A DNA stretch of 64,000 nt from an uncultured bacterium (GTDB lineage: Bacteria > Verrucomicrobiota > Lentisphaeria > Victivallales > UBA1829), in assembly GCA_902762495.1 (NCBI GenBank), contig CACWOL010000012.1, positions 1 through 64,000 of the forward strand, given 5' to 3'. The notes beneath the pieces are model-generated. The model worked only from the letters and a program-made list of their open reading frames with translations, did not search any database and had not been told where the DNA came from. Below are positions 1 through 64,000 of the stretch, one piece after another. A program made the position numbers and the translations under genes. Every line of letters starts with the position of its first letter. Within the stretch, counting starts at the first letter, position 1.

Positions 1-1
1 C

Positions 2-382
2 CTCAAGCTCAAGGAGATCAGCTACCTGCACGCCGAGGCGTACCCTGCCGGCGAGATGAAGCATGGCCCCATCGCCCTGCTCGAGCCCGGCTTCCCCGTG
101 GTCGCCATCGTTCCCGAGGACCGCGTGCACGACAAGACCGTCTCCAACATCCAGGAGGTCATCGCGCGTGGTGCCACCTGCGTGGCCGTGGCCACCGATG
201 GCGACGAGTCCGTGGCGTCGCTCTGCGAGCACGTGCTGTGGATCCCGCCCGTCGAGGACGAGCTCCTCGTGCCCATCGTTGCCGTTGTGCACCTGCAGGT
301 GCTCGCCCGCTACGTCGCCCGCTCGCGTGGGTGCGACGTGGACAAGCCCAGGAACCTCGCCAAGTCCGTCACGGTGGAGTAG
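2..382 (+). CDS. glmS: GlmS C-terminal fragment (glutamine--fructose-6-phosphate aminotransferase), foreign to rest of window
   Basis: About 126 residues of the second SIS (isomerase) domain of glucosamine-6-phosphate synthase, cut by the window start. Visible family motifs are [13 protein letters not shown], the KHGPIALLE loop and the invariant C-terminal tail [11 protein letters not shown]. The enzyme makes glucosamine-6-phosphate from fructose-6-phosphate and glutamine in the cytoplasm. A complete, different glmS lies at 41096-42922, and the two C-termini differ at many positions outside the conserved loops. This copy is followed after 3 bases by an acpS start. I recall that glmS-acpS adjacency from Coriobacteriia-type actinobacteria, and GTG-rich codon use here fits that. 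I infer this stretch comes from another organism and was joined by misassembly (see 490-520). Confidence 0.9.
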
Positions 383-385
383 CGC

Positions 386-1723
386 ATGGCCCTGGCTGGC
401 ATCGGCGTCGACATGCTCGAGATCGCGCGCATGGAGCGCACCATGCGCCGTAGGCCGTCGTTCCTCCGCCGCGTGTTCACGGAGGAGGAACGCGCCTACT
501 GCGACCTGCTCATGAGCGGACTGAAAGGCGTCTGCGCCTTCGCGTTTCATGCGCTCGCCCTCGGCTACGAGGACAACGCCATCTACAACTTCATCATCAA
601 GGTGCTGTCCGCCACGGCCAAGCCCGACACCCCGCACGAACGCCTCGCCCTGCTGATCGTCGAATGCGGACGCATCGCCTCCATCGCCATGGCGCTGCTG
701 GATGAAGCCAACACCGAGACCTACGGTTCCCCCGCCATCTGCCATGTTTCCTGGAAAGCCGGACAGAATCCCGGCATCCTGATGTCCGGCCAGGATATGA
801 AGGACCTCGAAGAACTCCTGATCCAGACCGAGCACGCCGACATCGACGTCTACACGCACGGCGACATGCTTCCCGCCAACACCTATCCCGGATTCCGCAA
901 ATTCCCGCATCTGAAGGGCAACTACGGCGGCTCCTGGTGGACTCAGGCGCAGGATTTCGCCTCGTTCAACGGCCCGGTCATCGTCAACTCGAACTGCATC
1001 ACCCCGGTGCAGGACGCCTACCGCGGACGCATCTTCACCACCGGCATGGTCGGCTGCAAGGGCACGCCGCACATCACGCACCGCCACATCGGCATGCAGA
1101 AGGATTTCTCCGAGGTCATCCGCCTCGCCAAGACGCTCCCCGCCCCCACGCCGCTCGACACCGATTCCGTCGTGCTCACCGGCGGCTTCGGACACCATCA
1201 GGTCTGCTCCGTGATCTCCCAGATCGCGCACTACATCGAAAACGGCACCATCCGCCGCTTCATCGTGATCGCGGGCGAAGACGGACGCGACGAACGCCGC
1301 GAATATTACACCGAGCTGGCGAAAGCGCTCCCGCCTGATACCGTCATCCTGACCGCGGGTGGCGTCAAGTACCGTTTCCTGAACCTCGACCTCGGCAAGA
1401 TCACCGGCATCCCGCGCGTCATGGACATCGGCCAGATCAGCGACGCCTACTCCATCATCCGCATTGCGCTCGAGCTCCAGAACGCCCTCGGCATCCGCAC
1501 GCTCGACAAGCTCCCCGTCTCCTTCGTCCTCTCCTGGTACGAACAGAAGACGATCGCGGTCTTCCTGGCGCTGCTCACGCTTGGATTCAAGAACATCCGC
1601 CTCGGACCGACGTTCCCCGCGTTCTTCTCGCCCGGCATCATCGACGTCCTGACGAACGACTACGGCGTGAAATCCGTCACCACCGCCGAGGCCGACGCCG
1701 CGGATATGATGGCGGGCAACTGA
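386..1723 (+). CDS. Chimeric ORF: AcpS N-terminus (residues 1-40) fused to a headless Hcp/prismane-like protein lacking hybrid-cluster ligands
   Basis: Residues 1-40 are the start of holo-ACP synthase (GIGVDMLEIARME, then FTEEERAYCD). From residue 41 (LLMSGLKGV) to the end the protein aligns throughout with hybrid cluster protein (Hcp, hydroxylamine reductase/NO-stress enzyme family), missing roughly the first 150 Hcp residues with the N-terminal FeS cysteines. The Hcp part is well preserved (MALLDEANTETYG, GNYGGSWW, GIPRVMDIGQ, WYEQK, IRLGPTFPAFFSP). Compared from memory with Desulfovibrio Hcp, the hybrid-cluster ligands His244, Glu268, Cys405, Cys433 and Cys458 correspond to Q136, D160, E298, G326 and I351; only C204 and the WYEQK Glu/Lys remain. 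So even the complete protein would probably not hold a normal 4Fe-2S-2O cluster. The head-tail fusion itself is probably an assembly artefact. Confidence 0.85.
   Translation: MALAGIGVDMLEIARMERTMRRRPSFLRRVFTEEERAYCDLLMSGLKGVCAFAFHALALGYEDNAIYNFIIKVLSATAKPDTPHERLALLIVECGRIASIAMALLDEANTETYGSPAICHVSWKAGQNPGILMSGQDMKDLEELLIQTEHADIDVYTHGDMLPANTYPGFRKFPHLKGNYGGSWWTQAQDFASFNGPVIVNSNCITPVQDAYRGRIFTTGMVGCKGTPHITHRHIGMQKDFSEVIRLAKTLPAPTPLDTDSVVLTGGFGHHQVCSVISQIAHYIENGTIRRFIVIAGEDGRDERREYYTELAKALPPDTVILTAGGVKYRFLNLDLGKITGIPRVMDIGQISDAYSIIRIALELQNALGIRTLDKLPVSFVLSWYEQKTIAVFLALLTLGFKNIRLGPTFPAFFSPGIIDVLTNDYGVKSVTTAEADAADMMAGN
490..520. other. Probable misassembly junction between two genomes
   Basis: Left of about base 505 both genes (glmS end, acpS start) look actinobacterial; right of it all genes are of one PVC-type genome. 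The join falls inside two unrelated protein families that never occur as such a fusion: AcpS stops after 40 of ~125 residues and Hcp begins ~150 residues in. A Cys-Asp-Leu-Leu coding stretch at the join could give short shared sequence for an assembler to bridge. The exact base cannot be fixed from sequence alone. Confidence 0.8.
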
Positions 1724-1740
1724 GCTGTGCCCTGTTCGTC

Positions 1741-1770
1741 CGCTCCGGTTCGGGTCGTCCCGCCGGAGCG
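1741..1770. terminator. Strong GC hairpin after the Hcp-like gene, possible terminator
   Basis: CGCTCCGG (1741-1748) pairs with CCGGAGCG (1763-1770), and inside it CGGG (1751-1754) pairs with CCCG (1759-1762) across a 4-base loop; only a TT bulge breaks a 12-bp stem. It starts 17 bases after the stop codon. There is no clean T-run, so termination may be weak or factor-assisted. Confidence 0.45.
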
Positions 1771-1817
1771 GCCTTCCGCTATTCTTCGCATCAACTGAAC
1801 CCATCCGGCCAAAGAGT

Positions 1818-2351
1818 ATGACGTTCTTCCGGTTCACGATCAGTTTTTTCCTCGCGGTTCTCGCCGCCTGCCTCACGGTTTCCTGCCGTTCCCCGCAGCA
1901 AATTCTGCTGACGAACTCGGATTCCGGCAAGACGCTTGATCTGTGCGTCGGCGACACGATCGTGGTGGCGTTGAGTTCGTACGGCAAGGCCGGATACGAC
2001 TGGTATCCCAGGCACGGCGCGGGCAGCGTTCGGATCCTCGCCGAAAAGGGCGAACGCTACGAATCCGATCCCGACCCGGACGGCACGCGCCGGTTCCGGC
2101 CCGTCGAGGGACGGGAAGGCACGCACTATTTCGCCTACCGGGTCATCGGTCCCGGGGTCTGCGGCATCGCGATGGAGTACAAACGCAGCTGGGAAAAGAC
2201 GGACCCGGAGAAGTCTTTCGAGGTCATGATCCGGGCGGCCGGCACGCCGGAGGAAGCCGCCTCCGATCCGGCCGAACAGCCTCCGGACGAGGAGCCCGTC
2301 TACATGACGGACTCCAAGGGCAACGTGACCGTCCGTCCCAGTCTGCCGTAA
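1818..2351 (+). CDS. Lipoprotein with chagasin-like (MEROPS I42) cysteine-protease-inhibitor fold
   Basis: 177 residues. Residues 1-23 are a lipoprotein signal peptide with lipobox LTVSC (Cys23 lipidated). The mature part follows the chagasin/PMI plan: a VGDTIVVAL strand (residues 44-52), a GYDW motif (59-62) matching the TGYxW loop, an extended strand with FAYRV, and YKRSWEKTDPEKSFEVMI matching the RPW loop and last strand. Family members block papain-type proteases by inserting three loops in the active site; here a periplasmic or surface role is inferred from the lipobox. The acidic, proline-rich tail (~140-177) is unlike the domain and probably disordered. The gene lies 14 bases upstream of waaP and probably starts that operon. 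The target protease is unknown. Confidence 0.75.
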   Translation: MTFFRFTISFFLAVLAACLTVSCRSPQQILLTNSDSGKTLDLCVGDTIVVALSSYGKAGYDWYPRHGAGSVRILAEKGERYESDPDPDGTRRFRPVEGREGTHYFAYRVIGPGVCGIAMEYKRSWEKTDPEKSFEVMIRAAGTPEEAASDPAEQPPDEEPVYMTDSKGNVTVRPSLP

Positions 2352-2365
2352 GATTCGAGGCCGCC

Positions 2366-3178
2366 GTGGAAAAGCTCTACTTCAACGATACGTTTCAGAA
2401 AGCATGGGGCAAGGATCCCTTCGCCAGCGCGTTCGCCGTGACCGGGGAAGTCTTCCGCGACGTCAAGAACCGCAGGACCATGCGGTTCCGCATGGACGGC
2501 AAGTCCTATTTCATCAAGCTCCACGGCCCGGTCGGCTGGCGCGAAATATGGAAAAACCTGCTCCAGTTCAAGCTCCCCGTGATCGGGTCCGCCAACGAAT
2601 ACCTCGCGATCTCCCTGCTGAACAAGCTCGGCGTGCCGACCATGACCGCCTGCGCGTTCGGCATTCGCGGCGTCAATCCCGCCGCCATGGAATCGTTTCT
2701 GGTGACCGAGGACCTCGTCGGCATGGTCTCGCTGGAGGATTTCTGCCGCGACTGGAAGACGAACCCGCCGCCGCCCGAGCTCAAAAACCGCATCATCCGC
2801 GCCCTGGCCGTGACCATTGCCCGGATGCACGGCAGCGGCCTGAACCACCGCGACTGCTACATCTGCCATTTCCTGCTGGATCCCGCCTCGCTTCAGGAGA
2901 AACACATCAAGCTGCACGTGATCGACCTCCACCGGGCTCAGCTGCGTTCGCGCATCCGCCGCCGCTACCGCGTCAAGGACCTGGCCGGGATCTTCTTCTC
3001 CGCCATGGACCTCGGGCTCTCCCGGCGTGACGCCCTCCGTTTTATCGCCGCGTACACGCCCCGCGCGGGCGCTCTGGACGCGAAGATGTGGCCGGACGTC
3101 CTCCGGACCGCGGTCCGGCTTTACCGCAAGGAATTCGGCCGCGAACCCGGTCTCCCGCCCGATTGTTCCCGAACCTGA
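2366..3178 (+). CDS. waaP: Lipopolysaccharide core heptose(I) kinase WaaP (RfaP)
   Basis: 270 residues, close to the usual ~265. Start chosen at GTG 2366, with GAGG at 2357-2360. The open frame runs further upstream, but WaaP homology begins here (KLYFNDTFQKAWGKDPF). Strong family match over the whole length: GEVFRDVKNRRTMRF, GKSYFIKLH, KLPVIGSANEY, LVTEDL, the kinase catalytic motif LNHRDCYICHF with His161-Arg-Asp163, and VIDLHRAQLR. Asp163 corresponds to the Asp162 I recall as essential in E. coli WaaP. The enzyme adds phosphate to the first heptose of the LPS inner core, on the cytoplasmic side of the inner membrane, which stabilises the outer membrane through divalent-cation bridges. A WaaG homologue (34380) is far away, so the core genes are split in this genome. 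Confidence 0.95.
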   Translation: MEKLYFNDTFQKAWGKDPFASAFAVTGEVFRDVKNRRTMRFRMDGKSYFIKLHGPVGWREIWKNLLQFKLPVIGSANEYLAISLLNKLGVPTMTACAFGIRGVNPAAMESFLVTEDLVGMVSLEDFCRDWKTNPPPPELKNRIIRALAVTIARMHGSGLNHRDCYICHFLLDPASLQEKHIKLHVIDLHRAQLRSRIRRRYRVKDLAGIFFSAMDLGLSRRDALRFIAAYTPRAGALDAKMWPDVLRTAVRLYRKEFGREPGLPPDCSRT

Positions 3179-3190
3179 TTTCATAACTCC

Positions 3191-4210
3191 ATGATCCCGA
3201 CCATGTCCTACTCCAAATCCGCTGACCCCCGTGTTGAACGCCATATCCAGGACGCCCTCGACGGCATCCGGGTTTCCCTCGCCGCCTCGCCGGAATCCTC
3301 CGCGATCCGCGCAGTCGCGCTCGGCGGCGGCTACGGACGGGGCGAGGGCGGCGCCACGCCGGACGGCATGCCGTACAACGACATGGATTTCTTTGTTGTG
3401 ATGAACGGGCAGGACCCGTCTCCGGGTCTTCGCGACCTCCTGAATTCCATTTCCTCGGAGTGGCACGGCAAGCTCGCCATCGACATTGATTTCTGCTGCG
3501 TCAAATCCCTGAAAGCGCTTTACAGGGACGCCCATACGCTGATGATCCAGGAGCTTTTCGCCGGATGCCGCATCATCTTTGGTGATGAACATATCTTCGA
3601 CGATGCGCCCCGCCGTCCCTTCTCCGACCTTCCCTGGACCGAGGCCGCCCGGCTTCTCCTCAATCGCGGCGCGGGGCTCCTCTTCGCCCGCCAGCGCGCA
3701 TCCGATCCGAACGAAGCGGATTTCGTCCGGCGCAATCTCCACAAGGCTGCGCTGGGCTGCGGCGACGCCATTCTGATCGTGCACCACGACTACCGCTCGA
3801 CCGGGACGGAACGCCTCGAAGCGCTCCGCAAGTATTACGAGGCCTCCTGGCTGATCCCCGCGTACGAGGCCGCGCTGGCGTTCAAATACGCTCCCGGCAC
3901 GGGCAAGGAGCCGGACTACGCGTATCATCTGGACTGCTGGGAACGGACCATAACGCTTGCCGCAACGGAGATCACCCGTCACATCGCTTCCGCCGACGCG
4001 CATTTCTCCGCCTGCCGTATCGCGGACGCCGGGCCGCGTTCCCTGAAGTCCATGATCCTCTCGATCCTCAGTGCGCCGGTCCTGCCGGAACTCCTCTCTC
4101 CGCTGGCCGTGCATCCGCGCGTGAAGCTCCTGCGCCTCCTGACGACCTGTCTGGAGGATCCCGAACATGAGACCGATACGTTCATCCGTCTGTGGAAACG
4201 GTACAATTAA
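3191..4210 (+). CDS. Nucleotidyltransferase-fold protein of unknown substrate
   Basis: 339 residues with no signal peptide. Residues ~41-75 show the nucleotidyltransferase core: a variant GG-GRGEGG turn (ALGGGYGRGEGG), then PYNDMDFFVV with the two acidic residues of a D-x-D metal site, and a further acidic strand AIDIDFCCV (~residues 97-105) that can supply the third carboxylate. The rest is mainly helical and unlike named families I know. It lies 12 bases after waaP and before a phosphatase-type and a glycosyltransferase gene, so a role in modifying LPS core or a related glycan, perhaps by moving a nucleotidyl or cytidylyl group, is a reasonable inference but not shown. A second start at 3203 (MSYSK) is possible. 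Confidence 0.65.
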   Translation: MIPTMSYSKSADPRVERHIQDALDGIRVSLAASPESSAIRAVALGGGYGRGEGGATPDGMPYNDMDFFVVMNGQDPSPGLRDLLNSISSEWHGKLAIDIDFCCVKSLKALYRDAHTLMIQELFAGCRIIFGDEHIFDDAPRRPFSDLPWTEAARLLLNRGAGLLFARQRASDPNEADFVRRNLHKAALGCGDAILIVHHDYRSTGTERLEALRKYYEASWLIPAYEAALAFKYAPGTGKEPDYAYHLDCWERTITLAATEITRHIASADAHFSACRIADAGPRSLKSMILSILSAPVLPELLSPLAVHPRVKLLRLLTTCLEDPEHETDTFIRLWKRYN

Positions 4211-4223
4211 TTGTGAACTGTGC

Positions 4224-4256
4224 TTGATTTTTTCTTTTTTTGTGCTAGAGTATAAT
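4224..4256 (+). promoter_or_regulatory. Promoter with consensus -10 ahead of the phosphatase-family gene
   Basis: TATAAT at 4251-4256 with an upstream TGCTAGAG context. The nearest -35-like hexamer, TTGATT at 4224-4229, leaves a long 21-base spacer filled with T-tracts, so the -35 contact is uncertain. It suggests the two genes from 4292 can be transcribed apart from waaP. Confidence 0.5.
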
Positions 4257-4291
4257 GTTTGTTTGATTTATGAATTTCGGGAGATTTTGCA

Positions 4292-5458
4292 TTGAAAGAC
4301 CGTGTCAAAATATTCATGTTCTGTGATGCGCTCGGATACGAGATTGTCCAGCGCTACAAGTTCATGACGGACGAATTTCCTGTCCGGCTTCCGGTCCGTA
4401 CGCAGTTCGGCTATTCCTCGACGTGCGTCCCGACGATCCTGACCGGCGAGCCGCCCACGAAACATGGCCATTTCAGCTTTTTCTACCGTCCGAAAGGGGC
4501 GGAATCCCCGTTCTCCTTTTTCCGGTTCCTGCATCCTTTCCTGCATCCCTCGGTCATCTTCGACAACCACCGCATCCGCCACCGCGTGAGCCTCTGGTTC
4601 GCACGCTGTAAGAACTACACGGGCTACTTCAATCTCTACCGCGTGCCGTACGCCCGCCTGCCGTATTTCGACTACTGCGAGAAACAGGACATCTTCGCGC
4701 CGCACGGCCTGGCCCCCGCGAAAAACCTCCGGGACGTCCTGACCGAATCCGGCGTGCCGTTCCATATCTCGAACTGGCACCTGAACGACGACCAGAACAT
4801 CGAAGCCGCGAAAAAGCTGCTGGCGGAGGAAAAGACGGAGTTTTTCTTCGTTTATACCGCCGGACTGGACGGTATGCTGCATTTCCACGTGCACGAACCC
4901 GAGGTTGTTGCGAAGCATCTGGAGGCGTTCTCCGTCAAGGTGCGCGGCCTGCTTGAAACCGCCCGGGCGCATTTCCGCCACGTCGATTTCTGCATCTTCT
5001 CCGACCATGGCATGACGCCGCTGAAAGGCGAGACCGACATCAAGTCCAAAATCGAGGCGCTCCCGCTCAAGTTTGGACAGGACTATATCGCCGCGTACGA
5101 TTCCACCATGCTCCGCGTGTGGTTCCCGAATCCCGATGCGCGCAAACCGGTCATGGACGCCGTCGCAGATGCCCCCGGCCACTGGCTCACCCCGGAGGAA
5201 AAGGCCGCGCTCCACGTCGATTTCGCCGATGCCAGCTACGGCGATGAAATATTCCTGCTCGACCCGGGCATCCAGTTGGTCCCGAGCGATATGGGCGCGA
5301 AGTCCATTCCCGGCATGCACGGCTTCTCGCCCGACGACCGCGACTCCACGGCCTGCATCCTCTCCGTGAACGAGCTCTCCGAACACCCGCGCGAGATCGC
5401 CGATTTCTTCCGCCTGATGAAACAGGGCGCTTTCGAGCTGAAAACCGCCGGAGCGTAA
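4292..5458 (+). CDS. Alkaline-phosphatase-superfamily enzyme (type I phosphodiesterase/phosphotransferase-like)
   Basis: 388 residues; start is TTG at 4292 with GGGAG at 4279-4283, since no in-frame ATG precedes the first metal motif. The metal and nucleophile pattern of the superfamily is visible in order: Asp12 in FCDALGY; the Ser/Thr cluster SSTCVPTILTG (residues 42-52) holding the nucleophile; PTKHGHF; Asp193 and His197/His199 in DGMLHFH; Asp238-His239 in FSDHGMTPL; His343 in GMHGF. This resembles nucleotide pyrophosphatase/phosphodiesterases more than sulfatases. No signal peptide or membrane span is seen, so it probably acts in the cytoplasm. It sits 6 bases before a glycosyltransferase and downstream of waaP. 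A function on an envelope phosphodiester or nucleotide-sugar is plausible; the substrate is unknown. Confidence 0.75.
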   Translation: MKDRVKIFMFCDALGYEIVQRYKFMTDEFPVRLPVRTQFGYSSTCVPTILTGEPPTKHGHFSFFYRPKGAESPFSFFRFLHPFLHPSVIFDNHRIRHRVSLWFARCKNYTGYFNLYRVPYARLPYFDYCEKQDIFAPHGLAPAKNLRDVLTESGVPFHISNWHLNDDQNIEAAKKLLAEEKTEFFFVYTAGLDGMLHFHVHEPEVVAKHLEAFSVKVRGLLETARAHFRHVDFCIFSDHGMTPLKGETDIKSKIEALPLKFGQDYIAAYDSTMLRVWFPNPDARKPVMDAVADAPGHWLTPEEKAALHVDFADASYGDEIFLLDPGIQLVPSDMGAKSIPGMHGFSPDDRDSTACILSVNELSEHPREIADFFRLMKQGAFELKTAGA

Positions 5459-5464
5459 CCTCCC

Positions 5465-6400
5465 ATGCCCGCGGAAACACAAGCCGGTTGTCCGCCCGAA
5501 ATCACCGTCGTGGTGCGTTCCCACAACGACCGCGTCCTCATCCGCGACACGCTGTCCATGCTCTGCGACCAGACCGTCGCGGACCGCATGGAGATCCTGC
5601 TCTTCGACGACAATTCCGACGATGGTACGCTCGAGATCGCCATGTCGTTCCCTTCCGTCACGGTCGTCCCGTGGGACGGCCAGCCGTACAATCCGCCCCG
5701 CGTGCTGAATCGCGCGGTCGACGCCGCGCACGGCAAATACATCGTCTTCAACAATTCCGATGCCGTCCCGTGCAGCCGCGATGCGGTCGAACGCATCGTC
5801 ACCCGTCTTCGGGATCCCGCCGTCGGCGCGGTCTACGGCAACCAGCTCCCGCGCGCGGACGCCCTGCCGCTGGTGCGGAAAGACTACGAACGCGCGTTCG
5901 GCGACGGCACGGTCGCGGCCAGCTGGGGCTTCATGTTCTCGCTGGTCTTCTCCGCGGTGCGCACGGACGTCGCCCGGCGGATCCGGTTCAATCCGGCGTT
6001 CCAGTATTCGGAGGACATCGACTGGGCGCTCCGCATCCGCGAATCCGGTCTGAAGGTCGTCTACGAAAAGGATGCCGTCGTGGTTCATTCGCACAATTAC
6101 ACGCCGGAAATCCTCCGTAAACGCTTCTACAACGAGGGGATTGCGAACGGCATGCTTTACGGCGCGAAACCGTGTTTCTGCCGCGCGTTCCTCGGATTCG
6201 CCGCCGAATCCGCCCGCGACTTCCTCTATCTCTGCCGCCATCACGAGCTCGGCTATTGCTTCAAGGGTATCCGTTACCGCTGGATCCAGCGCATGAGCTG
6301 TTACCGCGGCGAGGAATACGCCTTCCAGCAGGATTTCTTCCATAAAAAGGACTCTCCCACTCCGCTCGTCCCGAAGGGGGCGGAGTCTCCTCAGCGGTAA
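5465..6400 (+). CDS. Family 2 glycosyltransferase (GT-A fold)
   Basis: 311 residues. Residues 13-56 form the nucleotide-sugar binding core (ITVVVRSHND, LLFDDNSDDGT); NNSDA (96-100) takes the place of the usual D-x-D metal site; EDIDWALRIRESGLKVVY is the ED motif with the catalytic-base region, followed by a His-rich VVHSHNYT. The pattern is closest to rhamnosyl-type GT2 enzymes. The enzyme should be cytoplasmic and membrane-associated and is likely to extend LPS core or another surface glycan, given its neighbours. The last ten or so codons (VPKGAESPQR and stop) lie inside a palindromic repeat (6370-6421), so the true C-terminus has been replaced or extended by repeat insertion. Confidence 0.85.
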   Translation: MPAETQAGCPPEITVVVRSHNDRVLIRDTLSMLCDQTVADRMEILLFDDNSDDGTLEIAMSFPSVTVVPWDGQPYNPPRVLNRAVDAAHGKYIVFNNSDAVPCSRDAVERIVTRLRDPAVGAVYGNQLPRADALPLVRKDYERAFGDGTVAASWGFMFSLVFSAVRTDVARRIRFNPAFQYSEDIDWALRIRESGLKVVYEKDAVVVHSHNYTPEILRKRFYNEGIANGMLYGAKPCFCRAFLGFAAESARDFLYLCRHHELGYCFKGIRYRWIQRMSCYRGEEYAFQQDFFHKKDSPTPLVPKGAESPQR

Positions 6401-6421
6401 TGCCCGGCTTCGCTCGGGCAT
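6370..6421 (+). repeat. Palindromic double-hairpin repeat, copy 1 (overlaps end of the glycosyltransferase)
   Basis: ATGCCCG (6400-6406) pairs with CGGGCAT (6415-6421). Upstream of it is a GGGGGCGGAGTCTCC module. Read on the opposite strand it matches the elements at 11941-11996, 22730-22788 and 22913-22952: a TGCCCG-AGC(G/A)(A/C)AG-CCGGGCA hairpin followed by a GGAG...CTCC hairpin. The hairpin may also end the upstream transcript. Confidence 0.65.
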
Positions 6422-6456
6422 GAGACCGTGTAAATCTCTTTTTCTCTGTATGTTTT

Positions 6457-6488
6457 CGCTTGAAAAAAGCCTTCATGCGGTGTATTTT
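6457..6488 (+). promoter_or_regulatory. Promoter of hppA
   Basis: CGC followed by TTGAAA (6460-6465), a 17-base spacer and TATTTT (6483-6488). It is one of five promoters in the window with CGC in front of a TTGA-type -35 box. Ribosome site GGAGG is at 6533-6537. Confidence 0.7.
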
Positions 6489-6546
6489 AAATAATATAAA
6501 ATCTTTTTAGCCTTTTTGCTTTATCAATAATCCGGAGGTTGTTCTT

Positions 6547-8829
6547 ATGTTCGGATCTACGTCCATTTGGTGGATCGCTCCCGTCTGTTCCATCGTCGCT
6601 CTCCTCTCCGCCGCCTTGTGCTATATCCTGATGAAACGCGCCGGCACGGGCAACGAACGCATGGAGGAAATCGCCGGATATGTGCGCGACGGCGCGATGG
6701 CGTACCTGAAACAGCAGTACTCGCGCGTCGGCATCGTCTTTGCCGTCCTCTTCGTGATCTTCGCGATCCTGGCGGTCCTGAAACTCCAGAATCCCTTCGT
6801 CCCGGTCGCATTCCTGACCGGCGGCTTCTTCTCCGGCCTCTGCGGCTTCGTGGGCATGAAGACGGCCACCAGCGCGTCCAGCCGTACGGCGCAGGGAGCG
6901 AGCGAAAGCCTGAACCGCGGCCTTCAGGTGGCGTTCCGGTCCGGCGCGGTCATGGGACTCGCAGTGGTCGGGTTCGGCCTCTTTGACATCACGGTATGGT
7001 ATTTCATTCTTGACCGTCTGGTCTACACGCCCGAACACATGGCGCAGGGGCTTTCGTTCCTCGGTCTTCCGCTCGTCGCGCCCGGATTCGACGCCGCGCA
7101 CAAGTTCGTCGAGATCACGACCACCATGCTGACGTTCGGCATGGGCGCGTCCACGCAGGCGCTCTTCGCCCGCGTCGGCGGCGGCATCTACACGAAGGCC
7201 GCGGACGTCGGCGCCGACCTCGTCGGCAAAGTCGAGGCGGGCATCCCCGAGGACGATCCGCGCAACCCGGCCACCATCGCGGACAACGTCGGCGACAACG
7301 TCGGCGACGTCGCGGGCATGGGCGCGGACCTCTACGAATCCTACTGCGGCTCCATCCTCTCCACCGCCGCCCTCGGCGCGGCCATCCCCGCCGTGATGAA
7401 GACCACGGTCGCCTACGTGAACGCCCCGATGATCGTCGCGGGCATCGGCGTGGTGCTGTCGCTGATCGGCATTTTCGCGGTGCGCTGCAAGGAAGGCGCG
7501 AGCATGGGCACTCTCCTCCGCGCGCTGCGTCTCGGCACATGGGGCAGCTCCGTCCTGATCGTCGTCGCGTGCGCGATCCTTGCCGCATGCGGCATCCTCA
7601 CCTGGGGCGTGTTCGGCGCGATCGTCTCCGGCCTGATCGCCGGCGTGGTGATCGGCTACAGCACCGAGTATTACACCTCCGACGAATACGGCCCGACCAA
7701 GGAACTCGCCGCGCAGGCGCAGATGGGCCCCGCTCCGACCATCATCTACGGGCTTTCCCTCGGCATGCTCTCCGCCGCGATCCCGGTCGTCGCGACCGTC
7801 GCCGCGATCATCAGTTCGTTCGCCTTCGCGGGCGGCTTCACGCAGGGCACGATCTTCGGCCTCTACGGCATCGGATTCGCCGCCGTCGGCATGCTTGCCA
7901 CGCTCGGCATTACGCTCGCCACGGACGCCTACGGCCCCATCGCCGACAACGCCGGCGGCAACGCCGAGATGTCCGCGCTCCCGCCGCACGTCCGCGAACG
8001 CACCGACGCCCTCGACATGCTCGGCAACACCACGGCCGCCACGGGCAAGGGATTCGCCATCGGGTCCGCCGCCCTCACCGCCATGGCGCTGCTCGCCGCC
8101 GAAATCCAGGAGATCGAGATCTGGGGCGGCAAGTTCAACGCGTTCCCGATGGAGGTCAAGGCGAAGCTCCTGCTGGATTCCGACCACTTCGCCGTCCTCG
8201 TCGATTTCTTCAAGATCAACGTCATGAACCCGATGTTCCTCTGCGGATGCTTCCTCGGCGCCATGATGGCGTTCGTCTTCTGTGCGCTCACCATGAAGGC
8301 CGTCGGCCGCGCCGCCGGACGCATGGTCGAGGAGGTCCGCCGCCAGTTCCGCACGATCCCCGGCATCATGGACGGCACCGGCAAGCCCGATTACGCCCGC
8401 TGCGTGGCGATCTCCACCAAGGGCGCCCAGCACGAAATGATGCTCCCCGCGCTCCTTGCCATCATCATCCCGGTCGCCACCGGCCTGATCCTCGGCGTAG
8501 CCGGCATCATGGGACTGCTCATCGGCGGCCTCGCCTGCGGATTCTCCCTCGCCTGCATGCTGAACAACGCAGGCGGCGCATGGGACAACGCCAAGAAGCA
8601 CATCGAAAAAGGCAATTTCGGCGGCAAGAAGCTCCCGGACGGCACCAAGAACCCCGTCCACGGCGCGGCCGTCATCGGCGACACCGTCGGCGACCCCTGC
8701 AAGGATACCAGCGGCCCGGCCCTGAATATCCTCGTGAAGCTCATGAGCATGGTCGCGGTCGTCTTCACGCCGCTCTTTATCAAGGTCGCGCCCGCCATCC
8801 AGGAATGGCTCGGCCTCATCCAGAAATAA
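6547..8829 (+). CDS. hppA: Membrane-bound ion-pumping pyrophosphatase, K+-dependent type
   Basis: 760 residues with about 16 hydrophobic spans. It hydrolyses cytoplasmic pyrophosphate and pumps H+ or Na+ outward across the inner membrane. Family signatures: [20 protein letters not shown] (about residue 220, pyrophosphate/Mg binding), [34 protein letters not shown] (about 467) and, near the C-terminus, [12 protein letters not shown] and [14 protein letters not shown]. The segment [10 protein letters not shown] (about 493-502) has Ala where K+-independent enzymes have Lys, so it belongs to the K+-dependent group. Whether it moves Na+ or H+ cannot be decided by eye. It has its own promoter (6457-6488) and terminator (8846-8895), so it is a single-gene unit. 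Confidence 0.97.
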
Positions 8830-8845
8830 CGCCGACTACGATTTT

Positions 8846-8895
8846 TCGCAAAAAAAATACCGGATACAGCCTTTTGCAGGCCGTATCCGGTTTTT
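8846..8895. terminator. Bidirectional intrinsic terminator between hppA and larE
   Basis: A 13-position stem with one mismatch, 8859-8871 with 8879-8891 (outer arm ACCGGATAC with GTATCCGGT), and a 7-base loop. It is followed by T5 (8891-8895) for hppA and preceded by an A-run (about 8850-8858) that gives a T-run for the converging larBCE transcript. Confidence 0.92.
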
Positions 8896-8923
8896 CTGTC
8901 TGGCGGTGATTCCGCCGCTCGTT

Positions 8924-9745
8924 TTACGCTTGTTTGTTGAGGAGCGGTTCGTCCATGCTGCCGGACCGGAATCCCTCCATGTCGAGCGTGACGTAGGGAA
9001 ATCCTTCCTTGCGGAGCGCGAACGCGATCTCGAAGCGTCTGGCGGCAGCCAGTTCGAATCCATCGGGATCGGTCTCGATGCGCGCGACGTCGCCGTGGAC
9101 GCGCAGACGCACCACTTTCAGCCCGAATTCGCGCAGGACGGCCTCGCCGCGTTCCACCCGGCGCAGCGCCTCGTCCGTCATGACCGTGCCGTAGGGGAAC
9201 CGCGTGGCGAGGCACGGCGTGGAGGGTTTGTCCGCGACGGGGATCAGGAGTTCACGGGCGGCGGCGCGGATCTCGTCCTTCGTGAAGTCGCAGAGCGCCA
9301 GCGGGCTCAGCACGCCGAGTTCCTCCAGCGCCTTGCGTCCGGGACGGTATACCTTCGTGTCGTCGGCGTTGGTGCCGTCCACGAGGTTTCTGATGCCGTG
9401 CGCTTCGGCTATGCGTTTCATTTCGGAGAAAAGTCTGCGCTTGCAGTGGTAGCAGCGGTCCTTCGGATTCCCGCGCAGGACCGGATCGGACAGCACGTCG
9501 CGTTTGACCAGCTCCGCGGGCACGCCGAGTTCCTCCGCCTGCTTCATCGCGGACGCGGTCTCTTCGGCGGTGTGGAACGCCGTGGCGAACACGACGGCGA
9601 GCAGGGGGAACTGTTTCCGGACACTGATCTCGGACAGGACGGTCAGGAGCAGGGAGCTGTCGACGCCGCCGGAAAATGCCGCGCAGACGCCGTCGGCGCT
9701 CAGATCTTCCAGCATCCGTCGGAGTTCGCTCAGCTTATCTTTCAT
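8924..9745 (-). CDS. larE: LarE, ATP-dependent sacrificial sulfur transferase for nickel-pincer cofactor
   Basis: 273 residues. The PP-loop SGGVDSS (residues 25-31) binds ATP and activates the pyridinium dicarboxylate as an adenylate. [10 protein letters not shown] (Cys98, Cys101), DGTNADD (123-129) and [11 protein letters not shown] (Cys178) are LarE signatures; Cys178 corresponds to the Cys whose sulfur is donated, leaving dehydroalanine, in Lactobacillus LarE. Having three cysteines in these positions could instead allow an FeS cluster that delivers sulfur catalytically, as in some LarE proteins. The gene starts inside the end of larC (11-base overlap), so it is translationally coupled. 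The enzyme is cytoplasmic. Confidence 0.95.
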
Positions 9746-11099
9746 CGTTTGCCCTCGCTGTCTCCGCGGCGTCGCGGAAAAGATCGGCGAACGGCACGCC
9801 GGATGCGGCCGCGAGCGCCCTGATGCTTTCGTATTCGGGGTAGTAGAACGTCTGCCCGTCGAAGGCGCATTTCTTGACCTTCGCGGGCCCGGCGGGAAGG
9901 GTTACGTCCACGACCGTACGGGCAAGGCAGGTGCGCGCCGCCGGGAGCTTGCGCAGGCCGATGGAGCTGGTCTCCGTGAAGATGACGCGTTCCATCGCGG
10001 GCACGTCGGCCTCGCGGCAGATCACGCGCAGGAGCCATGCCGGACGGTTTTTCTTCATGAAGGCGGGAATGTAATGTACGTCCAGCGCTCCGGCGGCGAG
10101 CAGGGAATCCATCGCCAGACCGAGCGTTTCGCCCGTGGAATCGTCGATGTTGGTCTCCAGGATCATGATCTCGGCGGGCGGCGCATCCGCGGCGGCGGTT
10201 TCCTCGATCAGCATCGCGCGGAGCACGTTCGGCATGCCGAAATCGCGTTTGCCGGCGCCGAGGCCGATCTTTTTGATCGTGAAGGATTCGGGCAGGGCGG
10301 AACGCGTCCGGATGGCGGCGGCGATGGCCGCGCCGGTCGGGGTGACCATTTCGCCTTCCACGGGGAGGATACGGAGCGGAAGCCCGCTTGCGGAAGCGAT
10401 GTTCGCCACGGCGGGAACGGGAACCGGGAGCAGGCCGTGCTGGCACTCCACGAATCCTGTTCCTTCGCTCAGCCCGGTAATGACGACGTCGTCGATCCCG
10501 AGGTCGTCGAGGCAGACCGCGGCGGCCGCGATGTCCACGATGGAGTCGATCGCGCCGACTTCGTGGAAATGCACCTCCTCGACCGGCTTGCCGTGCGCTT
10601 TGGATTCCGCCTCCGCCACGATGCCGAATATCTTCAGCGCGAGTTCGCGGGCGTGCGGCGTCAGGTCGCCGCTGTTCAGGATGGCGGTCACGTCCGCCAG
10701 ATTGCGGTGAACGTGCGGATGCTGGTGTCCGTGTCCATGATGATCGTGGTGATGCTCGTGATCATGCTCATGGGGATGGTCGTGATGATGCTCGTGTTCG
10801 TGGACTTCGAGCGCGATTTTATACTCGAGCGCCTCGTGGCCGTGATGATGCCCGTGCTCGTGTTCATGCTCGTGCTCGTGTTCATGCTCGTGCTCGTGTT
10901 CCAGCTCGACGTCGAACAAGCAGGCGTCCACGCCGTGCGAATTGGCGCGTCCTACCGTGACGGAATACCCCTCCACGTTCAGGCTGTCGAGGGCGGCCAG
11001 CAGTTTGACTTTGGAAGCGCCGAGGTCGAGCAGCGCGGCCACGGTCATGTCGCCGCTGATCCCGGTGGCGCATTCGAGGTAAAGGATGGTTTTGCTCAT
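9735..11099 (-). CDS. larC: LarC, nickel-inserting cyclometallase for the nickel-pincer cofactor, with very long His-rich region
   Basis: 454 residues. Start chosen at the ATG at 11099, which overlaps the larB stop (ATGA) and begins with the conserved LarC N-terminus ILYLECATGISGDM. It inserts nickel into the pincer nucleotide using CTP. Residues ~66-132 form an unusually long metal-binding tract, first a HEHEHEHE run and then HHHDHPHEHDHEHHH. Later LarC motifs include EVHFHEVGAIDSIVD, GTGFVECQHG, VTPTGAAI and ETNIDDSTGE. In Lactobacillus larC is made through a programmed frameshift (larC1/larC2); here it is one continuous frame. It is the middle gene of larB-larC-larE. No larA (lactate racemase) is in the window. 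Confidence 0.96.
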   Translation of the reverse strand: MSKTILYLECATGISGDMTVAALLDLGASKVKLLAALDSLNVEGYSVTVGRANSHGVDACLFDVELEHEHEHEHEHEHEHEHGHHHGHEALEYKIALEVHEHEHHHDHPHEHDHEHHHDHHGHGHQHPHVHRNLADVTAILNSGDLTPHARELALKIFGIVAEAESKAHGKPVEEVHFHEVGAIDSIVDIAAAAVCLDDLGIDDVVITGLSEGTGFVECQHGLLPVPVPAVANIASASGLPLRILPVEGEMVTPTGAAIAAAIRTRSALPESFTIKKIGLGAGKRDFGMPNVLRAMLIEETAAADAPPAEIMILETNIDDSTGETLGLAMDSLLAAGALDVHYIPAFMKKNRPAWLLRVICREADVPAMERVIFTETSSIGLRKLPAARTCLARTVVDVTLPAGPAKVKKCAFDGQTFYYPEYESIRALAAASGVPFADLFRDAAETARANDER

Positions 11100-11851
11100 G
11101 GATGGTTCCCCTGTGTGACGAGCGCGTTGATACGGGCGGCGAGATAGCCCGCGCCGAATCCGTTGTCGATGTTCACGACGGACATGCCCTCGGCGCAGGA
11201 ATTGAGCATGGTCAGGAGCGGTGCGATCCCGGCGAAGGACGCGCCGTAGCCCACGGAGGTCGGCACCGCGATGACCGGCACGGAGACAAGCCCGGCAATC
11301 ACGCCGCCGAGCGCGCCCTCCATCCCGGCGATGGCGACCACGGCGTTCGCGGTGCGGATCTCGTCCAGGCAGGCGAACAGGCGGTGGATCCCGGCGATGC
11401 CGACGTCGTAACAGCGTATTACGTTCGCGCCGAAGAACTCGGCGGTTTTCGCGGCCTCCTCGGCGACCGGCTGGTCGGACGTGCCGCCCGTGCAGACCGC
11501 CACGCATCCGGTCCGCGGCTTCGGATTGCCCATGATGTACAGCAGGCGCGACACGGGATCGTACTGGACGTCGGGCAGGGCGGCGCGGACGTATTCGGCC
11601 TGTTCGGGTGTGGCGCGCGTGCCGATGGCGTTTCCGCCCGTGGAAATGAACCGTTCGAAGATGGCGCGAACCTGTTCTGCGGTCTTGCCCGCGCAGAACA
11701 CGGTTTCGATGCCGCCGCGCCGGATCTGTCTGTGGTGGTCGAGTTTGGCGAAGCCGATGTCCTCGTACGGGAGTTTGTTCAGGAGCGAAAGCGCCTGTTC
11801 GCGGGTGATGGCTCCGCTGCGGAAATCGTCGAGAATTCTGCCTGCATCCAT
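11096..11851 (-). CDS. larB: LarB, NaAD carboxylase/hydrolase starting nickel-pincer cofactor synthesis
   Basis: 251 residues. Start set at the ATG at 11851 (MDAGRILDDF); upstream codons are not LarB-like. The C-terminal half is a PurE-type (AIR carboxylase) domain: GTSDQPVAEEAAKTAEFFG, CYDVGIAGIHRL, VVAIAGMEGALGGVIAGL, PTSVGYGASF, and the Cys at 219 (LNSCAEGM) equivalent to the Cys221 used to hold NaAD in the Lactobacillus enzyme. The reaction adds CO2 to the pyridine ring of nicotinic acid adenine dinucleotide and releases AMP. It is the first gene of the operon and overlaps larC by 4 bases. No clear promoter was found; hairpins at 11893-11996 fill the upstream region. Confidence 0.94.
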   Translation of the reverse strand: MDAGRILDDFRSGAITREQALSLLNKLPYEDIGFAKLDHHRQIRRGGIETVFCAGKTAEQVRAIFERFISTGGNAIGTRATPEQAEYVRAALPDVQYDPVSRLLYIMGNPKPRTGCVAVCTGGTSDQPVAEEAAKTAEFFGANVIRCYDVGIAGIHRLFACLDEIRTANAVVAIAGMEGALGGVIAGLVSVPVIAVPTSVGYGASFAGIAPLLTMLNSCAEGMSVVNIDNGFGAGYLAARINALVTQGNHP

Positions 11852-11892
11852 GGTAAAATGTTCCGATTTTGACTGTTGGTATTTCTTGCTTG

Positions 11893-11919
11893 GGCGGAGC
11901 CGGATAATCCGATTCCGCC
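11893..11919. repeat. Nested palindrome upstream of larB
   Basis: GGCGGA (11893-11898) pairs with TCCGCC (11914-11919), and inside it CGGAT (11901-11905) pairs with ATCCG (11907-11911). It lies in the larB 5' region beside a family repeat (11941-11996). It could be a leader structure, a terminator for the gene upstream on the minus strand, or a repeat remnant. A further GC-rich hairpin is at about 12012-12048. Confidence 0.45.
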
Positions 11920-11940
11920 TCAGTCTTAGTCTCATTTCTC

Positions 11941-11996
11941 GTGTCCGAGCACAGCCGGACACATCTTTCGTGGAGGCTCTGCCTCCCCTCGGCAGG
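11941..11996 (+). repeat. Palindromic double-hairpin repeat, copy 2
   Basis: Two hairpins: GTGTCCG (11941-11947) with CGGACAC (11956-11962) around loop AGCACAGC, then GGAGGC (11972-11977) with GCCTCC (11981-11986) around TCT. This is the best-formed member of the family, whose other copies are at 6370, 22730 and 22913. It lies between larB and the solute-binding protein gene. Confidence 0.7.
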
Positions 11997-12059
11997 ACAA
12001 TTCGGGCGGAGCGGGTGCCGGTTGCGACTCGCCCCGCCCGGGAATGAAACCGGACCGGA

Positions 12060-13538
12060 TTACAGTCCGTTCGATTCGATCGCTTTGAAGCGGGTGTTGT
12101 TGCGGCGGAACATCGCCTGGAGATCGCCGTTGGCGCGTTTTTCGGCGATGACCTTGTCCGCGGCGGCTTTCAGCTCGTCGTTCCCGATCTTGAACGCGAA
12201 CCCGTATTCTTCGGCGGGGATGGCGACGTTCATCATTCTGATTTTGCCGATGTACTTGCCTGCGGCGAGGTCGGCTTCGCTCTCGTCGTCGACGAAGGCG
12301 TCGATCTCGTGGTTGAGCAGTCCTATGATGCCCTGCGTGGCGTTGTCGTAGTGGAAGACCTCCCTTGCATGGAGATTGTTGACGGCAAAGTCCGAGTTGG
12401 TGGTCCCCTTCTTGGCTCCGATGAACCTGTTGCTCAAGTCATCAAGATTTTCAAACTTGGATTCCTCGCTCACGAGAATCCTGCGGATACCGTTCTCGTA
12501 GGAATTGGAGAAAAGCACGAACTCCTTGCGTTCCGGCGTGATGGAGATGCCGGACGCTCCCATGTCGGCGGCTCCGGTCAGGACGAGCGGGATCACTTCG
12601 GTAAACGGCACGACCTTGATCTGAAGGGGGCGCTTGAGCTCGGCGGCGATTGCCTCGGCCATCTCGATATCCACGCCGACCAGGCGGTTGTTGTCTACGA
12701 AGACGAACGGAGCGAACGAGGTTTCGAGGCAGACGACGAAGGGCTTGACTTCTTCCTGGACTTTTGCTCCGGTGGGAAGCGCGCTGAGCACGTTGATGTG
12801 CTTGTTGCGGCTGTTCTGGAGCGTACCGGCCCGTTTGAATTTGTCGATGACCGTGTTGGCGGCTTCCGCGAGCTTGGTGTCCTTTTTGTTGAAGAGGAGT
12901 CCATACTGGTCTTTGGTCAGCGGTTTTTCGAGGATTCTGAACGTATCTCCGGTCGCTTTTACCAGAAGCTCCGCCTGCATGCGGTCCATCACGGCCGCAT
13001 CGGCCCGGCGGTCGATGAGCGCCGTGTTCACATCCTCCTGTGTGAGGAACGGCAGGACGATTCTCGGCTTGATGCGTTCGCGCAGAAGCGTGAGGTCGCT
13101 GGTGCCTTCCTGTGCGGCCACGCGGGCGGTCTTCAGGTCTTCCTCGCTGGCGAGCGAGGAGCCTTTCGGCACCACGATCACCTGGGAGGAGACGTCGTAG
13201 ACGGTGGAGAAAAGGACGCGTTCGGCGCGCTGCGGCGTAATGGTCACACCGGCCGCGCCGATGTCCGCCTTGCCCATGGCGACGAGCGTGAAGATCTGCT
13301 GGAACGGAACGATCTTGTACTGGATCGGACGTCCGAGTTCCTTCCCGATCAGTTTGATGAGGTCGATATCAACACCCGCAACCGGTTCGCCCTCCTGACC
13401 CGTGTAATAGCAATAGGGCGACGTGGATGCTTCGCAGGCGACGATCAGCGGTTTCCCCTTGTTTCCGTCCTTGGAACATGCCGGAAGCAGGGCGACGCCG
13501 AGAAGCAGGATGGCGAAGAGACAGAAAAACTTATTCAT
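12060..13538 (-). CDS. Lipoprotein with two tandem amino-acid-type solute-binding domains (SBP family 3)
   Basis: 492 residues from the ATG at 13538, preceded by GGAGAAAGG on the minus strand; the longer upstream frame adds only unlikely residues. A signal peptide ends in lipobox LLPAC. Two copies of a periplasmic binding domain follow. Domain 1 shows PLIVACEASTSPYCYY, VAGVDIDLIKLIGKELGR and ADIGAAGVTITPQRAE; domain 2 shows KPFVVCLETSFAPFVF, LVGVDIEMAEAIAAEL and ADMGASGISITPERKE. In each, GVDI(D/E) and the ADxGAxGxxITPxR motif are the family's ligand-binding signature. Such proteins normally hold one domain and feed an ABC importer for polar amino acids; no permease or ATPase gene is near. 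It could serve a distant importer or act as a sensor or storage protein. Confidence 0.9.
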   Translation of the reverse strand: MNKFFCLFAILLLGVALLPACSKDGNKGKPLIVACEASTSPYCYYTGQEGEPVAGVDIDLIKLIGKELGRPIQYKIVPFQQIFTLVAMGKADIGAAGVTITPQRAERVLFSTVYDVSSQVIVVPKGSSLASEEDLKTARVAAQEGTSDLTLLRERIKPRIVLPFLTQEDVNTALIDRRADAAVMDRMQAELLVKATGDTFRILEKPLTKDQYGLLFNKKDTKLAEAANTVIDKFKRAGTLQNSRNKHINVLSALPTGAKVQEEVKPFVVCLETSFAPFVFVDNNRLVGVDIEMAEAIAAELKRPLQIKVVPFTEVIPLVLTGAADMGASGISITPERKEFVLFSNSYENGIRRILVSEESKFENLDDLSNRFIGAKKGTTNSDFAVNNLHAREVFHYDNATQGIIGLLNHEIDAFVDDESEADLAAGKYIGKIRMMNVAIPAEEYGFAFKIGNDELKAAADKVIAEKRANGDLQAMFRRNNTRFKAIESNGL

Positions 13539-13610
13539 AATAAACCTTTCTCCATTGCGGATGAAGATGTTTTTTAGTTCAAAACAGCTGAAAAAGGATA
13601 TTTTCCCCAT

Positions 13611-13641
13611 ACAGTATCACGTTTTTCCGCGATTTCAAGCG
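13611..13641 (-). promoter_or_regulatory. Promoter of the tandem SBP gene
   Basis: On the minus strand: CGC, TTGAAA (13638-13633), a 16-base spacer and TACTGT (13616-13611), about 75 bases before the start codon. It carries the same CGC-extended -35 as at 6457, 44071 and 44636. Confidence 0.6.
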
Positions 13642-13703
13642 ATATTTAACAATTTATCCTTCTTTTTTCTGAAAAATACGCGCGCACCCGTCCGCCTTGA
13701 TTT

Positions 13704-14396
13704 TCAGACGAAAAGACGGTGTTTTTTCCCGGCGTCGTATTCCGGAACCGCGTATGCCGCCGTCCATATGCCGTTCGGTCCGCGCGTCAGCAGGATCCCA
13801 TGCAGATATCCGCACCAGTCCTCGATCGTGAACGAACGGACACCCAGTGCGCTCAGGATCGACATCGCCAGCACGTCATGGGACACGATGACCGTACGGG
13901 ACGCGGGGAACGGCGTTCCGGTGAGAAAAGTCAGAAGCTCTTCGGCGAAGGGGCGCATGTCCTTCAGTCCTTCCGCACGGCCAGTGGAATAATACGCGCG
14001 CATCACCGGTTCCGTATTGTGGTTGCGGAGCATGGCCTCGAAGTCCACCGGACGCGCAAAAATGGTCAGGTCGCCGAGTTCGGGGCAGTCGCGGACGTCG
14101 TGCTTCGGAAATCCCCCTCCCTCCATCATGCACTGTGCCGTCCTGCGCGTGCGGGTCCTGGGAGATGCGGCGAACGATACGTCGTTTCCGAGACCGGAGA
14201 GCAGACGCCCGCAGCGTTTCGCCTGGTCCACGCCTTCCGGGGTCAGATCGGGGTCGACCGAACCGGCACGGAGCGATTCCCGGATGGCATGCCGCAACAC
14301 GAGGACGGTCCGGTCGGAAGCATCCGCGAGGGCATGGATGTTTCCAAGGAGAACGGGTTCGCGGTTGACGGCGATGGAGTCCAGGATGGAAGACAT
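13704..14396 (-). CDS. Histidine phosphatase superfamily protein (phosphoglycerate-mutase/SixA-like)
   Basis: 230 residues with no signal peptide. The catalytic motif is LRHAIRES (Arg35-His36), a variant of RHG with Ala for Gly. DPDLTPEGVDQAKRCGRLL follows the family pattern, SPRTRTRRTAQ supplies the second Arg, a Glu/Asp sits mid-protein, and VSHDVLAMSI carries the second His. The fold and catalytic set are therefore complete. Family members dephosphorylate sugars, nucleotides or phosphoproteins, and the substrate here cannot be told. It begins 13 bases after the thioredoxin-fold gene and probably shares its transcript. There is an extra ~25 residues before the first strand. Confidence 0.85.
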   Translation of the reverse strand: MSSILDSIAVNREPVLLGNIHALADASDRTVLVLRHAIRESLRAGSVDPDLTPEGVDQAKRCGRLLSGLGNDVSFAASPRTRTRRTAQCMMEGGGFPKHDVRDCPELGDLTIFARPVDFEAMLRNHNTEPVMRAYYSTGRAEGLKDMRPFAEELLTFLTGTPFPASRTVIVSHDVLAMSILSALGVRSFTIEDWCGYLHGILLTRGPNGIWTAAYAVPEYDAGKKHRLFV

Positions 14397-14409
14397 TGCT
14401 CGGGCACAC

Positions 14410-15537
14410 TCAGTCCGAAGAATCCCGGGCGTCGGATTCTTCCGTCACGATGCTGCCGCCGACCTTGAATCCGGTCGAATTCTTCTCCTTCACTTCGCGC
14501 TGCGGCACGAGCTTATCGGCCTTTTCCACGAACGTCGAGACCGTCGAATTGGTATTGACGTCGAGGCGGCCGAGCTCTTTGCCTGCGGAGTCCAGAATGA
14601 TGACCGTGGGATAGTTCGAGACATGGAACTTCTCGGCGATCCTGGTGTTGTGCTGCACCTGCTCGCGATTTCGTTTGTCCTTGCTGGTGTCGGCGTTGTT
14701 GAGATAATCCATGTAGACAACGAGCAGACGCTCACGCATCTTGTTCTTGAACTTGGCGCTCTCCATGCGCTCTGTTTTGAACTTGCGTGAATTGTCGTTG
14801 TCGGAGGAGTGGAAGAACACGGCGACTGCTTTTCCCGTCTGCTGCGCTTTCTCCATCGCATCGTCGTAGTCGCAGAACCAGCCGTTCGGGGCACGGGTCC
14901 AGCGGTCCGGCGTCGTGGGCGCCTCCAGCGTGGCGCTGCGTGCGGAGTTGTGGAGCAGTTCATCCATCTTCGAGTCGACCATGACCTTCGGCACGCCTTC
15001 GCCCAGGACTTCCTTGATCTTCCGACGCGTTTCCTCGAATTCCGGACGAGTCCTGTTGGGCTGGTAGTCCGTGTCTTTGTACTGGTAGTTGTTCTTGAAC
15101 GGTTTGAAATCGGAATCGAACGTGTCCCGGTCGAAGTCGGATTCCGATTTTTCCTTCTTCTCCTCCGGATAACGTTCCGAATAGGGGATGTATGTGCCGT
15201 CTGCCGTGAAGCTTTTGGATCTCGTCGAAGTCGAGGAGACGGATTCGGACTTCGTCGCGGTCGAGGAAGAAGACGAGCTGACGGATTTCGGGGAAGAAGA
15301 ATCTTTGTCGCGGGAGCCCCAGGTGTCGGCCGCGCTGTCGTCGACGAGCTGGGCGGAACGTGATACGGACGGTTTGCGGGTGGTTTCGCCCGGCAGTTCG
15401 ACGGCCGTGTCGTCGTAAGGCTTGATGAGGTCGTCCATGAAGCTGCCGCCGAACGGGCTGTCGTCGGGTCCCGCGAACAGGGCCGGCGCGGCGCAGACGG
15501 ATGCCGCCATCGTCAATGTAAACAGGATGTATTTCAT
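14410..15537 (-). CDS. Secreted thioredoxin-fold protein lacking the CXXC active site, with long Ser-rich linker
   Basis: 375 residues. It has an N-terminal signal peptide (cleavage near AAPALFAG), then a disordered, Ser/Asp/Lys-rich region to about residue 180 including a run of serines. The C-terminal domain (about 215-340) follows the thioredoxin layout: GWFCDYDDAMEKAQQTGKAV, a strand VAVFFHSSDND where VDFxAxWCxxC would be, LLVVYMDY, IAEKFHVSNYPTVIILDSAG with the cis-proline, and a closing helix. Both redox cysteines are absent (HSSDND at the site), so disulfide chemistry is unlikely; a binding or chaperone role in the periplasm is inferred. It has a consensus -10 upstream (15600-15605) and sits just ahead of the phosphatase gene. 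Confidence 0.75.
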   Translation of the reverse strand: MKYILFTLTMAASVCAAPALFAGPDDSPFGGSFMDDLIKPYDDTAVELPGETTRKPSVSRSAQLVDDSAADTWGSRDKDSSSPKSVSSSSSSTATKSESVSSTSTRSKSFTADGTYIPYSERYPEEKKEKSESDFDRDTFDSDFKPFKNNYQYKDTDYQPNRTRPEFEETRRKIKEVLGEGVPKVMVDSKMDELLHNSARSATLEAPTTPDRWTRAPNGWFCDYDDAMEKAQQTGKAVAVFFHSSDNDNSRKFKTERMESAKFKNKMRERLLVVYMDYLNNADTSKDKRNREQVQHNTRIAEKFHVSNYPTVIILDSAGKELGRLDVNTNSTVSTFVEKADKLVPQREVKEKNSTGFKVGGSIVTEESDARDSSD

Positions 15538-15599
15538 GATAATTGCTCCATATGAACCGGTTTTGGACCGAAATTCATCTCAAAACAGTCGCTATGATT

Positions 15600-15605
15600 A
15601 TTATA
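15600..15605 (-). promoter_or_regulatory. -10 element of the thioredoxin-fold gene promoter
   Basis: Consensus TATAAT on the minus strand, about 62 bases before the start. The -35 region at the right distance is only T-rich (TTTTCC), so this is a partial match. Confidence 0.45.
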
Positions 15606-15677
15606 CTATAAACCGCACGGAGGGAAAAAGCAAGTCAGAAAAATGACTTTTCTGATTAATTTGGAAGAAAAAAGGAT

Positions 15678-17933
15678 TTAGAGCAGTGAAAGAGCATCCA
15701 CGTCCACATACAAATCCACGTCCTTGACCGTGCGCCGCCAGTTCATGACCTCCGCACGCAGAAATGCGCGGAACGCTGCGTTGGGCGGCGTCCGGACCGT
15801 GGAGAGATACCGGTAGCGCCCCTTGATGCGCTCGATCGGCGCAGATGTCGCGTCGCTGATCTCCAGCGGTGCGGGGAAACGTTCCGCGATGCGGTTCACG
15901 AGTTCGGCGGCCTTCGCTTCGATGAGCACCGGGTCCTCGCCGTCAAAATGCAGGACCGTGAGGTGCGAGAACGGCGGGAACAGGAGTTCCTTGCGGATCG
16001 GGAGCTCCTCCTCGAAAAAGTTCTTGCAGGAGTGTTCCGCAGCACACAGGATCGCGGGGTTTTCCGGCGAAAACGTCTGGATGAGCACCTGTCCGTGGAC
16101 CTCGCCGCGTCCGGCGCGCCCGGCCACCTGCGCCAGCAGCTGGAACGTGCGTTCGAGCGCGCGGAAATCCGGCAGGTAAAGCCCCATGTCGGCGTTCAGC
16201 ACGCCCACGAGCGTGACGTTCGGGAAGTCCAGCCCCTTCGCGATCATCTGCGTGCCGATGAGGATGTCGATGTCGCCGCCGCGGAACTTCGACAGCACCT
16301 CCTCGTATTTCTGCGGATTCGTCATGGTGTCCGAGTCCATGCGCGCGATGCGCGCGCCTTGGAACAGCGCCCCGGCGAGGCTTTCGATTCGCTCGGTGCC
16401 GGTGCCGACGTAATGGAAGTCGGCCTGACCGCAGACCGGGCAAGATGTGATTGCGGGGACGATCCGGCCGCAGAAATGGCAGATCAGCGAGGCGTTCTTC
16501 TTGTGGTAGGTGTAGGCGACGGCGCAGTCCGGGCAGGTCGGGACGTATCCGCAGGCGCACTGGAGCTGGCGCGAGTAGCCGCGTTTGTTCAGGAAGAGGA
16601 TGCTCTGTTCGCCCGCCTGGATCCGGCTGCGAACGGCGTCGATCAGGCGTTTCGAGAACATCGGCACGCGGTCCTCGTCGTCCTTTTCCAGGCGCATGTC
16701 GACGATCTCGACGGCGGGCAGCACGATCGACGGGTCCCAGCGGTTCGGCATGGACGCCAGCTCATACTTGCCCGTGACGGCGTTCTGCCAGGATTCCAGC
16801 GAGGGCGTGGCGGACCCGAGGATGACGAGCGCGCCCTCCATGCGGCCGCGGACCACCGCCACGTCGCGGGCGTTGTAGCGCGGCGCTTCGGACTGCTTGT
16901 AGGAGGAATCGTGCTCCTCGTCGACGATGATGAGCTTGAGATTGCGGAACGGCGCGAAGAGGGCGGACCGTGCGCCGACCGCGATGTCGACCTCGCCGCG
17001 GTACACCTTCATCCATTCGTCGTAGCGTTCGCCCTGAGTCAGGCCGCTGTGAAGCACGCTGACGCGCTCGCCGAAACGCGCGCGGAATCGCGTCACGGTC
17101 TGGGGCGTGAGGGATATCTCCGGCACCAGCACGATCGCGTTGCCGCCCTGCTCCAGCACGCGCGCGATGGCCTGAAGGTATACCTCGGTTTTGCCGCTGC
17201 ATGTGACGCCGTGAAGCAGGAGCACGTGCGGCGAGGCGGACGGACGGTCCGGCGCGAGCATGGAGAATATCTTATCCAAAGCGGTGCCCTGTTCGCCCGT
17301 GAGCTTGAGCGGGAACGACGGGACGATCTCGAGGTGGCGGAGCGGATCGCGGTCGGTCCGGACTTCCTCGATGTTCAGGATGCCGGCCTTTTCGAGCGCG
17401 CGGAGCTGGGGTGGCTTCGCCCCGGTCACGGATTGGACCGTGTCCGTCGGCGCGCCGGGATGGAGCGTGATGAACTGGATGGCCTGCGACCGGACTTTTG
17501 CGCGCAAACCGTTCTTTTCTAGATAGGCGGCGGCTTTCTCCGGGGACGCCAGATAGCACCGCCGGATCTTTTTGGGCTTGATCCTGCCGCTGCGGACCGC
17601 CGACGGCAGCAGGGCGCGCAGAGCCTGTTCGCGGGTGCAGCAGTAATAGTCGGCGATCCATGCGCCGAGTTTCGAGAGGGAATCCGGTATCTGCGGCACG
17701 TCGTTGCAGATCTCCAGGATCTCCTTCAGGTCGCCGCGGTCGGGACGGGGAATGAGCCGCGTTACGGTCGCCGGACGCGGCTTGCGGCCTTTGCCGAACG
17801 GCACGTTGACCTTCATGCCGGGCTGAATGCGTCCGATGAGGTGCGGCGGGATCAAATAATCGAAGGTCCTGTCAAGCGACAAGTTGACAAGGACCTCCAC
17901 TGCCGGAAGAGATTTCGCGTCTCCGTCTGGCAT
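15678..17933 (-). CDS. priA: Primosomal replication-restart helicase PriA
   Basis: 751 residues, full length. It has the N-terminal 3'-DNA-binding domain (VEVLVNLSLDRTFDYLIP, GMKVNVPFGKGRKP), then Walker A GVTCSGKTEVY, VLVPEISLTPQ, VGARSALFAP, the DEEH box (IIVDEEHDSSYKQ), ILGSATPSLES, and a zinc-binding insertion with CACGYVPTCPDC and CHFCG...CPVCG. It continues with GTGTERIE, IGTQMIAKGLDFPNVTLVGV and the motif VI stretch AQVAGRAGRG. It unwinds DNA at stalled forks and loads the replicative helicase. One feature to note is Cys in Walker A where nearly all PriA proteins have Gly (GVTGSGKT); this should still bind ATP. No primosome neighbours are present. Confidence 0.97.
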   Translation of the reverse strand: MPDGDAKSLPAVEVLVNLSLDRTFDYLIPPHLIGRIQPGMKVNVPFGKGRKPRPATVTRLIPRPDRGDLKEILEICNDVPQIPDSLSKLGAWIADYYCCTREQALRALLPSAVRSGRIKPKKIRRCYLASPEKAAAYLEKNGLRAKVRSQAIQFITLHPGAPTDTVQSVTGAKPPQLRALEKAGILNIEEVRTDRDPLRHLEIVPSFPLKLTGEQGTALDKIFSMLAPDRPSASPHVLLLHGVTCSGKTEVYLQAIARVLEQGGNAIVLVPEISLTPQTVTRFRARFGERVSVLHSGLTQGERYDEWMKVYRGEVDIAVGARSALFAPFRNLKLIIVDEEHDSSYKQSEAPRYNARDVAVVRGRMEGALVILGSATPSLESWQNAVTGKYELASMPNRWDPSIVLPAVEIVDMRLEKDDEDRVPMFSKRLIDAVRSRIQAGEQSILFLNKRGYSRQLQCACGYVPTCPDCAVAYTYHKKNASLICHFCGRIVPAITSCPVCGQADFHYVGTGTERIESLAGALFQGARIARMDSDTMTNPQKYEEVLSKFRGGDIDILIGTQMIAKGLDFPNVTLVGVLNADMGLYLPDFRALERTFQLLAQVAGRAGRGEVHGQVLIQTFSPENPAILCAAEHSCKNFFEEELPIRKELLFPPFSHLTVLHFDGEDPVLIEAKAAELVNRIAERFPAPLEISDATSAPIERIKGRYRYLSTVRTPPNAAFRAFLRAEVMNWRRTVKDVDLYVDVDALSLL

Positions 17934-17995
17934 AAATCAAAACAAGATGTGTTATGCCGGGGAGACACGCCCCGGCATGGAATTCAATTCATCCG

Positions 17996-18463
17996 TTACT
18001 GGATGACGCCAGTCTGCGGATAGAAGAAATTCTGGTAGTTGTGGGCGGGCGAGATGATCCACTCCGGGGTCAGGATCGGGCCGTAGCCCCACTGGGAGCG
18101 GTTCGGATCCATCGGATCGTTCGGGCTGCTCGGGAGCGGGAAGGGGAAGGTGAGGAGCTCGAGGATGCCGACGCCTTCGCGGACCAGGAAGTAGCCAACG
18201 CCGCCGATCACGCCATAGGTGGCGCCGGCGAGGTTGCCGTCTTCAAACTGGACGTGGGACATGAACAGCGGAATCTCGAACGCGCCGAACGCAACGTCGC
18301 AGATGCCGCGGCCGAGCTTGCGCGTGATACGGTTCCAGAGGTTCTCGTATCCGGGCGGGTTTTCGGGGGACAGGTTCATGTTGTCAATGGCGAGAGCCTG
18401 GGTCATTCCGCCGATCATGGCGAAGAAGACGATGCTCAGGACGATTTTTTTCCACTGTTTCAT
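17996..18463 (-). CDS. Exosortase-system-associated protein, TIGR04073-like
   Basis: 155 residues with a signal peptide (cleavage near TQALA). The mature part has RKLGRGICDVAFGAFEIP, then a glycine-rich hydrophobic hairpin GVIGGVGYFLVREGVGILELLTFPFP and a C-terminal YGPILTPEW. This is the pattern I associate with TIGR04073, small secreted proteins found in genomes that carry PEP-CTERM/exosortase sorting. Function is unknown. The gene has its own strong promoter (18555-18583) and an AAGGAG ribosome site, which suggests high expression. No exosortase gene is in the window. Confidence 0.7.
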   Translation of the reverse strand: MKQWKKIVLSIVFFAMIGGMTQALAIDNMNLSPENPPGYENLWNRITRKLGRGICDVAFGAFEIPLFMSHVQFEDGNLAGATYGVIGGVGYFLVREGVGILELLTFPFPLPSSPNDPMDPNRSQWGYGPILTPEWIISPAHNYQNFFYPQTGVIQ

Positions 18464-18554
18464 TTGGTACTCCTTGAAGGGTTGTCTGAGTATGTTTTAA
18501 GAAAAAGTATCGTTTTTTTTGATGTTTTCACTGGAAAAATCGGAAAACGCGTTT

Positions 18555-18583
18555 AATATATTCTTATATCCTTCATCAATCAA
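18555..18583 (-). promoter_or_regulatory. Promoter of the TIGR04073-like gene
   Basis: On the minus strand TTGATT (18583-18578), a 17-base spacer, TATATT (18560-18555); it gives a leader of roughly 85 bases. The divergent queF gene has TTGAAA at 18585-18590 on the plus strand but no good -10. Confidence 0.65.
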
Positions 18584-18663
18584 GTTGAAATCGCGTTTTT
18601 TTTTGAATTTTTTTCGAAAAAAGCGGATTTCATCTGTAAATAACGTCTGAAAGGTCTTTAAAA

Positions 18664-19116
18664 ATGTCCAAAAACGAAAAAAAACCGAAAAAAAGTCGGA
18701 AGGAAGCCATTCCGCATCCTTCCCTGACCCTTCTTTCCCGCAGCCATACCGAGTACCCGGATACCCCGGACAAGGCGAAGCTTGAGACCTTCGTCAACGC
18801 CTATCCCCAGCGCGACTACGAGATCCTGTTCGACTGCCCCGAGTTCACCAGCCTGTGTCCCGTGACCGGACAGCCCGACTTCGGGCACATCCGCATCCGG
18901 TATATCGCCGACAAGCTGTGCATCGAAAGCAAATCCCTGAAGCTCTACCTCTATTCTTTCCGCAACCACCACACGTTCCACGAAGAGGCCGTCAACCGCA
19001 TCCTCACCGACATGGTGAAGGCGTGCAAACCGCGATGGATGGAGGTCAACGGCGAGTTCCGTCCGCGCGGCGGCATCTCCCTGACCATCACCGCGACCGA
19101 AGGCAAGAAGCCCTGA
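18664..19116 (+). CDS. queF: NADPH-dependent 7-cyano-7-deazaguanine (preQ0) reductase QueF
   Basis: 150 residues, single-domain (type I) form. It reduces the preQ0 nitrile to preQ1 amine in queuosine synthesis for tRNA. Catalytic Cys65 and Asp72 sit in EFTSLCPVTGQPDF; the QueF signature ESKSLKLYLYSFRN binds NADPH and substrate; the C-terminal half has FHEEAVNRI and the final RPRGGISLTI. The Lys-rich first 13 residues are additional to the domain. The other queuosine genes are not nearby, and no preQ1-type riboswitch was found in the leader. Confidence 0.96.
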   Translation: MSKNEKKPKKSRKEAIPHPSLTLLSRSHTEYPDTPDKAKLETFVNAYPQRDYEILFDCPEFTSLCPVTGQPDFGHIRIRYIADKLCIESKSLKLYLYSFRNHHTFHEEAVNRILTDMVKACKPRWMEVNGEFRPRGGISLTITATEGKKP

Positions 19117-19151
19117 TCCGTCAAATATAACGGATAATACAACCACCTTTT

Positions 19152-20414
19152 ATGGAGATACTTGAATTGAATCAGAAAAAACAGTCTTTCGAGGTGATCG
19201 AAGGCGGCGGCGTGACTTCCACGTCCGGATTCGAAGCCGCCGGCGTCACCTGCGGACTCAAACGGAGCGGCAAGGCCGACCTCGCCCTCCTTTACTCCCG
19301 GACCGGCTGCAACAGCGCCGGGACCTTCACCTCCAATCTTTTTCCCGCCGCCCCGGTCGTGCTCTGCAAGGAACGCGTCGCCGGACCCGCCGGCATCCGC
19401 GCCGTCGTGGTGAACAGCGGCGTAGCGAACGCCTGCACGGGCGAACTCGGTATGGAAAACGCCCGCGCGGTCGCGAAGCTCGCCGCCGAAGTGCTCAATA
19501 TCGATGAAAAACAGGCGCTGTCCTGCTCCACCGGCAGGATCGGCGTCCAGCTCCCGATGGACAAGCTCGCCGCCGGGATCAAGGCCGCCGCCGCCGCGAA
19601 GAAGCCGGACGGAGGCCACGAGGCCGCGCTCGCGATCATGACCACGGACACGCGCCCGAAAGAATGCGCCGTGAGTTTTCTGCTCGAGGGAAAGAAAGTG
19701 ACGATCGGCGGTATGACGAAGGGCGCGGGCATGATCGCGCCGCACATGTACCCCGCCGTTCCCCATGCCACCATGCTCTGTTTCCTCACGACCGACGCCG
19801 CGGCGGACAACGCCAGCCTCACGCGCTTCCTGGCCGATGCCGTCGACGTTTCGTTCAACCGCATCACGGTCGACAACGACATGAGCACGAACGACACGTG
19901 CATGCTGTTCGCGAACGGCGAATCCGGCGCGAAGGTCGCGTACGACGGATCCGACGCCGCGCGGCTTTTCGCAGATGCGCTCCGCCATGTAGTGCAGACG
20001 CTCGCGAAGGGCATGGTCATGGACGGAGAGGGCTCCTCGAAGTTCGTCGAGGTCCTCGTGACCGGCGCGAAGGACGCCGCGCAGGCCCATATCTGCGCGA
20101 AGGCCATCGCCGACTCCATGCTCTGCAAGACCGCCTGGTTCGGCTGCGATCCGAACTGGGGGCGTATCCTTGCGGCCGCCGGGTATTCCGGCGCGCAGTT
20201 CAACCCGGAGAACGTCTCGCTGGACTACGACGACAAGCCGGTCGTGCGCGGCGGCATGGACGCCGGGACTCCGGAAGCCGAGCTGTCCGAGCTCATGAAG
20301 GCCGGCAGCTTCACCGTTCACATCGACCTCGGCGCGGGCGTCGCGTCCGACACCATGTGGACGAGTGACATCACCTACGACTACGTCAAGATCAACGCGG
20401 ACTACCATACCTGA
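19152..20414 (+). CDS. argJ: ArgJ, bifunctional ornithine acetyltransferase/N-acetylglutamate synthase
   Basis: 420 residues from ATG 19152. There is no ribosome site before that ATG, whereas GGAG at 19154-19157 is well placed for an in-frame TTG at 19167, so the true start may be five codons later. It recycles the acetyl group from N-acetylornithine to glutamate in arginine synthesis. The precursor self-cleaves at the Thr of HATMLCF, preceded by KGAGMIAPHM. Also visible are RTGCNSAGTFTSN, NSGVANACTGELG, ITVDNDMSTNDT, VMDGEGSSKFVEV and FGCDPNWGRI. It is followed by argB after 30 bases. Confidence 0.97.
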   Translation: MEILELNQKKQSFEVIEGGGVTSTSGFEAAGVTCGLKRSGKADLALLYSRTGCNSAGTFTSNLFPAAPVVLCKERVAGPAGIRAVVVNSGVANACTGELGMENARAVAKLAAEVLNIDEKQALSCSTGRIGVQLPMDKLAAGIKAAAAAKKPDGGHEAALAIMTTDTRPKECAVSFLLEGKKVTIGGMTKGAGMIAPHMYPAVPHATMLCFLTTDAAADNASLTRFLADAVDVSFNRITVDNDMSTNDTCMLFANGESGAKVAYDGSDAARLFADALRHVVQTLAKGMVMDGEGSSKFVEVLVTGAKDAAQAHICAKAIADSMLCKTAWFGCDPNWGRILAAAGYSGAQFNPENVSLDYDDKPVVRGGMDAGTPEAELSELMKAGSFTVHIDLGAGVASDTMWTSDITYDYVKINADYHT

Positions 20415-20444
20415 TTCCGCCAGAACATACAAGGAAATCCCATC

Positions 20445-21335
20445 ATGGATCTGAACTATAAGGAAAATCTCATCCACAAGGCGGACGTTCTCATGGAGGC
20501 GCTCCCCTACATCCAGCAGTTCCGCGACTCCATCGCCGTCATCAAGTTCGGCGGTAGCGCCATGGAGGACCCCGAACTCACCGCCCGCACCATGCGCGAC
20601 ATCGTCCTGCTCGAAGCCATCGGCATGAAGGTCGTCGTCGTGCACGGCGGCGGCAAGGCCATCACCGCCCGCCTGAAGGAGCTCAACATCGAAACGCGCT
20701 TCGTGAACGGCCTCCGCTTCACCGACGCCGCGACCATCGAGGTCGTGGACGACGTGCTGCACAACCAGGTCAACCGCGCCCTCGTTGATGCCATCCTCAA
20801 AACGGGCGGCATCGGCGCGCAGATCTCCGGCAAGCGGATCCTCCGCTGTGAGAAGACGCTCTCCCGCGACCCGGTCACCGGCGCGGAGTCCGACGTCGGG
20901 TTCGTCGGCCGCGTGATCGGCGTTGACGCCCGTCCCATCCTCGACTCCCTCAACTTCCGCATCATCCCGGTCGTCACCCCGCTGGCCATGGATTTCCACG
21001 GGCAGCCATACAACATCAACGCCGACCTCGCCGCCTGCGAGATCGCCATGGCGCTCCACGCCCGCAAGCTCGTTTTCATCAGCGACGTCCCCGGCGTGCT
21101 CCGCGACCCGAAGGACGAATCCACGCTCATCTCCGAGATCCGCACCTCCGCGGTGCCCCGTCTGATCGAGTCCGGCGTCCTCTCAGGCGGCATGCTCCCG
21201 AAGATCCGCAGCTGCGTCAACGCCATCGAAAACGGCGTCACGCAGGTCCACATGGCCGACGGCCGCCTGCCGCACTCGCTCCTGCTCGAGATCTTCACGA
21301 ACACCGGCGTCGGCACCCAGATCATCAAGGGATGA
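20445..21335 (+). CDS. argB: Acetylglutamate kinase ArgB
   Basis: 296 residues, cytoplasmic amino-acid-kinase fold. It phosphorylates N-acetylglutamate, the second step of the acetylated arginine pathway. Motifs: IKFGGSAM (ATP phosphate loop), VVVVHGGGKAI, RFVNGLRFTDAATIEVV (N-acetylglutamate site), FVGRVIGVDARPIL, NINADLAACEIAMAL and LSGGMLPKIRSCVNAI with the phosphate-sensing Lys. The N-terminal helix (residues ~1-24) is typical of arginine-inhibited hexameric enzymes, so feedback inhibition by arginine is likely. The stop codon overlaps the start of the next gene (ATGA). Confidence 0.97.
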   Translation: MDLNYKENLIHKADVLMEALPYIQQFRDSIAVIKFGGSAMEDPELTARTMRDIVLLEAIGMKVVVVHGGGKAITARLKELNIETRFVNGLRFTDAATIEVVDDVLHNQVNRALVDAILKTGGIGAQISGKRILRCEKTLSRDPVTGAESDVGFVGRVIGVDARPILDSLNFRIIPVVTPLAMDFHGQPYNINADLAACEIAMALHARKLVFISDVPGVLRDPKDESTLISEIRTSAVPRLIESGVLSGGMLPKIRSCVNAIENGVTQVHMADGRLPHSLLLEIFTNTGVGTQIIKG

Positions 21336-22579
21336 ACTTCTCCGGTTCCACGGCTCCGGCGGATTCCGGCGCGCGGCAGCTCGCCCATGCGCTCGTCCTG
21401 ACGGCGGCGCTCCTCTGCGCGCTGTTCGCGTCCGCATGCTCCACGCCTCGGGAATACCCCAGGACGGAAGCCGGAGTCCGGCAGCTTCTTCAGGACTTCG
21501 CCGACGATTATATCGACGACACGGACAGCGTGGGGATCGTCGTCGGCGTGATCCTGCCGGAAGATACGGAACTTGTTGCTGTTTCCGGGCGGTCCGACGT
21601 GCTTGATCCGGCGAAGGAGCTTACGTCCGACACCATCTTCCCGATCGGCTCCCTCACGAAGAACATGGTCTTCGAAATGGTGACCGAGCTGGAACGCACC
21701 GGGCAGGTCGACCTCGACACGCCATTGAAGGACTGCTCCGGACTTGACCTGCCGCCGGAATACGACGCGATTACCGTCCGCGACCTGCTCCTGCACAGGT
21801 CCGGCCTGCCGCGCGAAAGCTACACGCTTACCAACCTCTGGCCGGTCATTTCCGCAGAGATATGGGATTCGAACGTGTACGAAAACTTCTGCACGCGCGA
21901 GGGGCTGATCGAAACGCTCTCCAACTCCGAATGCCGTTCCGCCGTCTCGAATCCGCGCAGCCGTTACAGCAACCTCGGATACGGCCTGCTCGGCCTCGCG
22001 CTGGAATCCATTACCGGAGAAACAGTACCCGACCTCATGGAACGCTCCATCATCCGCCCGTGGGGGCTCCGCGATACCTCGTTCGGTCCGCCCGAAGGCA
22101 AGGCGGACCGCATCGCCGGGACGCATTCCGGCGACATCCCGTTCTTCTGGTTCCGCGGTCGCCATGTACGTTCGCATTACCTCGGCGAGGGGCTCCGCAC
22201 CGCGGGCGGCGTGTGGTCAAGCGCGTCCGACCAGATGCTCTGCCTCCGCAAATACCGCGAGCGCTTCCTCTCCATGGACCGCGAACATCCGTTCGAAGGG
22301 CCTTTCGGTGAGGCGGAAGTGTACTACAACTACTATCTTGAAGACTCGCCCGCCGGGCACCGCTGCCTCATTCGCTACGGCATGACCTTCGGCGTGGCGT
22401 CGTTTTTCGGCATCGACCTCGACACCCGCGTCGCCATCCTGATCCTCCGCAACAACTGCGACTGGCCGGACAGCGTGGGCATGGACCTGCTGGAACGCCT
22501 CGAACAGGTCATTCCCGACGCGGAATCGTGGAACACTCCGGATTCTGCGAATTCCGTCGCGACAGCGCCCGGATCATAG
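21332..22579 (+). CDS. Serine-hydrolase lipoprotein of the class C beta-lactamase/PBP-like family
   Basis: 415 residues. An N-terminal signal with lipobox LFASAC anchors the protein as a lipoprotein. The SxxK motif is SLTK (in IFPIGSLTKNM) and the second motif is YSN (SRYSNLGYGLLG), with DLLLHRSGLP between them as in penicillin-binding/class C enzymes. The third motif (KTG/HxG) is not obvious; RYGMTFGVASFFG may fill its place. It may be an esterase or a D-amino-acid peptidase rather than a true beta-lactamase. It overlaps argB by 4 bases, so it is translated with arginine genes although no functional link is apparent. Confidence 0.85.
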   Translation: MNFSGSTAPADSGARQLAHALVLTAALLCALFASACSTPREYPRTEAGVRQLLQDFADDYIDDTDSVGIVVGVILPEDTELVAVSGRSDVLDPAKELTSDTIFPIGSLTKNMVFEMVTELERTGQVDLDTPLKDCSGLDLPPEYDAITVRDLLLHRSGLPRESYTLTNLWPVISAEIWDSNVYENFCTREGLIETLSNSECRSAVSNPRSRYSNLGYGLLGLALESITGETVPDLMERSIIRPWGLRDTSFGPPEGKADRIAGTHSGDIPFFWFRGRHVRSHYLGEGLRTAGGVWSSASDQMLCLRKYRERFLSMDREHPFEGPFGEAEVYYNYYLEDSPAGHRCLIRYGMTFGVASFFGIDLDTRVAILILRNNCDWPDSVGMDLLERLEQVIPDAESWNTPDSANSVATAPGS

Positions 22580-22627
22580 TCTTTTCAGCTCGAATTACCT
22601 GCAATGATCTGAAAAAAAATGTTTTCT

Positions 22628-22679
22628 CGCGCATACACGCAAGATTCAGTTAAAAACAGTTCCTATTAACTGAATCTTG
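22628..22679 (+). repeat. Inverted-repeat hairpin, unit 1
   Basis: CAAGATTCAGTTAA (22640-22653) and its exact complement TTAACTGAATCTTG (22666-22679) with a 12-base loop; preceded by CGCGCATACACG. It is nearly identical to 22789-22840. Confidence 0.9.
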
Positions 22680-22729
22680 AGGATTGAACCTTCTCTTCAT
22701 TTTTCCATATCCAGAAGGGGAAATTGCTA

Positions 22730-22788
22730 TGCCCGATTTTTGTACCAGAGCACAGCCGGGCACTGCCGCAGTGAAAGCCTCGCCTTCC
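22730..22788 (+). repeat. Palindromic double-hairpin repeat, copy 3
   Basis: TGCCCG (22730-22735) pairs with CGGGCA (22757-22762). The loop holds the family's AGCACAG plus a 13-base insertion relative to copy 2. The second module is degraded (GAAAGCCTCGCCTTCC). Confidence 0.6.
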
Positions 22789-22840
22789 CGCGCATACACG
22801 CAAGATTCAGTTAAAAACGGTTCCTTTTAACTGAATCTTG
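22789..22840 (+). repeat. Inverted-repeat hairpin, unit 2
   Basis: CGCGCATACACG followed by CAAGATTCAGTTAA (22801-22814) and TTAACTGAATCTTG (22827-22840). Loop and flanks differ by a few bases from unit 1 at 22628. Confidence 0.9.
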
Positions 22841-22912
22841 AAGGGTGTACGGATTCCTTTTCGGTTCTTCTGGCTTCAGTTGAGTTCTCAGCAAAGAGAG
22901 TTTTGTGCGCAA

Positions 22913-22952
22913 GCGGAGCTGAGTGCACAGCCGCAGTGGAGGCTTTGCCTCC
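22913..22952 (+). repeat. Palindromic double-hairpin repeat, copy 4; abuts the pyrH stop
   Basis: GCGG (22913-22916) pairs with CCGC (22931-22934) around a loop with GTGCACAG, then GGAGGC (22938-22943) pairs with GCCTCC (22947-22952). The second hairpin touches the pyrH stop codon (22953-22955) and may serve as its terminator. Confidence 0.65.
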
Positions 22953-23666
22953 TCAGGAAACGATCGTGCCGGCGGAGAAATCGCCGGTCAGGACTCGTCC
23001 GAGCGCGCCGGGTTCCTCGAACTTGCAGACCACGATCGCGAGGTTGTTGTCTGCGCAGAGGGAGAACGCCGCGGCGTCCATGATCCTGTAGTGTCCCTCG
23101 ACGGCCTGCTTGAATGAAAGCTCGTCGAACTTCTTCGCGGTCGGGTCTTTCATCGGGTCGGCGGTGTAGATGCCGTTGACCTTGGTGGCCTTCACGAGTG
23201 CTTGACAATTGGACTCCAGCGCACGGAGCGCCGCCGTGGTGTCGGTGGTGAAGAAGGGGCAGCCGGTGCCGCCCGCATAGATCACGATCTCCCCGCGGGA
23301 AAGCTGGTCCAGCGCGGCGTCGCGGTCGAACCGCGGTGCAAAGGGGCGCAGGTCGGCGGAAGCGTGGATGTTGACCGGGATGTTGGCCTTCTGGAACGCG
23401 TCCTTCAGGCGCAGGGCGTTCATGACGGTGCCGAGCATGCCCATGTGGTCGGCGGTTACGCGGTCCATGCCCACGGCGGATCCGCCGCGCCAGATGTTTC
23501 CCGCGCCGACCACGAGCGCGATCTGCACGCCGAGTTCGCGTGCCTCGGCGATGCGTGCGACGGTTGCTTCCACCGCGGCGGAATCGTAGCCGAATTCGCG
23601 CTCGCCCTTGAGGGCTTCGCCGCTGATTTTGAGGAGAACGCGCTGATAACGAAGTTTGGTAGACAT
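22953..23666 (-). CDS. pyrH: Uridylate (UMP) kinase PyrH
   Basis: 237 residues, amino-acid-kinase fold, the standard bacterial hexameric UMP kinase making UDP from UMP and ATP. Motifs: RVLLKISGEALKG, VVGAGNIWRG, MDRVTADHMGMLGTVMNAL, YAGGTGCPFFTTDT, KATKVNGIYTADP and the C-terminal VCKFEEPG. Usually pyrH lies with tsf and frr; here it stands alone with its own promoter (23705-23733). GGGAGC gives the ribosome site on the minus strand. Confidence 0.97.
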   Translation of the reverse strand: MSTKLRYQRVLLKISGEALKGEREFGYDSAAVEATVARIAEARELGVQIALVVGAGNIWRGGSAVGMDRVTADHMGMLGTVMNALRLKDAFQKANIPVNIHASADLRPFAPRFDRDAALDQLSRGEIVIYAGGTGCPFFTTDTTAALRALESNCQALVKATKVNGIYTADPMKDPTAKKFDELSFKQAVEGHYRIMDAAAFSLCADNNLAIVVCKFEEPGALGRVLTGDFSAGTIVS

Positions 23667-23704
23667 GACAGCTCCCGGTTGATCGTGAAAAAAATGGTTT
23701 GATT

Positions 23705-23733
23705 AGTATACCACGGATTCGGCGGTTCGTCAA
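23705..23733 (-). promoter_or_regulatory. Promoter of pyrH
   Basis: On the minus strand TTGACG (23733-23728), 17-base spacer, TATACT (23710-23705); the start codon is about 38 bases downstream. Confidence 0.7.
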
Positions 23734-23789
23734 GTGAAGAGACGTTTTTTCTTTCGTCTCTTTTCCGTGCAGTTTCTCCTGTTTTCCGC

Positions 23790-23817
23790 TTTAAATCCTC
23801 CGGTTTCGTTGTATATT
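23790..23817 (+). promoter_or_regulatory. Possible promoter of the ankyrin-protein/ribF operon
   Basis: TTTAAA (23790-23795), 16-base spacer, TATATT (23812-23817). The -10 resembles the others here; the -35 is weaker. Confidence 0.4.
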
Positions 23818-23890
23818 AAGATATGCGCGTTTTCCGGCACGGACCGGACAGGTTTTTGTAACAGGAAGAACAATCTAAGGACGGATTAGT

Positions 23891-25108
23891 ATGAAGACCG
23901 GAAAGATACTCCTTTTCATCGGACTGACGACCGCTCTGGGCGTTCTTCATGCCGCCGATCTGGATCTGGAGAAAGACTACAGGCAGGAAATCTCCCTGTA
24001 TCATATCCGCCCGGATCAGGCGCATTCCCTGAAACGTGATCCCGACGGCACGCCCGTTTCCGAATCTCGGCTGAAAGAGGCCGTCAAAACGTTTTATGAC
24101 CGGCTTTATCCGTTGGCCCCCGCATTCCTGAAGCGGTTCCAGATCAAGAGCGTCATCTTCAAGGACAGCGTTTTCACCCGCGACGGTGAGACGCGCCAGC
24201 ATCGCAGGAACGGCAGTGAGCTGTATCTGGATGCCGACCTGGACGCCCAGCAGTTTTATGTGAACATGTTTTATCTGCAGTTGACCGCGATGCCGCGGAC
24301 GTACCTTGAACATTGGAACAAGCTCAATCCGGACGGCTTCGTTTACGAAGCTACGCGCGGAAAACTGTCCGGCAACGCGCAGAAGAAGCTCGACGCGGTT
24401 CTGTCCGAATGGGACAAGCATTTCGTGAGCCGCTCAGGGATGTATTCGACGGAGATGGATATGGCGCTGACGTTCGCGTATATGGTCGAAAAAGGCCCGA
24501 ACGCCACGAGGTTCGTAAAGAAGAACAGCCCGGACGTGCAGAAAAAAATCGATTTGGTCGTCGACATCCTGGAGTCGGTCAAGGCTGCCGAACGCGGCTA
24601 CATGCAGACCCTCCTCGCGGACGATCTTGCCAAGCTCAAAGCATACGTGCCGTATGCGCTGTCCGTACGGCTGGAACGCGAGTATGCCGGTGTATGGACC
24701 GCGCCGGAAGACGAGGAAGAAGCGGACGGGGAACAGAAGCCGGCCCGCAAGATCGGCGATCCCGTGGAGATCGCCGGACGCAAGGTCAATCCGCTCATCC
24801 TTGCGCTCGAAGCGAAGAATAACCGCCTGTTCCGGCTCTTGATGCAGAACAAGGTCGACCCGAATGTCGCCAACGACAAAAAGGTCAGCGCCCTGATGCT
24901 CGCGATCGCGAACAACGACCCGGAGCAGGTGAAGGGCCTCCTCGAAGCGGGCGCGAAGGTTTCGCAGGAAGCCGCCCGCGCAGGCACGGCGTCCGGCGTT
25001 AACGCCGACATCGTGAAGCTGATGAACGCCTACCTGCCCGGTGTCCGGAAGACCGGGAAAGCATCCGAAACCGTAAAAAAGAACTCTGCCGCGAAAAACA
25101 ATCCCTGA
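23891..25108 (+). CDS. Secreted ankyrin-repeat protein with a putative zinc-peptidase-like domain lacking HExxH
   Basis: 405 residues with signal peptide (cleavage near VLHAAD). The middle (residues ~60-200) reads like putative zinc-binding metallopeptidase domains: a DLDAQQFYVNMFYLQL helix where HHExxH would be, then HWNKLNPDGFVYE and FVSRSGMYSTEMDMALTFAYMV, which match the WxxLNPxGFxY and GFVS-Y-(E)DxA segments of those families. The metal-binding histidines are missing, so it would be an inactive relative; this link is tentative. The C-terminal part (~298-365) has ankyrin-type repeats (NPLILALEAKNNRLFRLLMQ, SALMLAIANNDPEQVKGLL) and a basic tail. It is secreted to the periplasm or beyond and is 12 bases upstream of ribF. 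Confidence 0.6.
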   Translation: MKTGKILLFIGLTTALGVLHAADLDLEKDYRQEISLYHIRPDQAHSLKRDPDGTPVSESRLKEAVKTFYDRLYPLAPAFLKRFQIKSVIFKDSVFTRDGETRQHRRNGSELYLDADLDAQQFYVNMFYLQLTAMPRTYLEHWNKLNPDGFVYEATRGKLSGNAQKKLDAVLSEWDKHFVSRSGMYSTEMDMALTFAYMVEKGPNATRFVKKNSPDVQKKIDLVVDILESVKAAERGYMQTLLADDLAKLKAYVPYALSVRLEREYAGVWTAPEDEEEADGEQKPARKIGDPVEIAGRKVNPLILALEAKNNRLFRLLMQNKVDPNVANDKKVSALMLAIANNDPEQVKGLLEAGAKVSQEAARAGTASGVNADIVKLMNAYLPGVRKTGKASETVKKNSAAKNNP

Positions 25109-25120
25109 CCCGATCCGTTT

Positions 25121-26128
25121 ATGAACTGGAATACTGCTGAACTTATCTGCTGCGACAACCCCGTCAGGCTGGCGGACTGCGGCATCCGCGACGTCGTGTT
25201 TGCGATCGGGACGTTCGACGGCCTGCACCGCGGTCATGTGGCGGTCGTGCGGGCCATGCTGGAGGAGAGTCGCCGCCTGAACGCGGTTCCCGCGGTCCTG
25301 ACCTTCCATCCGCATCCGCGCGCTGTTCTGACGCCGGACAATCCGCCCCCGCTTCTGATGTCGCGTGAACGCAAACTCAGCATCCTGGCCTCGCTTGGCG
25401 TCCGGGCGGTCGTGTCCCTGCCGTTCACGAGGGAATTCGCGTCGCTTTCTCCTGATGACTTCCTGTCCCGCTGCCTGCTCTCCGGTCCGGTTCGCGTCCG
25501 CGGCGTGTGCGTCGGGTCCTTGTGGCGGTTCGGGGCAAAGGGCGCCGGAGACATTGCGTTTCTGGAAAGACGCGCAAACGAGCTCGGTTTTGCCTGCCGT
25601 GCGGTCCCGGAGATTCGCGACGAACACGGCATCGTGAGCAGTACGAAGATCCGCGAAGCGCTTGCCGCGGGCGACGTGGCGTTTGCCGCGCACTGCCTCG
25701 GCAGACGGCCGGCCGTTTCCGGTGTGGTCGTCAGCGGCTACGGCGTCGCCGGCAACACCCTGCACTGTGCGACGGCGAACTTGGATGTGCGTTGTGGCAT
25801 GCTTCCGTCGAACGGCGTCTACGCGGCTTTCGCGGTCGTCGGAGAAGAACGTTTCCCCGCCGTGGTGAACATCGGAGTCGCGCCGACGTTCGATTCCTAC
25901 GGCAACGGCGGACAGGTCCGCGTGGAGGCGCATCTGCTGACGGACGGCGCGCCCGACCTTTACGGCAGGGAAATGGCGCTCGGGTTTGCCGCACGCATCC
26001 GCGACGAACGGAAATTCGGCTCGCCGGAGGAGCTTGCCGCCCGCATTCAGGAGGACATCCGCCTGGCCCGCGCCGCTTTGAATGAACAAAAACAATCTTC
26101 CGCAAAGGAGGAGCTTATCTTATCATGA
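25121..26128 (+). CDS. ribF: Bifunctional riboflavin kinase/FAD synthetase RibF
   Basis: 335 residues. The N-terminal adenylyltransferase domain has GTFDGLHRGH (the HxGH nucleotide site), TFHPHPRAVL and SSTKIREALAAGD; the C-terminal flavokinase domain starts at GRRPAVSGVVVSGYG and has NGVYAAFAVV, PAVVNIGVAPTF and VEAHLL. It converts riboflavin to FMN and then FAD. One departure is GYGVAGNTLHCATANL, where most enzymes read GxxLGRxxGxPTAN; the Thr-Ala-Asn triad is kept as ATANL. Its stop overlaps the start of the MerR-like gene (ATGA). Confidence 0.95.
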   Translation: MNWNTAELICCDNPVRLADCGIRDVVFAIGTFDGLHRGHVAVVRAMLEESRRLNAVPAVLTFHPHPRAVLTPDNPPPLLMSRERKLSILASLGVRAVVSLPFTREFASLSPDDFLSRCLLSGPVRVRGVCVGSLWRFGAKGAGDIAFLERRANELGFACRAVPEIRDEHGIVSSTKIREALAAGDVAFAAHCLGRRPAVSGVVVSGYGVAGNTLHCATANLDVRCGMLPSNGVYAAFAVVGEERFPAVVNIGVAPTFDSYGNGGQVRVEAHLLTDGAPDLYGREMALGFAARIRDERKFGSPEELAARIQEDIRLARAALNEQKQSSAKEELILS

Positions 26129-27375
26129 ATCCCGAAAATCAGAACCTTTATTCGATCAGCGACCTGGCGGATCAGGTCGGCGTGCCTCGGACGACCATCA
26201 CCGACTGGCTCGGCAAGTACGCCCGCTTCGTCGAACTCCAGACGCAGGGCCGCCGCCGCTTCTACACGGACCGCACGCTTGCCGTCCTCTGCAAGGTCGC
26301 CGAACTCCGTACGGCGGGACGTTCCATCGGCAACATCGACGGCGAGCTGGAACGCATCTTCCCCGTTCATCCGACCGTGGAGCCCGCGGAAAATGCGGGC
26401 GGGACCGAGGCTGATCCGGCCGCGAATCCTGCCGGACAGGACACTGCGAATCCGAACCAGGGCCAGCAGAATTATCCCGTGGTGAAACAGGAGAATTTCG
26501 ACGAGCTGTACGATCTGCTCGGTGCGAAGTTCACCGACCTCTGCGACGCCATGAGCGCGGTCAACCGGAAGGCCGACGCCTCCGCCCGTCGCCTGCGCCT
26601 GATGCTTGCCGTGGCCGTCATGATCATCGTGGTCCTGTCCGGTTTTCTGGCGCTTTTCTACGTCAATTTCCTCGTTCAGCGCGACAATACCGCAGCCAGC
26701 CGCGACGCCGCGTCCGCGATCGCCGCGCTCTCGACGGGCTCGGAAACGCGCGAAAACGCCCTTCGTACCGATGTCGGCAATCTTTCCGGCAGCGTGTCCG
26801 GCCTTGCAGGCAGCGTCTCCGGCATGGAAGGGCGCGTGTCCGGTATGGAGGGGCGCGTGTCCGGCATCAATGATGAGCTTCAGAAGCTTCGCGCCGATCT
26901 CCCGGCTCAGCGTGCTGCGTTCGAGGTCGCGATTGCGGAGATGAGACGCGCCAACGGGTCGGCAATGGAGGCGCAGCAGGCGCAGTTCGAGGCGCGGATC
27001 GCCCTCGAAAAGGAACAGTTTGCCGCCGAACGCCTCAAGCTCCTTCAGCAGATCGATTCCCTGCAGGAACGCCTGAACCAGGCGGCCGCCAGTGAGCCTG
27101 CCCGCGACGAGGAGATACGCAAGCTCCGGGAAGAGCTTGCGGCCCAGATCGAACGCGGCAAGGACGTCGAGAAGCTCAACGATGAGCTGTCTCTTCTTGC
27201 CAACAGGATCGAAGATTTCCGTGAGAAGAATCAGAACTTGTCGAATGAACTCGCCGCCGCGAACAAGCGTGCCGATGCCGAGGCGGAAGCCCGGAAAAAG
27301 GCCGAGGCGGAAGCCGAAAGAGCCCGCCGTGCCGCAAACTTATACCAGAACAATCAGTTCCAGGGAATGCAATAA
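26125..27375 (+). CDS. Membrane-anchored MerR-type DNA-binding protein with long coiled coil
   Basis: 416 residues. Residues ~8-75 form a MerR-type winged helix (LYSISDLADQVGVPRTTITDWLGKY, then RRRFYTDRTLAVLCKVAEL). A Pro/Asn/Gln-rich linker follows, then one transmembrane helix at about 162-184, four exact-length heptad units at 222-249 (GSVSGLA, GSVSGME, GRVSGME, GRVSGIN), and a charged coiled coil to the end. The DNA-binding head would be cytoplasmic and the coiled coil periplasmic if the helix is a simple N-in anchor. It starts with ATGA overlap inside ribF and is followed after 12 bases by the G1P dehydrogenase gene. Target and signal are unknown. Confidence 0.75.
   Translation: MNPENQNLYSISDLADQVGVPRTTITDWLGKYARFVELQTQGRRRFYTDRTLAVLCKVAELRTAGRSIGNIDGELERIFPVHPTVEPAENAGGTEADPAANPAGQDTANPNQGQQNYPVVKQENFDELYDLLGAKFTDLCDAMSAVNRKADASARRLRLMLAVAVMIIVVLSGFLALFYVNFLVQRDNTAASRDAASAIAALSTGSETRENALRTDVGNLSGSVSGLAGSVSGMEGRVSGMEGRVSGINDELQKLRADLPAQRAAFEVAIAEMRRANGSAMEAQQAQFEARIALEKEQFAAERLKLLQQIDSLQERLNQAAASEPARDEEIRKLREELAAQIERGKDVEKLNDELSLLANRIEDFREKNQNLSNELAAANKRADAEAEARKKAEAEAERARRAANLYQNNQFQGMQ
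26788..26871 (+). repeat. Four tandem 21-bp units inside the MerR-like gene
   Basis: Each unit encodes a 7-residue G(S/R)VSG(L/M/I)(A/E/N) heptad; neighbouring units differ by few bases, so the tract probably grew by slippage or unequal crossing-over. Confidence 0.8.
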
Positions 27376-27387
27376 GGAGGAAGCACC

Positions 27388-28686
27388 ATGAACTTACTGC
27401 CGATCCCTCCGGGAATGGAGACCGAAGCCTTCGTGATGGATTCCGGCGCATTGCGTGATGTGCCGGAGCTGATCCGCCGCTGTTTCCAGTCGCGCCGCCC
27501 CTGGATCGTGGCCGACGAAAATACATGGAAGGCCGCAGGCGCTGCGCTGTTCGACATCCTGAAATCCGCCGGACTCGACCCGCACGGGCCGTACATCTTT
27601 CCTGCCGTCCCGATGATCCACGCGGACAACGCCCTGACTCCGCGCCTGACCGACGCCATGCCGTTCGACTGCGTGCCTGTCTCGGTCGGCGGCGGCACGA
27701 TCAACGACCTCGTGAAACGCGCCTCGGCGGTCACGCGGCACCGTTACCTCTGCGTTCCGACCGCGAGTTCTGTGGACGGGTACACGTCCTACGGTGCGGC
27801 CATGACCGACAACGGCCTGAAAAAGACGCTGCCCTGTCTCGCTCCCCTTGCGGTCGCCGCGGACACTGACGTCCTGAAAGCCGCTCCCGCGCCGATGGCC
27901 GCCTCCGGTTATGCCGACCTTGCCGCGAAAGTCGCGGGCGGTGCGGACTGGGTGATCGCCGACGAACTCGGCATTGAGCCGATCCGTGCCGACGTATGGG
28001 AGCTGGTGCAGAAGGATCTCCGCAAGTGGATCTCCGATCCCGCCGACATCGGCGCGATCTTCCTCGGCCTTGCCGCCACGGGTTATTCCATGCAGATGTA
28101 CCGCGAATCCCGTCCCGCGAGCGGCGCGGAGCATATGATCAGTCACCTGTGGGAAATGGAGAATCTTGAGTTCAAGGGTGTTCCCGTTTCGCACGGGTTC
28201 AAGGTCGGGATCGGCACGCTCGCCTCCACAGCGCTGATGGAATGGCTTTTCAACGGCCATGATGCCGGCTGGGCGCGCGCCAATGCCCGTCCGCCGCGTA
28301 CGGAATCCGAACGCCGCGCCGAGGTCGACGAACTGCTTTCCCGCGGGTGCTATGGGGCGAAGACCGGCGAGATCGCGATGAGCAAGTTCCTGACCGGCGA
28401 AGCCATGTCCGCGCGTCGCGAGCACATTTTCGCCCATTGGGACGCCCTCGCGAAACGCACCTCCGAATGCCTGATTCCGTTCGACACGCTGAAAGCTATG
28501 TTCCGCGCCGCATCCTGTCCGATTGCGCCCGCCGATATCGGCCTTGATGCCGCGCAGTTCAAGCACGGCGTCCTGGCCGCGCAGCTGATCCGGAACCGTT
28601 ATACGATCCTGGATGTGCTGGACGAACTTGGTCTTTTGCGTGAGGCCGCCGACGCCGTAACGCTGAGAATGACCGGCCACCCTTGA
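27388..28686 (+). CDS. sn-glycerol-1-phosphate dehydrogenase family protein (AraM/EgsA-like)
   Basis: 432 residues, cytoplasmic, of the iron/zinc-containing dehydroquinate-synthase-like superfamily. NAD(P) site: VPVSVGGGTINDLVK and CVPTASSVDGYTS. Metal ligands: Asp in GGADWVIADELG, His in GAEHMISHLWEM and His in PVSHGFKVGIG. It reduces dihydroxyacetone phosphate to sn-glycerol-1-phosphate, the lipid backbone stereoisomer of archaea; bacterial AraM makes the same product for other lipids or glycans. AAGGAGG at 27374-27380 gives a strong ribosome site. It shares an operon with ribF and the MerR-like protein. No G1P-prenyltransferase (PcrB/GGGPS-like) gene is seen nearby. Confidence 0.85.
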   Translation: MNLLPIPPGMETEAFVMDSGALRDVPELIRRCFQSRRPWIVADENTWKAAGAALFDILKSAGLDPHGPYIFPAVPMIHADNALTPRLTDAMPFDCVPVSVGGGTINDLVKRASAVTRHRYLCVPTASSVDGYTSYGAAMTDNGLKKTLPCLAPLAVAADTDVLKAAPAPMAASGYADLAAKVAGGADWVIADELGIEPIRADVWELVQKDLRKWISDPADIGAIFLGLAATGYSMQMYRESRPASGAEHMISHLWEMENLEFKGVPVSHGFKVGIGTLASTALMEWLFNGHDAGWARANARPPRTESERRAEVDELLSRGCYGAKTGEIAMSKFLTGEAMSARREHIFAHWDALAKRTSECLIPFDTLKAMFRAASCPIAPADIGLDAAQFKHGVLAAQLIRNRYTILDVLDELGLLREAADAVTLRMTGHP

Positions 28687-28710
28687 TTTTTCACAAATTC
28701 ATGCTATTGT
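28683..28710 (+). promoter_or_regulatory. Promoter of the parvulin-chaperone/hemW unit
   Basis: TTGATT (28683-28688, overlapping the previous stop), 16-base spacer, TATTGT (28705-28710) preceded by TGC. Confidence 0.55.
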
Positions 28711-28749
28711 AATCAAATCCGTTTTTTTACATCAAACGAACCGACCAGG

Positions 28750-29856
28750 ATGAAAACCGGAAACATGAGAGCTGTCACGATCAGAACATTCCTGCCGGGC
28801 ATGATTTGCGCCCTCTGTGCCGCTTTGTTCGTGCCGTCGTCCGCGGCCGAACCGGATACGGACGAACGAGATGTCCTGTCCGCCGTCCGCTCCCGGGATA
28901 AAAACGCGATCCGTTCCGACGTTGTGTATGTGCCCGTTCCGCCGGCCGGTTCGCGCGTTGACTCGGTCCTGGCGACCGTGAACGGCGAACCGATTACCAT
29001 GCTGGACGTCATCCTTGAAACGGGAAGCCGGGAAAAGGAGCTTGCCGGGATCTATTCCGGAGATCGTCTCCGTGATGAAACGCTCAAACTCCACGTGGAA
29101 ACGGTCGACCAGATCGTGTTCCGCAAGCTCGTCTACGAGAAATACAAGATGCAGCCGTTCGATATCTCGCGCCAGGAGATCGAAAACCTGCTGGACGAGT
29201 TCGTGCGCACAAGCGGCGCCGATTCCCGCGCGACCTTCGAAAAGAATATGCTTACGATCGGCATCACGCCGGAACAACTCCGCGAACAGGCCAGGGAGAG
29301 GATCGCGGTCGAGGTGCTCCTCATGCACGACTGCGATCACCATGTCTATGTTACGCCGAAGGAAGTCTACGAGGACTACAAAGCCCACCCGGAAAAGTGG
29401 ACTGTCCCCGAGAAGATTTCGCTCCAGCTGCTTCAGATCAACGTGACCGCGGGTTCCGCGGGCGGCGACCCGAAGGCTGCCGTCGAAGCCATCCGCAAGG
29501 AGTTGGACAAGGATTCCTCTCAGAAAAATTTCACGCGTCTCGTGCTGGAGAAATCCGACGGCGCGACCGCGTCCGAGGGCGGCACTACGGAGGACATCGC
29601 AATGGACAAACTGCGTCCCGAATTCATCGAGGCCCTGAAGGGCAAAAAGATCGGCGACGTGGTCGGGCCCGTCGAAGCGCCCGAGGCTTATTTCTTCATC
29701 CGCATCGTAGCAACGAAGCCCGCCAAGCTCATTCCGTTCAGTCAGGCCAACCGCGATGTGCGCGATGCCCTGTTCAAGGAGAAGGCCGAGAAGAAGCGCA
29801 AGGAATACTTCGAAGAGATTCGGCGGAACGCAGTGGTCCACTACTTCTTCGGCTGA
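28750..29856 (+). CDS. Periplasmic SurA/PpiC-type peptidyl-prolyl isomerase chaperone
   Basis: 368 residues. The signal peptide is cleaved near SSAAEP (a second start at 28768, MRAVTI, is possible). Residues ~75-190 are a SurA-type N-terminal chaperone domain (VLATVNGEPITMLDV, QIVFRKLVYEKYKM, FDISRQEIENLLDEF, ITPEQLREQARERI). One parvulin domain follows (KISLQLLQINVT, KNFTRLVLEKSDG, KIGDVVGPVEAPEAYFFIRIV). E. coli SurA has two parvulin domains; this has one. The role is folding of outer-membrane proteins, a natural partner for the secretins of this region. The stop overlaps the hemW start. Confidence 0.88.
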   Translation: MKTGNMRAVTIRTFLPGMICALCAALFVPSSAAEPDTDERDVLSAVRSRDKNAIRSDVVYVPVPPAGSRVDSVLATVNGEPITMLDVILETGSREKELAGIYSGDRLRDETLKLHVETVDQIVFRKLVYEKYKMQPFDISRQEIENLLDEFVRTSGADSRATFEKNMLTIGITPEQLREQARERIAVEVLLMHDCDHHVYVTPKEVYEDYKAHPEKWTVPEKISLQLLQINVTAGSAGGDPKAAVEAIRKELDKDSSQKNFTRLVLEKSDGATASEGGTTEDIAMDKLRPEFIEALKGKKIGDVVGPVEAPEAYFFIRIVATKPAKLIPFSQANRDVRDALFKEKAEKKRKEYFEEIRRNAVVHYFFG

Positions 29857-30953
29857 TGCGCAATCTCTACATCCATGTGCCGTTCTGCGCCGGGAAGTGC
29901 GACTACTGTGCGTTCTACTCCGAACCCGCGCCCGATGCGGTGCCGATCCGTCAGTGGCTCGACCGCATCCTGTTTCAGCTGGAAGAAAACGCTCCCCGGC
30001 TTGAAAATGCCGAAACCGTGTATTTCGGGGGCGGCACGCCGTCGCTGCTGCCGGATGATGTTTTGAACCGGCTTTTTGCCGCTGTTCGTGAGGCTGTTCC
30101 CAATGCCATCGAAATCTCCATTGAGGCGAATCCTTTTACCGTCACGCCGGAAAAAACCGCTGTCCTGACCTCGTATGCCAACCGTGTTACGCTCGGAATC
30201 CAATCGTTTGAGCCTGCTTTGCTGGAGGCGATCGGACGACGAAGCCATAGCGGGCCCGGCCCGGAGGAGGCCGTGCGGAATCTGCGGCAAGCAGGACTGC
30301 GCAACCTCGGACTTGACCTGATGTATGCTTTGCCGGGGGAAACGCCCGATCAGTGGCGTCGTGACCTTGAGCGCGCACTTGAACTCAATCCCGAACACAT
30401 TTCCGCATATTCCGTCACGCCCGAACCCGGCACGTTGTTTGCCGTTAGGGTCGAAGGAAAACCGGAGGACGATGTGCTTTCCGAGGCCATGTGGGAGCAG
30501 GCGGGCGCAACCCTCGGCGCGGCGGGGATTCCCCGCTATGAGATCAGCAACTATGCGCGTCCCGGCTTCGGGTCGTGCCACAATTCCAACGTCTGGCGCG
30601 GTCAAACCTACCTCGGGCTCGGACCCGCCGCCTGCTCGTTCGACGGAAACGACCGCTGGACACAGGTTTCCGATCTGCGTGCGTGGCTGGACGGCGCGCC
30701 GCCGGATGTCGACCGCATCCCGAGGCGGGCGCGTCTCGGCGAGATCCTGATGATGGGACTTCGTACCGTTCGCGGATGGACACGCCGGGAGTTCGAGATG
30801 GCGACGGGCTGCGGCTGGGATGATTTTTCGGCACAGCTGGACGAGCTTGCGGAACGCGGCCTCGTGACGCTCACGGCGGACACGATCACGCCCGCGGAAC
30901 GCGGCCTGGCGTTCTGGAACGATGTTGCGGAAACGCTTGTTTTTGCGCCGTGA
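29856..30953 (+). CDS. hemW: Radical-SAM heme chaperone HemW
   Basis: 365 residues. Start placed at the ATG at 29856 overlapping the preceding stop (TGATG), because HemW homology begins exactly there (NLYIHVPFC). HVPFCAGKCDYC is the CxxxCxxC 4Fe-4S motif; YFGGGTPSLLP and SIEANPFTVTPE are SAM/heme-binding segments; also ITLGIQSF-like VTLGIQSFEPALLEAIGR, GLDLMYALPGETPDQW and ISAYSVTPEPGT. HemW lacks the extra Cys of coproporphyrinogen oxidase HemN, as here. It inserts heme into respiratory proteins. The downstream gene (fhs) has its own promoter. Confidence 0.93.
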   Translation: MRNLYIHVPFCAGKCDYCAFYSEPAPDAVPIRQWLDRILFQLEENAPRLENAETVYFGGGTPSLLPDDVLNRLFAAVREAVPNAIEISIEANPFTVTPEKTAVLTSYANRVTLGIQSFEPALLEAIGRRSHSGPGPEEAVRNLRQAGLRNLGLDLMYALPGETPDQWRRDLERALELNPEHISAYSVTPEPGTLFAVRVEGKPEDDVLSEAMWEQAGATLGAAGIPRYEISNYARPGFGSCHNSNVWRGQTYLGLGPAACSFDGNDRWTQVSDLRAWLDGAPPDVDRIPRRARLGEILMMGLRTVRGWTRREFEMATGCGWDDFSAQLDELAERGLVTLTADTITPAERGLAFWNDVAETLVFAP

Positions 30954-30955
30954 AT

Positions 30956-30984
30956 TTGCAATTTCCCCTGAATGATGGTATATT
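30956..30984 (+). promoter_or_regulatory. Promoter of fhs
   Basis: TTGCAA (30956-30961), 17-base spacer, TATATT (30979-30984). It rules out the upstream ATG at 30985, which would sit at the -10, and supports 31021 as the start. Confidence 0.75.
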
Positions 30985-31020
30985 ATGAGGTTAATTATTT
31001 CTGATACAAGGACATCCGAT

Positions 31021-32697
31021 ATGAAAACCGACCTCGAAATAGCAGCCGGCGTTCCGTGCCGTCCGATCTCGCAGATCGCCGCCTCGCTCGGCCTTTCCGA
31101 AACCGATTACGCCCCCTACGGGCGCAACAAAGCCAAGCTCGAACCGTGCGTGTTTGAACGTCTTTCCGGACAGCCGGACGGACGCCTCGTGCTCGTGACC
31201 GCGATCACGCCGACCCCGGCGGGCGAAGGCAAGACCACCACGACCATCGGCCTGGCCGACGCGCTCCGCAGACGCGGAAAGAAGGTCGTCGCGGCGATCC
31301 GCGAACCGTCCCTTGGCCCTGTCTTCGGACGCAAGGGCGGCGCGGCCGGCGGCGGCTGGGCGCAGGTCATCCCGATGGAGGACATCAACCTGCATTTCAC
31401 GGGCGATTTCCACGCAGTGAGCTCGGCGAACAATCTGCTGGTCGCCATGACCGACAACCATATCTTCCACGGCAACGCGCTTCAGATCGACCCGGACCGC
31501 GTGGTCCTGAAACGCTGCCTCGACATGAACGACCGCGCGCTGCGGCACATCGAGCTGCAGACGAAGGGCAAGGGCGGATATGTGCGGCAGGCGGGATTCG
31601 AGATCACGGCGGCCTCCGAACTGATGGCCGTGCTCTGTCTGGCCACGGATATTGCCGACCTCAAGCGCCGCATCGCGAACGTGATCGTGGCGTACAACAT
31701 CCACGGCGAACCCGTCACTGCTGGCGATCTCCATGCCGCCGAAGCCGCGGCCGTCCTGCTGAAGGAGGCGATCAAGCCGAACCTCGTGCAGACGCTCGAA
31801 GGGACGCCCGTCCTGATCCACGGCGGCCCGTTCGCGAACATCGCGCACGGCTGCAACTCCCTGCTTGCGACCCGTCTCGCCCTCAAGCTCGCCGACTACA
31901 CGATCACGGAGGCCGGATTTGGCGCCGACCTGGGCGCGGAAAAGTTCATCGACATCAAATGCCGTCTCGGCGGCCTCAACCCCGCCGCGGCCGTCCTCGT
32001 CGTCACGATCCGCGCGCTGAAGATGCACGGCGGACTTGCGAAAAACGAACTCGAACACGAAGACCTCGCCGCACTCGAACGCGGCCTGCCGAACCTGCTG
32101 CGCCACCTCGACAACCTCGTGAACGTCTTCCGCCTCCCCGCGGTCGTCGTCGTGAACAAGTTCCCGACCGACACGCAGGCGGATCTCGACCTGGTCATGA
32201 AGGCGTGCGCCTCCCTGGGCGTCCGCACCGTGCTGTCCGACGTCTGGGCGAAGGGCGGCGAAGGCGGCCTGGAGCTCGCCGACGTGGTCATGGAGCTCTG
32301 CGAAAAGAATAACAGCGCGGAACCTACATTTGTTTACCCGCTCGAAGGCATGTCCCTTCGTGAAAAGCTCGACACGATCGTCCGGCGCATCTACCGCGGA
32401 CGCGGCGCGGTCTTCACGGAAGAGGCGGAACGCCAGCTCGAACTGCTCGCGAAATACGGCGGCGACTCCATGCCCGTCTGCGTCGCGAAGACCCCGTACA
32501 GCTTCACCGGCGACCAATCGCTCATCGGCGCGCCGGAGGGGTTCGACCTGCTGATCCGAAATCTGAAGATCTCCGGGGGCGCGGGATTTGTCGTCGCTCT
32601 CGCGGGCGATATCATGACGATGCCCGGCCTGCCGTCCTCGCCCGCCGCCGAACGCATCCATGTCGCGGACGACGGCACAGTCGACGGTCTTTTCTGA
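31021..32697 (+). CDS. fhs: Formate--tetrahydrofolate ligase (FTHFS)
   Basis: 558 residues. Start at 31021, with AAGG at 31009-31012. It joins formate to tetrahydrofolate with ATP, giving 10-formyl-THF. The P-loop is PTPAGEGKTTTTIGLAD; REPSLGPVFGRKGGAAGGG is the formyl-phosphate region; DINLHFTGDFHAV, NIAHGCNSLLAT, TEAGFGADLGAEKF and PVCVAKTPYSFT are family signatures. It is used either for one-carbon supply or for the Wood-Ljungdahl methyl branch; no acetogenesis genes are in view, so the first is likelier. Confidence 0.97.
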   Translation: MKTDLEIAAGVPCRPISQIAASLGLSETDYAPYGRNKAKLEPCVFERLSGQPDGRLVLVTAITPTPAGEGKTTTTIGLADALRRRGKKVVAAIREPSLGPVFGRKGGAAGGGWAQVIPMEDINLHFTGDFHAVSSANNLLVAMTDNHIFHGNALQIDPDRVVLKRCLDMNDRALRHIELQTKGKGGYVRQAGFEITAASELMAVLCLATDIADLKRRIANVIVAYNIHGEPVTAGDLHAAEAAAVLLKEAIKPNLVQTLEGTPVLIHGGPFANIAHGCNSLLATRLALKLADYTITEAGFGADLGAEKFIDIKCRLGGLNPAAAVLVVTIRALKMHGGLAKNELEHEDLAALERGLPNLLRHLDNLVNVFRLPAVVVVNKFPTDTQADLDLVMKACASLGVRTVLSDVWAKGGEGGLELADVVMELCEKNNSAEPTFVYPLEGMSLREKLDTIVRRIYRGRGAVFTEEAERQLELLAKYGGDSMPVCVAKTPYSFTGDQSLIGAPEGFDLLIRNLKISGGAGFVVALAGDIMTMPGLPSSPAAERIHVADDGTVDGLF

Positions 32698-32773
32698 CCG
32701 GTCTCCAGATCGGAATTCGCCATAAAGTCTCACTTTTTTCCGCGGAAAGACGCCGTTTTTCCGGCGCAACATC

Positions 32774-32801
32774 TTGTAAAAACGCGATTTTATGCTATAT
32801 T
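32774..32801 (+). promoter_or_regulatory. Promoter of efp
   Basis: TTGTAA (32774-32779), 16-base spacer, TATATT (32796-32801) preceded by TGC; efp starts 50 bases later. Small hairpins in 32735-32766 may end the fhs transcript. Confidence 0.65.
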
Positions 32802-32850
32802 ATAGTTTTGACTTTAATCCGCAACCCCATCAGCAAACGGAGAAAATATC

Positions 32851-33426
32851 ATGGCAATGTATGATGCCGCAGACCTGAAGAAAGGTCTCAAAGTTGAAAT
32901 CGACGGCCAGCCGTACGTCATCACCGATTTTGAATTCTGCAAGCCCGGCAAGGGCACCGCGCTCTACCGCTGCAAGCTGAAAAGCATGATCAACGGCAGC
33001 ACGATGGATCGCACCTACCGCCCTGTCGACAAGGTCGGCATCCCGAACCTTGAAGAACGCGACATGTACTACTCCTACCACGACGGCCAGAACTACGTCT
33101 TCAGCGACGCCGAGACCTATGAGGAAATCTCCATCAACGAGGAAGCCCTCGGCAAGCGTACCTACTTCCTGATCGAGGAAGCCCTCTGCCAGGGGCTCTT
33201 CTTCAACGGCAAGCTCATCGACATCACCCTCCCGACCTTCATCGAGAAGGTTGTCGTCGAGACCGAACCCGGCGTCCGCGGCGATACCGCCAGCTCCAAC
33301 GTGATGAAGCCCGCCAAGACCGACAACGGCTACGATGTCATGGTCCCGCTCTTCATCAACGTCGGCGACACGATCCGCATCGACACCCGTACCGGAGAAT
33401 ACGCCGAACGCGTCAGCAAGGGCTGA
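32851..33426 (+). CDS. efp: Elongation factor P
   Basis: 191 residues, three beta domains. It relieves ribosome stalling at polyproline. The modifiable loop reads KPGKGTA with Lys34, as in E. coli EF-P, and epmA follows directly, so the loop is expected to be beta-lysylated (EpmA type) rather than rhamnosylated or hypusinated. C-terminal domain II/III motifs are LPTFIEKVVVETEPGVRGDTA and VPLFINVGDTIRIDTRTGEY. The window has secretin and adhesin genes with Pro-rich stretches that may depend on it. Confidence 0.97.
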   Translation: MAMYDAADLKKGLKVEIDGQPYVITDFEFCKPGKGTALYRCKLKSMINGSTMDRTYRPVDKVGIPNLEERDMYYSYHDGQNYVFSDAETYEEISINEEALGKRTYFLIEEALCQGLFFNGKLIDITLPTFIEKVVVETEPGVRGDTASSNVMKPAKTDNGYDVMVPLFINVGDTIRIDTRTGEYAERVSKG

Positions 33427-33447
33427 CATAGGCTGAAGGTCCGTACC

Positions 33448-34383
33448 GTGGATCCCTTCACCCGGCTCCAGCAGACCGTCGCGGCGCTGAAATTCCGCGC
33501 CCGCGTTCTCGCCGCCGTCCGGGCAGGGTTCGACAAACGCGGATTCACCGAGGTTACGACCCCGGTCCGCATCGCAGCGCCCGCGGCGGAGGAGTATATC
33601 GACGCTCCTCCTTCGGGCGCATTCTTTTTGCGCACGTCGCCCGAACTTGAGATGAAGCGCCTGCTCTGCGCGGGCATGGACCGCATCTACCAGATCGGGC
33701 CATGTTTCCGGGCGGGCGAACGCGGACGTTTGCACCGTACCGAATTCGACATGCTCGAATTCTACATGGCGCACGCCGACTATCTGGAGCTCCTGGACAC
33801 CATCCGCGCGATCATCGTCGAGGCCGCGGTCGCATGCACTGGCGGCACGAGGATCAAATCCCGCGGCTGTGAGGTCGAACTCGGCGGTGAATGGACTCTG
33901 CTCCCCGTCCGCGAGGCGTTCCGCAAGTTCGCCGGCGTCTCCGCCGACGAGGTCGCGGAACAGGAATCCCTGTTCGAGGAGATCCTGGTCGAAAAGGTCG
34001 AACCAAACCTGCCGAAAGACCGTCCGTGCGTGCTCATTGACTACCCGATTCGCTTCGGTGCGTTCGCCCGTGCGAAGGCCTCCGATCCGACCCTCGCCGA
34101 ACGCTGGGAAGTCTATGTGGCGGGCGTCGAGCTGGCGAACACCTACGGCGAACTGATCGATCCCGTCGTCCAACGGGAACGGTTCGCCGCCGCCCGCGCC
34201 ACGCGCAAACGTCTTGGCCTCACCGAATACCCCGAACCGACGGCGTTCCTGGATGCGATTGACCATGGAATGCCGCCCGCCGCCGGGTCCGCGCTCGGGT
34301 TCGACCGCCTCGTGATGCTTCTTGCCGGGGCGGATTCGCTCTCGCAGATCGACTTCCCGCTTGACGACGAGCCGGAACCATGA
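33448..34383 (+). CDS. epmA: EF-P lysine ligase EpmA (PoxA/GenX)
   Basis: 311 residues, a truncated class II lysyl-tRNA-synthetase-like enzyme without the anticodon-binding domain. Start GTG 33448 with AAGG at 33437-33440. Motif 2 is IGPCFRAGERGRLHRTEFDMLEFY split around the GERG loop; FFLRTSPELEMKRLL and the closing motif 3 SALGFDRLVMLLAG are clear. It attaches (beta-)lysine to Lys34 of EF-P. The aminomutase EpmB, which makes beta-lysine, is not in the window. It overlaps waaG by 4 bases. Confidence 0.95.
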   Translation: MDPFTRLQQTVAALKFRARVLAAVRAGFDKRGFTEVTTPVRIAAPAAEEYIDAPPSGAFFLRTSPELEMKRLLCAGMDRIYQIGPCFRAGERGRLHRTEFDMLEFYMAHADYLELLDTIRAIIVEAAVACTGGTRIKSRGCEVELGGEWTLLPVREAFRKFAGVSADEVAEQESLFEEILVEKVEPNLPKDRPCVLIDYPIRFGAFARAKASDPTLAERWEVYVAGVELANTYGELIDPVVQRERFAAARATRKRLGLTEYPEPTAFLDAIDHGMPPAAGSALGFDRLVMLLAGADSLSQIDFPLDDEPEP

Positions 34384-35486
34384 AGATACTCTTCCTCATC
34401 GCCCGGTATTTCCCCTACAGCGGCCTTCAGACGGATTTCCTGCGCGTCGCCGAAGCGGCCGCGGACCGCGGGCACGACGTGACGTGTCTGGTCGGTTCAT
34501 GGGAGGGCGAACGCCCGGACAAACTCAGAATCCTGATGGCGGAACTGCCCGGCACGGGCGAGGCAGACGACCTCGACGCGCTGGACGCGGCGTATCATGA
34601 ACTGACGGAACGCGAGACGTTCGACCGGACGGCGGCGTTCGAGCTGATTCCCGGCGTGGATTTCTATTTCGCGGGGTTCGACTGCCTCGGCAGCAATCCC
34701 GAAAAAGCCGATCCGCGTCTTCTCGAACGGGAAAAGGCGGTTTTCTCGCCCGAATCTTCCACATACATCTTTTACCTCGTCACGCCTCAGATCAACGCTT
34801 TCTTCGGCGTCTACGGCACGCAGCCCGCGCGGTTCCTGCGTCTGCCGCCCGGCATGAACCCCGCCTGCGGCCGTGTGCCGGATCCCGACGACGTCCGCGT
34901 CCGCAAGCGTGCCGAACTCGGTCTGAAGGACGGGGAACGTCTCGCCATCACGGCGGCACATGATATGCTCTTGAAAGGCGTCGACCGCATCCTGGCCTCG
35001 TATGCCGAGCTCCCGCCCGAACGCCGCGCCCGTCTGCGCCTATTCATCACCGGATTTCTCGGTCGCGAACAGTGCGAAAAGCAGGTCACCGAACTCGGCA
35101 TCGCCGACCGCGTGATCTTCGACGGCGGACGCCCCGACCTGCCGGAACTCCTCTGTGCCGCCGATTATCTGGTGCATCCCGCCCGGCGCGAGGCCGCCGG
35201 TTCGATTCTGATTGAAGCGATTGCATCCGGGCTGCCCGTGGTCTGCACCGAGGTCTGCGGATTCCAGGACATCGTGCTGGCGTCCGGCGGACACGTCCTG
35301 AACGAACCGTTCTGTTCCGGCGCGCTGACTGCCGAGCTGGACTACCTCGCCGGCATCTCCGACGACGGACTGTACTACTGGCGGCAGCAGGTCCTGACGT
35401 ATGCGCACGGCCCGGCGGATTTCTACCGGCGCGCCGACGTGCTTGTGAACTTCATTCAGTCCCCCGGCGCCGGAGAGTATCTATGA
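34380..35486 (+). CDS. waaG: WaaG-like LPS core glycosyltransferase (GT4 family)
   Basis: 368 residues. The N-terminus KILFLIARYFPYSGLQTDFLR, then RGHDVTCLVGSWEGERP, closely follows the WaaG (RfaG) pattern, the enzyme that adds the first outer-core glucose to heptose II. RFLRLPPGMNP is the linker between Rossmann domains; ELLCAADYLVHPARREAAG, followed by SILIEAIASGLPVV, holds the E-x7-E sugar-nucleotide motif of GT4 enzymes. Assignment to WaaG rather than another GT4 enzyme rests on the N-terminal match and on waaP being present at 2366. It overlaps both epmA and hrpA by 4 bases. Confidence 0.8.
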   Translation: MKILFLIARYFPYSGLQTDFLRVAEAAADRGHDVTCLVGSWEGERPDKLRILMAELPGTGEADDLDALDAAYHELTERETFDRTAAFELIPGVDFYFAGFDCLGSNPEKADPRLLEREKAVFSPESSTYIFYLVTPQINAFFGVYGTQPARFLRLPPGMNPACGRVPDPDDVRVRKRAELGLKDGERLAITAAHDMLLKGVDRILASYAELPPERRARLRLFITGFLGREQCEKQVTELGIADRVIFDGGRPDLPELLCAADYLVHPARREAAGSILIEAIASGLPVVCTEVCGFQDIVLASGGHVLNEPFCSGALTAELDYLAGISDDGLYYWRQQVLTYAHGPADFYRRADVLVNFIQSPGAGEYL

Positions 35487-38400
35487 GCACCGACCCGCGT
35501 CAGATCCGGCGGGAAGTCGCGCGCATCTGGTCCGCCCTTCGTCTGACCGACCGCGCCCGCCTGAGCAAACGCCGCCGCGCGTTTCTGGACCTGCTGGACA
35601 GCGATCCCGATGCCGCCGAGGCGAAACGCGAAGAATTTTTCCGTCTGCTCTCGACCGCGCAGAAACGTTCGCTTGTCCCGGCTGCGTCCCGCATCCGCTG
35701 CGAGTTCCCGGATAACCTCCCGATCACCGCGAAGATCCCGGAGATCCGTGCCGCGCTGAAATCGCATCAGGTCATCGTCGTCTGCGGCACCACAGGTTCC
35801 GGCAAGACCACGCAGCTCCCGAAGGCCGCGCTGCTGGAGGGCTTCGGTCGCGCCGGGCGGATCGGCTGCACCCAGCCGCGCAGGATCGCCGCCTCCGCGC
35901 TCGCGCGCCGTCTCTCGAACGAGACCGGCTGCACGTGCGGACACGAGATCGGCTATCAGGTGCGTTTCGACGACCGCACGGACGACTCCACGGTCATCAA
36001 GTTCATGACGGACGGCATCCTGCTGGCGGAAACGCAGAACGACCCGAAACTTTACCAATACGACTGCATCATCCTGGACGAGGTGCACGAACGCTCCCTG
36101 AATATTGATTTCCTGCTCGGGTACATGAAGCTCCTGCTCGCGCGACGCCCCGAACTCCGCGTGATCATTTCGTCCGCCACGCTCGATGCCGCCCGCATTG
36201 CTTCGTTCTTTGGCGATGCTCCCGTTATCGAGGTCGGCGGACGCGTGTTCCCGGTCGAGGACGTCTATCTGGAGCCGCTTCAGGACGAGGAACTTGCCGA
36301 ATCCGTCGCGCGCGGTGTGGAATACCTGCTGGACGCGGGCGAACGCGGCGGCATCCTCGTTTTTCTGCCCGGCGAACGCGAAATCCGCGACTGTGCCGAC
36401 ATGCTGACCGGGCGCGATTATCCGCACACGGAGATCCTGCCGCTCTTTGGACGCATGAGCGCGGCCGAACAGGAACGCATCTTCGCGCCGCAGTCCTCGA
36501 ACTGCCGGATCGTGCTGGCAACGAACGTGGCGGAGACGTCCATCACGATCCCCGGCATCCGCTATGTGGTCGATTCCGGGCTGGTACGCCTCTCCCGTTA
36601 CAACCCGAAAAGCGGCATTCAGGAGCTCCGCATCGAGGGGATTTCCCGCGCGAGCGCCATGCAGCGGCGCGGACGCTGCGGACGCGAACAGGACGGCGTG
36701 TGCGTGCATCTCTGTTCCGAGGAGACGCTCGCCGACGCGGCGGAGTTCACGCCGCCGGAAATCCAGCGCGCATCCCTGGCGGGCGTTATCCTGCAGATGG
36801 CCGCGCTGAAACTCCCCCCGATCGTGCAGTTCCCGTTCGTCGATCCGCCGTCGCCCCAGCTGATCCGCGAGGGTCTGACCACGCTGACCGACCTGCACGC
36901 CATTGACGCTTCAGGCGCGCTCACGGGCGAGGGACGTCGCCTGGCGGAACTCCCCGTGGGTCCGCGCCTCGGACGCATCCTGCTCGACGGCATCGACCGC
37001 GGCGTCCTGCCGGAGATCCTGCTGATCGCGGCGTTCCTGTCGATGCAGGACCCGCGCGAACGTCCCTTCGAAAAGACGAAGGAGGCGGACACGGCGCAGC
37101 GTCAGTTCGACGAGCCGGAATCGGATTTCCTGAGCATTCTGAAGCTGTGGCTGGCGGCGGACGAAGCGTACCGCGTCTCCAAGTCGCAGTTCCGCAAGTT
37201 CTGCCGCGCCAATTACCTGAATTTCCGCCGCATGCAGGAATGGCGCAATTTGTGCGCCGACCTGCTCGAATATCTCCAGCCGGAAACCGAGCTGGAATCG
37301 CTGGAGATCGAGCTTCGTGCGGACCGGTCCGACCCGATCCACAAATCTCTCATGGGCGGCCTGCCGCGCCGTCTGGCGTGCTGGGACCCGGAGAAGAAAC
37401 AGTATTTCGACCGCACGGGGCGCATGTTCAGCATCTTCCCCGGCTCCGCGCTCGCCAAGCTCAAGAAAGCGCCGGAATGGATTCTGTGCTTCACGATCAT
37501 GGAGACCAGCCGCGTTTTCGGGCGCTGCTGCGCCGTGGTCGAGGGCGCATGGCTGGAGGAGATCGCGCCGGAGCTGTGTTCACGCACCTATGACCGCATC
37601 GCTTGGGACGAGGTCAGCGGATTCGTGTTCGCCCGCGAACGCGTCTTCGCCGGGGCGCTCCCGATCCATCCGGGCCGCCGCTGCCACTACGGACGCGTCG
37701 ACCGGGACGCCGCGCGGGCGGTGTTCATCAAGGAAGCGCTGGTGCCGTGCCGGATCAAGGCCCCTGCCGCGCCGTGGCTGGTGCGCTGCAACGAGCTTGT
37801 CAAACATCTGCACACATTCGAGGCGAAACTCCGGCGTTCCGGTTCCGTGGTCGACCTCCACGCGCTCGAACAGCATTTCCTGCGCGTCCTGCCGCCGTGG
37901 ATGTGCAGCGTGTCTGACGTCCGCAAGGACTGGACCCGGCTGCATCGTTCGTACGACCCGAAGCCGGAGGACATCGCGCTCGTGCCGCCGGAGTCTTTGC
38001 CGGACGCGGATTACCCGGACCGTCTGGAAGCCGATGGCGAAAGCTACCGCCTGGAATACGTCTACGACCCGGGCGAGGAGGACGACGGCATCACGGTGTA
38101 TCTGCCGGAAGCGCACATGAATCTTTTCCCGCGCGCCGCAGCCGAGTACCTCGTGCCCGGTTTCCTCCGTGTGAAGCTCGACTACATGTTCCGTTCGCTC
38201 ACCAAGACCGAGCGCAAGAAGCTGCTGCCGCTGGACGAATGCGTCGAGGCGTTTCTGGACGGCCTGAAACACAACGAAATCTACCCCGCGCGCAATCTGC
38301 CGCGCGTGCTGGCGTCGTTTCTGCGCACCTTCCGCGGCTGCGACTTCGACGAATCCGCCTTCGACGATATCGAACTGCCGGAGTTCCTGATCCTCAAATA

Positions 38401-39385
38401 CGCCATCCTGAACGAGCACGGCAAGCTGCTGCGCGTGATTCGCGATCTGCCCGAGGCGGACGATTCCGCCGAGACCGTGTCCAGCCGCCACGCCGCCGCC
38501 CGCAAGTGGGAACTCCACGGCGAGACTTCCTGGCCGGACGGTCTCCCCGAACTTCCTGTTTCCGTCCGCCTGAACCATGGCAAAGGCCGCGAAGTCTATC
38601 CGGGCTTCTTCCGTGAGCAGGGCGGACAGAGCATCGGCTGCGCGCTCTTTCTGGACGAAGCCGAGGCGCGCGCCGCACACCGCCGCGCCGTCCTGACCCT
38701 CTTCCGCATCCGTTACCCGGAGATGTTCGAGCATATGCGGAGTTATGCCAAGCTCGGGCGCACGCTCGAACATGAGTTCTTCCCCGACGATCCGGACTGG
38801 CGCGCCGACCTGACCGACAACGCCGTCGCCCGCGCCATCGGGTGTCCGCCGGAAATTATCCGCGATGCAAAAGCGTTTGACGACGCGTGTCTGAGATTGC
38901 GGAATCAGCTGGCGGACGCCGTGCGCGAGGACGTTTCGGCGCTGCTTCAGCTGCTGTCCGCCTACGAGCCGATCGAACGCCGCCTCGGGGACCTCCCGGC
39001 GGATTGTTTCACCGATGTCGATGTGAACCGCCAGCTCGCCGTGCTGTTCCGCAAGGGGTTCCTGCGGACGCCCGACGCCGTGGCGCGCTATCCGCGTTAT
39101 CTGCGGGCGCTCAGGGTACGGCTCGAACGCGCCGACCAGTCCTACGGACGCGACCGTACGAAAGGCGAGGCCGTCACGCCGTTCATTGATAAATTCCATC
39201 TGCTGTACGACGCCGGAGTCAGCCTGGAGGAATGCCGCCCGTTCTTCGACTTTTTCCTGCTGCTGCAGGAGGCGCGCATCACCGCCTGGTCTCCCGAACT
39301 CCCCACGGTGCAGAAAGCCACCCCCGCCACGCTTCAGGCCGCGTTGTCCGCCGTGCCGCTGTCCGCCATTCCAAAGAAATTCTGA
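35483..39385 (+). CDS. hrpA: ATP-dependent RNA helicase HrpA (DEAH box)
   Basis: 1300 residues, the same length as E. coli HrpA. Walker A GTTGSGKTTQLPK near residue 103, the DEVH box (IILDEVHERSLNIDF) near 199, SAT motif IISSATLDAARI, TNVAETSITIPGIRYVVD, and QRRGRCGREQDGVC (motif VI). After the helicase core come the winged-helix/ratchet domains and the long HrpA-specific C-terminal region (LPVSVRLNHGKGR and beyond). HrpA unwinds mRNA-ribosome complexes and rescues stalled ribosomes. It is translationally coupled to waaG, an unexpected partner. Confidence 0.96.
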   Translation: MSTDPRQIRREVARIWSALRLTDRARLSKRRRAFLDLLDSDPDAAEAKREEFFRLLSTAQKRSLVPAASRIRCEFPDNLPITAKIPEIRAALKSHQVIVVCGTTGSGKTTQLPKAALLEGFGRAGRIGCTQPRRIAASALARRLSNETGCTCGHEIGYQVRFDDRTDDSTVIKFMTDGILLAETQNDPKLYQYDCIILDEVHERSLNIDFLLGYMKLLLARRPELRVIISSATLDAARIASFFGDAPVIEVGGRVFPVEDVYLEPLQDEELAESVARGVEYLLDAGERGGILVFLPGEREIRDCADMLTGRDYPHTEILPLFGRMSAAEQERIFAPQSSNCRIVLATNVAETSITIPGIRYVVDSGLVRLSRYNPKSGIQELRIEGISRASAMQRRGRCGREQDGVCVHLCSEETLADAAEFTPPEIQRASLAGVILQMAALKLPPIVQFPFVDPPSPQLIREGLTTLTDLHAIDASGALTGEGRRLAELPVGPRLGRILLDGIDRGVLPEILLIAAFLSMQDPRERPFEKTKEADTAQRQFDEPESDFLSILKLWLAADEAYRVSKSQFRKFCRANYLNFRRMQEWRNLCADLLEYLQPETELESLEIELRADRSDPIHKSLMGGLPRRLACWDPEKKQYFDRTGRMFSIFPGSALAKLKKAPEWILCFTIMETSRVFGRCCAVVEGAWLEEIAPELCSRTYDRIAWDEVSGFVFARERVFAGALPIHPGRRCHYGRVDRDAARAVFIKEALVPCRIKAPAAPWLVRCNELVKHLHTFEAKLRRSGSVVDLHALEQHFLRVLPPWMCSVSDVRKDWTRLHRSYDPKPEDIALVPPESLPDADYPDRLEADGESYRLEYVYDPGEEDDGITVYLPEAHMNLFPRAAAEYLVPGFLRVKLDYMFRSLTKTERKKLLPLDECVEAFLDGLKHNEIYPARNLPRVLASFLRTFRGCDFDESAFDDIELPEFLILKYAILNEHGKLLRVIRDLPEADDSAETVSSRHAAARKWELHGETSWPDGLPELPVSVRLNHGKGREVYPGFFREQGGQSIGCALFLDEAEARAAHRRAVLTLFRIRYPEMFEHMRSYAKLGRTLEHEFFPDDPDWRADLTDNAVARAIGCPPEIIRDAKAFDDACLRLRNQLADAVREDVSALLQLLSAYEPIERRLGDLPADCFTDVDVNRQLAVLFRKGFLRTPDAVARYPRYLRALRVRLERADQSYGRDRTKGEAVTPFIDKFHLLYDAGVSLEECRPFFDFFLLLQEARITAWSPELPTVQKATPATLQAALSAVPLSAIPKKF

Positions 39386-39494
39386 TTCGCCGCGCGAACT
39401 GGCGGGGAGCATGTTCTTTCTTTATCCGTTTCCGTGCTTTTCCGAAACTCCTTTTTTATTTTGGAAAAACTTGCACATTTCTGTAGTCTTTTTC

Positions 39495-39523
39495 TTGAAA
39501 CTCCTTTTGAAAGGATGTATATT
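39495..39523 (+). promoter_or_regulatory. Promoter of the glmM-glmS operon
   Basis: TTGAAA (39495-39500), 17-base spacer, TATATT (39518-39523); glmM starts about 70 bases downstream. Confidence 0.72.
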
Positions 39524-39591
39524 TAGTTATTCATTTTTCTGGCGGCGTCGCCCGCTTCAACAAGCCAATTCTGGAAAGGCCGAAAACTCTT

Positions 39592-40932
39592 ATGGAAAGA
39601 AAGCTCTTTGGAACCGACGGAATTCGTGGACAGGCTAACTCCCACCCCGTAACCCCGGAAATCGCCCTTAACCTCGGCAAAGCCCTTGGTAAGATCTACG
39701 TGAACAGCCAGCATGGCGCCACCGCCGTCATCGGCAAGGATACGCGCCTCTCTGGGTACATGCTCGAAACCGCGCTCACCGCCGGCATGGTCAGCACCGG
39801 GATGAAAGTTTTCCAGACGGGCCCCATGCCCACCCCGGCCATTGCCCACCTCGTCAAGTCCATGAACGCTTCCTGCGGCGTCATGATTACGGCCTCACAC
39901 AACCCCGCCAAGGACAACGGCATCAAGGTCTTCGGCGGCGACGGCTTCAAGCTCCCCGATGAAGAGGAAGCCCACATCGAAGAGATTATGTCAGGCACCA
40001 TCAACGGCGTCGCTGGCGACAAGATCGGCAAGGCGTTCCGCCTCGACGATGCCCGCGGCCGTTACATCGAATTCGCCAAGCAGACGATCGGCAACGTCAG
40101 CCTCCGCGGCCTCCGCGTGGTGCTCGACTGCGCCAACGGCGCTTCCTACGAGATCGCCCCGACCATCCTGCGCGAGCTCGGCGCGGAAGTCATCGCCGAC
40201 TCCGTTTCTCCCGACGGCATCAACATCAACTACAACTGCGGCGCCACCCATCCCGAGCGCATCTGCCGCCTCGTGAAGGAATACCGCGCCGACGTGGGCA
40301 TCACGCTCGACGGCGATGCCGACCGCGTGATCTTCAGCGACTGCCACGGCAATGAAGTGAACGGCGACCGCATCATCGGACTCTGCGCCCTCGACATGAT
40401 GGAGCGCAAACGCCTCCCGAACAACACCATCGCCGTCACCATCATGAGCAACCTCGGCCTCGTCGACGCCATGAAACAGCACGGCATCACCACCGAGATC
40501 ACCCCCGTCGGCGACCGCTACGTCATCGAACGGATGCGCGAAAAAGGCATCTCCCTCGGCGGCGAACAGTCCGGCCACCTGATCTTCCTCGACTACGCCA
40601 CCACCGGCGACGGCATCGTCTCCGCGCTCCACGTCCTCAAGCTCATGAAGCAGAAGGATAAACAGTTGCACGAGCTCACCGGGTTCATGGAAGAATACCC
40701 GCAGAAGCTCGGCGGACTCAACGTCAAGCAGAAACCCCCGCTGGCCGAGATCCCCGGCTACAACGACCTCGTCGCAAAGGCCGACAAGGAATTTGTCGGC
40801 TCCGGCCGCACTGTTATCCGCTACTCCGGCACCGAGAACAAAGTCCGCATCCTCGTCGAGGCCAAGGACGGAGCCCTCGCCCAGAAGTGGTACGACAAGT
40901 TCGAAGAGTTCCTGAAGAAGGCGCTCTGCTGA
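39592..40932 (+). CDS. glmM: Phosphoglucosamine mutase GlmM
   Basis: 446 residues, full length. It converts glucosamine-6-phosphate to glucosamine-1-phosphate, the step after GlmS toward UDP-GlcNAc. Phospho-serine loop VMITASHNPAKDNGIK with Ser102; metal loop DGDADR (from about residue 241); sugar-binding GEQSGHLIF; phosphate-binding RYSGTENKVRILVEAK. The N-terminal GTDGIRGQAN is diagnostic. It heads the operon glmM-glmS-HAD. Confidence 0.97.
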   Translation: MERKLFGTDGIRGQANSHPVTPEIALNLGKALGKIYVNSQHGATAVIGKDTRLSGYMLETALTAGMVSTGMKVFQTGPMPTPAIAHLVKSMNASCGVMITASHNPAKDNGIKVFGGDGFKLPDEEEAHIEEIMSGTINGVAGDKIGKAFRLDDARGRYIEFAKQTIGNVSLRGLRVVLDCANGASYEIAPTILRELGAEVIADSVSPDGININYNCGATHPERICRLVKEYRADVGITLDGDADRVIFSDCHGNEVNGDRIIGLCALDMMERKRLPNNTIAVTIMSNLGLVDAMKQHGITTEITPVGDRYVIERMREKGISLGGEQSGHLIFLDYATTGDGIVSALHVLKLMKQKDKQLHELTGFMEEYPQKLGGLNVKQKPPLAEIPGYNDLVAKADKEFVGSGRTVIRYSGTENKVRILVEAKDGALAQKWYDKFEEFLKKALC

Positions 40933-41095
40933 CCGACCACCCCGCACCGAATGCGGCTCCCGGGGCGATCCGCTTCCCGCTGCCGCATTCCGGGGAATCC
41001 TTCGTGCCGTTTCCCGGCCGTTTTTCTCCGGACTGCCTGTTCCCAGGGCCGCATTCTCCACCGCAAATCTGCATGAACCACGGAGAAACTGAATT

Positions 41096-42922
41096 ATGTG
41101 CGGAATTGTAGGATACACCGGGCCGAAGCCCGCGTTCGCCTTTCTCATCGACGGCCTCAAACGCCTGGAATACCGCGGATACGATTCCGCCGGGATCAGC
41201 CTCCTGAACGGCGATTCCGTCCTGACCGTCAAATCCATCGGCAAAGTCGTCAACCTGGAGGCGAAACGCCCCACCGGCGAACGCAAGATGCACACGGGCA
41301 TCGCGCACACACGCTGGGCCACGCACGGCATCCCCAGCGAACGCAACGCCCATCCGCATACCGATGAAAAAGGCCAGTTCGCCGTCGTCCACAACGGCAT
41401 CATCGAAAACCACGCCGACCTGCGGAAACGTCTGGAAGCCGCGGGACACAAGTTCGCGTCCGATACGGACAGCGAAGTCATCCCGCACCTGATCGAGGAG
41501 TTCTACAACGGCGACCTGGCCGAAGCCGTCGCCGCCGCCCTCCGCCAGATCTCCGGCACATACGGCATCGCGGTCATTTCCTCCAAGGACCCGGACACCA
41601 TCATCACCGCCCGCCTCGGCAGCCCCATCGTGATCGGCCTCGGCAAGGACGCCAACATGGTCGCCAGCGACGTTACCGCGCTCGTGACCTACACCCGCGA
41701 CGTCATTTACCTGAACGACGGCGAAATGGCGATCCTCACGCCGTCCAAGGTCGAGCTCCGCACCCTCGCGAACGTCCCGGTCCAGCGTCAGGCGTCGCAG
41801 GTCTCCTGGGAAATCTCCGCGGACGGCAAGGGCGCGTACGACCACTACATGCTCAAGGAGATTTACGAGCAGCCGGAATCCGTTGAAAACTCCATCCGCG
41901 GCCGCCTGAACTTCAAGGCCGCGAACGCCGTGCTCTCCGGCCTCAATCTCACCCCGCGCGAGATGGCGCAGATCAACCGCATCGTCGTCGCAGCCTGCGG
42001 CAGCAGCTTCCACGCAGGTCTCGTCGGGTCTTATTATTTCGAGGACATTTCCGGCATCCCGGCGTCCGTCGAACAGGCCGCCGAGTTCCGTTACCGCAAC
42101 CCGATCATCGAGCCGAACACGCTCGTGCTGCCGATCAGCCAGTCCGGCGAGACCGCCGACACGCTGGCCGCCGTCCGCGAAGCCGTGAACAAGGGCGCGA
42201 TCGTCGCCTCGCTCTGCAACGTCGTCGGTTCCACCATCGCCCGCGAAAGCGGACGCGGCATCTACCTGCACGCCGGTCCCGAGATCAGCGTCGCGTCCAC
42301 CAAGGCGTTCACCTGCCAGGTGACCGTCCTGCTCATGCTCGCGCTCCTCCTCGGACGCAACCGTCGTCTCAACCACGAGTGGGGCGAAAACCTCGTCCGC
42401 GAGATTGAAGCAATTCCGGATCTCCTTCGCGAGGTCCTGAAGCAGGCACCGCGCATCGAACAGATCGCCAAGGCCACGGCGCATGCCAACGATCTTTTCT
42501 ACATCGGCCGCGGCTGCCTCTATCCCGCCGCGCTCGAAGGCGCGCTCAAGCTCAAGGAGATCAGCTACGTCCATGCCGAAGGCTACCACGCCGCCGAACT
42601 CAAGCACGGTCCCATCGCCCTGCTCGAACCCTCTGTCCCCGTCGTCGCCCTCTGCAACAACATCCCCGGCAAGGACAAGATGCTCGGCAACATCCAGGAA
42701 TGCTGCGCCCGCAAGGCCCCGATCATCGCCGTCGTCTCCGGCGACGACGACTGCTGCGACAAGTTCACCGACAGCATCATCCGCGTTCCGGAAAGCTCCC
42801 GGTTCGTCGCCCCGATCACCACGGTCGTCGCGCTCCAGATATTCGCTTACTATTTCGCCCGCGAACGCGGCTGCGAGATCGATCAGCCCCGCAACCTCGC
42901 GAAGAGCGTTACGGTCGAGTGA
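41096..42922 (+). CDS. glmS: Glutamine--fructose-6-phosphate aminotransferase GlmS (complete)
   Basis: 608 residues. Cys2 (MCGIVGY) is the glutaminase nucleophile; RLEYRGYDSAG, HTRWATHG and VHNGIIENH complete the N-terminal glutaminase domain. Two SIS domains follow (AACGSSFHAGL, SQSGETADTLAA, ASTKAFTCQV, KLKEISYVHAEGYHA) and the tail [11 protein letters not shown]. It supplies glucosamine-6-phosphate for peptidoglycan and LPS. It is 163 bases after glmM; that gap is GC-rich and shows no glmS-ribozyme core. It is the native copy, unlike the fragment at 2-382. Confidence 0.97.
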   Translation: MCGIVGYTGPKPAFAFLIDGLKRLEYRGYDSAGISLLNGDSVLTVKSIGKVVNLEAKRPTGERKMHTGIAHTRWATHGIPSERNAHPHTDEKGQFAVVHNGIIENHADLRKRLEAAGHKFASDTDSEVIPHLIEEFYNGDLAEAVAAALRQISGTYGIAVISSKDPDTIITARLGSPIVIGLGKDANMVASDVTALVTYTRDVIYLNDGEMAILTPSKVELRTLANVPVQRQASQVSWEISADGKGAYDHYMLKEIYEQPESVENSIRGRLNFKAANAVLSGLNLTPREMAQINRIVVAACGSSFHAGLVGSYYFEDISGIPASVEQAAEFRYRNPIIEPNTLVLPISQSGETADTLAAVREAVNKGAIVASLCNVVGSTIARESGRGIYLHAGPEISVASTKAFTCQVTVLLMLALLLGRNRRLNHEWGENLVREIEAIPDLLREVLKQAPRIEQIAKATAHANDLFYIGRGCLYPAALEGALKLKEISYVHAEGYHAAELKHGPIALLEPSVPVVALCNNIPGKDKMLGNIQECCARKAPIIAVVSGDDDCCDKFTDSIIRVPESSRFVAPITTVVALQIFAYYFARERGCEIDQPRNLAKSVTVE

Positions 42923-42927
42923 CGCCC

Positions 42928-43785
42928 ATGGACGCCGCCGGGGATTCCGCATTGCGCATCAAGCCGGGCTCGCCGCCTCCTTCGCTGGCGGGGATCCGGT
43001 GCGTGATGATGGACCTCGACGGCACGATCTACGAGGGCGACATGCTGTATCCGACGTCGCTGCCGTTCTTCGATGCGCTCACCAGGCACGGCGTCGCCTG
43101 GGGCTTCGTCACAAACAACACGTCGCGGAGCATCGACTCCTACATCGAACGCCTCCGCGGCATGGGCGTCCCGCTCTCCGGGCGGGAACAGATCGTGACC
43201 CCGGTCCTGAGTGTCGCCGATGCCCTCCGAACGGAGTTTCCCTCCTTCAAACGCCTCTTCCTGCTCGGCACGGAGGATTTCCGGCAGGAAATGCGGTCCC
43301 TCGGTTTTGAGGAGGCCGACGATTCGCCGGACGACCGTCCCGATGCCGTCATCACGGCTTTCGACAAGTCGTTGAACTACGACCGGCTCTGCCGCGCCGC
43401 CTGGTGGATCAGAAACGGCGTTCCCTGGTTCGCAACGCATCCCGACGTGTTCTGTCCCACCACCGAGCGCACCTGGCTTGTGGACTGCGGCGCGATTACG
43501 GCGTGCCTGGAGACCGCCACTGGCGTTTCGTGCTGGCGCATCTTCGGAAAACCCAATCCCGACATGCTCCGGGTGATGATGAAACGCCTCGGTCTGCACC
43601 CCTCCGAGCTCCTCATGGCGGGCGATCGTGAGCACACCGACATCGAATCCGGCATCCGCGCCGGAGCCCGTACCCTGCGCATTTCCACGGGCGTTGGCGG
43701 AGGCACCTCGGAGACTCGCGCGGATTACTGCTGCGCCGACCTTGGCATCTTCCGCAGAGCGCTCTTCCCGGAAGACGCCGTCTGA
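42928..43785 (+). CDS. NagD-like HAD-superfamily phosphatase
   Basis: 285 residues from ATG 42928, five bases after the glmS stop. HAD motifs: MMDLDGTIYEG (nucleophile Asp29, acid Asp31), FVTNNTS (motif II), then the type IIA cap region (DRPDAVITAFDKSLNYDRL, FATHPD), IFGKPNPDMLRVM (motif III Lys) and MAGDREHTDIESGIRAG (motif IV). This is the NagD/4-nitrophenylphosphatase class. Position in the glmM-glmS operon suggests a phospho-sugar or nucleotide linked to amino-sugar metabolism; this is inferred only. Confidence 0.88.
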   Translation: MDAAGDSALRIKPGSPPPSLAGIRCVMMDLDGTIYEGDMLYPTSLPFFDALTRHGVAWGFVTNNTSRSIDSYIERLRGMGVPLSGREQIVTPVLSVADALRTEFPSFKRLFLLGTEDFRQEMRSLGFEEADDSPDDRPDAVITAFDKSLNYDRLCRAAWWIRNGVPWFATHPDVFCPTTERTWLVDCGAITACLETATGVSCWRIFGKPNPDMLRVMMKRLGLHPSELLMAGDREHTDIESGIRAGARTLRISTGVGGGTSETRADYCCADLGIFRRALFPEDAV

Positions 43786-44182
43786 TCCGCGCTTGATATT
43801 CAGTTGAGGATCCCCGCGTTCCGTTTCCGTTATCCGGAACGTCGGACAAATGCTGTTTTTTTTCAGTATTCCGACTTGTGAATCGTTTTTGTCTTTTGTT
43901 GTTTTTAGACATGATTATGATTGACTTTTTCGCATCGGAAATCGGCATCTTTTTCGATTCGTCTTTCAAAAGGGCAAAACGTCATTTAGGAACATTTTTT
44001 CGAAAAATGCTTTAAAACCAAAAGAAAACGTTAAAAAACAGGACGATTTTTCTCAAAAAGTAACATTTCGCGCTTGAAAACGGGAAAATGAGTACTATAT
44101 TTTAGAATTGCCGATGCAGTCCCGTGTCCTGACGGAACGCTCAACATTGATTTTTAACTCAAAAATGATAAAGGTTTAGAAC
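43786..44182. other. AT-rich intergenic region with hairpins and the secG promoter
   Basis: 397 bases without a convincing gene. Hairpin CGTTCCG (43817-43823) with CGGAACG (43835-43841) is followed at once by GTCGGA (43841-43846) with TCCGAC (43870-43875), whose loop holds T8; together they may terminate the glm operon. A CATTTTT/AAAAATG hairpin lies at about 44000-44016. The right end carries the secG promoter (44071-44101). The middle shows no recognisable RNA family. Confidence 0.5.
44071..44101 (+). promoter_or_regulatory. Promoter of secG
   Basis: CGC, TTGAAA (44074-44079), 16-base spacer, TATATT (44096-44101). Confidence 0.7.
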
Positions 44183-44575
44183 ATGTCGACTTTTGCGACG
44201 ATCCTCAACACGCTTGTCGTGATTCTGGCGGTACTTCTCATCGCCCTCATTCTTGTGCAGCCGTCGAAGAGCGGCGGCGGCTTCGGTTCCGCGTTCGGCG
44301 GTCTCGGCGAAAGCGTCTTCGGCGCGCAGGCCATGAGCCATCTTTCCAAGCTCACCGTCTGGTGTATTTCCATCTTCTTTCTCCTCACGCTTGCCTCCGC
44401 CATCGTCGCCGGCCATATGAAGACGGCCGACTCCAGCGTGGTCGAAGAATCGTCCGTCGTGATGGGCGCTTCCGAAGCTGAAAAGCCTGCCGCGGAGGCC
44501 GCTGCCGAAGCGGCGAAACCCGCTGAAACGGCTGTCGCTGCCGAGGAGAAAACCGCCTCGGAGACGCAGAACTGA
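44183..44575 (+). CDS. secG: Preprotein translocase subunit SecG
   Basis: 130 residues. Two membrane helices (about 5-24 and 58-77) flank the SecG signature loop LVQPSKSGGGFGSAFGG. The C-terminal ~45 residues are Ala/Glu-rich and probably disordered, a frequent extension in this family. SecG assists SecYEG-dependent export. It has its own promoter and precedes the pilus-type operon, whose proteins all need Sec export or insertion. Confidence 0.93.
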   Translation: MSTFATILNTLVVILAVLLIALILVQPSKSGGGFGSAFGGLGESVFGAQAMSHLSKLTVWCISIFFLLTLASAIVAGHMKTADSSVVEESSVVMGASEAEKPAAEAAAEAAKPAETAVAAEEKTASETQN

Positions 44576-44635
44576 ACTTGAACGGAGCAAAAAGTTCCGA
44601 GATTAACGAAAATAATCCGAATTTTTGGAGAAACA

Positions 44636-44667
44636 CGCTTGAAAGAATTGGAAAACAAGAGTATTTT
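44636..44667 (+). promoter_or_regulatory. Promoter of the pilus/secretin operon
   Basis: CGC, TTGAAA (44639-44644), 17-base spacer, TATTTT (44662-44667), the same form as the hppA promoter. No terminator-like hairpin is seen between the following genes until 55939, so the operon probably spans 44730-55917. Confidence 0.68.
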
Positions 44668-44729
44668 CTATTCATTGACGTGTGAGTTCTCTTTATAAAA
44701 AGCAACAAACCACGAAGAGGTCTGGAATC

Positions 44730-45581
44730 ATGAAAAAACTTCTCATCGCGCTTTTCGCGGCCGCGGCAGTTACCGTTTCCGCTCAGACCGCCCGCTCCGG
44801 CAGCTGGGCGATTGAGTTCCCCAAAGACGGGAAGTCCGTCAATGTCTCCCAGACTTTCACCCCGTTCTTCAAGATCGAAAACGAGGAACGTGTGATCGAT
44901 ATGCGCCTGAACGAGCGCGACATGAACAATGCCAAGCACTGGCTCTGCGTTGATGTCGCCTTCTCCACGAATGCGCCCAAATCCGCTGCTCAGTGGCCGA
45001 AATGGCTTGACAACGTCGAGGTCGAAATCAACGTGTTCGTTCCTGCGACGGATGCCCGCGGCACCATCGGCGGTGTCGTGTTCGGCGGCAAGCAGACGCT
45101 TGCCTCGCTCCAGGCCAACGACGGACGCCATTTCGTCCGCATGATGATCCCGCCCGAGGTCATTTACCGTTATTTCGCGATCGAAGGCACGACCGGCGAT
45201 CTCTCGAAGGATTACAGCAAGATCACCTCCGAACTCAAAAAGATGGCCGGCGATCTTCCCGTGATGGCTGCCATTTCCTATGGCGGACGCACCGTTTACG
45301 GCTTCCAGTCCTGCGGCAAGGAAATCTTCTCCCGTCTCGACAAGGCCCAGGGCAGCAACCGCGCCGCGAAGCTGTTCTACACCTATCTGAAGCCGGAAGG
45401 AGACAACACCTCCCCCACGCTCGCCTCCACGTCGAAACTCTTCACCTACATCAATCAGAACAAGTTCAATCCTCAGACCTTCAAATATATGCCGGATGAA
45501 TTGCTTCCCGTTTCGAAAACCCCGTTCGCATGGGTTCTCTTCGACCGGTTTGAACCTATCAAAGAATCCGCGGGGAAATAA
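44730..45581 (+). CDS. Secreted protein heading the pilus operon (Amuc_1102-like position)
   Basis: 283 residues from ATG 44730 (GAAGAGG at 44714-44720), beginning with a signal peptide KKLLIALFAAAAVTVSAQ. The mature protein has no lipobox, no membrane helix and no motif I can name; it looks like a single mixed alpha/beta domain (VDVAFSTNAP, VEVEINVFVPATD, VVFGGKQTL, VMAAISYGGRTVYGF). It precedes PilM by 3 bases. In Akkermansia the pilus cluster Amuc_1098-1102 also has a secreted protein of unknown role next to PilM, and I infer this is its counterpart on position rather than sequence. Confidence 0.6.
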   Translation: MKKLLIALFAAAAVTVSAQTARSGSWAIEFPKDGKSVNVSQTFTPFFKIENEERVIDMRLNERDMNNAKHWLCVDVAFSTNAPKSAAQWPKWLDNVEVEINVFVPATDARGTIGGVVFGGKQTLASLQANDGRHFVRMMIPPEVIYRYFAIEGTTGDLSKDYSKITSELKKMAGDLPVMAAISYGGRTVYGFQSCGKEIFSRLDKAQGSNRAAKLFYTYLKPEGDNTSPTLASTSKLFTYINQNKFNPQTFKYMPDELLPVSKTPFAWVLFDRFEPIKESAGK

Positions 45582-45584
45582 CCG

Positions 45585-47480
45585 ATGGCACAGCAAAACT
45601 TAATCCTCTGCATCGACATTGGCGGCGACAGCATCAAGGCCGCCGAATTCTCGTATGTTCCCGGGCAGAGTCTGACCCTGGAGCGTTTCGCATATACGGA
45701 ATACGAGTTCTCCTCCGACGAGCCGTCCGAGGACGTGGTCCTCAAAACTCTGACCGACGTCATCAAGACGAATGGATTCTCCGCCCGCGACGTCTATGTC
45801 TCCCTTTCCGGCAAGAACGCCTTCGTCCGCTTCGTCAAGATCCCCGCGATGACCACGGACAAGGACAAGATCCAGGAGATCATCTCCTACGAAGCCCAGC
45901 AGGCCATCCCGTTCTCCTCGGACGAGGTCGTGTGGGATTCCCAGCTCCTCCAGCCCACGGCGGACGCCGACGGCAGCGAAATCGACGCCATGATCGTCAT
46001 CGTGAAGAAGCAGGAAGTCTCCCGCATCTCCGAACTCGTGGAAAAGCTCGGCAAGCGCATCGTCCTGATCGAAGTCGCCGGCACCTCCTGTTACAACAGC
46101 GCACGCGCGAACAACGTCGGCGCCAATGAATGCCAGATGATCCTTGACATCGGCGGACGCTGCTCCACGCTTATCTTCCTCGACGGTTCCCGTTTCTTCG
46201 TCCGCACCATTCCGATCGCGGGCGACACCATCACCCAGCAGATCGCCAAGGAATTCAATATCTCCTACGCCGATGCGGAAGAGATGAAGCGCAAGCACGG
46301 TTATGTCTCCCTCGGCGGCGCCTATGAGGAATCCGATTCGGAAGTCGCCTCCGCGGTCTCCAAGATCGTCCGCAACGTCATGACCCGCCTGCACGGCGAG
46401 ATCAACCGTTCCATCAATGTCTACCGCGCCACGCAGAAGGGCCGCAAGCCGGAAAAACTCTTCCTCGCCGGCGGCACCTCCATTCTCCCGTATGCTCCGC
46501 GGTTCTTCTCCGAGAAACTCCGGATCCCGGTCGAATACCTGAACCCGTTCCAGGTCGTCGGCATCGGCCCGGCGGTCGACCAGCAGGTCCTCTCCGAGGT
46601 CGCCCACCTGTACGCGGAAACCATCGGTCTGGCGCTTCGCCGCATCGGCACGTCGCCCGTCGAGATTTCCCTGATTCCCGATTACATCCGCAAGCAGAAC
46701 GAATTCCGTTCGAAGCGCCCGTTCTTCTTCGCGTCGGCGGTCGTCGTGCTGCTCTTTTTCGGCATCACGCTCTGGACTATGTCGCAGCAGGCCGAGAACA
46801 TCGCGGAAAAGAGCGATCAGTTCAGTTCCTACGTCTCCCAGCGCGAGGCGATCCAGAAACGCGTGAAGGACGCCAGCAACAAGCTTACCGCGGCAATCGG
46901 CGAGTTCGACGAGGCTGTCGACCTCCTGAAGAAGCGCAATAACCTCATCGCGTTCTATTCGCTCATCCGCTCCTGCATCCCGGACAACGTCTGGCTCACC
47001 GATTTCTCGATCTCGAACGCGCCCAGCGCCCAGATCAAGAGCGCCACCAACGCCGCGAACCTCAATAACCCGGAAACGGCCCAGAACGGCGGCGGACAGC
47101 TTTCGATGAACATGCCCGAGGAGGAAGAAGAGCAGGCGAACAACCCGACCACCGAGAATAACGCCCTGACTTGGATCAATATGGTTGCCTACGTCATCTG
47201 TGAAAAGAACGACACCTGGCTGAACGACCGCAGCGCCGCCATCAACAACATCACCTCGAAAATGAAGGAAAACAGCAGCATTTTCAAGGCGAAGGACGAA
47301 GAGATCAAGATCGTGTACGATGAAGGCCGCGATATCTGCGACCATCTTACCATCCGTAAATTCCTGCTTGCGGTCGAACTGAAGAATCCTATCGATTCGC
47401 CGGAACTTGAGAAGGCGCTCGCCAAAAAGCTTTCACCCATTCCGTCCGAAGACGATGACGAGGAGGAAGAAGAAAAATGA
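45585..47480 (+). CDS. pilM: PilM-PilN fusion, type IV pilus-type inner-membrane assembly protein
   Basis: 631 residues. Residues 1-~370 are the PilM actin-like ATPase: LCIDIGGDSIKAAEF (phosphate 1), YVSLSGKNAFVRFVKIP, EIISYEAQQAIPF, ILDIGGRCSTLIFLDG (phosphate 2), RSINVYRA and LFLAGGTSILPY (adenosine). A membrane helix follows at ~380-398 (FFFASAVVVLLFFGITLW), then a coiled coil and a PilN-like ferredoxin-fold region (IRSCIPDNVWLTDFSI). In Pseudomonas PilM and PilN are separate proteins that bind each other; here they are one chain. The acidic tail (DDDEEEEEK) overlaps the next start by 4 bases. Confidence 0.88.
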   Translation: MAQQNLILCIDIGGDSIKAAEFSYVPGQSLTLERFAYTEYEFSSDEPSEDVVLKTLTDVIKTNGFSARDVYVSLSGKNAFVRFVKIPAMTTDKDKIQEIISYEAQQAIPFSSDEVVWDSQLLQPTADADGSEIDAMIVIVKKQEVSRISELVEKLGKRIVLIEVAGTSCYNSARANNVGANECQMILDIGGRCSTLIFLDGSRFFVRTIPIAGDTITQQIAKEFNISYADAEEMKRKHGYVSLGGAYEESDSEVASAVSKIVRNVMTRLHGEINRSINVYRATQKGRKPEKLFLAGGTSILPYAPRFFSEKLRIPVEYLNPFQVVGIGPAVDQQVLSEVAHLYAETIGLALRRIGTSPVEISLIPDYIRKQNEFRSKRPFFFASAVVVLLFFGITLWTMSQQAENIAEKSDQFSSYVSQREAIQKRVKDASNKLTAAIGEFDEAVDLLKKRNNLIAFYSLIRSCIPDNVWLTDFSISNAPSAQIKSATNAANLNNPETAQNGGGQLSMNMPEEEEEQANNPTTENNALTWINMVAYVICEKNDTWLNDRSAAINNITSKMKENSSIFKAKDEEIKIVYDEGRDICDHLTIRKFLLAVELKNPIDSPELEKALAKKLSPIPSEDDDEEEEEK

Positions 47481-49144
47481 AACAGTTTATCCTGAAAAAT
47501 ATCGTCCTCGTGGCCATTTTGGCCCTTACGCTTGTCGGCAGCATTGTCCTTTTGTTCCTCTGCGCGGGCAAGAGGCAGACGATCGCAGAGTCCATGGCGA
47601 CCATCGAGGAAAATGCCCGGACCATCGAATCCATTGATTCCGCCCGCAAACCCAACAGCGTCGCGGAGAGCGAAACAAGGATCAAGGCCGATACCGAGAC
47701 GCTGGCGAAGAAAAACATCCAGATATATCGTCATTTCGGCAAGCCCTACCGTCCGGCTCTGCTCAAGCTTCTGAAGAACATCGCATCTCCGGCCGAACTC
47801 AAGACCGAGCTGCCCCTTGATTCGTCCCTGGTCGCCAAGCCGAAACCGGCCCCCGCACCGGACGAAGACGATGACGAGGATGAGGACGAGGAAGAAAAGA
47901 CGGTCGCGGAAACCAAGCCTGCGTCCGCCGAGGCCCCGACCGACGAGGAAAAGGCGGTGTTCGAGTGCGAGCTCGAATCTGGCACCAACATGGTCAAGTA
48001 TGATAAAGACGACCTCGAAAAGAAACACCCCCTCAAAGTCACGCGCGTGGTCCTGGCCTGGGACGAGGACGCCCTCCGCGCCAAGCTCGCCGAGATCTAT
48101 GCCGAAGTCCATCAGGATGCGGAATCCGACGATACGTTCGTGATCCCCGACACGATCCAGTCCGAACGCGCCCAGCTCTTCGAAAAGCTGTTCAACGCGA
48201 TCATTGAGGCCCCGGAAGCGGTCGATCCCGCACGCGCCGAGGATTTCCGCAAGGCCGCCGCCGCGAAGTTCGCGCAGGCGTTCGCCATCTTCCGTGACGA
48301 CGTTCAGGATCTCACGCTTGAGAACGTGACCGACAGAGTCGCGCACGAACTCTTCCTCGATGCCCTCGGTCTTCCGCGCCTGATGCGTCAGCGCGACTGC
48401 AAGAACTACATCGACTACCTTTACGAAAAATATCTTTCCTCCGACATCATCCCCGGCCTCCCCGAAGATGATTCGCTCGAGAAGGAACGCTACGTCCAGG
48501 ATTTCATCTACGGCAAGAACCTGAACCGTCAGGCGCTCCCCGTGCCTGAAATGGTGATCCCGATCATCCGCAACTTCCAGATCAAGGAAGACCTCTTCCG
48601 CAGGATGAAGGACGCCGGGATCGGCAAATTGAACACCATGAATGCGGGTGCCTTCTATGGTACCACTCTGGACAGTGACGCCGAAGGGCCCATTCTCTCC
48701 TTCACTTACACGCTGGAGATGACCGCTTCCATGGACGCGATCGACGCCTTCATCAATTCCCTCCAGAGTGCGTACAAGACCGACCGCGTATACGTCATCA
48801 ACGACATCAAGTTCTCCGCTCCCTACGAAGACCTGATCATAGCCAACGATACCGTTGCCGGCCATGTCGACAGCATCAATAACGGGATTTCGACGACGGT
48901 CCGCCGCGCAGCCGGAGCTGATTCGGCTATCCCGGGAGCTCCTCCCGTCGCCGCCAACGCCAATAATGCTGCGGACGCCGATCCGCAGGCCGCCGCGACG
49001 CTGACCTACAGCACCTATGAACTTACCGACCCGCACCACCCCGAATACGGCAAGACCCTGATCGGCGAAACCCGGGACGAGATCAAATGCACGATCGTTG
49101 TGAATTACCTGTTCTATCGTGCTGATAACATCACCCCCCAATGA
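47477..49144 (+). CDS. PilO-like membrane protein of the pilus operon (Amuc_1100-like position)
   Basis: 555 residues. One N-terminal membrane helix (about 9-30), a coiled coil (ESMATIEENARTIESI to ~80), an acidic low-complexity insert (DEDDDEDEDEEE, ~131-142), a helical domain, and a C-terminal alpha/beta domain (ILSFTYTLEMTASMDAIDAFINSL, VYVINDIKFS). This is the layout of PilO: helix, coiled coil, ferredoxin fold. The order PilM then this gene matches Amuc_1101 then Amuc_1100 in Akkermansia, but it is much longer than the ~320-residue Amuc_1100. It should form the periplasmic alignment complex with PilM-PilN. Confidence 0.7.
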   Translation: MKQFILKNIVLVAILALTLVGSIVLLFLCAGKRQTIAESMATIEENARTIESIDSARKPNSVAESETRIKADTETLAKKNIQIYRHFGKPYRPALLKLLKNIASPAELKTELPLDSSLVAKPKPAPAPDEDDDEDEDEEEKTVAETKPASAEAPTDEEKAVFECELESGTNMVKYDKDDLEKKHPLKVTRVVLAWDEDALRAKLAEIYAEVHQDAESDDTFVIPDTIQSERAQLFEKLFNAIIEAPEAVDPARAEDFRKAAAAKFAQAFAIFRDDVQDLTLENVTDRVAHELFLDALGLPRLMRQRDCKNYIDYLYEKYLSSDIIPGLPEDDSLEKERYVQDFIYGKNLNRQALPVPEMVIPIIRNFQIKEDLFRRMKDAGIGKLNTMNAGAFYGTTLDSDAEGPILSFTYTLEMTASMDAIDAFINSLQSAYKTDRVYVINDIKFSAPYEDLIIANDTVAGHVDSINNGISTTVRRAAGADSAIPGAPPVAANANNAADADPQAAATLTYSTYELTDPHHPEYGKTLIGETRDEIKCTIVVNYLFYRADNITPQ

Positions 49145-49159
49145 TGGAGCAGTCCTGAC

Positions 49160-50350
49160 ATGAAAAAATTTCTTTACGCGCATTACGAAAAAATCATTTT
49201 AGCGATTCTGCTTATCGTTTTTACGGCTCTGCTTTACTATCAGCTGGTGTTTATCCAGCGGGCACAGAATCAGGAAGTCTCCATCAAGGTCAATCGTGTT
49301 GAGCCGCCCTCCGACTATGAATCCATTGACTTTTCCACCGGTCCCAAGTATAAGATGGAGACCATCTTCTCCGATTGGAACACGATCGCGGACGTCGAGG
49401 ATACTGTGAACAAAACGCAGATGATGGCGCCGTACCCCATGGCCGAATGCGTTTACTGCCACGCCCTCATCCCCGCCGATTCCTATCCGGCGATCGGCGA
49501 GACGAAGAACGGCAAATGCCCCGCCTGCGGCAAGGCTCTCGCGCCCCGCATCAAGGTCGAGGAAGACGAACTCGCCGGCAAGGCCGACCTGAACGGCAAC
49601 GGCGTCCCCGACGACTGGGAAAAGGAACACAACATTTCCTCCGAGTATATGCAGCCCGAATCCGACGAGGACAGCGACGGTTTCACGCTGGTTCAGGAAT
49701 ACAAGGCGAAGACCGATCCCACCGATCCGCTCAGCCATCCGAAATATATCACGCAGGTCTTCGTTGACGCCATCAGCCAGCAGCGCTTCACCGGTCTGGA
49801 ACTCGTTTCCGTCGACAGGTCGAAGAGCGACAAGAAAGACTGGCAGGCCACGTTCAACGTCGTACGCAACAACAGAAAACGCTCCGAATTCGTCCGCATC
49901 GACGTCGGTACGTTCAAGAACAATAACGTCGACTTCAGCGTCGTGGACATCGAGATCGACGACAAGACGCAGGATCCGATCGTTTATATCCAGCGCGTCG
50001 GCAAAGTCGAACGCATCGCCTGCCGTCCCAAGCAGCCCGTCTACGATCCCGCGCCCCGCGTGAGATTCCTCAACGCCCTGTTCGACCGCACGTTCATCTC
50101 CTCGGTCGGCGCCAACTTCACGCTCGGCACCGAAAAGACCGGCGAAGAACGCTACAAGGTCGTGTCCGCCGATCCGTCCACGAAGGAAGTCGTCGTCGAA
50201 TCCATCGGCGATAATCCCGAGACCTTCAAGCTTCAGCCCGCTCCGAAGGAAAAGGCTTCCGCCTCGGATACCCGCAGAACCCTTCCGCCCGGTGCTCCGC
50301 CCACCTCGACCCGGAGAGACGACTCGCCTTTCCTCCAGAGACAGAGATAA
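49160..50350 (+). CDS. Pilus-operon bitopic protein with zinc-ribbon and calcium-type loops (Amuc_1099-like position)
   Basis: 396 residues. A membrane helix (~12-30) is followed by a periplasmic part. Four cysteines in two CxxC pairs (Cys97, Cys100, Cys120, Cys123; CVYC and CPAC) form a zinc-ribbon or rubredoxin-like knuckle. Next come two acidic loops like thrombospondin-type-3/dockerin calcium sites, DLNGNGVPDDWE (143-154) and DEDSDGFTLVQE (169-180), the latter followed by TDPTDP. The remainder contains beta-rich segments (FVRIDVGTFKNNNVDFSVVDIEI) and a Pro/Arg-rich tail. It may occupy the PilP or connector role between the inner-membrane complex and the secretins; that is inference from gene order. 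Confidence 0.65.
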   Translation: MKKFLYAHYEKIILAILLIVFTALLYYQLVFIQRAQNQEVSIKVNRVEPPSDYESIDFSTGPKYKMETIFSDWNTIADVEDTVNKTQMMAPYPMAECVYCHALIPADSYPAIGETKNGKCPACGKALAPRIKVEEDELAGKADLNGNGVPDDWEKEHNISSEYMQPESDEDSDGFTLVQEYKAKTDPTDPLSHPKYITQVFVDAISQQRFTGLELVSVDRSKSDKKDWQATFNVVRNNRKRSEFVRIDVGTFKNNNVDFSVVDIEIDDKTQDPIVYIQRVGKVERIACRPKQPVYDPAPRVRFLNALFDRTFISSVGANFTLGTEKTGEERYKVVSADPSTKEVVVESIGDNPETFKLQPAPKEKASASDTRRTLPPGAPPTSTRRDDSPFLQRQR

Positions 50351-50409
50351 CCCGATAACCCGTTGATACATAATCAATATTTCAAAATAAAACAACCAAG
50401 GATGAGACA

Positions 50410-53064
50410 ATGAAGATGAGACCCCATTGTTTTCTTCGCCCGATTCTCCGGCCCGCCGCCGTCTTCGCGCTTGCGTTCGGCGTGACGTCCCTGATGCTTT
50501 CCGCTCAGGACGAGACCGTGCAGGCGGACGTCGACGCGGCAATAACGGAAGCCGCGGAGGAAACGGCTTCCGAAGCCGAAGAACCGGTCGTCGAGGCCGA
50601 TGCCGACTCCGAACTGGAGGCTGAGGCCGAAACAGTAGAAGAACCCGTTCTTTCCGGCGACGAGCTGGAAGTCACGAACGAGGCGGAAGCGGACCTGCTT
50701 GAGAACGAAGCCCTGTTCAACGAGCTTCTTGCCAAGGCCATTACCCGCACGAACGAAAAGCAGTTCGTGGAAGCCTTCAAGCTCTTCGACGACGCGAAGG
50801 CCGAACTGGAAAAATGCGAAGTCTCTCCGACCAAGGCCGCATTTGCGGACCGTCTCGCCTCGGAGCGCAAGAAAGCCCAGATCCTCTACGGCAACAAGAT
50901 CCTCGAAGAATGTGAACAAACGTTCAACAAGCTTCTCATCCTCTCCGATACCAAGCACACCGACGAGACGATCGTGATCGGCCAGAAGCTCCTCAAGGAC
51001 CTGATCTGCGCCAACGTCGTCTACTACCTCGGCATTCCGCCCTCCATCGACGAGGAAGGCAACTATGCCGTGCCCACCTACGACAACGCCGAACTTCAGG
51101 TCGCCATCGCCAATGATCCCGTCAAGAAGAAAAAGGACCAGTTCGCCGCCACCGTCGAGTCCATGAGAAAGGCGACGCAGGAACGCATCGACAGCCAGTA
51201 TTTCTGGGACGAGACCAGCCTTGACGCCGTCGATCCGCGCTACAATGAACGCCAGCGCGAGATCAACCTGCTGTTCCGTGCCGGCCAGTTCCTCTACCAG
51301 AACGACGCCTGGGACGAAGCCCGCGACAAGATGGAACAGATCCTGGTGAAGGATCCCTACAACGAGGACGCCATCACCCTTCTGGAAAAGATTTATCGCA
51401 GACTCTACGCCATCGCCGACGTCCGCGTGTACAATGAACTCCTCCGCGAACAGGCGCAGTCCGACTGGGCCTGGGTGGAGAGCATTCCCGACGTCCGCAA
51501 CATCGTGATCACCGGCAGCGCCGATCCCTACGAAGCCGCCGGCAACGAGCTGTACAACCGCCTGAACGAACTGATGATCGACCACATCGAATTCGAAGGC
51601 TCCGACATTACCTCCGCGATCTCTCTCCTGCGTGCCCGCAGCAAGGACCTCGACCCGCAGGGCGAAGGCTTCAACATCATCGTTCCGCAGTCCGAAAAAT
51701 ATGCGGACAAGACCGTCACGCTCAACCTTGACCAGATCCCGCTGTACGAAGTCATCCGTTACATCTGCAAGATCACCGGCCTCAACTTCCGCATCGACGA
51801 AACCGACAAGATCATCACGATCGGCTCCGGTTCCGACGTCAGCGACATGGTCACGCGCTATATCCCGATCCGCCAGGCCACCATCCTCCGCATCGTCGGC
51901 AACATGCGCGCCGAAGGCATCGGCGACGGCATCACGCAGGAAGATACGGTCGGCGCCGGCGACACCGTCGGTTCGCTCATCACCCTGAGCGGCGCCGAGT
52001 CCGATCCCGACAGCCAGCGCGTTACCTCCATTGCCCCCGAAACGCTCCGCACCTACTTCTCCGAGAGCGGTATCCCGTTCGAGGAAGGTTCTTCCATTGC
52101 TTACGACGCCCGAGCCAACAAGCTCACCGTCGTGAACACTCCCGAAAACATCCGTCAGCTCGAATTTGCCATCCGCGACATGGACATGCAGGATCCGCTG
52201 ATCCTCATCGAGTCCAAGATGGTCGAAATCAAGATGAACGACTTGGAAGAACTCGGTTTCGACTGGACGCTTTCCCACTCCGGCGGCGAAGACGACCACT
52301 TCAACATGACGTTCACCTCTCCGGCCATCAGCTCCGGTTTCTCCGACAACACGCTCGTGAACAACCTGAACCTGATCCCGAACTTCGGTCCCGGCGGCAC
52401 CTGGAGCCTCTTCCTGACGATCAACGCCATCGACCGTACCGACCGTTCGGAAATCCTCTCCACGCCGAAGGTCGTGACCGTTTCCGGCCGCCAGGCGCAG
52501 GTGCAGATGGTCCGCCAGATGTATTTCCCGGAAAGCTGGACCGAACCCGAAATCTCCACCAGCTGCGGTTCCAGCGTCACATTCGAACCGTCCTATCCTG
52601 AATTCGGCGGCCCGCGCGACATTGGTACCAGCCTGACCGTCACGCCGACTCTGCAGCCCAACAACTACACGATCCGCCTGGAGCTGAATCCCTCGGTCAC
52701 CGACCTCACCGGCTGGTCCGACTACAGCTACAACTACGTGATCGGCGATTTCGCCTCCGGTGAAGAGTATCCCATGACGCTCAAGATGCCGGAAATCTCC
52801 AACCGTGAAGTCCAGACTACGATCAAGGTCTACGACGGCCAGACCGTGGTCATCGGCGGTATCCTCAGCGATACGCACGGACAGCTCAGCGACAGATGGC
52901 CCATTTTCGCGGATATCCCGCTTGTCGGCCGCCTGTTCACGGAGTCCGCCGCCGAGTCTCACAAGGACAACCTCATCATCTCGGTGTCGACCCGCCTGAT
53001 CAGCGGTGACGGCATCCCGGTCCGAACCAACACGCAAAACGGTCTCCCGGACTTCAGACGGTAA
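50410..53064 (+). CDS. Secretin 1 (PilQ/GspD family outer-membrane channel)
   Basis: 884 residues. Signal peptide (cleavage near MLSAQD), then an acidic region, TPR-like helices (DAWDEARDKMEQILVKDPYN), N-domains (PLYEVIRYICKITGLNFRID; ANKLTVVNTPENIRQLEFAI as the KH-like N1 domain) and the secretin domain: RSEILSTPKVVTVSGRQAQV and the signature VVIGGILSDTHGQLSDRWP followed by IPLVGRLF, near residues 813-845. It forms a multimeric outer-membrane pore. No C-terminal pilotin-binding tail is obvious. Gene order matches Amuc_1098 of Akkermansia. A paralogue follows after 12 bases. Confidence 0.92.
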   Translation: MKMRPHCFLRPILRPAAVFALAFGVTSLMLSAQDETVQADVDAAITEAAEETASEAEEPVVEADADSELEAEAETVEEPVLSGDELEVTNEAEADLLENEALFNELLAKAITRTNEKQFVEAFKLFDDAKAELEKCEVSPTKAAFADRLASERKKAQILYGNKILEECEQTFNKLLILSDTKHTDETIVIGQKLLKDLICANVVYYLGIPPSIDEEGNYAVPTYDNAELQVAIANDPVKKKKDQFAATVESMRKATQERIDSQYFWDETSLDAVDPRYNERQREINLLFRAGQFLYQNDAWDEARDKMEQILVKDPYNEDAITLLEKIYRRLYAIADVRVYNELLREQAQSDWAWVESIPDVRNIVITGSADPYEAAGNELYNRLNELMIDHIEFEGSDITSAISLLRARSKDLDPQGEGFNIIVPQSEKYADKTVTLNLDQIPLYEVIRYICKITGLNFRIDETDKIITIGSGSDVSDMVTRYIPIRQATILRIVGNMRAEGIGDGITQEDTVGAGDTVGSLITLSGAESDPDSQRVTSIAPETLRTYFSESGIPFEEGSSIAYDARANKLTVVNTPENIRQLEFAIRDMDMQDPLILIESKMVEIKMNDLEELGFDWTLSHSGGEDDHFNMTFTSPAISSGFSDNTLVNNLNLIPNFGPGGTWSLFLTINAIDRTDRSEILSTPKVVTVSGRQAQVQMVRQMYFPESWTEPEISTSCGSSVTFEPSYPEFGGPRDIGTSLTVTPTLQPNNYTIRLELNPSVTDLTGWSDYSYNYVIGDFASGEEYPMTLKMPEISNREVQTTIKVYDGQTVVIGGILSDTHGQLSDRWPIFADIPLVGRLFTESAAESHKDNLIISVSTRLISGDGIPVRTNTQNGLPDFRR

Positions 53065-53076
53065 GGAGAAGCTGAA

Positions 53077-55917
53077 ATGAAGAAGATTAATGATATGAAA
53101 TATTTCATGGAGGCTCCCATGCACGCATTCCCCCGCTATTCCGCCATCCTTTTGGCGCTCGCTTTCTTGATCCCTGCTCTCGCGCAGGAAGTCGAGGACA
53201 TCGCCATCGAGGAAGAAACTCCTGCCGTTGAGACGGCCGAAGCCCAGACTGAGGCTGAAGCCGAACTCACCGACGCAGAAAAAGAAGCGCTCCGGGACCA
53301 GACCATCGCGTCCATCGAGGAACTCATCGCCCGCGATGCGATGAACAAGAACGCCGACGAGCTCATGAAGAAGGCTTCCTCCGCGTTCGAGCACGAGGAA
53401 TACGACGTCGCGGTCGACGCCTATGTCGATGTCCTGAAGCTTCTTGAACAGGACGTCGTCGACGGCGAAGTGCCGGAGACGAACCAGAAGAAGATCGCCG
53501 AAGTCCAGAAGATGATTTCCAACTCCTACTACTTCTGGGCGCGCAAGATCTTCAACGAGGCGGAAAAGACCGCCCAGATCGGCCTCTACGACGAAGCCAT
53601 CGAAAAATGCGAGGAAGCCATCAAGGTGTATCCGCTCTCCGAGCCCATCATGCGCAAAACCATTGATGAGTACACCATCATGAAGTCCTCCGCGCAGTAC
53701 AAGAAGGACACCTCCGAAGATGAACTCATCCCCGAGGCGAAAAACCGCGAGAAGCGCATCTCCGTCCTGATCCGTCAGGGCCAGACGCTCTACAACACCA
53801 AGCAGTGGAACCGCGCTCAGGAGAAGTTCAACCAGGTCATCATCCTCGACCCGTACAACATCACGGCCATCGACTATCTCCGCCGCATTTACATCCACGA
53901 GTCCGAGGTCGGACAGCGCCGCCAGGGCGCCGTTTACCTCGAACGCGAAGCTGAAGCCCTTTGGGAAATGATCTCCCCGATCCCGACCGGGTCCGAGACC
54001 TCCGACGACGTCGTCACCGAAGATATCAAGGTGAAGGAAGACAACATCGGCACCACCCAGAAGAAGCTCAACGACATCATCATCGACCGCATCGACTTCG
54101 AAGAAGTCTCCATCACCCAGGTCGTCCAGTTCCTCAAGCACACCAGCAAGGACAAGGATCCGGACCGCGTCGGCGTCAACTTCGTCCTCCGTTTCAACAC
54201 GGACGAGACCGCCGCCCCCGCGCAGAACATCAGCGAGGAAGACGAATTCGCCGAAGATGACGGTTTCGAGGATGAAGAGTCCGAAGAGACCGAAACGACG
54301 GACGAAGGCGATTTCTATTCCTACGACGACAGCATTCCCGGCGGTCCCGGCGGCGACGAACCCGTTCAGACTGCCGAGAACACCACGGTCAACCTCGTGG
54401 TCGAAAACGTCTCCCTGATCGACGCCATCCGCTACATCTGCAAGGCTGCCAACCTCCACTTCCGCGTTGAAAACTACGCGGTCGTGATCGCGGCCAAGGA
54501 CGTCCCGCTCGACGAGTTCGTCCGCAAGACGTTCCCGATCGACAAGGAAATCCTCGCCAGCGGCATCATCGGCGGCGACCTGACCAACGAAAGCGTCAAG
54601 CAGTACCTCATCGACCGCGGCATCCCGTTCCCGACCGGCGCGTCCGTCCGCTACGACGAGATGAGCAGCCGTCTGACGGTCTACAACACCACCGAAGCGC
54701 TCGACCGCGTGGAGGACCTCATCGACGAGATGGACGTCTCCGACCCGCAGGTCCTGATCCAGGTCAAGTTCGTTGAAATCGAAATGAACGACTTGCAGGA
54801 GCTCTCCTTCGACTACACGTTCTCCCGTATCGCCCCGACGTGGGATGAAGTCAAGGCCAGCGGCATCCAGCCGCTTTCGCCCACCGGCAATGACGGCGTC
54901 GTCGCCGGTGAGTCCTTCATCATGTACTACCAGAACGGTTCGGATACCCGCAATACCACCCTCGCGAACGCCTGGAGAACGGAATCCATCACCGAGCTGA
55001 ACACCCAGACGATGCAGTCCATGAACGTTTCGGCCGGCGACGTCTACTACATCCCCGATAACCTGGAACGCGGCGAAGGCTACTACGCCGGCGTCCTTCA
55101 GAACGAAGCGGCGAAGAACTACGGCCACCACATCACCTGGGGCCCGAACAGCCACTTCAACCGCAATGCCCAGACCAGCCCCGGCATCTTCGGCGCCACC
55201 ACCGGCTCGTATAACGACACGGTCTTCAACTGGACCACCTACAATGCGGACGGCTACCAGTTCGCCGGCGGCATCCACGCCCTGGACAACGCCGACTCCA
55301 CGGAAATCCTTTCCGCGCCGCGCCTGACGACCATGAACAACCAGAACGCCGTCATCCGCATGGTCACCGAAAAGTACTATCCGACCGACTGGGAAGAGGC
55401 CGAACTCGAAACCATCTCCACCAACGGATCCAATGTGCCGGTCTTCACGCCGTCCATCCCGCAGTTCGGCGGCGCCACCGAAGAAGGTATCGCCCTCCAG
55501 GTCCGTCCGCGCGTGGAAGAGGACAACTACACGATCTTCCTCGAAATGACCCCGGTCATTCAGGAATTCATCGGCTGGACCGACTACTCCTACTCCATCC
55601 CGCTGGGAGAAAACAACGAGCTGTATCCCAACACCCTGAAGATGCCGATCATCGAAGCCCGTTACCTGAACACCAACGTCATGAGCTACGACGGCGAAAC
55701 CGTCGTCCTCGGCGGCGTGATCCGCGACGAGCTCTCCATGATCGAAGACCAGTACCCGATCCTCGGCGACCTCCCGCTCATCGGACGCTTCTTCCAGGGC
55801 AAGGGCAAAGGCGCCAAGAAGACCAACCTCCTGATCTTCCTCACCAGCCGCCTGATCAAGCCCGACGGATCTCCGTTCCGCGAAGACCAGAGCGGACGCG
55901 GCGTTCCCGCGATCTGA
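53077..55917 (+). CDS. Secretin 2 (PilQ/GspD family), paralogue of secretin 1
   Basis: 946 residues; AAGGAG at 53063-53068 supports ATG 53077, although starts at 53095 and 53119 would give a more typical signal peptide. It has the same plan as secretin 1: acidic region, TPR-like helices (KQWNRAQEKFNQVIILDPYN), an acidic insert (~386-410), N-domains (LIDAIRYICKAANLHFRVEN; SSRLTVYNTTEALDRVEDLI) and the secretin domain (TEILSAPRLTTMNNQNAVIR; VVLGGVIRDELSMIEDQYP; LPLIGRFFQG). A longer Asn/Gly/Tyr-rich insertion lies between N1 and the secretin core (~residues 590-725). It could form mixed rings with secretin 1 or a separate channel. A strong terminator follows. Confidence 0.92.
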   Translation: MKKINDMKYFMEAPMHAFPRYSAILLALAFLIPALAQEVEDIAIEEETPAVETAEAQTEAEAELTDAEKEALRDQTIASIEELIARDAMNKNADELMKKASSAFEHEEYDVAVDAYVDVLKLLEQDVVDGEVPETNQKKIAEVQKMISNSYYFWARKIFNEAEKTAQIGLYDEAIEKCEEAIKVYPLSEPIMRKTIDEYTIMKSSAQYKKDTSEDELIPEAKNREKRISVLIRQGQTLYNTKQWNRAQEKFNQVIILDPYNITAIDYLRRIYIHESEVGQRRQGAVYLEREAEALWEMISPIPTGSETSDDVVTEDIKVKEDNIGTTQKKLNDIIIDRIDFEEVSITQVVQFLKHTSKDKDPDRVGVNFVLRFNTDETAAPAQNISEEDEFAEDDGFEDEESEETETTDEGDFYSYDDSIPGGPGGDEPVQTAENTTVNLVVENVSLIDAIRYICKAANLHFRVENYAVVIAAKDVPLDEFVRKTFPIDKEILASGIIGGDLTNESVKQYLIDRGIPFPTGASVRYDEMSSRLTVYNTTEALDRVEDLIDEMDVSDPQVLIQVKFVEIEMNDLQELSFDYTFSRIAPTWDEVKASGIQPLSPTGNDGVVAGESFIMYYQNGSDTRNTTLANAWRTESITELNTQTMQSMNVSAGDVYYIPDNLERGEGYYAGVLQNEAAKNYGHHITWGPNSHFNRNAQTSPGIFGATTGSYNDTVFNWTTYNADGYQFAGGIHALDNADSTEILSAPRLTTMNNQNAVIRMVTEKYYPTDWEEAELETISTNGSNVPVFTPSIPQFGGATEEGIALQVRPRVEEDNYTIFLEMTPVIQEFIGWTDYSYSIPLGENNELYPNTLKMPIIEARYLNTNVMSYDGETVVLGGVIRDELSMIEDQYPILGDLPLIGRFFQGKGKGAKKTNLLIFLTSRLIKPDGSPFREDQSGRGVPAI

Positions 55918-55938
55918 TCGCTCTCCTGCGAATCCTAC

Positions 55939-55976
55939 GACCCGGAGCCGGTTTTTCGGCCCCGGGTCTTTTTTTT
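55939..55976 (+). terminator. Intrinsic terminator of the pilus operon
   Basis: Stem 55939-55950 with 55957-55968 (GACCCGG/CCGGGTC outer part, one A-C mismatch, then GCCG/CGGC), 6-base loop, T8 at 55969-55976. Confidence 0.95.
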
Positions 55977-55996
55977 GACGGATAAATAAGGTATTC

Positions 55997-56027
55997 CGCT
56001 TGATTTTCGGAAAAGTAACAGTACATT
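55997..56027 (+). promoter_or_regulatory. Promoter of the AIDA-RTX gene
   Basis: CGC, TTGATT (56000-56005), 16-base spacer, TACATT (56022-56027); leader of about 85 bases. Confidence 0.5.
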
Positions 56028-56112
56028 ATTGGTATGATCGCTTATTTACATTGCATACGTATCCTGCCGGGATAGATCCGCCGTTCTTTTTTGAATTGAA
56101 GAGATTTTGAAT

Positions 56113-59100
56113 ATGGAAATCATTTCATCTGGCATCATCACCGTTCCTGCCGGCGTTTCTTCGACCGGGCTGTATTTCATTCAGGAGGGCGTCCTGCAAG
56201 TTGTGGATAAAGGCTGGGCGCAGGAGATCGGTCTTGCCGAGGGCGGTCAGGCCTTCGTTTCCAGCGGCGGTATCCTATATCTTTGCACCGTTTCTTCAGG
56301 AGGGACTGTGACGGTCCTGAGTGGCGGCTATGCGCAGGACGTCACGGTGGAGAATGGCGGACTGTATCTTGTTTCCAGCGGCGGCACGGCGCACAAAAGC
56401 CTCCTGAAGTCCGGCGGCACGCAGATTGTCCGGGCGGGCGAGATGGCCGCCAGCGTCACGGTCATGGAAGGCGGCGTGCTGCATGTGAGTTCCGGCGGGT
56501 ACGCGCGCAATCCGGTCGTATCGTCGGGCGGTTTCGCGTATGCGTGGGCCAACGCGCTGATTGACAACGCGAAGGTTTCCGGCACGCTTGAGGTGAACGC
56601 AAACGCCGCGGCGAACAGCGTTTCGGTCCTGGACGGCGGCAAACTTGCCGTTCTGACGGGAGGCTATGCCTACGAGGCGAAGATCAGTTCCGGCGGCACG
56701 CTGGACATCTCTTCTGGCGGCAGGGCGAATTTCGCGAAGGTATTCGAGGACGGCGCGGTCGTGGTCTCCGCGGGCGCCAGCTGCAACAACGCCGAGATCA
56801 ACGGTGGCGAGGTAATGTTGATGGGCGAAGTCGTCCCGGACGATTCCGATGCCGAGACCATCCCCGGCGGTTTCGCGAGCAATACCACGGTCAATTCCGG
56901 CGGCAATCTTTTTGTTTTCAGCGGCGGCCTAGCAAAAAGTACCAAGGTCAACTCAGGAGGTTGTCTTTTCGTTGAAGAAGGCGGATCCGCAAAGGGAATC
57001 GTGGAAAATGGCGGATATGTGGAGTATTACGGGGAGGACGATGAACCGACAGTGACTTTTGCGCCGAGTATCATCAACGGACTCTCGCTGGAGAATGCCT
57101 CCGCCACGGTTCACTCCGGTACTACCGCGACCAATACCACGGTCAATGAAGAAGGCATTCTTGAAATCTACAGTGGCGGTATTGCAAACAGCACCACGGT
57201 CAACGCCGATGGCAATATGAACGTCTCCAGCGGCGGAACGGCAGCCGCACCTACGGTGAATCCCGGCGGTTATTTCCTCATTGAAGAAGGCGGATCCGCA
57301 ACGGGAATCGTGGAAAATGGCGGTTATGTCGATGTCAGGGACGGTGCGGATGTAACTTTTGTTCCGAACATCATTAATGAACTATCTCTGAAAAACGCCT
57401 ACGCCACCATTCATTCCGGCACGACAGTGAACAGCGCCACCATCAACGAATACAGCAGGCTTGATGTTTATTCTGGGGGCACTGCTACCGAAGTCATAGA
57501 AAACGGTGGATATGTCTATATCGAAAACGGAGCAGAGGTTTCGTTTGCCACAAATTCAATCTCTGGACTGTTTCTTAGCAATTTTTCCGCCTCCGTGCAT
57601 TCAGGAACAACCGCATGTTACACTAGAATATATTCCGGTGGTAAGCTCTATATCTTTTCTGACGGTATAGCGGACAACACCCAAGTCAATGATGGCAGGT
57701 TTTATCTCTCCAGTGGTGGCACGGCGAACAACACTGCAATCTCTCACGGGATAATGATTGTTGCCCCCGGCGGTATGACAAACAAAGCCACTGTCAACCC
57801 AGGCGGTGAACTTCTCGTCTCCAGTGGTGGCACGGCGACAGAAATCATTGAGAACGGCGGCTGTGTGTATGTCGATGACGGCGCGGATGTTGTCTTTACC
57901 CCGAATACGATCAGTGGATTAAAACTATCAGCCTTTGCTACTGTTCACTACGGTACGACCGCCACTGATATCGTCGTCATAAGAAACGGCAAACTCCTCG
58001 TCTTTAGTGGCGGCACAGCGAACAACACGGTCGTCTCCGAGGGATTTTTTTGTATCAGCGCTGGTGCGGAGGTAAACAATACTACCGTCAGCCGCGGCTA
58101 TTTGTATGTCTACTCCGGCGGCATCGCGAAGGACACAATAGTCCGCAGCATCATGGGGTGTTGCTGTCTCTCCGGCGGTACGGCAACTGGCACGACAGTA
58201 GTCAACGGCGGTGTTTTTGTCGTTTCCGATGGAGGCAAGGCGGACAATACAATAGTCATCAGTGGGGGCAGCATGATTATTTCCAGCGGAGGTACTGCAA
58301 CCGGAAATATGTCCTTCGACGGGACTGTCGTATGGGTCAAAGAAGGTGGCGTTATCGACTTCGATTTGATGCAGGCAGGGGAAACCGCGCTCGTGAATAA
58401 TCTTTCGGTCATTCGGGGGACGCCGCTGTATACGCTCACGGTCTCGTCTGAACAGGCGGAAGGCGTGTACGTGCTCGCGGAGGGGGCGGCCCGTTTCAAT
58501 AGTATGATTTCCGTGGTGAACACAGACGGCGACAAGTTCGGCACGCTGACGGTCGGCGGGGAAACGGTGTTCGTCGGCGATACCGGATACACGCTGAACC
58601 GGACGGGTTCCAGTCTGACCGTTACGGTCGAAGAACCGGCTCCGTCCGTGCCGGCCAACCTCGTCGGCACGAAGGACCGCGTGAGCTGGGATCCGGCCGG
58701 GGCCGGGGGCTATGTGGTGGAATACAGCACGGACGATTTCGCGCACGCGCTTCCGGTGGATACGGCTGGAAACGCCGTGGACATGCTGGATTTGCCCGCG
58801 GGGACGTACCAGTGGCGCGTGAGGACGGACGACGGCGAGGCGTGGGCGGTCGGGGACGGGATCGATTCCGACAACGACACGACGCCGAAGGTCCTGCAAT
58901 CCAACGCGGACGGCAGCGACGACATTTTCTTCGCGCAGGCGGACGGGACATGGAAAGGGCTCTATTACGCGCAGCACGCCGGTTCGGTGAACGACTGGTC
59001 CGGGACGAACGAACAGGTCTCCGCTTACGGGAAAAACCGGCTCGCCGACCTCTTCTTCGGTTCGGACGACGCCAATATCCTGTGCCTGACCGACGATGGG

Positions 59101-59727
59101 AACGGAGACGGCATCTTCGTGGACGACGAGTATACCGAATTGCCGGAAGGCATCACGGCACAGCAGTCGCGGATCGCCCGGATCGACGAGATACGGGCGG
59201 GCGCGGGCAACGACATCGTGGACATGACCAGCAACAAATTTAAGTACACGGGCGACGGCCTGACCATCCGCGGCGGCGACGGCGATGACGTCATCTGGGC
59301 GAACAAGGGCGGCAATCTCCTGTTCGGCGATGCCGGAAACGACCGCATCGTGGGGGCGTCCGGCAACGATGTGATCGCGGGCGGCATCGGCGACGATTCC
59401 ATGCACGGCGGCGGCGGAAACGATGTCTACACGTTCTGCGACAACTGGGGAACCGATGAGGTCGAGCAGCTCGCGGGCGGCACGGTCACGCTGTGGTTCG
59501 TCGAGGGAAGCCTCGACAACTGGGACGAAGCTGCGCAGACCTACACGGACGGCGACAACAGCGTCACGGTCAAGGGCGTGAACTCGGTCGAGCTCAAATT
59601 CGGCAGCGGGACCACTCCGGACGATGCCGCGCAGTTCGCCGCGCTGTCCGACCTGGGCGCGTTCGATGCGTTCACCTCGCGGAAGATATTCGAGGATTTC
59701 GGCAAAGGCATCCTCGCCGGCCAGTAA
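56113..59727 (+). CDS. Giant surface protein: AIDA-type passenger repeats plus C-terminal RTX calcium repeats
   Basis: 1204 residues from ATG 56113 (GAAGAG at 56098-56103); a TTG two codons earlier is also open. There is no Sec signal peptide. Residues ~10-770 are AIDA-I-type units of the form V-x-SGGxAxxTxVxxGGxxxV, predicting a long beta-helix. A fibronectin-III-like domain (~842-906, DRVSWDPAGAGGYVVEYS) follows. Residues ~1049-1106 hold RTX nonapeptides (GGDGDDVIW, LFGDAGNDRI, GASGNDVIAGG, GGGGNDVYTF). There is no autotransporter beta-barrel. RTX repeats and a non-cleaved C-terminus indicate type I secretion, so it is probably an exported adhesin; transporter genes are not in the window. 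Repeat-rich middle codons (57400-58330) are more AT-rich than the ends. Confidence 0.85.
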   Translation: MEIISSGIITVPAGVSSTGLYFIQEGVLQVVDKGWAQEIGLAEGGQAFVSSGGILYLCTVSSGGTVTVLSGGYAQDVTVENGGLYLVSSGGTAHKSLLKSGGTQIVRAGEMAASVTVMEGGVLHVSSGGYARNPVVSSGGFAYAWANALIDNAKVSGTLEVNANAAANSVSVLDGGKLAVLTGGYAYEAKISSGGTLDISSGGRANFAKVFEDGAVVVSAGASCNNAEINGGEVMLMGEVVPDDSDAETIPGGFASNTTVNSGGNLFVFSGGLAKSTKVNSGGCLFVEEGGSAKGIVENGGYVEYYGEDDEPTVTFAPSIINGLSLENASATVHSGTTATNTTVNEEGILEIYSGGIANSTTVNADGNMNVSSGGTAAAPTVNPGGYFLIEEGGSATGIVENGGYVDVRDGADVTFVPNIINELSLKNAYATIHSGTTVNSATINEYSRLDVYSGGTATEVIENGGYVYIENGAEVSFATNSISGLFLSNFSASVHSGTTACYTRIYSGGKLYIFSDGIADNTQVNDGRFYLSSGGTANNTAISHGIMIVAPGGMTNKATVNPGGELLVSSGGTATEIIENGGCVYVDDGADVVFTPNTISGLKLSAFATVHYGTTATDIVVIRNGKLLVFSGGTANNTVVSEGFFCISAGAEVNNTTVSRGYLYVYSGGIAKDTIVRSIMGCCCLSGGTATGTTVVNGGVFVVSDGGKADNTIVISGGSMIISSGGTATGNMSFDGTVVWVKEGGVIDFDLMQAGETALVNNLSVIRGTPLYTLTVSSEQAEGVYVLAEGAARFNSMISVVNTDGDKFGTLTVGGETVFVGDTGYTLNRTGSSLTVTVEEPAPSVPANLVGTKDRVSWDPAGAGGYVVEYSTDDFAHALPVDTAGNAVDMLDLPAGTYQWRVRTDDGEAWAVGDGIDSDNDTTPKVLQSNADGSDDIFFAQADGTWKGLYYAQHAGSVNDWSGTNEQVSAYGKNRLADLFFGSDDANILCLTDDGNGDGIFVDDEYTELPEGITAQQSRIARIDEIRAGAGNDIVDMTSNKFKYTGDGLTIRGGDGDDVIWANKGGNLLFGDAGNDRIVGASGNDVIAGGIGDDSMHGGGGNDVYTFCDNWGTDEVEQLAGGTVTLWFVEGSLDNWDEAAQTYTDGDNSVTVKGVNSVELKFGSGTTPDDAAQFAALSDLGAFDAFTSRKIFEDFGKGILAGQ
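56971..57990 (+). repeat. Four diverged supermodules inside the AIDA-RTX gene
   Basis: Blocks beginning near 56971, 57280, 57477 and 57820 each encode GG(S/T)A-x-(G/E)(I/V)IENGG-type turns, a (V/A)(T/S/V)F-x-(P/T)N-x-I segment and (A/S)(T/S)VH(S/Y)GTTA. The first two share almost identical DNA around GGCGGATCCGCAA. This is evidence of internal duplication and a possible site of length variation. Confidence 0.75.
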
Positions 59728-60064
59728 GCATAAGTTCAAATTGTCTTCGCGTGCCTGGAAACAGTCTCCCCCCGATTCCAGTTCATTGTTTAATGCAAAT
59801 ACAATGCCGTTTTTCAGTCATTTCTGTTTTGTGCTGAAAAAAAGAAACGGTTCCCGTTTTTCTCTTCATTCCATATTGTGCCTGTTTCTCTTCATCCTTT
59901 CTGTCTGATTTTTAAGTTGTTCTGTCTGAAATTGTCTTAATTTTATAAATTCACAAAAGAAATTTGAAAAATGACTTAAAATTCATTTGCGTTATTGCAA
60001 TATTGGTGATATATTATTGTGCAAACCCCGCCAAAATCTATCAAATTGAGTAAGGAGATTTCCC
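59728..60064. other. AT-rich intergenic region between the adhesin and the lacI-type gene
   Basis: 337 bases with no credible gene. It has a small hairpin AAACGG (59845-59850) with CCGTTT (59854-59859) followed by a T-rich stretch, which could be a weak terminator for the adhesin, and a CATTGT/ACAATG hairpin near 59786-59808. The right end carries the regulator's promoter and operator-like palindromes (59987-60024). Confidence 0.5.
59987..60024 (+). promoter_or_regulatory. Promoter and operator-like palindrome of the LacI-family gene
   Basis: TTGCGT (59987-59992), 17-base spacer, TATATT (60010-60015). TTGC and GCAA arms (59987-60000) and the palindrome TATTGCAATA (59993-60002) overlap the -35 and spacer, and TTGTGCAAA follows the -10 (~60017-60025). 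Placement suggests autorepression. Confidence 0.55.
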
Positions 60065-61090
60065 ATGGCTACCTTGAAAGACATTGCCGAACGTGCAGGG
60101 GTCAACATCGCCACCGTCTCTCGCTTCTTCAACAATCGTAACCTCGTCAAAGCATCGACCGCCGCCAAGATCGATTCCATCGTGAAGGAAGTCGGTTACC
60201 GTCAGCGCGCCAGACGCCAGGGGCCGCGCACGCCCGACCGCATCGGCATCCGCCATTTCCGCGTGATGATCATCCTCAACTCGATCTCCTCCATCGAACA
60301 GTATTTTCACTGGGGCTCCACCACGCGCTTCATCGCCGCCGTGTTCGAGGAGCTTCAGAAACTCGACATCTCCATGGAGTTCTGCATCATCGGCGAGGAC
60401 GGCACGATCCCGGAGCGCCTGAACCCGGACTACTGCGACGGCGCGATCATCTGCAGCGAACCGGAAGACCCGGAACTGCGCGCCCGTCTGCACCAGCGTC
60501 TCCAAGGCATCTCCACGGTCAACACCTTCCTCAACGCCGACTACGGTGACAACGATTTTGACGTCATCAAGTTCGACAGCACCGAGATATCCCGCCTGGG
60601 CATGCGATTCTTCTTCGAAAACGGCGTGAAGGAAGCCGCGATCTTCCCCGAATACAAAAACCGCTTCACGCGCCGTGAGCTCATCGAATCCCTGAAGGTG
60701 GAATGCGAACGGATCGGCATCAAGTGCCGCGACCTCGCCGGGACTGTCCGGGATGGCCTTCCGATGAGCGAATACTACAGGAAACTCGCGGACGAATTTC
60801 TCCGGCTCAAGACCGCCACGGGCATGGCGTTCATTTCCAGCGCCGACATGCTGGGCGTCATGAACGAACTCCGGGCGCGCGGCATCGACATCTCGGCGTA
60901 CGAATACATCGCCGCCTTCACCAGCACGCACACGCTCCAATATTTTGAGAAGGTCCCGCCGTTCATCGACCTCAAGCATCAGCAGCTCGGCATCATGACC
61001 GCGACCCGCCTCCTCGACAGGATGCACTCGTTCAACCGGCTCCCGCGCACCGACATCGTGATCGCGCCCGAGCTGATCACGCTTGACTGA
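60065..61090 (+). CDS. LacI-family transcriptional regulator
   Basis: 341 residues; AAGGAG at 60051-60056. Helix-turn-helix at 4-23 (LKDIAERAGVNIATVSRFF) with hinge to ~50; the remainder is the periplasmic-binding-protein-like effector domain, less typical than most (FRVMIILNSISSIEQYF, YCDGAIICSEPED, FDSTEISRLGMRFFFENGV, GMAFISSADMLGVMNEL, IMTATRLLDRMHS). It probably senses a sugar linked to the downstream GH2 enzyme, whose upstream region holds a related TGTGCAAA palindrome (61178-61204). Confidence 0.88.
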   Translation: MATLKDIAERAGVNIATVSRFFNNRNLVKASTAAKIDSIVKEVGYRQRARRQGPRTPDRIGIRHFRVMIILNSISSIEQYFHWGSTTRFIAAVFEELQKLDISMEFCIIGEDGTIPERLNPDYCDGAIICSEPEDPELRARLHQRLQGISTVNTFLNADYGDNDFDVIKFDSTEISRLGMRFFFENGVKEAAIFPEYKNRFTRRELIESLKVECERIGIKCRDLAGTVRDGLPMSEYYRKLADEFLRLKTATGMAFISSADMLGVMNELRARGIDISAYEYIAAFTSTHTLQYFEKVPPFIDLKHQQLGIMTATRLLDRMHSFNRLPRTDIVIAPELITLD

Positions 61091-61124
61091 CCCTGACGAA
61101 AACAGCATTCGTTCTGTCTTTTTC

Positions 61125-61153
61125 CGGCTCCGCTTTCCGGCGGGGCCGTTTTT
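61125..61153 (+). terminator. Intrinsic terminator of the LacI-family gene
   Basis: CGGCTCCGC (61125-61133) with GCGGGGCCG (61140-61148), one G-T wobble, 6-base loop, then T5 (61149-61153). Confidence 0.88.
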
Positions 61154-61177
61154 CTGTCCGTTCAAAGCATATTGCCC

Positions 61178-61204
61178 TGTGCAAAAAGTCTATACTTTTG
61201 AGCA
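61178..61204. promoter_or_regulatory. Operator-like imperfect inverted repeat upstream of the GH2 gene
   Basis: TGTGCAAAAAG (61178-61188) faces CTTTTGAGCA (61195-61204), centred on TCTATA. TGTGCAAA is shared with the regulator's own promoter region (60018-60025). No clean -35/-10 pair was found for the GH2 gene. Confidence 0.4.
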
Positions 61205-61326
61205 AATAAGCGATAGAATTTTTGTTGTTCCGGAGTATTTTATACATTGAAACGATGCGCGGGCGATTGCGGTCCGCGCAGGACAACACCATTCAAAACA
61301 CCTCAAAGCTCTACGGAGGCCGCAGC

Positions 61327-64000
61327 ATGGATTCCACCTCACCCGCCGTTTGTCCCGTCTACACTAAATCCGAAACCCGCGGCCGCATCGACCTGTGCGG
61401 CATTTGGAAGCATCAGATCAACACCTCCGCCGAACGTCCCGACGAATCCGCTTCATGGGAGGATTACGAGGTGCCGGGCTGGAAAAGTGCCGTGAGAAAG
61501 GACGTACCGTATTTCCTGTGGTTCCGGCGCGAGATCGAAATCCCGGCGGACTGGCAGGGCAAACGCGTCGTACTGAACTTGCGCGGAGCTCGGAATACGC
61601 CGAAAGTCTTCATCGACGGCAAGCTCGCCGGAAGCAGGTTCGATGGCTGGACGCCGTTCGAACTCGATATCACGGATTTCGTGCGGCCGGGCGGACGCCA
61701 TACGCTCGAACTGTGCTGCGGCGACCGGAGCGCGGTCGAAGACCTCACGAAGAGCACGGACCAGATCGCGCACACGATCGCCCCGGTCGGCGGATTCCAC
61801 GACAACTGCGGCCCGTTCCTGCCGGTCTATCTCGACGCGCATGATCCGCTCCATATTGAGGATTCCCGCCTCGCGATCGTGACATCTGTCCGCAATATGA
61901 CCATAAATGTGACCGGTGCGGTCGTGCAGGCCGCGGGCGCGCTGCCGGATGCCTCCGGACTCAGGATCGAATGCGCCGTGCTGGACGGGGACACGCCCGT
62001 GCTGACGTTCGGCGGCGTGCCGCAGTTCGGTGAGGTCAAGCTCTCGGACGAACCGGACGACGCGGCGTTCAACCCCGGCGCGTGGCGCTTCGAAGCGGCG
62101 TTCCCGGACGCGAAACTCTGGACGCCCGAGACCCCGAATCTCTACCGCCTCAGAATTCGCCTGTACTCGGACGGAAAACTTAGCGATGAATCCTTCACGC
62201 GTTTTGGTTTCCGCGAAGTATGGTGCGATGGACCTGATTTCTTCCTGAACGGCGTGAAACGGCATCTGCTGGCGTCGAGCACGTGGCCCGCCTACGGCTA
62301 CATCCCGCGCGAGGCGGTCTTCCGCCGCGTCCGCCAGTGGAAGGACGACGGTATCCTCGCGTTCCGGTTCCACAACCAGCCGTGGCAGGAGGATTACCTG
62401 GAGGCCTGCGACGAGATCGGCATCATGACGGTCGACGAGTCGCCCGTGTACACCGACGGCAACGCCATGTACGCGTACAACGAGGATATTTTCTGGAACA
62501 ACTTCGCCGACGTGCTGCGCGGCATGATCCGGCGCGACCGCAACCACGCCTCCCTCGTGATGTGGAGCGTCGGCAACGAGATCCTGTTCATGGGCTCGGT
62601 CAAGTTCTGTCCCGACCTCAACCGCCGCCTCGGCGAGATGGGCACGCTCACGAAGCGCTTCGACCCGACCCGCGCCACCATGTTCGAGGCGGACCGCGAC
62701 CCGGACGGCAAGTACGACATGATCGGACTGCACTATCCGCACGAAATGCCCGCGCTGTACGCGTACCCCGACGCCGCCGAATGGCTCGGCCGCCGCATTG
62801 AGGCGGAAGCCGCGGGCGGCATGCTCGGCAAACAGTCCGGGACGTTCTTCTGGGACCGCAAAAAGCCGCTGTACATCGGCGAATATCTGTGGTGCCCGCA
62901 GACCGACTACTCCGTCGGCTCCATCTGGTTCGGCGAGGAAGTCTACCTCAGCCGCCAGAAATGCAACCGGGACGCGAAATATCTCGGCTGGATCGACCAG
63001 ACCGAGGCGTTCCGCATGGCCAACGTCACCGGCATGTGCCCCTGGACCGCCTACGGGTTCGGCGGCACGCCCGTCCCCGGCGCGGCCGAGGCGGAAAAGA
63101 TTTTCTACCGCAGGATCGCGTGTTTCCGCCGCGACCGTTCATCGCGGGTATTCGCCGGCGCGAAGAAACAAGTCGCGTTCGACGTGCTCAACGACTCGCC
63201 GGAAACGCAGGATCTGAAGCTGACGATCACGATAGATGGCGCGGACGCGGATTCCGTTGCATTCACGCTCGAACCGGGCGGCGCGCGCACGGTTTCGCTC
63301 GCGTTCACGGCGGAGGACGTACCGGGGAAAAATCTGCCCGAACATGAAACCTCTACGCTCGAATTCCGCCTGATCGCCAACGGAAACGAGGTCCAGCGTG
63401 AGAGTTTCCAGTACAAGATCTATCCCGTGCCAGCCGGAGACGATAAGGAGAATGTACATATCTATCGTGTCCCAGGAGACGTCGATTTCTCCTCGCTTGA
63501 TCCGGCGGCGGACATCGTGATCATTGATGAAAACATACTCGGAACGCCCGAGAGCCCCGCTCAGTTCGATGCGGACGGGTTCCGGCGCTTCCTCACGGCG
63601 GGCGGCCGCGCGCTCGTCCTGGCGCAGGACACGCTCGATCCGCTCGGGCTCGGCGTGAACCTCACCGACCACGCGTCGACCATGGCGTTCCCGCTCGCGC
63701 CGAACCATCCGCTGCTCGCCGGGCTCGAATCCGCCGACTTCAAATGGTGGGCGGACGGACATTACATCTCCCGCCGCGAGATCATCCGCGAGGGCCGCAA
63801 CGGTTTGGAATTACACCTTGTGACGGGCGGATTCAGCGCACTTGCGCAGGGGCCGTTCGCCGATCTGCCGTTCGGGGCCGGCCACGTCGTGCTGATGCAG
63901 CTTCTCGCTGGGAGTAAACGTGCCGCCGAGCCCGCCGCGGAGATCTTTTACAGGAACGCCGTTTCCTACCTGAAAACCCTCCCGCGCAAACCCGCTGTTC
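61327..64000 (+). CDS. Glycoside hydrolase family 2 enzyme (beta-galactosidase/glucuronidase type) with C-terminal amidotransferase-like domain; runs off window
   Basis: 891 codons are visible and no stop is reached by the window end. Start ATG 61327 with GGAGG at 61315-61319; no signal peptide, so cytoplasmic. The GH2 layout is present: N-terminal jelly-roll (YFLWFRREIEIP, ARNTPKVFIDGKLAG), immunoglobulin-like domain, then the TIM barrel from RFGFREVW. The acid/base Glu is in SLVMWSVGNEILF and the nucleophile Glu in KPLYIGEYLW. After about residue 720 comes a Rossmann-like region (ADIVIIDENILG, FRRFLTAGGRALVLAQ, NHPLLAGLESADFKWW), which resembles the class I amidotransferase-like domain seen in some glycosidases. 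The substrate is unknown; the enzyme probably responds to the upstream LacI-type regulator. Confidence 0.85.
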   Translation, partial: MDSTSPAVCPVYTKSETRGRIDLCGIWKHQINTSAERPDESASWEDYEVPGWKSAVRKDVPYFLWFRREIEIPADWQGKRVVLNLRGARNTPKVFIDGKLAGSRFDGWTPFELDITDFVRPGGRHTLELCCGDRSAVEDLTKSTDQIAHTIAPVGGFHDNCGPFLPVYLDAHDPLHIEDSRLAIVTSVRNMTINVTGAVVQAAGALPDASGLRIECAVLDGDTPVLTFGGVPQFGEVKLSDEPDDAAFNPGAWRFEAAFPDAKLWTPETPNLYRLRIRLYSDGKLSDESFTRFGFREVWCDGPDFFLNGVKRHLLASSTWPAYGYIPREAVFRRVRQWKDDGILAFRFHNQPWQEDYLEACDEIGIMTVDESPVYTDGNAMYAYNEDIFWNNFADVLRGMIRRDRNHASLVMWSVGNEILFMGSVKFCPDLNRRLGEMGTLTKRFDPTRATMFEADRDPDGKYDMIGLHYPHEMPALYAYPDAAEWLGRRIEAEAAGGMLGKQSGTFFWDRKKPLYIGEYLWCPQTDYSVGSIWFGEEVYLSRQKCNRDAKYLGWIDQTEAFRMANVTGMCPWTAYGFGGTPVPGAAEAEKIFYRRIACFRRDRSSRVFAGAKKQVAFDVLNDSPETQDLKLTITIDGADADSVAFTLEPGGARTVSLAFTAEDVPGKNLPEHETSTLEFRLIANGNEVQRESFQYKIYPVPAGDDKENVHIYRVPGDVDFSSLDPAADIVIIDENILGTPESPAQFDADGFRRFLTAGGRALVLAQDTLDPLGLGVNLTDHASTMAFPLAPNHPLLAGLESADFKWWADGHYISRREIIREGRNGLELHLVTGGFSALAQGPFADLPFGAGHVVLMQLLAGSKRAAEPAAEIFYRNAVSYLKTLPRKPAV

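Follow-up and report, generated by a model that had tools for sequence, protein, structure and literature searches.

Hybrid cluster proteins (Hcps) of all the classes described carry seven conserved cluster ligands (PMC10502027), and the question raised by the present locus is what an Hcp that has lost most of them could be retained for. The sequence in question, hereafter the window, is a stretch of 64,000 nucleotides from an uncultured member of the Victivallales, and its base 1 is also base 1 of contig C12. A preliminary description of this DNA had proposed that the gene at 506-1723 encodes an Hcp paralogue in which five cluster ligands are replaced while the scaffold is conserved, suggesting a new function as opposed to decay.

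Ligand positions in the window Hcp

Ligands are numbered throughout according to D. vulgaris Hcp (1e2u), which itself keeps all seven. Alignment of the window Hcp with residues 150-552 of this protein required nearly no gaps over 404 residues, and revealed that ligand positions H244, E268, C312, C406, C434, C459 and E494 read Q, D, C, E, G, I and E, respectively, five of the seven having been replaced and only C312 and E494 surviving (Table 1). The high-scoring, almost gapless character of the alignment bears out the five replacements proposed initially, together with the retention of the NSNC and WYEQK motifs. The identities of the residues therefore stand, although the numbers first assigned to three of them (405, 433 and 458) each fall one below the 1e2u positions (406, 434 and 459). 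No cysteine was found elsewhere at a ligand position, indicating that the substitutions do not arise from misplacement of the cysteines. The term paralogue is a loose one, since the window's genome has this Hcp only; five of the 13 genomes of the genus encode a second, canonical Hcp.

Table 1. Features of the hcp locus and of the adjoining contig end (residue numbers as in 1e2u)
Feature	Position	Strand	Evidence or remarks
Foreign contig-end fragment, glmS tail (2-382) and acpS start (from 386)	1..484	+	NCBIfam glmS and acpS matches; outside the real locus
Probable mis-join, word GAGGAACGCGCCTACTGCGAC	485..505	+	Word shared by hcp genes of nearest sister species with <=1-2 mismatches
Ligand-depleted Hcp, C-terminal 405 codons	506..1723	+	Prismane PF03063, E=3.5e-105; phmmer to 1e2u, E=9.5e-137; sister proteins ~520 aa
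Gln for ligand His244	791..793	+	Alignment to 1e2u
Asp for ligand Glu268	863..865	+	Alignment to 1e2u
Cys312, ligand kept	995..997	+	Alignment to 1e2u
New Cys at position 334 (canonical Hcps: Tyr/Trp/Phe)	1055..1057	+	
New Cys at position 382 (canonical Hcps: Leu/Phe/Met)	1205..1207	+	
Glu for persulfide ligand Cys406	1277..1279	+	Alignment to 1e2u
Gly for ligand Cys434	1361..1363	+	Alignment to 1e2u
Ile for ligand Cys459	1436..1438	+	Alignment to 1e2u
Glu494 (ligand kept), Gln495 and Lys496 of WYEQK	1541..1549	+	Alignment to 1e2u
Chagasin-like I42 inhibitor, lipoprotein-like N-terminus	1818..2351	+	PF09394, E=7.1e-11; adjoins hcp in 13/13 genus genomes
Kdo/WaaP-type kinase, GTG start	2366..3178	+	G006 orthologue PF06293, E=8e-46; 3' of hcp and I42 in 13/13 genus genomes

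Chimeric sequence at the contig end

The open reading frame at 386-1723 is composed of two unrelated families, its first 40 codons (386-505) corresponding to the start of a holo-ACP synthase and the remainder to Hcp. DNA homology with the eleven sister loci invariably sets in at window base 484/485, and at the place of the join these loci read GAGGAGCGCGCCTACTGCGAC or similar. In sister species hcp is preceded by glnS. The window's genome has the end of glnS at one contig end, that of C43, and this contig breaks off shortly before the site of the hcp promoter. The same genome has a complete acpS of its own on C13 (C13:58569) and its own glmS tail (C12:42545), and a search for the source of the glmS-acpS fragment returned only matches of less than 60% identity. 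The simplest reading of the chimera, and the probable one, is an assembly mis-join via GAGGAACGCGCCTACTGCGAC at the contig end. The window is without the real Hcp N-terminus because the first 40 codons of the frame derive from the mis-assembled contig end, and ~115 codons of the true N-terminus are absent from the assembly. The alternative of a true AcpS-Hcp fusion was discarded in view of the point of homology onset, the separate acpS gene, the location of glnS at the end of C43 and the synteny of the sister loci; the apparent fusion frame is an artefact of the chimera.

Full-length proteins, predicted fold and family membership

The N-terminus missing from the window was examined in full-length sister proteins, which have ~520 residues. 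The class I C-x2-C-x8-C-x5-C motif for the [4Fe-4S] cluster is intact in all 12 sister species, and its spacing places the sisters among the class I Hcps, the window lacking this part through the mis-join. The 4-residue insertion that marks the motif in class II Hcps is absent from the sisters, and there is no hcr gene adjacent to hcp, where the neighbours are glnS and the genes for the I42 inhibitor and the Kdo/WaaP-type kinase. One full-length sister, L032, scored 399.6 bits against PF03063 (cut-off 27), 561 bits against TIGR01703 (cut-off 360.8) and 602 bits against NF003658 (cut-off 367). The same protein matched no Ni,Fe-CODH model, and identity to CODHs by fold was 13-18%.

Structure prediction with near-identical orthologues only gave a pLDDT of 51 at first, and one of 76 when two distant Hcps from viral-contig records were added. 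The resulting AlphaFold2 model of a sister protein (pLDDT 75.7, pTM 0.79) has a TM-score of 0.85 to 1e1d/1e2u, which supports the original suggestion that the Hcp fold is kept. By sequence and predicted fold, then, the protein belongs to the Prismane/Hcp family, yet judged from its active site, in which five of the seven hybrid-cluster ligands of a functional Hcp are replaced, it is very probably not a functional Hcp. The frames at L032:7650-9218, L042 and window 506-1723 all score above the NCBIfam equivalog cut-offs for hydroxylamine reductase. Automatic annotation of the ligand-depleted proteins as such is likely to be wrong.

Stepwise loss of ligands within the genus

The named records of the genus are metagenome-assembled genomes of rumen Lentisphaeria/Victivallales, and an hcp gene of the altered lineage is present in all 13 genomes of the genus. 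Exactly the residues Q, D, C, E, G, I and E are found in 11 species, i.e. in the window and in ten further species, represented by independent rumen assemblies (goat, yak, sheep and others), indicating that the window gene is not a one-off. Two further species differ: the ligand set of G008 is Q, E, C, S, C, S and E, three ligands having been lost, and that of G006 is H, E, C, C, C, C and E, with all seven kept. In the tree the eleven are monophyletic (support 100/99), with G008 and then G006 as successive sisters and all of them on one long stem, and the hcp loci of G006 and G008 are syntenic with those of the eleven. Since G006 and G008 are successive sisters that share the downstream genes, the tree and the ligand sets place the loss inside the genus; it followed the divergence of G006 and took two steps or more. 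The new cysteines at positions 334 and 382 occur without exception in G008 and in the eleven depleted species, but neither in G006 nor in any of the 33 other Hcps compared, a distribution which indicates that their gain and the first ligand losses fall on one and the same branch.

The rarity of such changes was apparent when 155 distinct Hcp frames, mostly from the class and phylum, were surveyed: all seven ligands were present in 141. The 14 exceptions comprise 12 frames of this clade, one fragment too short to score and a distant outlier, L104 (G190:C113:7400-9200). The latter is a divergent Hcp-like frame of 495 residues with the ligand set Q, E, C, C, C, C and A; H244Q and E494A (WNAER) are accompanied by four intact cluster cysteines, representing a second, unrelated departure. 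Additionally, a separate and well-supported Hcp branch within the class (L056, L058, L059 and L060) has LTLACGK in place of LTAGCAK and an N-terminal CYQCEQ, with its ligands intact.

Selective constraint on the altered gene

Pairwise Nei-Gojobori estimates for the eleven species gave a median dN/dS of 0.11 (maximum 0.21; pairwise dS up to 0.42), indicative of strong purifying selection and equal to the values for close canonical Hcp pairs of the same genus (0.11-0.12). Estimates against G008 were higher, at ~0.2-0.25, as an acceleration of change around the time of ligand loss would lead one to expect. All 12 complete loci share a conserved sigma-70-like promoter (TTGACA-N17-TAAAAT) and an AAGGAG ribosome binding site, and the frame is intact in every one of them. 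The dN/dS ratio, the conserved promoter and the presence of the gene throughout the genus tell against decay, in keeping with the initial proposal; the altered Hcp is a more constant feature of these genomes than the canonical one.

None of the five replaced positions varies within the clade, but 80% of all columns are likewise invariant, and invariance at these five thus says little as to whether they bind anything. Substitutions clustered near the ligands (p=0.02) when the test took in the ligand positions themselves and every change from the canonical state onwards. Non-ligand changes at near-invariant columns after the G006 split showed no concentration near the ligands (p=0.73); on this account no remodelled second shell is proposed, and the changes lend no support to a purposely rebuilt pocket.

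Neighbouring genes

The altered Hcp, the I42 inhibitor and the Kdo/WaaP-type kinase form a genus-specific trio (window 506-3178 and 12 sister genomes); in G006 only a few bases separate hcp from the I42 gene (L048:7739-7747). No genes for the inhibitor and kinase were found at the other Hcp loci that were examined, and the constancy of these neighbours points to no clear function for the altered Hcp. NrfA was not found in the genomes of the genus; little self-made NO would be expected, and its absence is in keeping with a modest demand for defence against NO.

Possible functions of the ligand-depleted Hcp

In all likelihood the hybrid cluster has been lost and a function retained. Going by known structures, the [4Fe-2S-3O] cluster could not be held in its known form because three of its four cysteines and the histidine are gone, so that its assembly is very probably not possible and the protein very probably not an NO or hydroxylamine reductase. 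Its job, to judge from such losses in a gene that is kept intact almost throughout the genus, very probably differs from that given by the hydroxylamine reductase annotation. The preliminary description had put forward binding, regulation or another metal, any of which may be the new function. Taken as a whole, it seems rather probable that the protein is a genus-specific derivative of class I Hcp that lost the hybrid cluster and was retained in a different role, by a mechanism along the following lines.

The N-terminal [4Fe-4S] cluster would remain the entry point for electrons, and the former cluster pocket, in which Cys434 and Cys459 are now Gly and Ile, would accommodate at most a small oxygen-ligated metal site made up of Asp268, Glu406 and Glu494, plus Gln244 and Cys312. 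In the Hcp structure, the His244/Glu268 pair binds a neighbouring iron. In oxidised M. thermolithotrophicus Hcp, the residues corresponding to Glu494 and Cys406 ligate Fe8 itself (PMC10210160). Glu406 and Glu494 would therefore provide two carboxylates at the former Fe8 position, and Asp268 and Gln244 are located where the His244/Glu268 pair used to be; for these reasons a small oxygen-ligated site is tentatively regarded as the likeliest mechanism. A broader proposal, that the scaffold has been rebuilt in this one genus around a different metal centre to give a new enzyme, using either Asp268/Glu406/Glu494 or a shifted Cys334/Cys382 site, is conceivable but more doubtful.

A metal-free redox or binding protein ranks close behind the oxygen-ligated site, although it too is somewhat unlikely. 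In such a pseudoenzyme the old site would be empty, and the [4Fe-4S] cluster and scaffold would serve in binding, electron transfer or redox/nitrosative sensing. Of the four sulfur ligands three are gone, as is the histidine; Ile is present at 456 and 459 and Phe at 501, and the N-terminal cluster motif is invariant across complete copies. All of this is compatible with the pseudoenzyme explanation, whereas a pure scaffold would need neither a carboxylate exactly at position 406, beside the kept Glu494, nor the retention of Cys312, Glu494 and Lys/Arg496. Alternatively, a shifted cluster or metal site could be formed by Cys312 and the new Cys334 and Cys382. This is improbable: the two new cysteines were gained with the first ligand losses and have stayed invariant in G008 and the eleven, but spatial closeness of the three cysteines is unsupported and the two gains may be coincidence.

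It could also be argued that the gene is decaying in a lineage that no longer needs Hcp, with its frame as yet unbroken, as the stepwise loss of ligands, the lack of NrfA and the patchy occurrence of canonical Hcp might suggest; this is strongly disfavoured by a dN/dS of 0.11 sustained over the pairwise dS range, by the intact frame, promoter and ribosome site of every complete locus and by presence in 13 of 13 genomes. Finally, wrong base calls or misalignment at the ligand positions, which the real assembly error just upstream might bring to mind, are refuted by the quality of the alignment and by the recurrence of these residues in ten further genomes that were assembled independently, the error being confined to bases 1 to ~505.

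Comparison with known systems

The closest known relatives are the class I Hcps (D. vulgaris 1e2u, D. desulfuricans 1gn9 and M. thermolithotrophicus 8cnr), to which the full-length sisters show ~44% identity and a similar predicted fold (TM 0.85). The C-x2-C-x8-C-x5-C motif, Cys312 and WYEQK with Glu494 and Lys496 are held in common; H244Q, E268D, C406E, C434G and C459I set the altered Hcp apart. The canonical Hcps of the same genus (L043-L047, from the five genomes referred to above) belong to the same family, but their ligands are all intact and they lie on separate branches of the tree and at other loci.

No report of a ligand-lacking Hcp or Hcp pseudoenzyme was found in the open literature, most subscription journals lying outside its coverage. 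A recent survey counted the presence of key clusters among its criteria for refining its set of CODHs, and handled Hcp in a similar way (PMC13056359), and ligand-depleted members could have been dropped as a consequence. The present clade suggests that the Hcp scaffold can stay under selection without the hybrid cluster, and it preserves the intermediate steps of loss, from seven to four to two ancestral ligands, in living species. The hydroxylamine reductase models, which the altered Hcp passes, would mislead conclusions drawn on nitrogen stress among rumen bacteria.

A precedent exists in a sister family, the Ni,Fe-CODHs, in which structural groups A-4 and A-6 have incomplete active-site signatures (PMC6344411). 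In these groups, and in CODH-V of C. hydrogenoformans, ligands have been lost or changed while the scaffold is kept (PMC6344411, PMC10502027). The parallel has its bounds, in that the CODHs are a different, dimeric family with ~16% identity by fold, and CODH-V keeps an Fe-S-O cluster.
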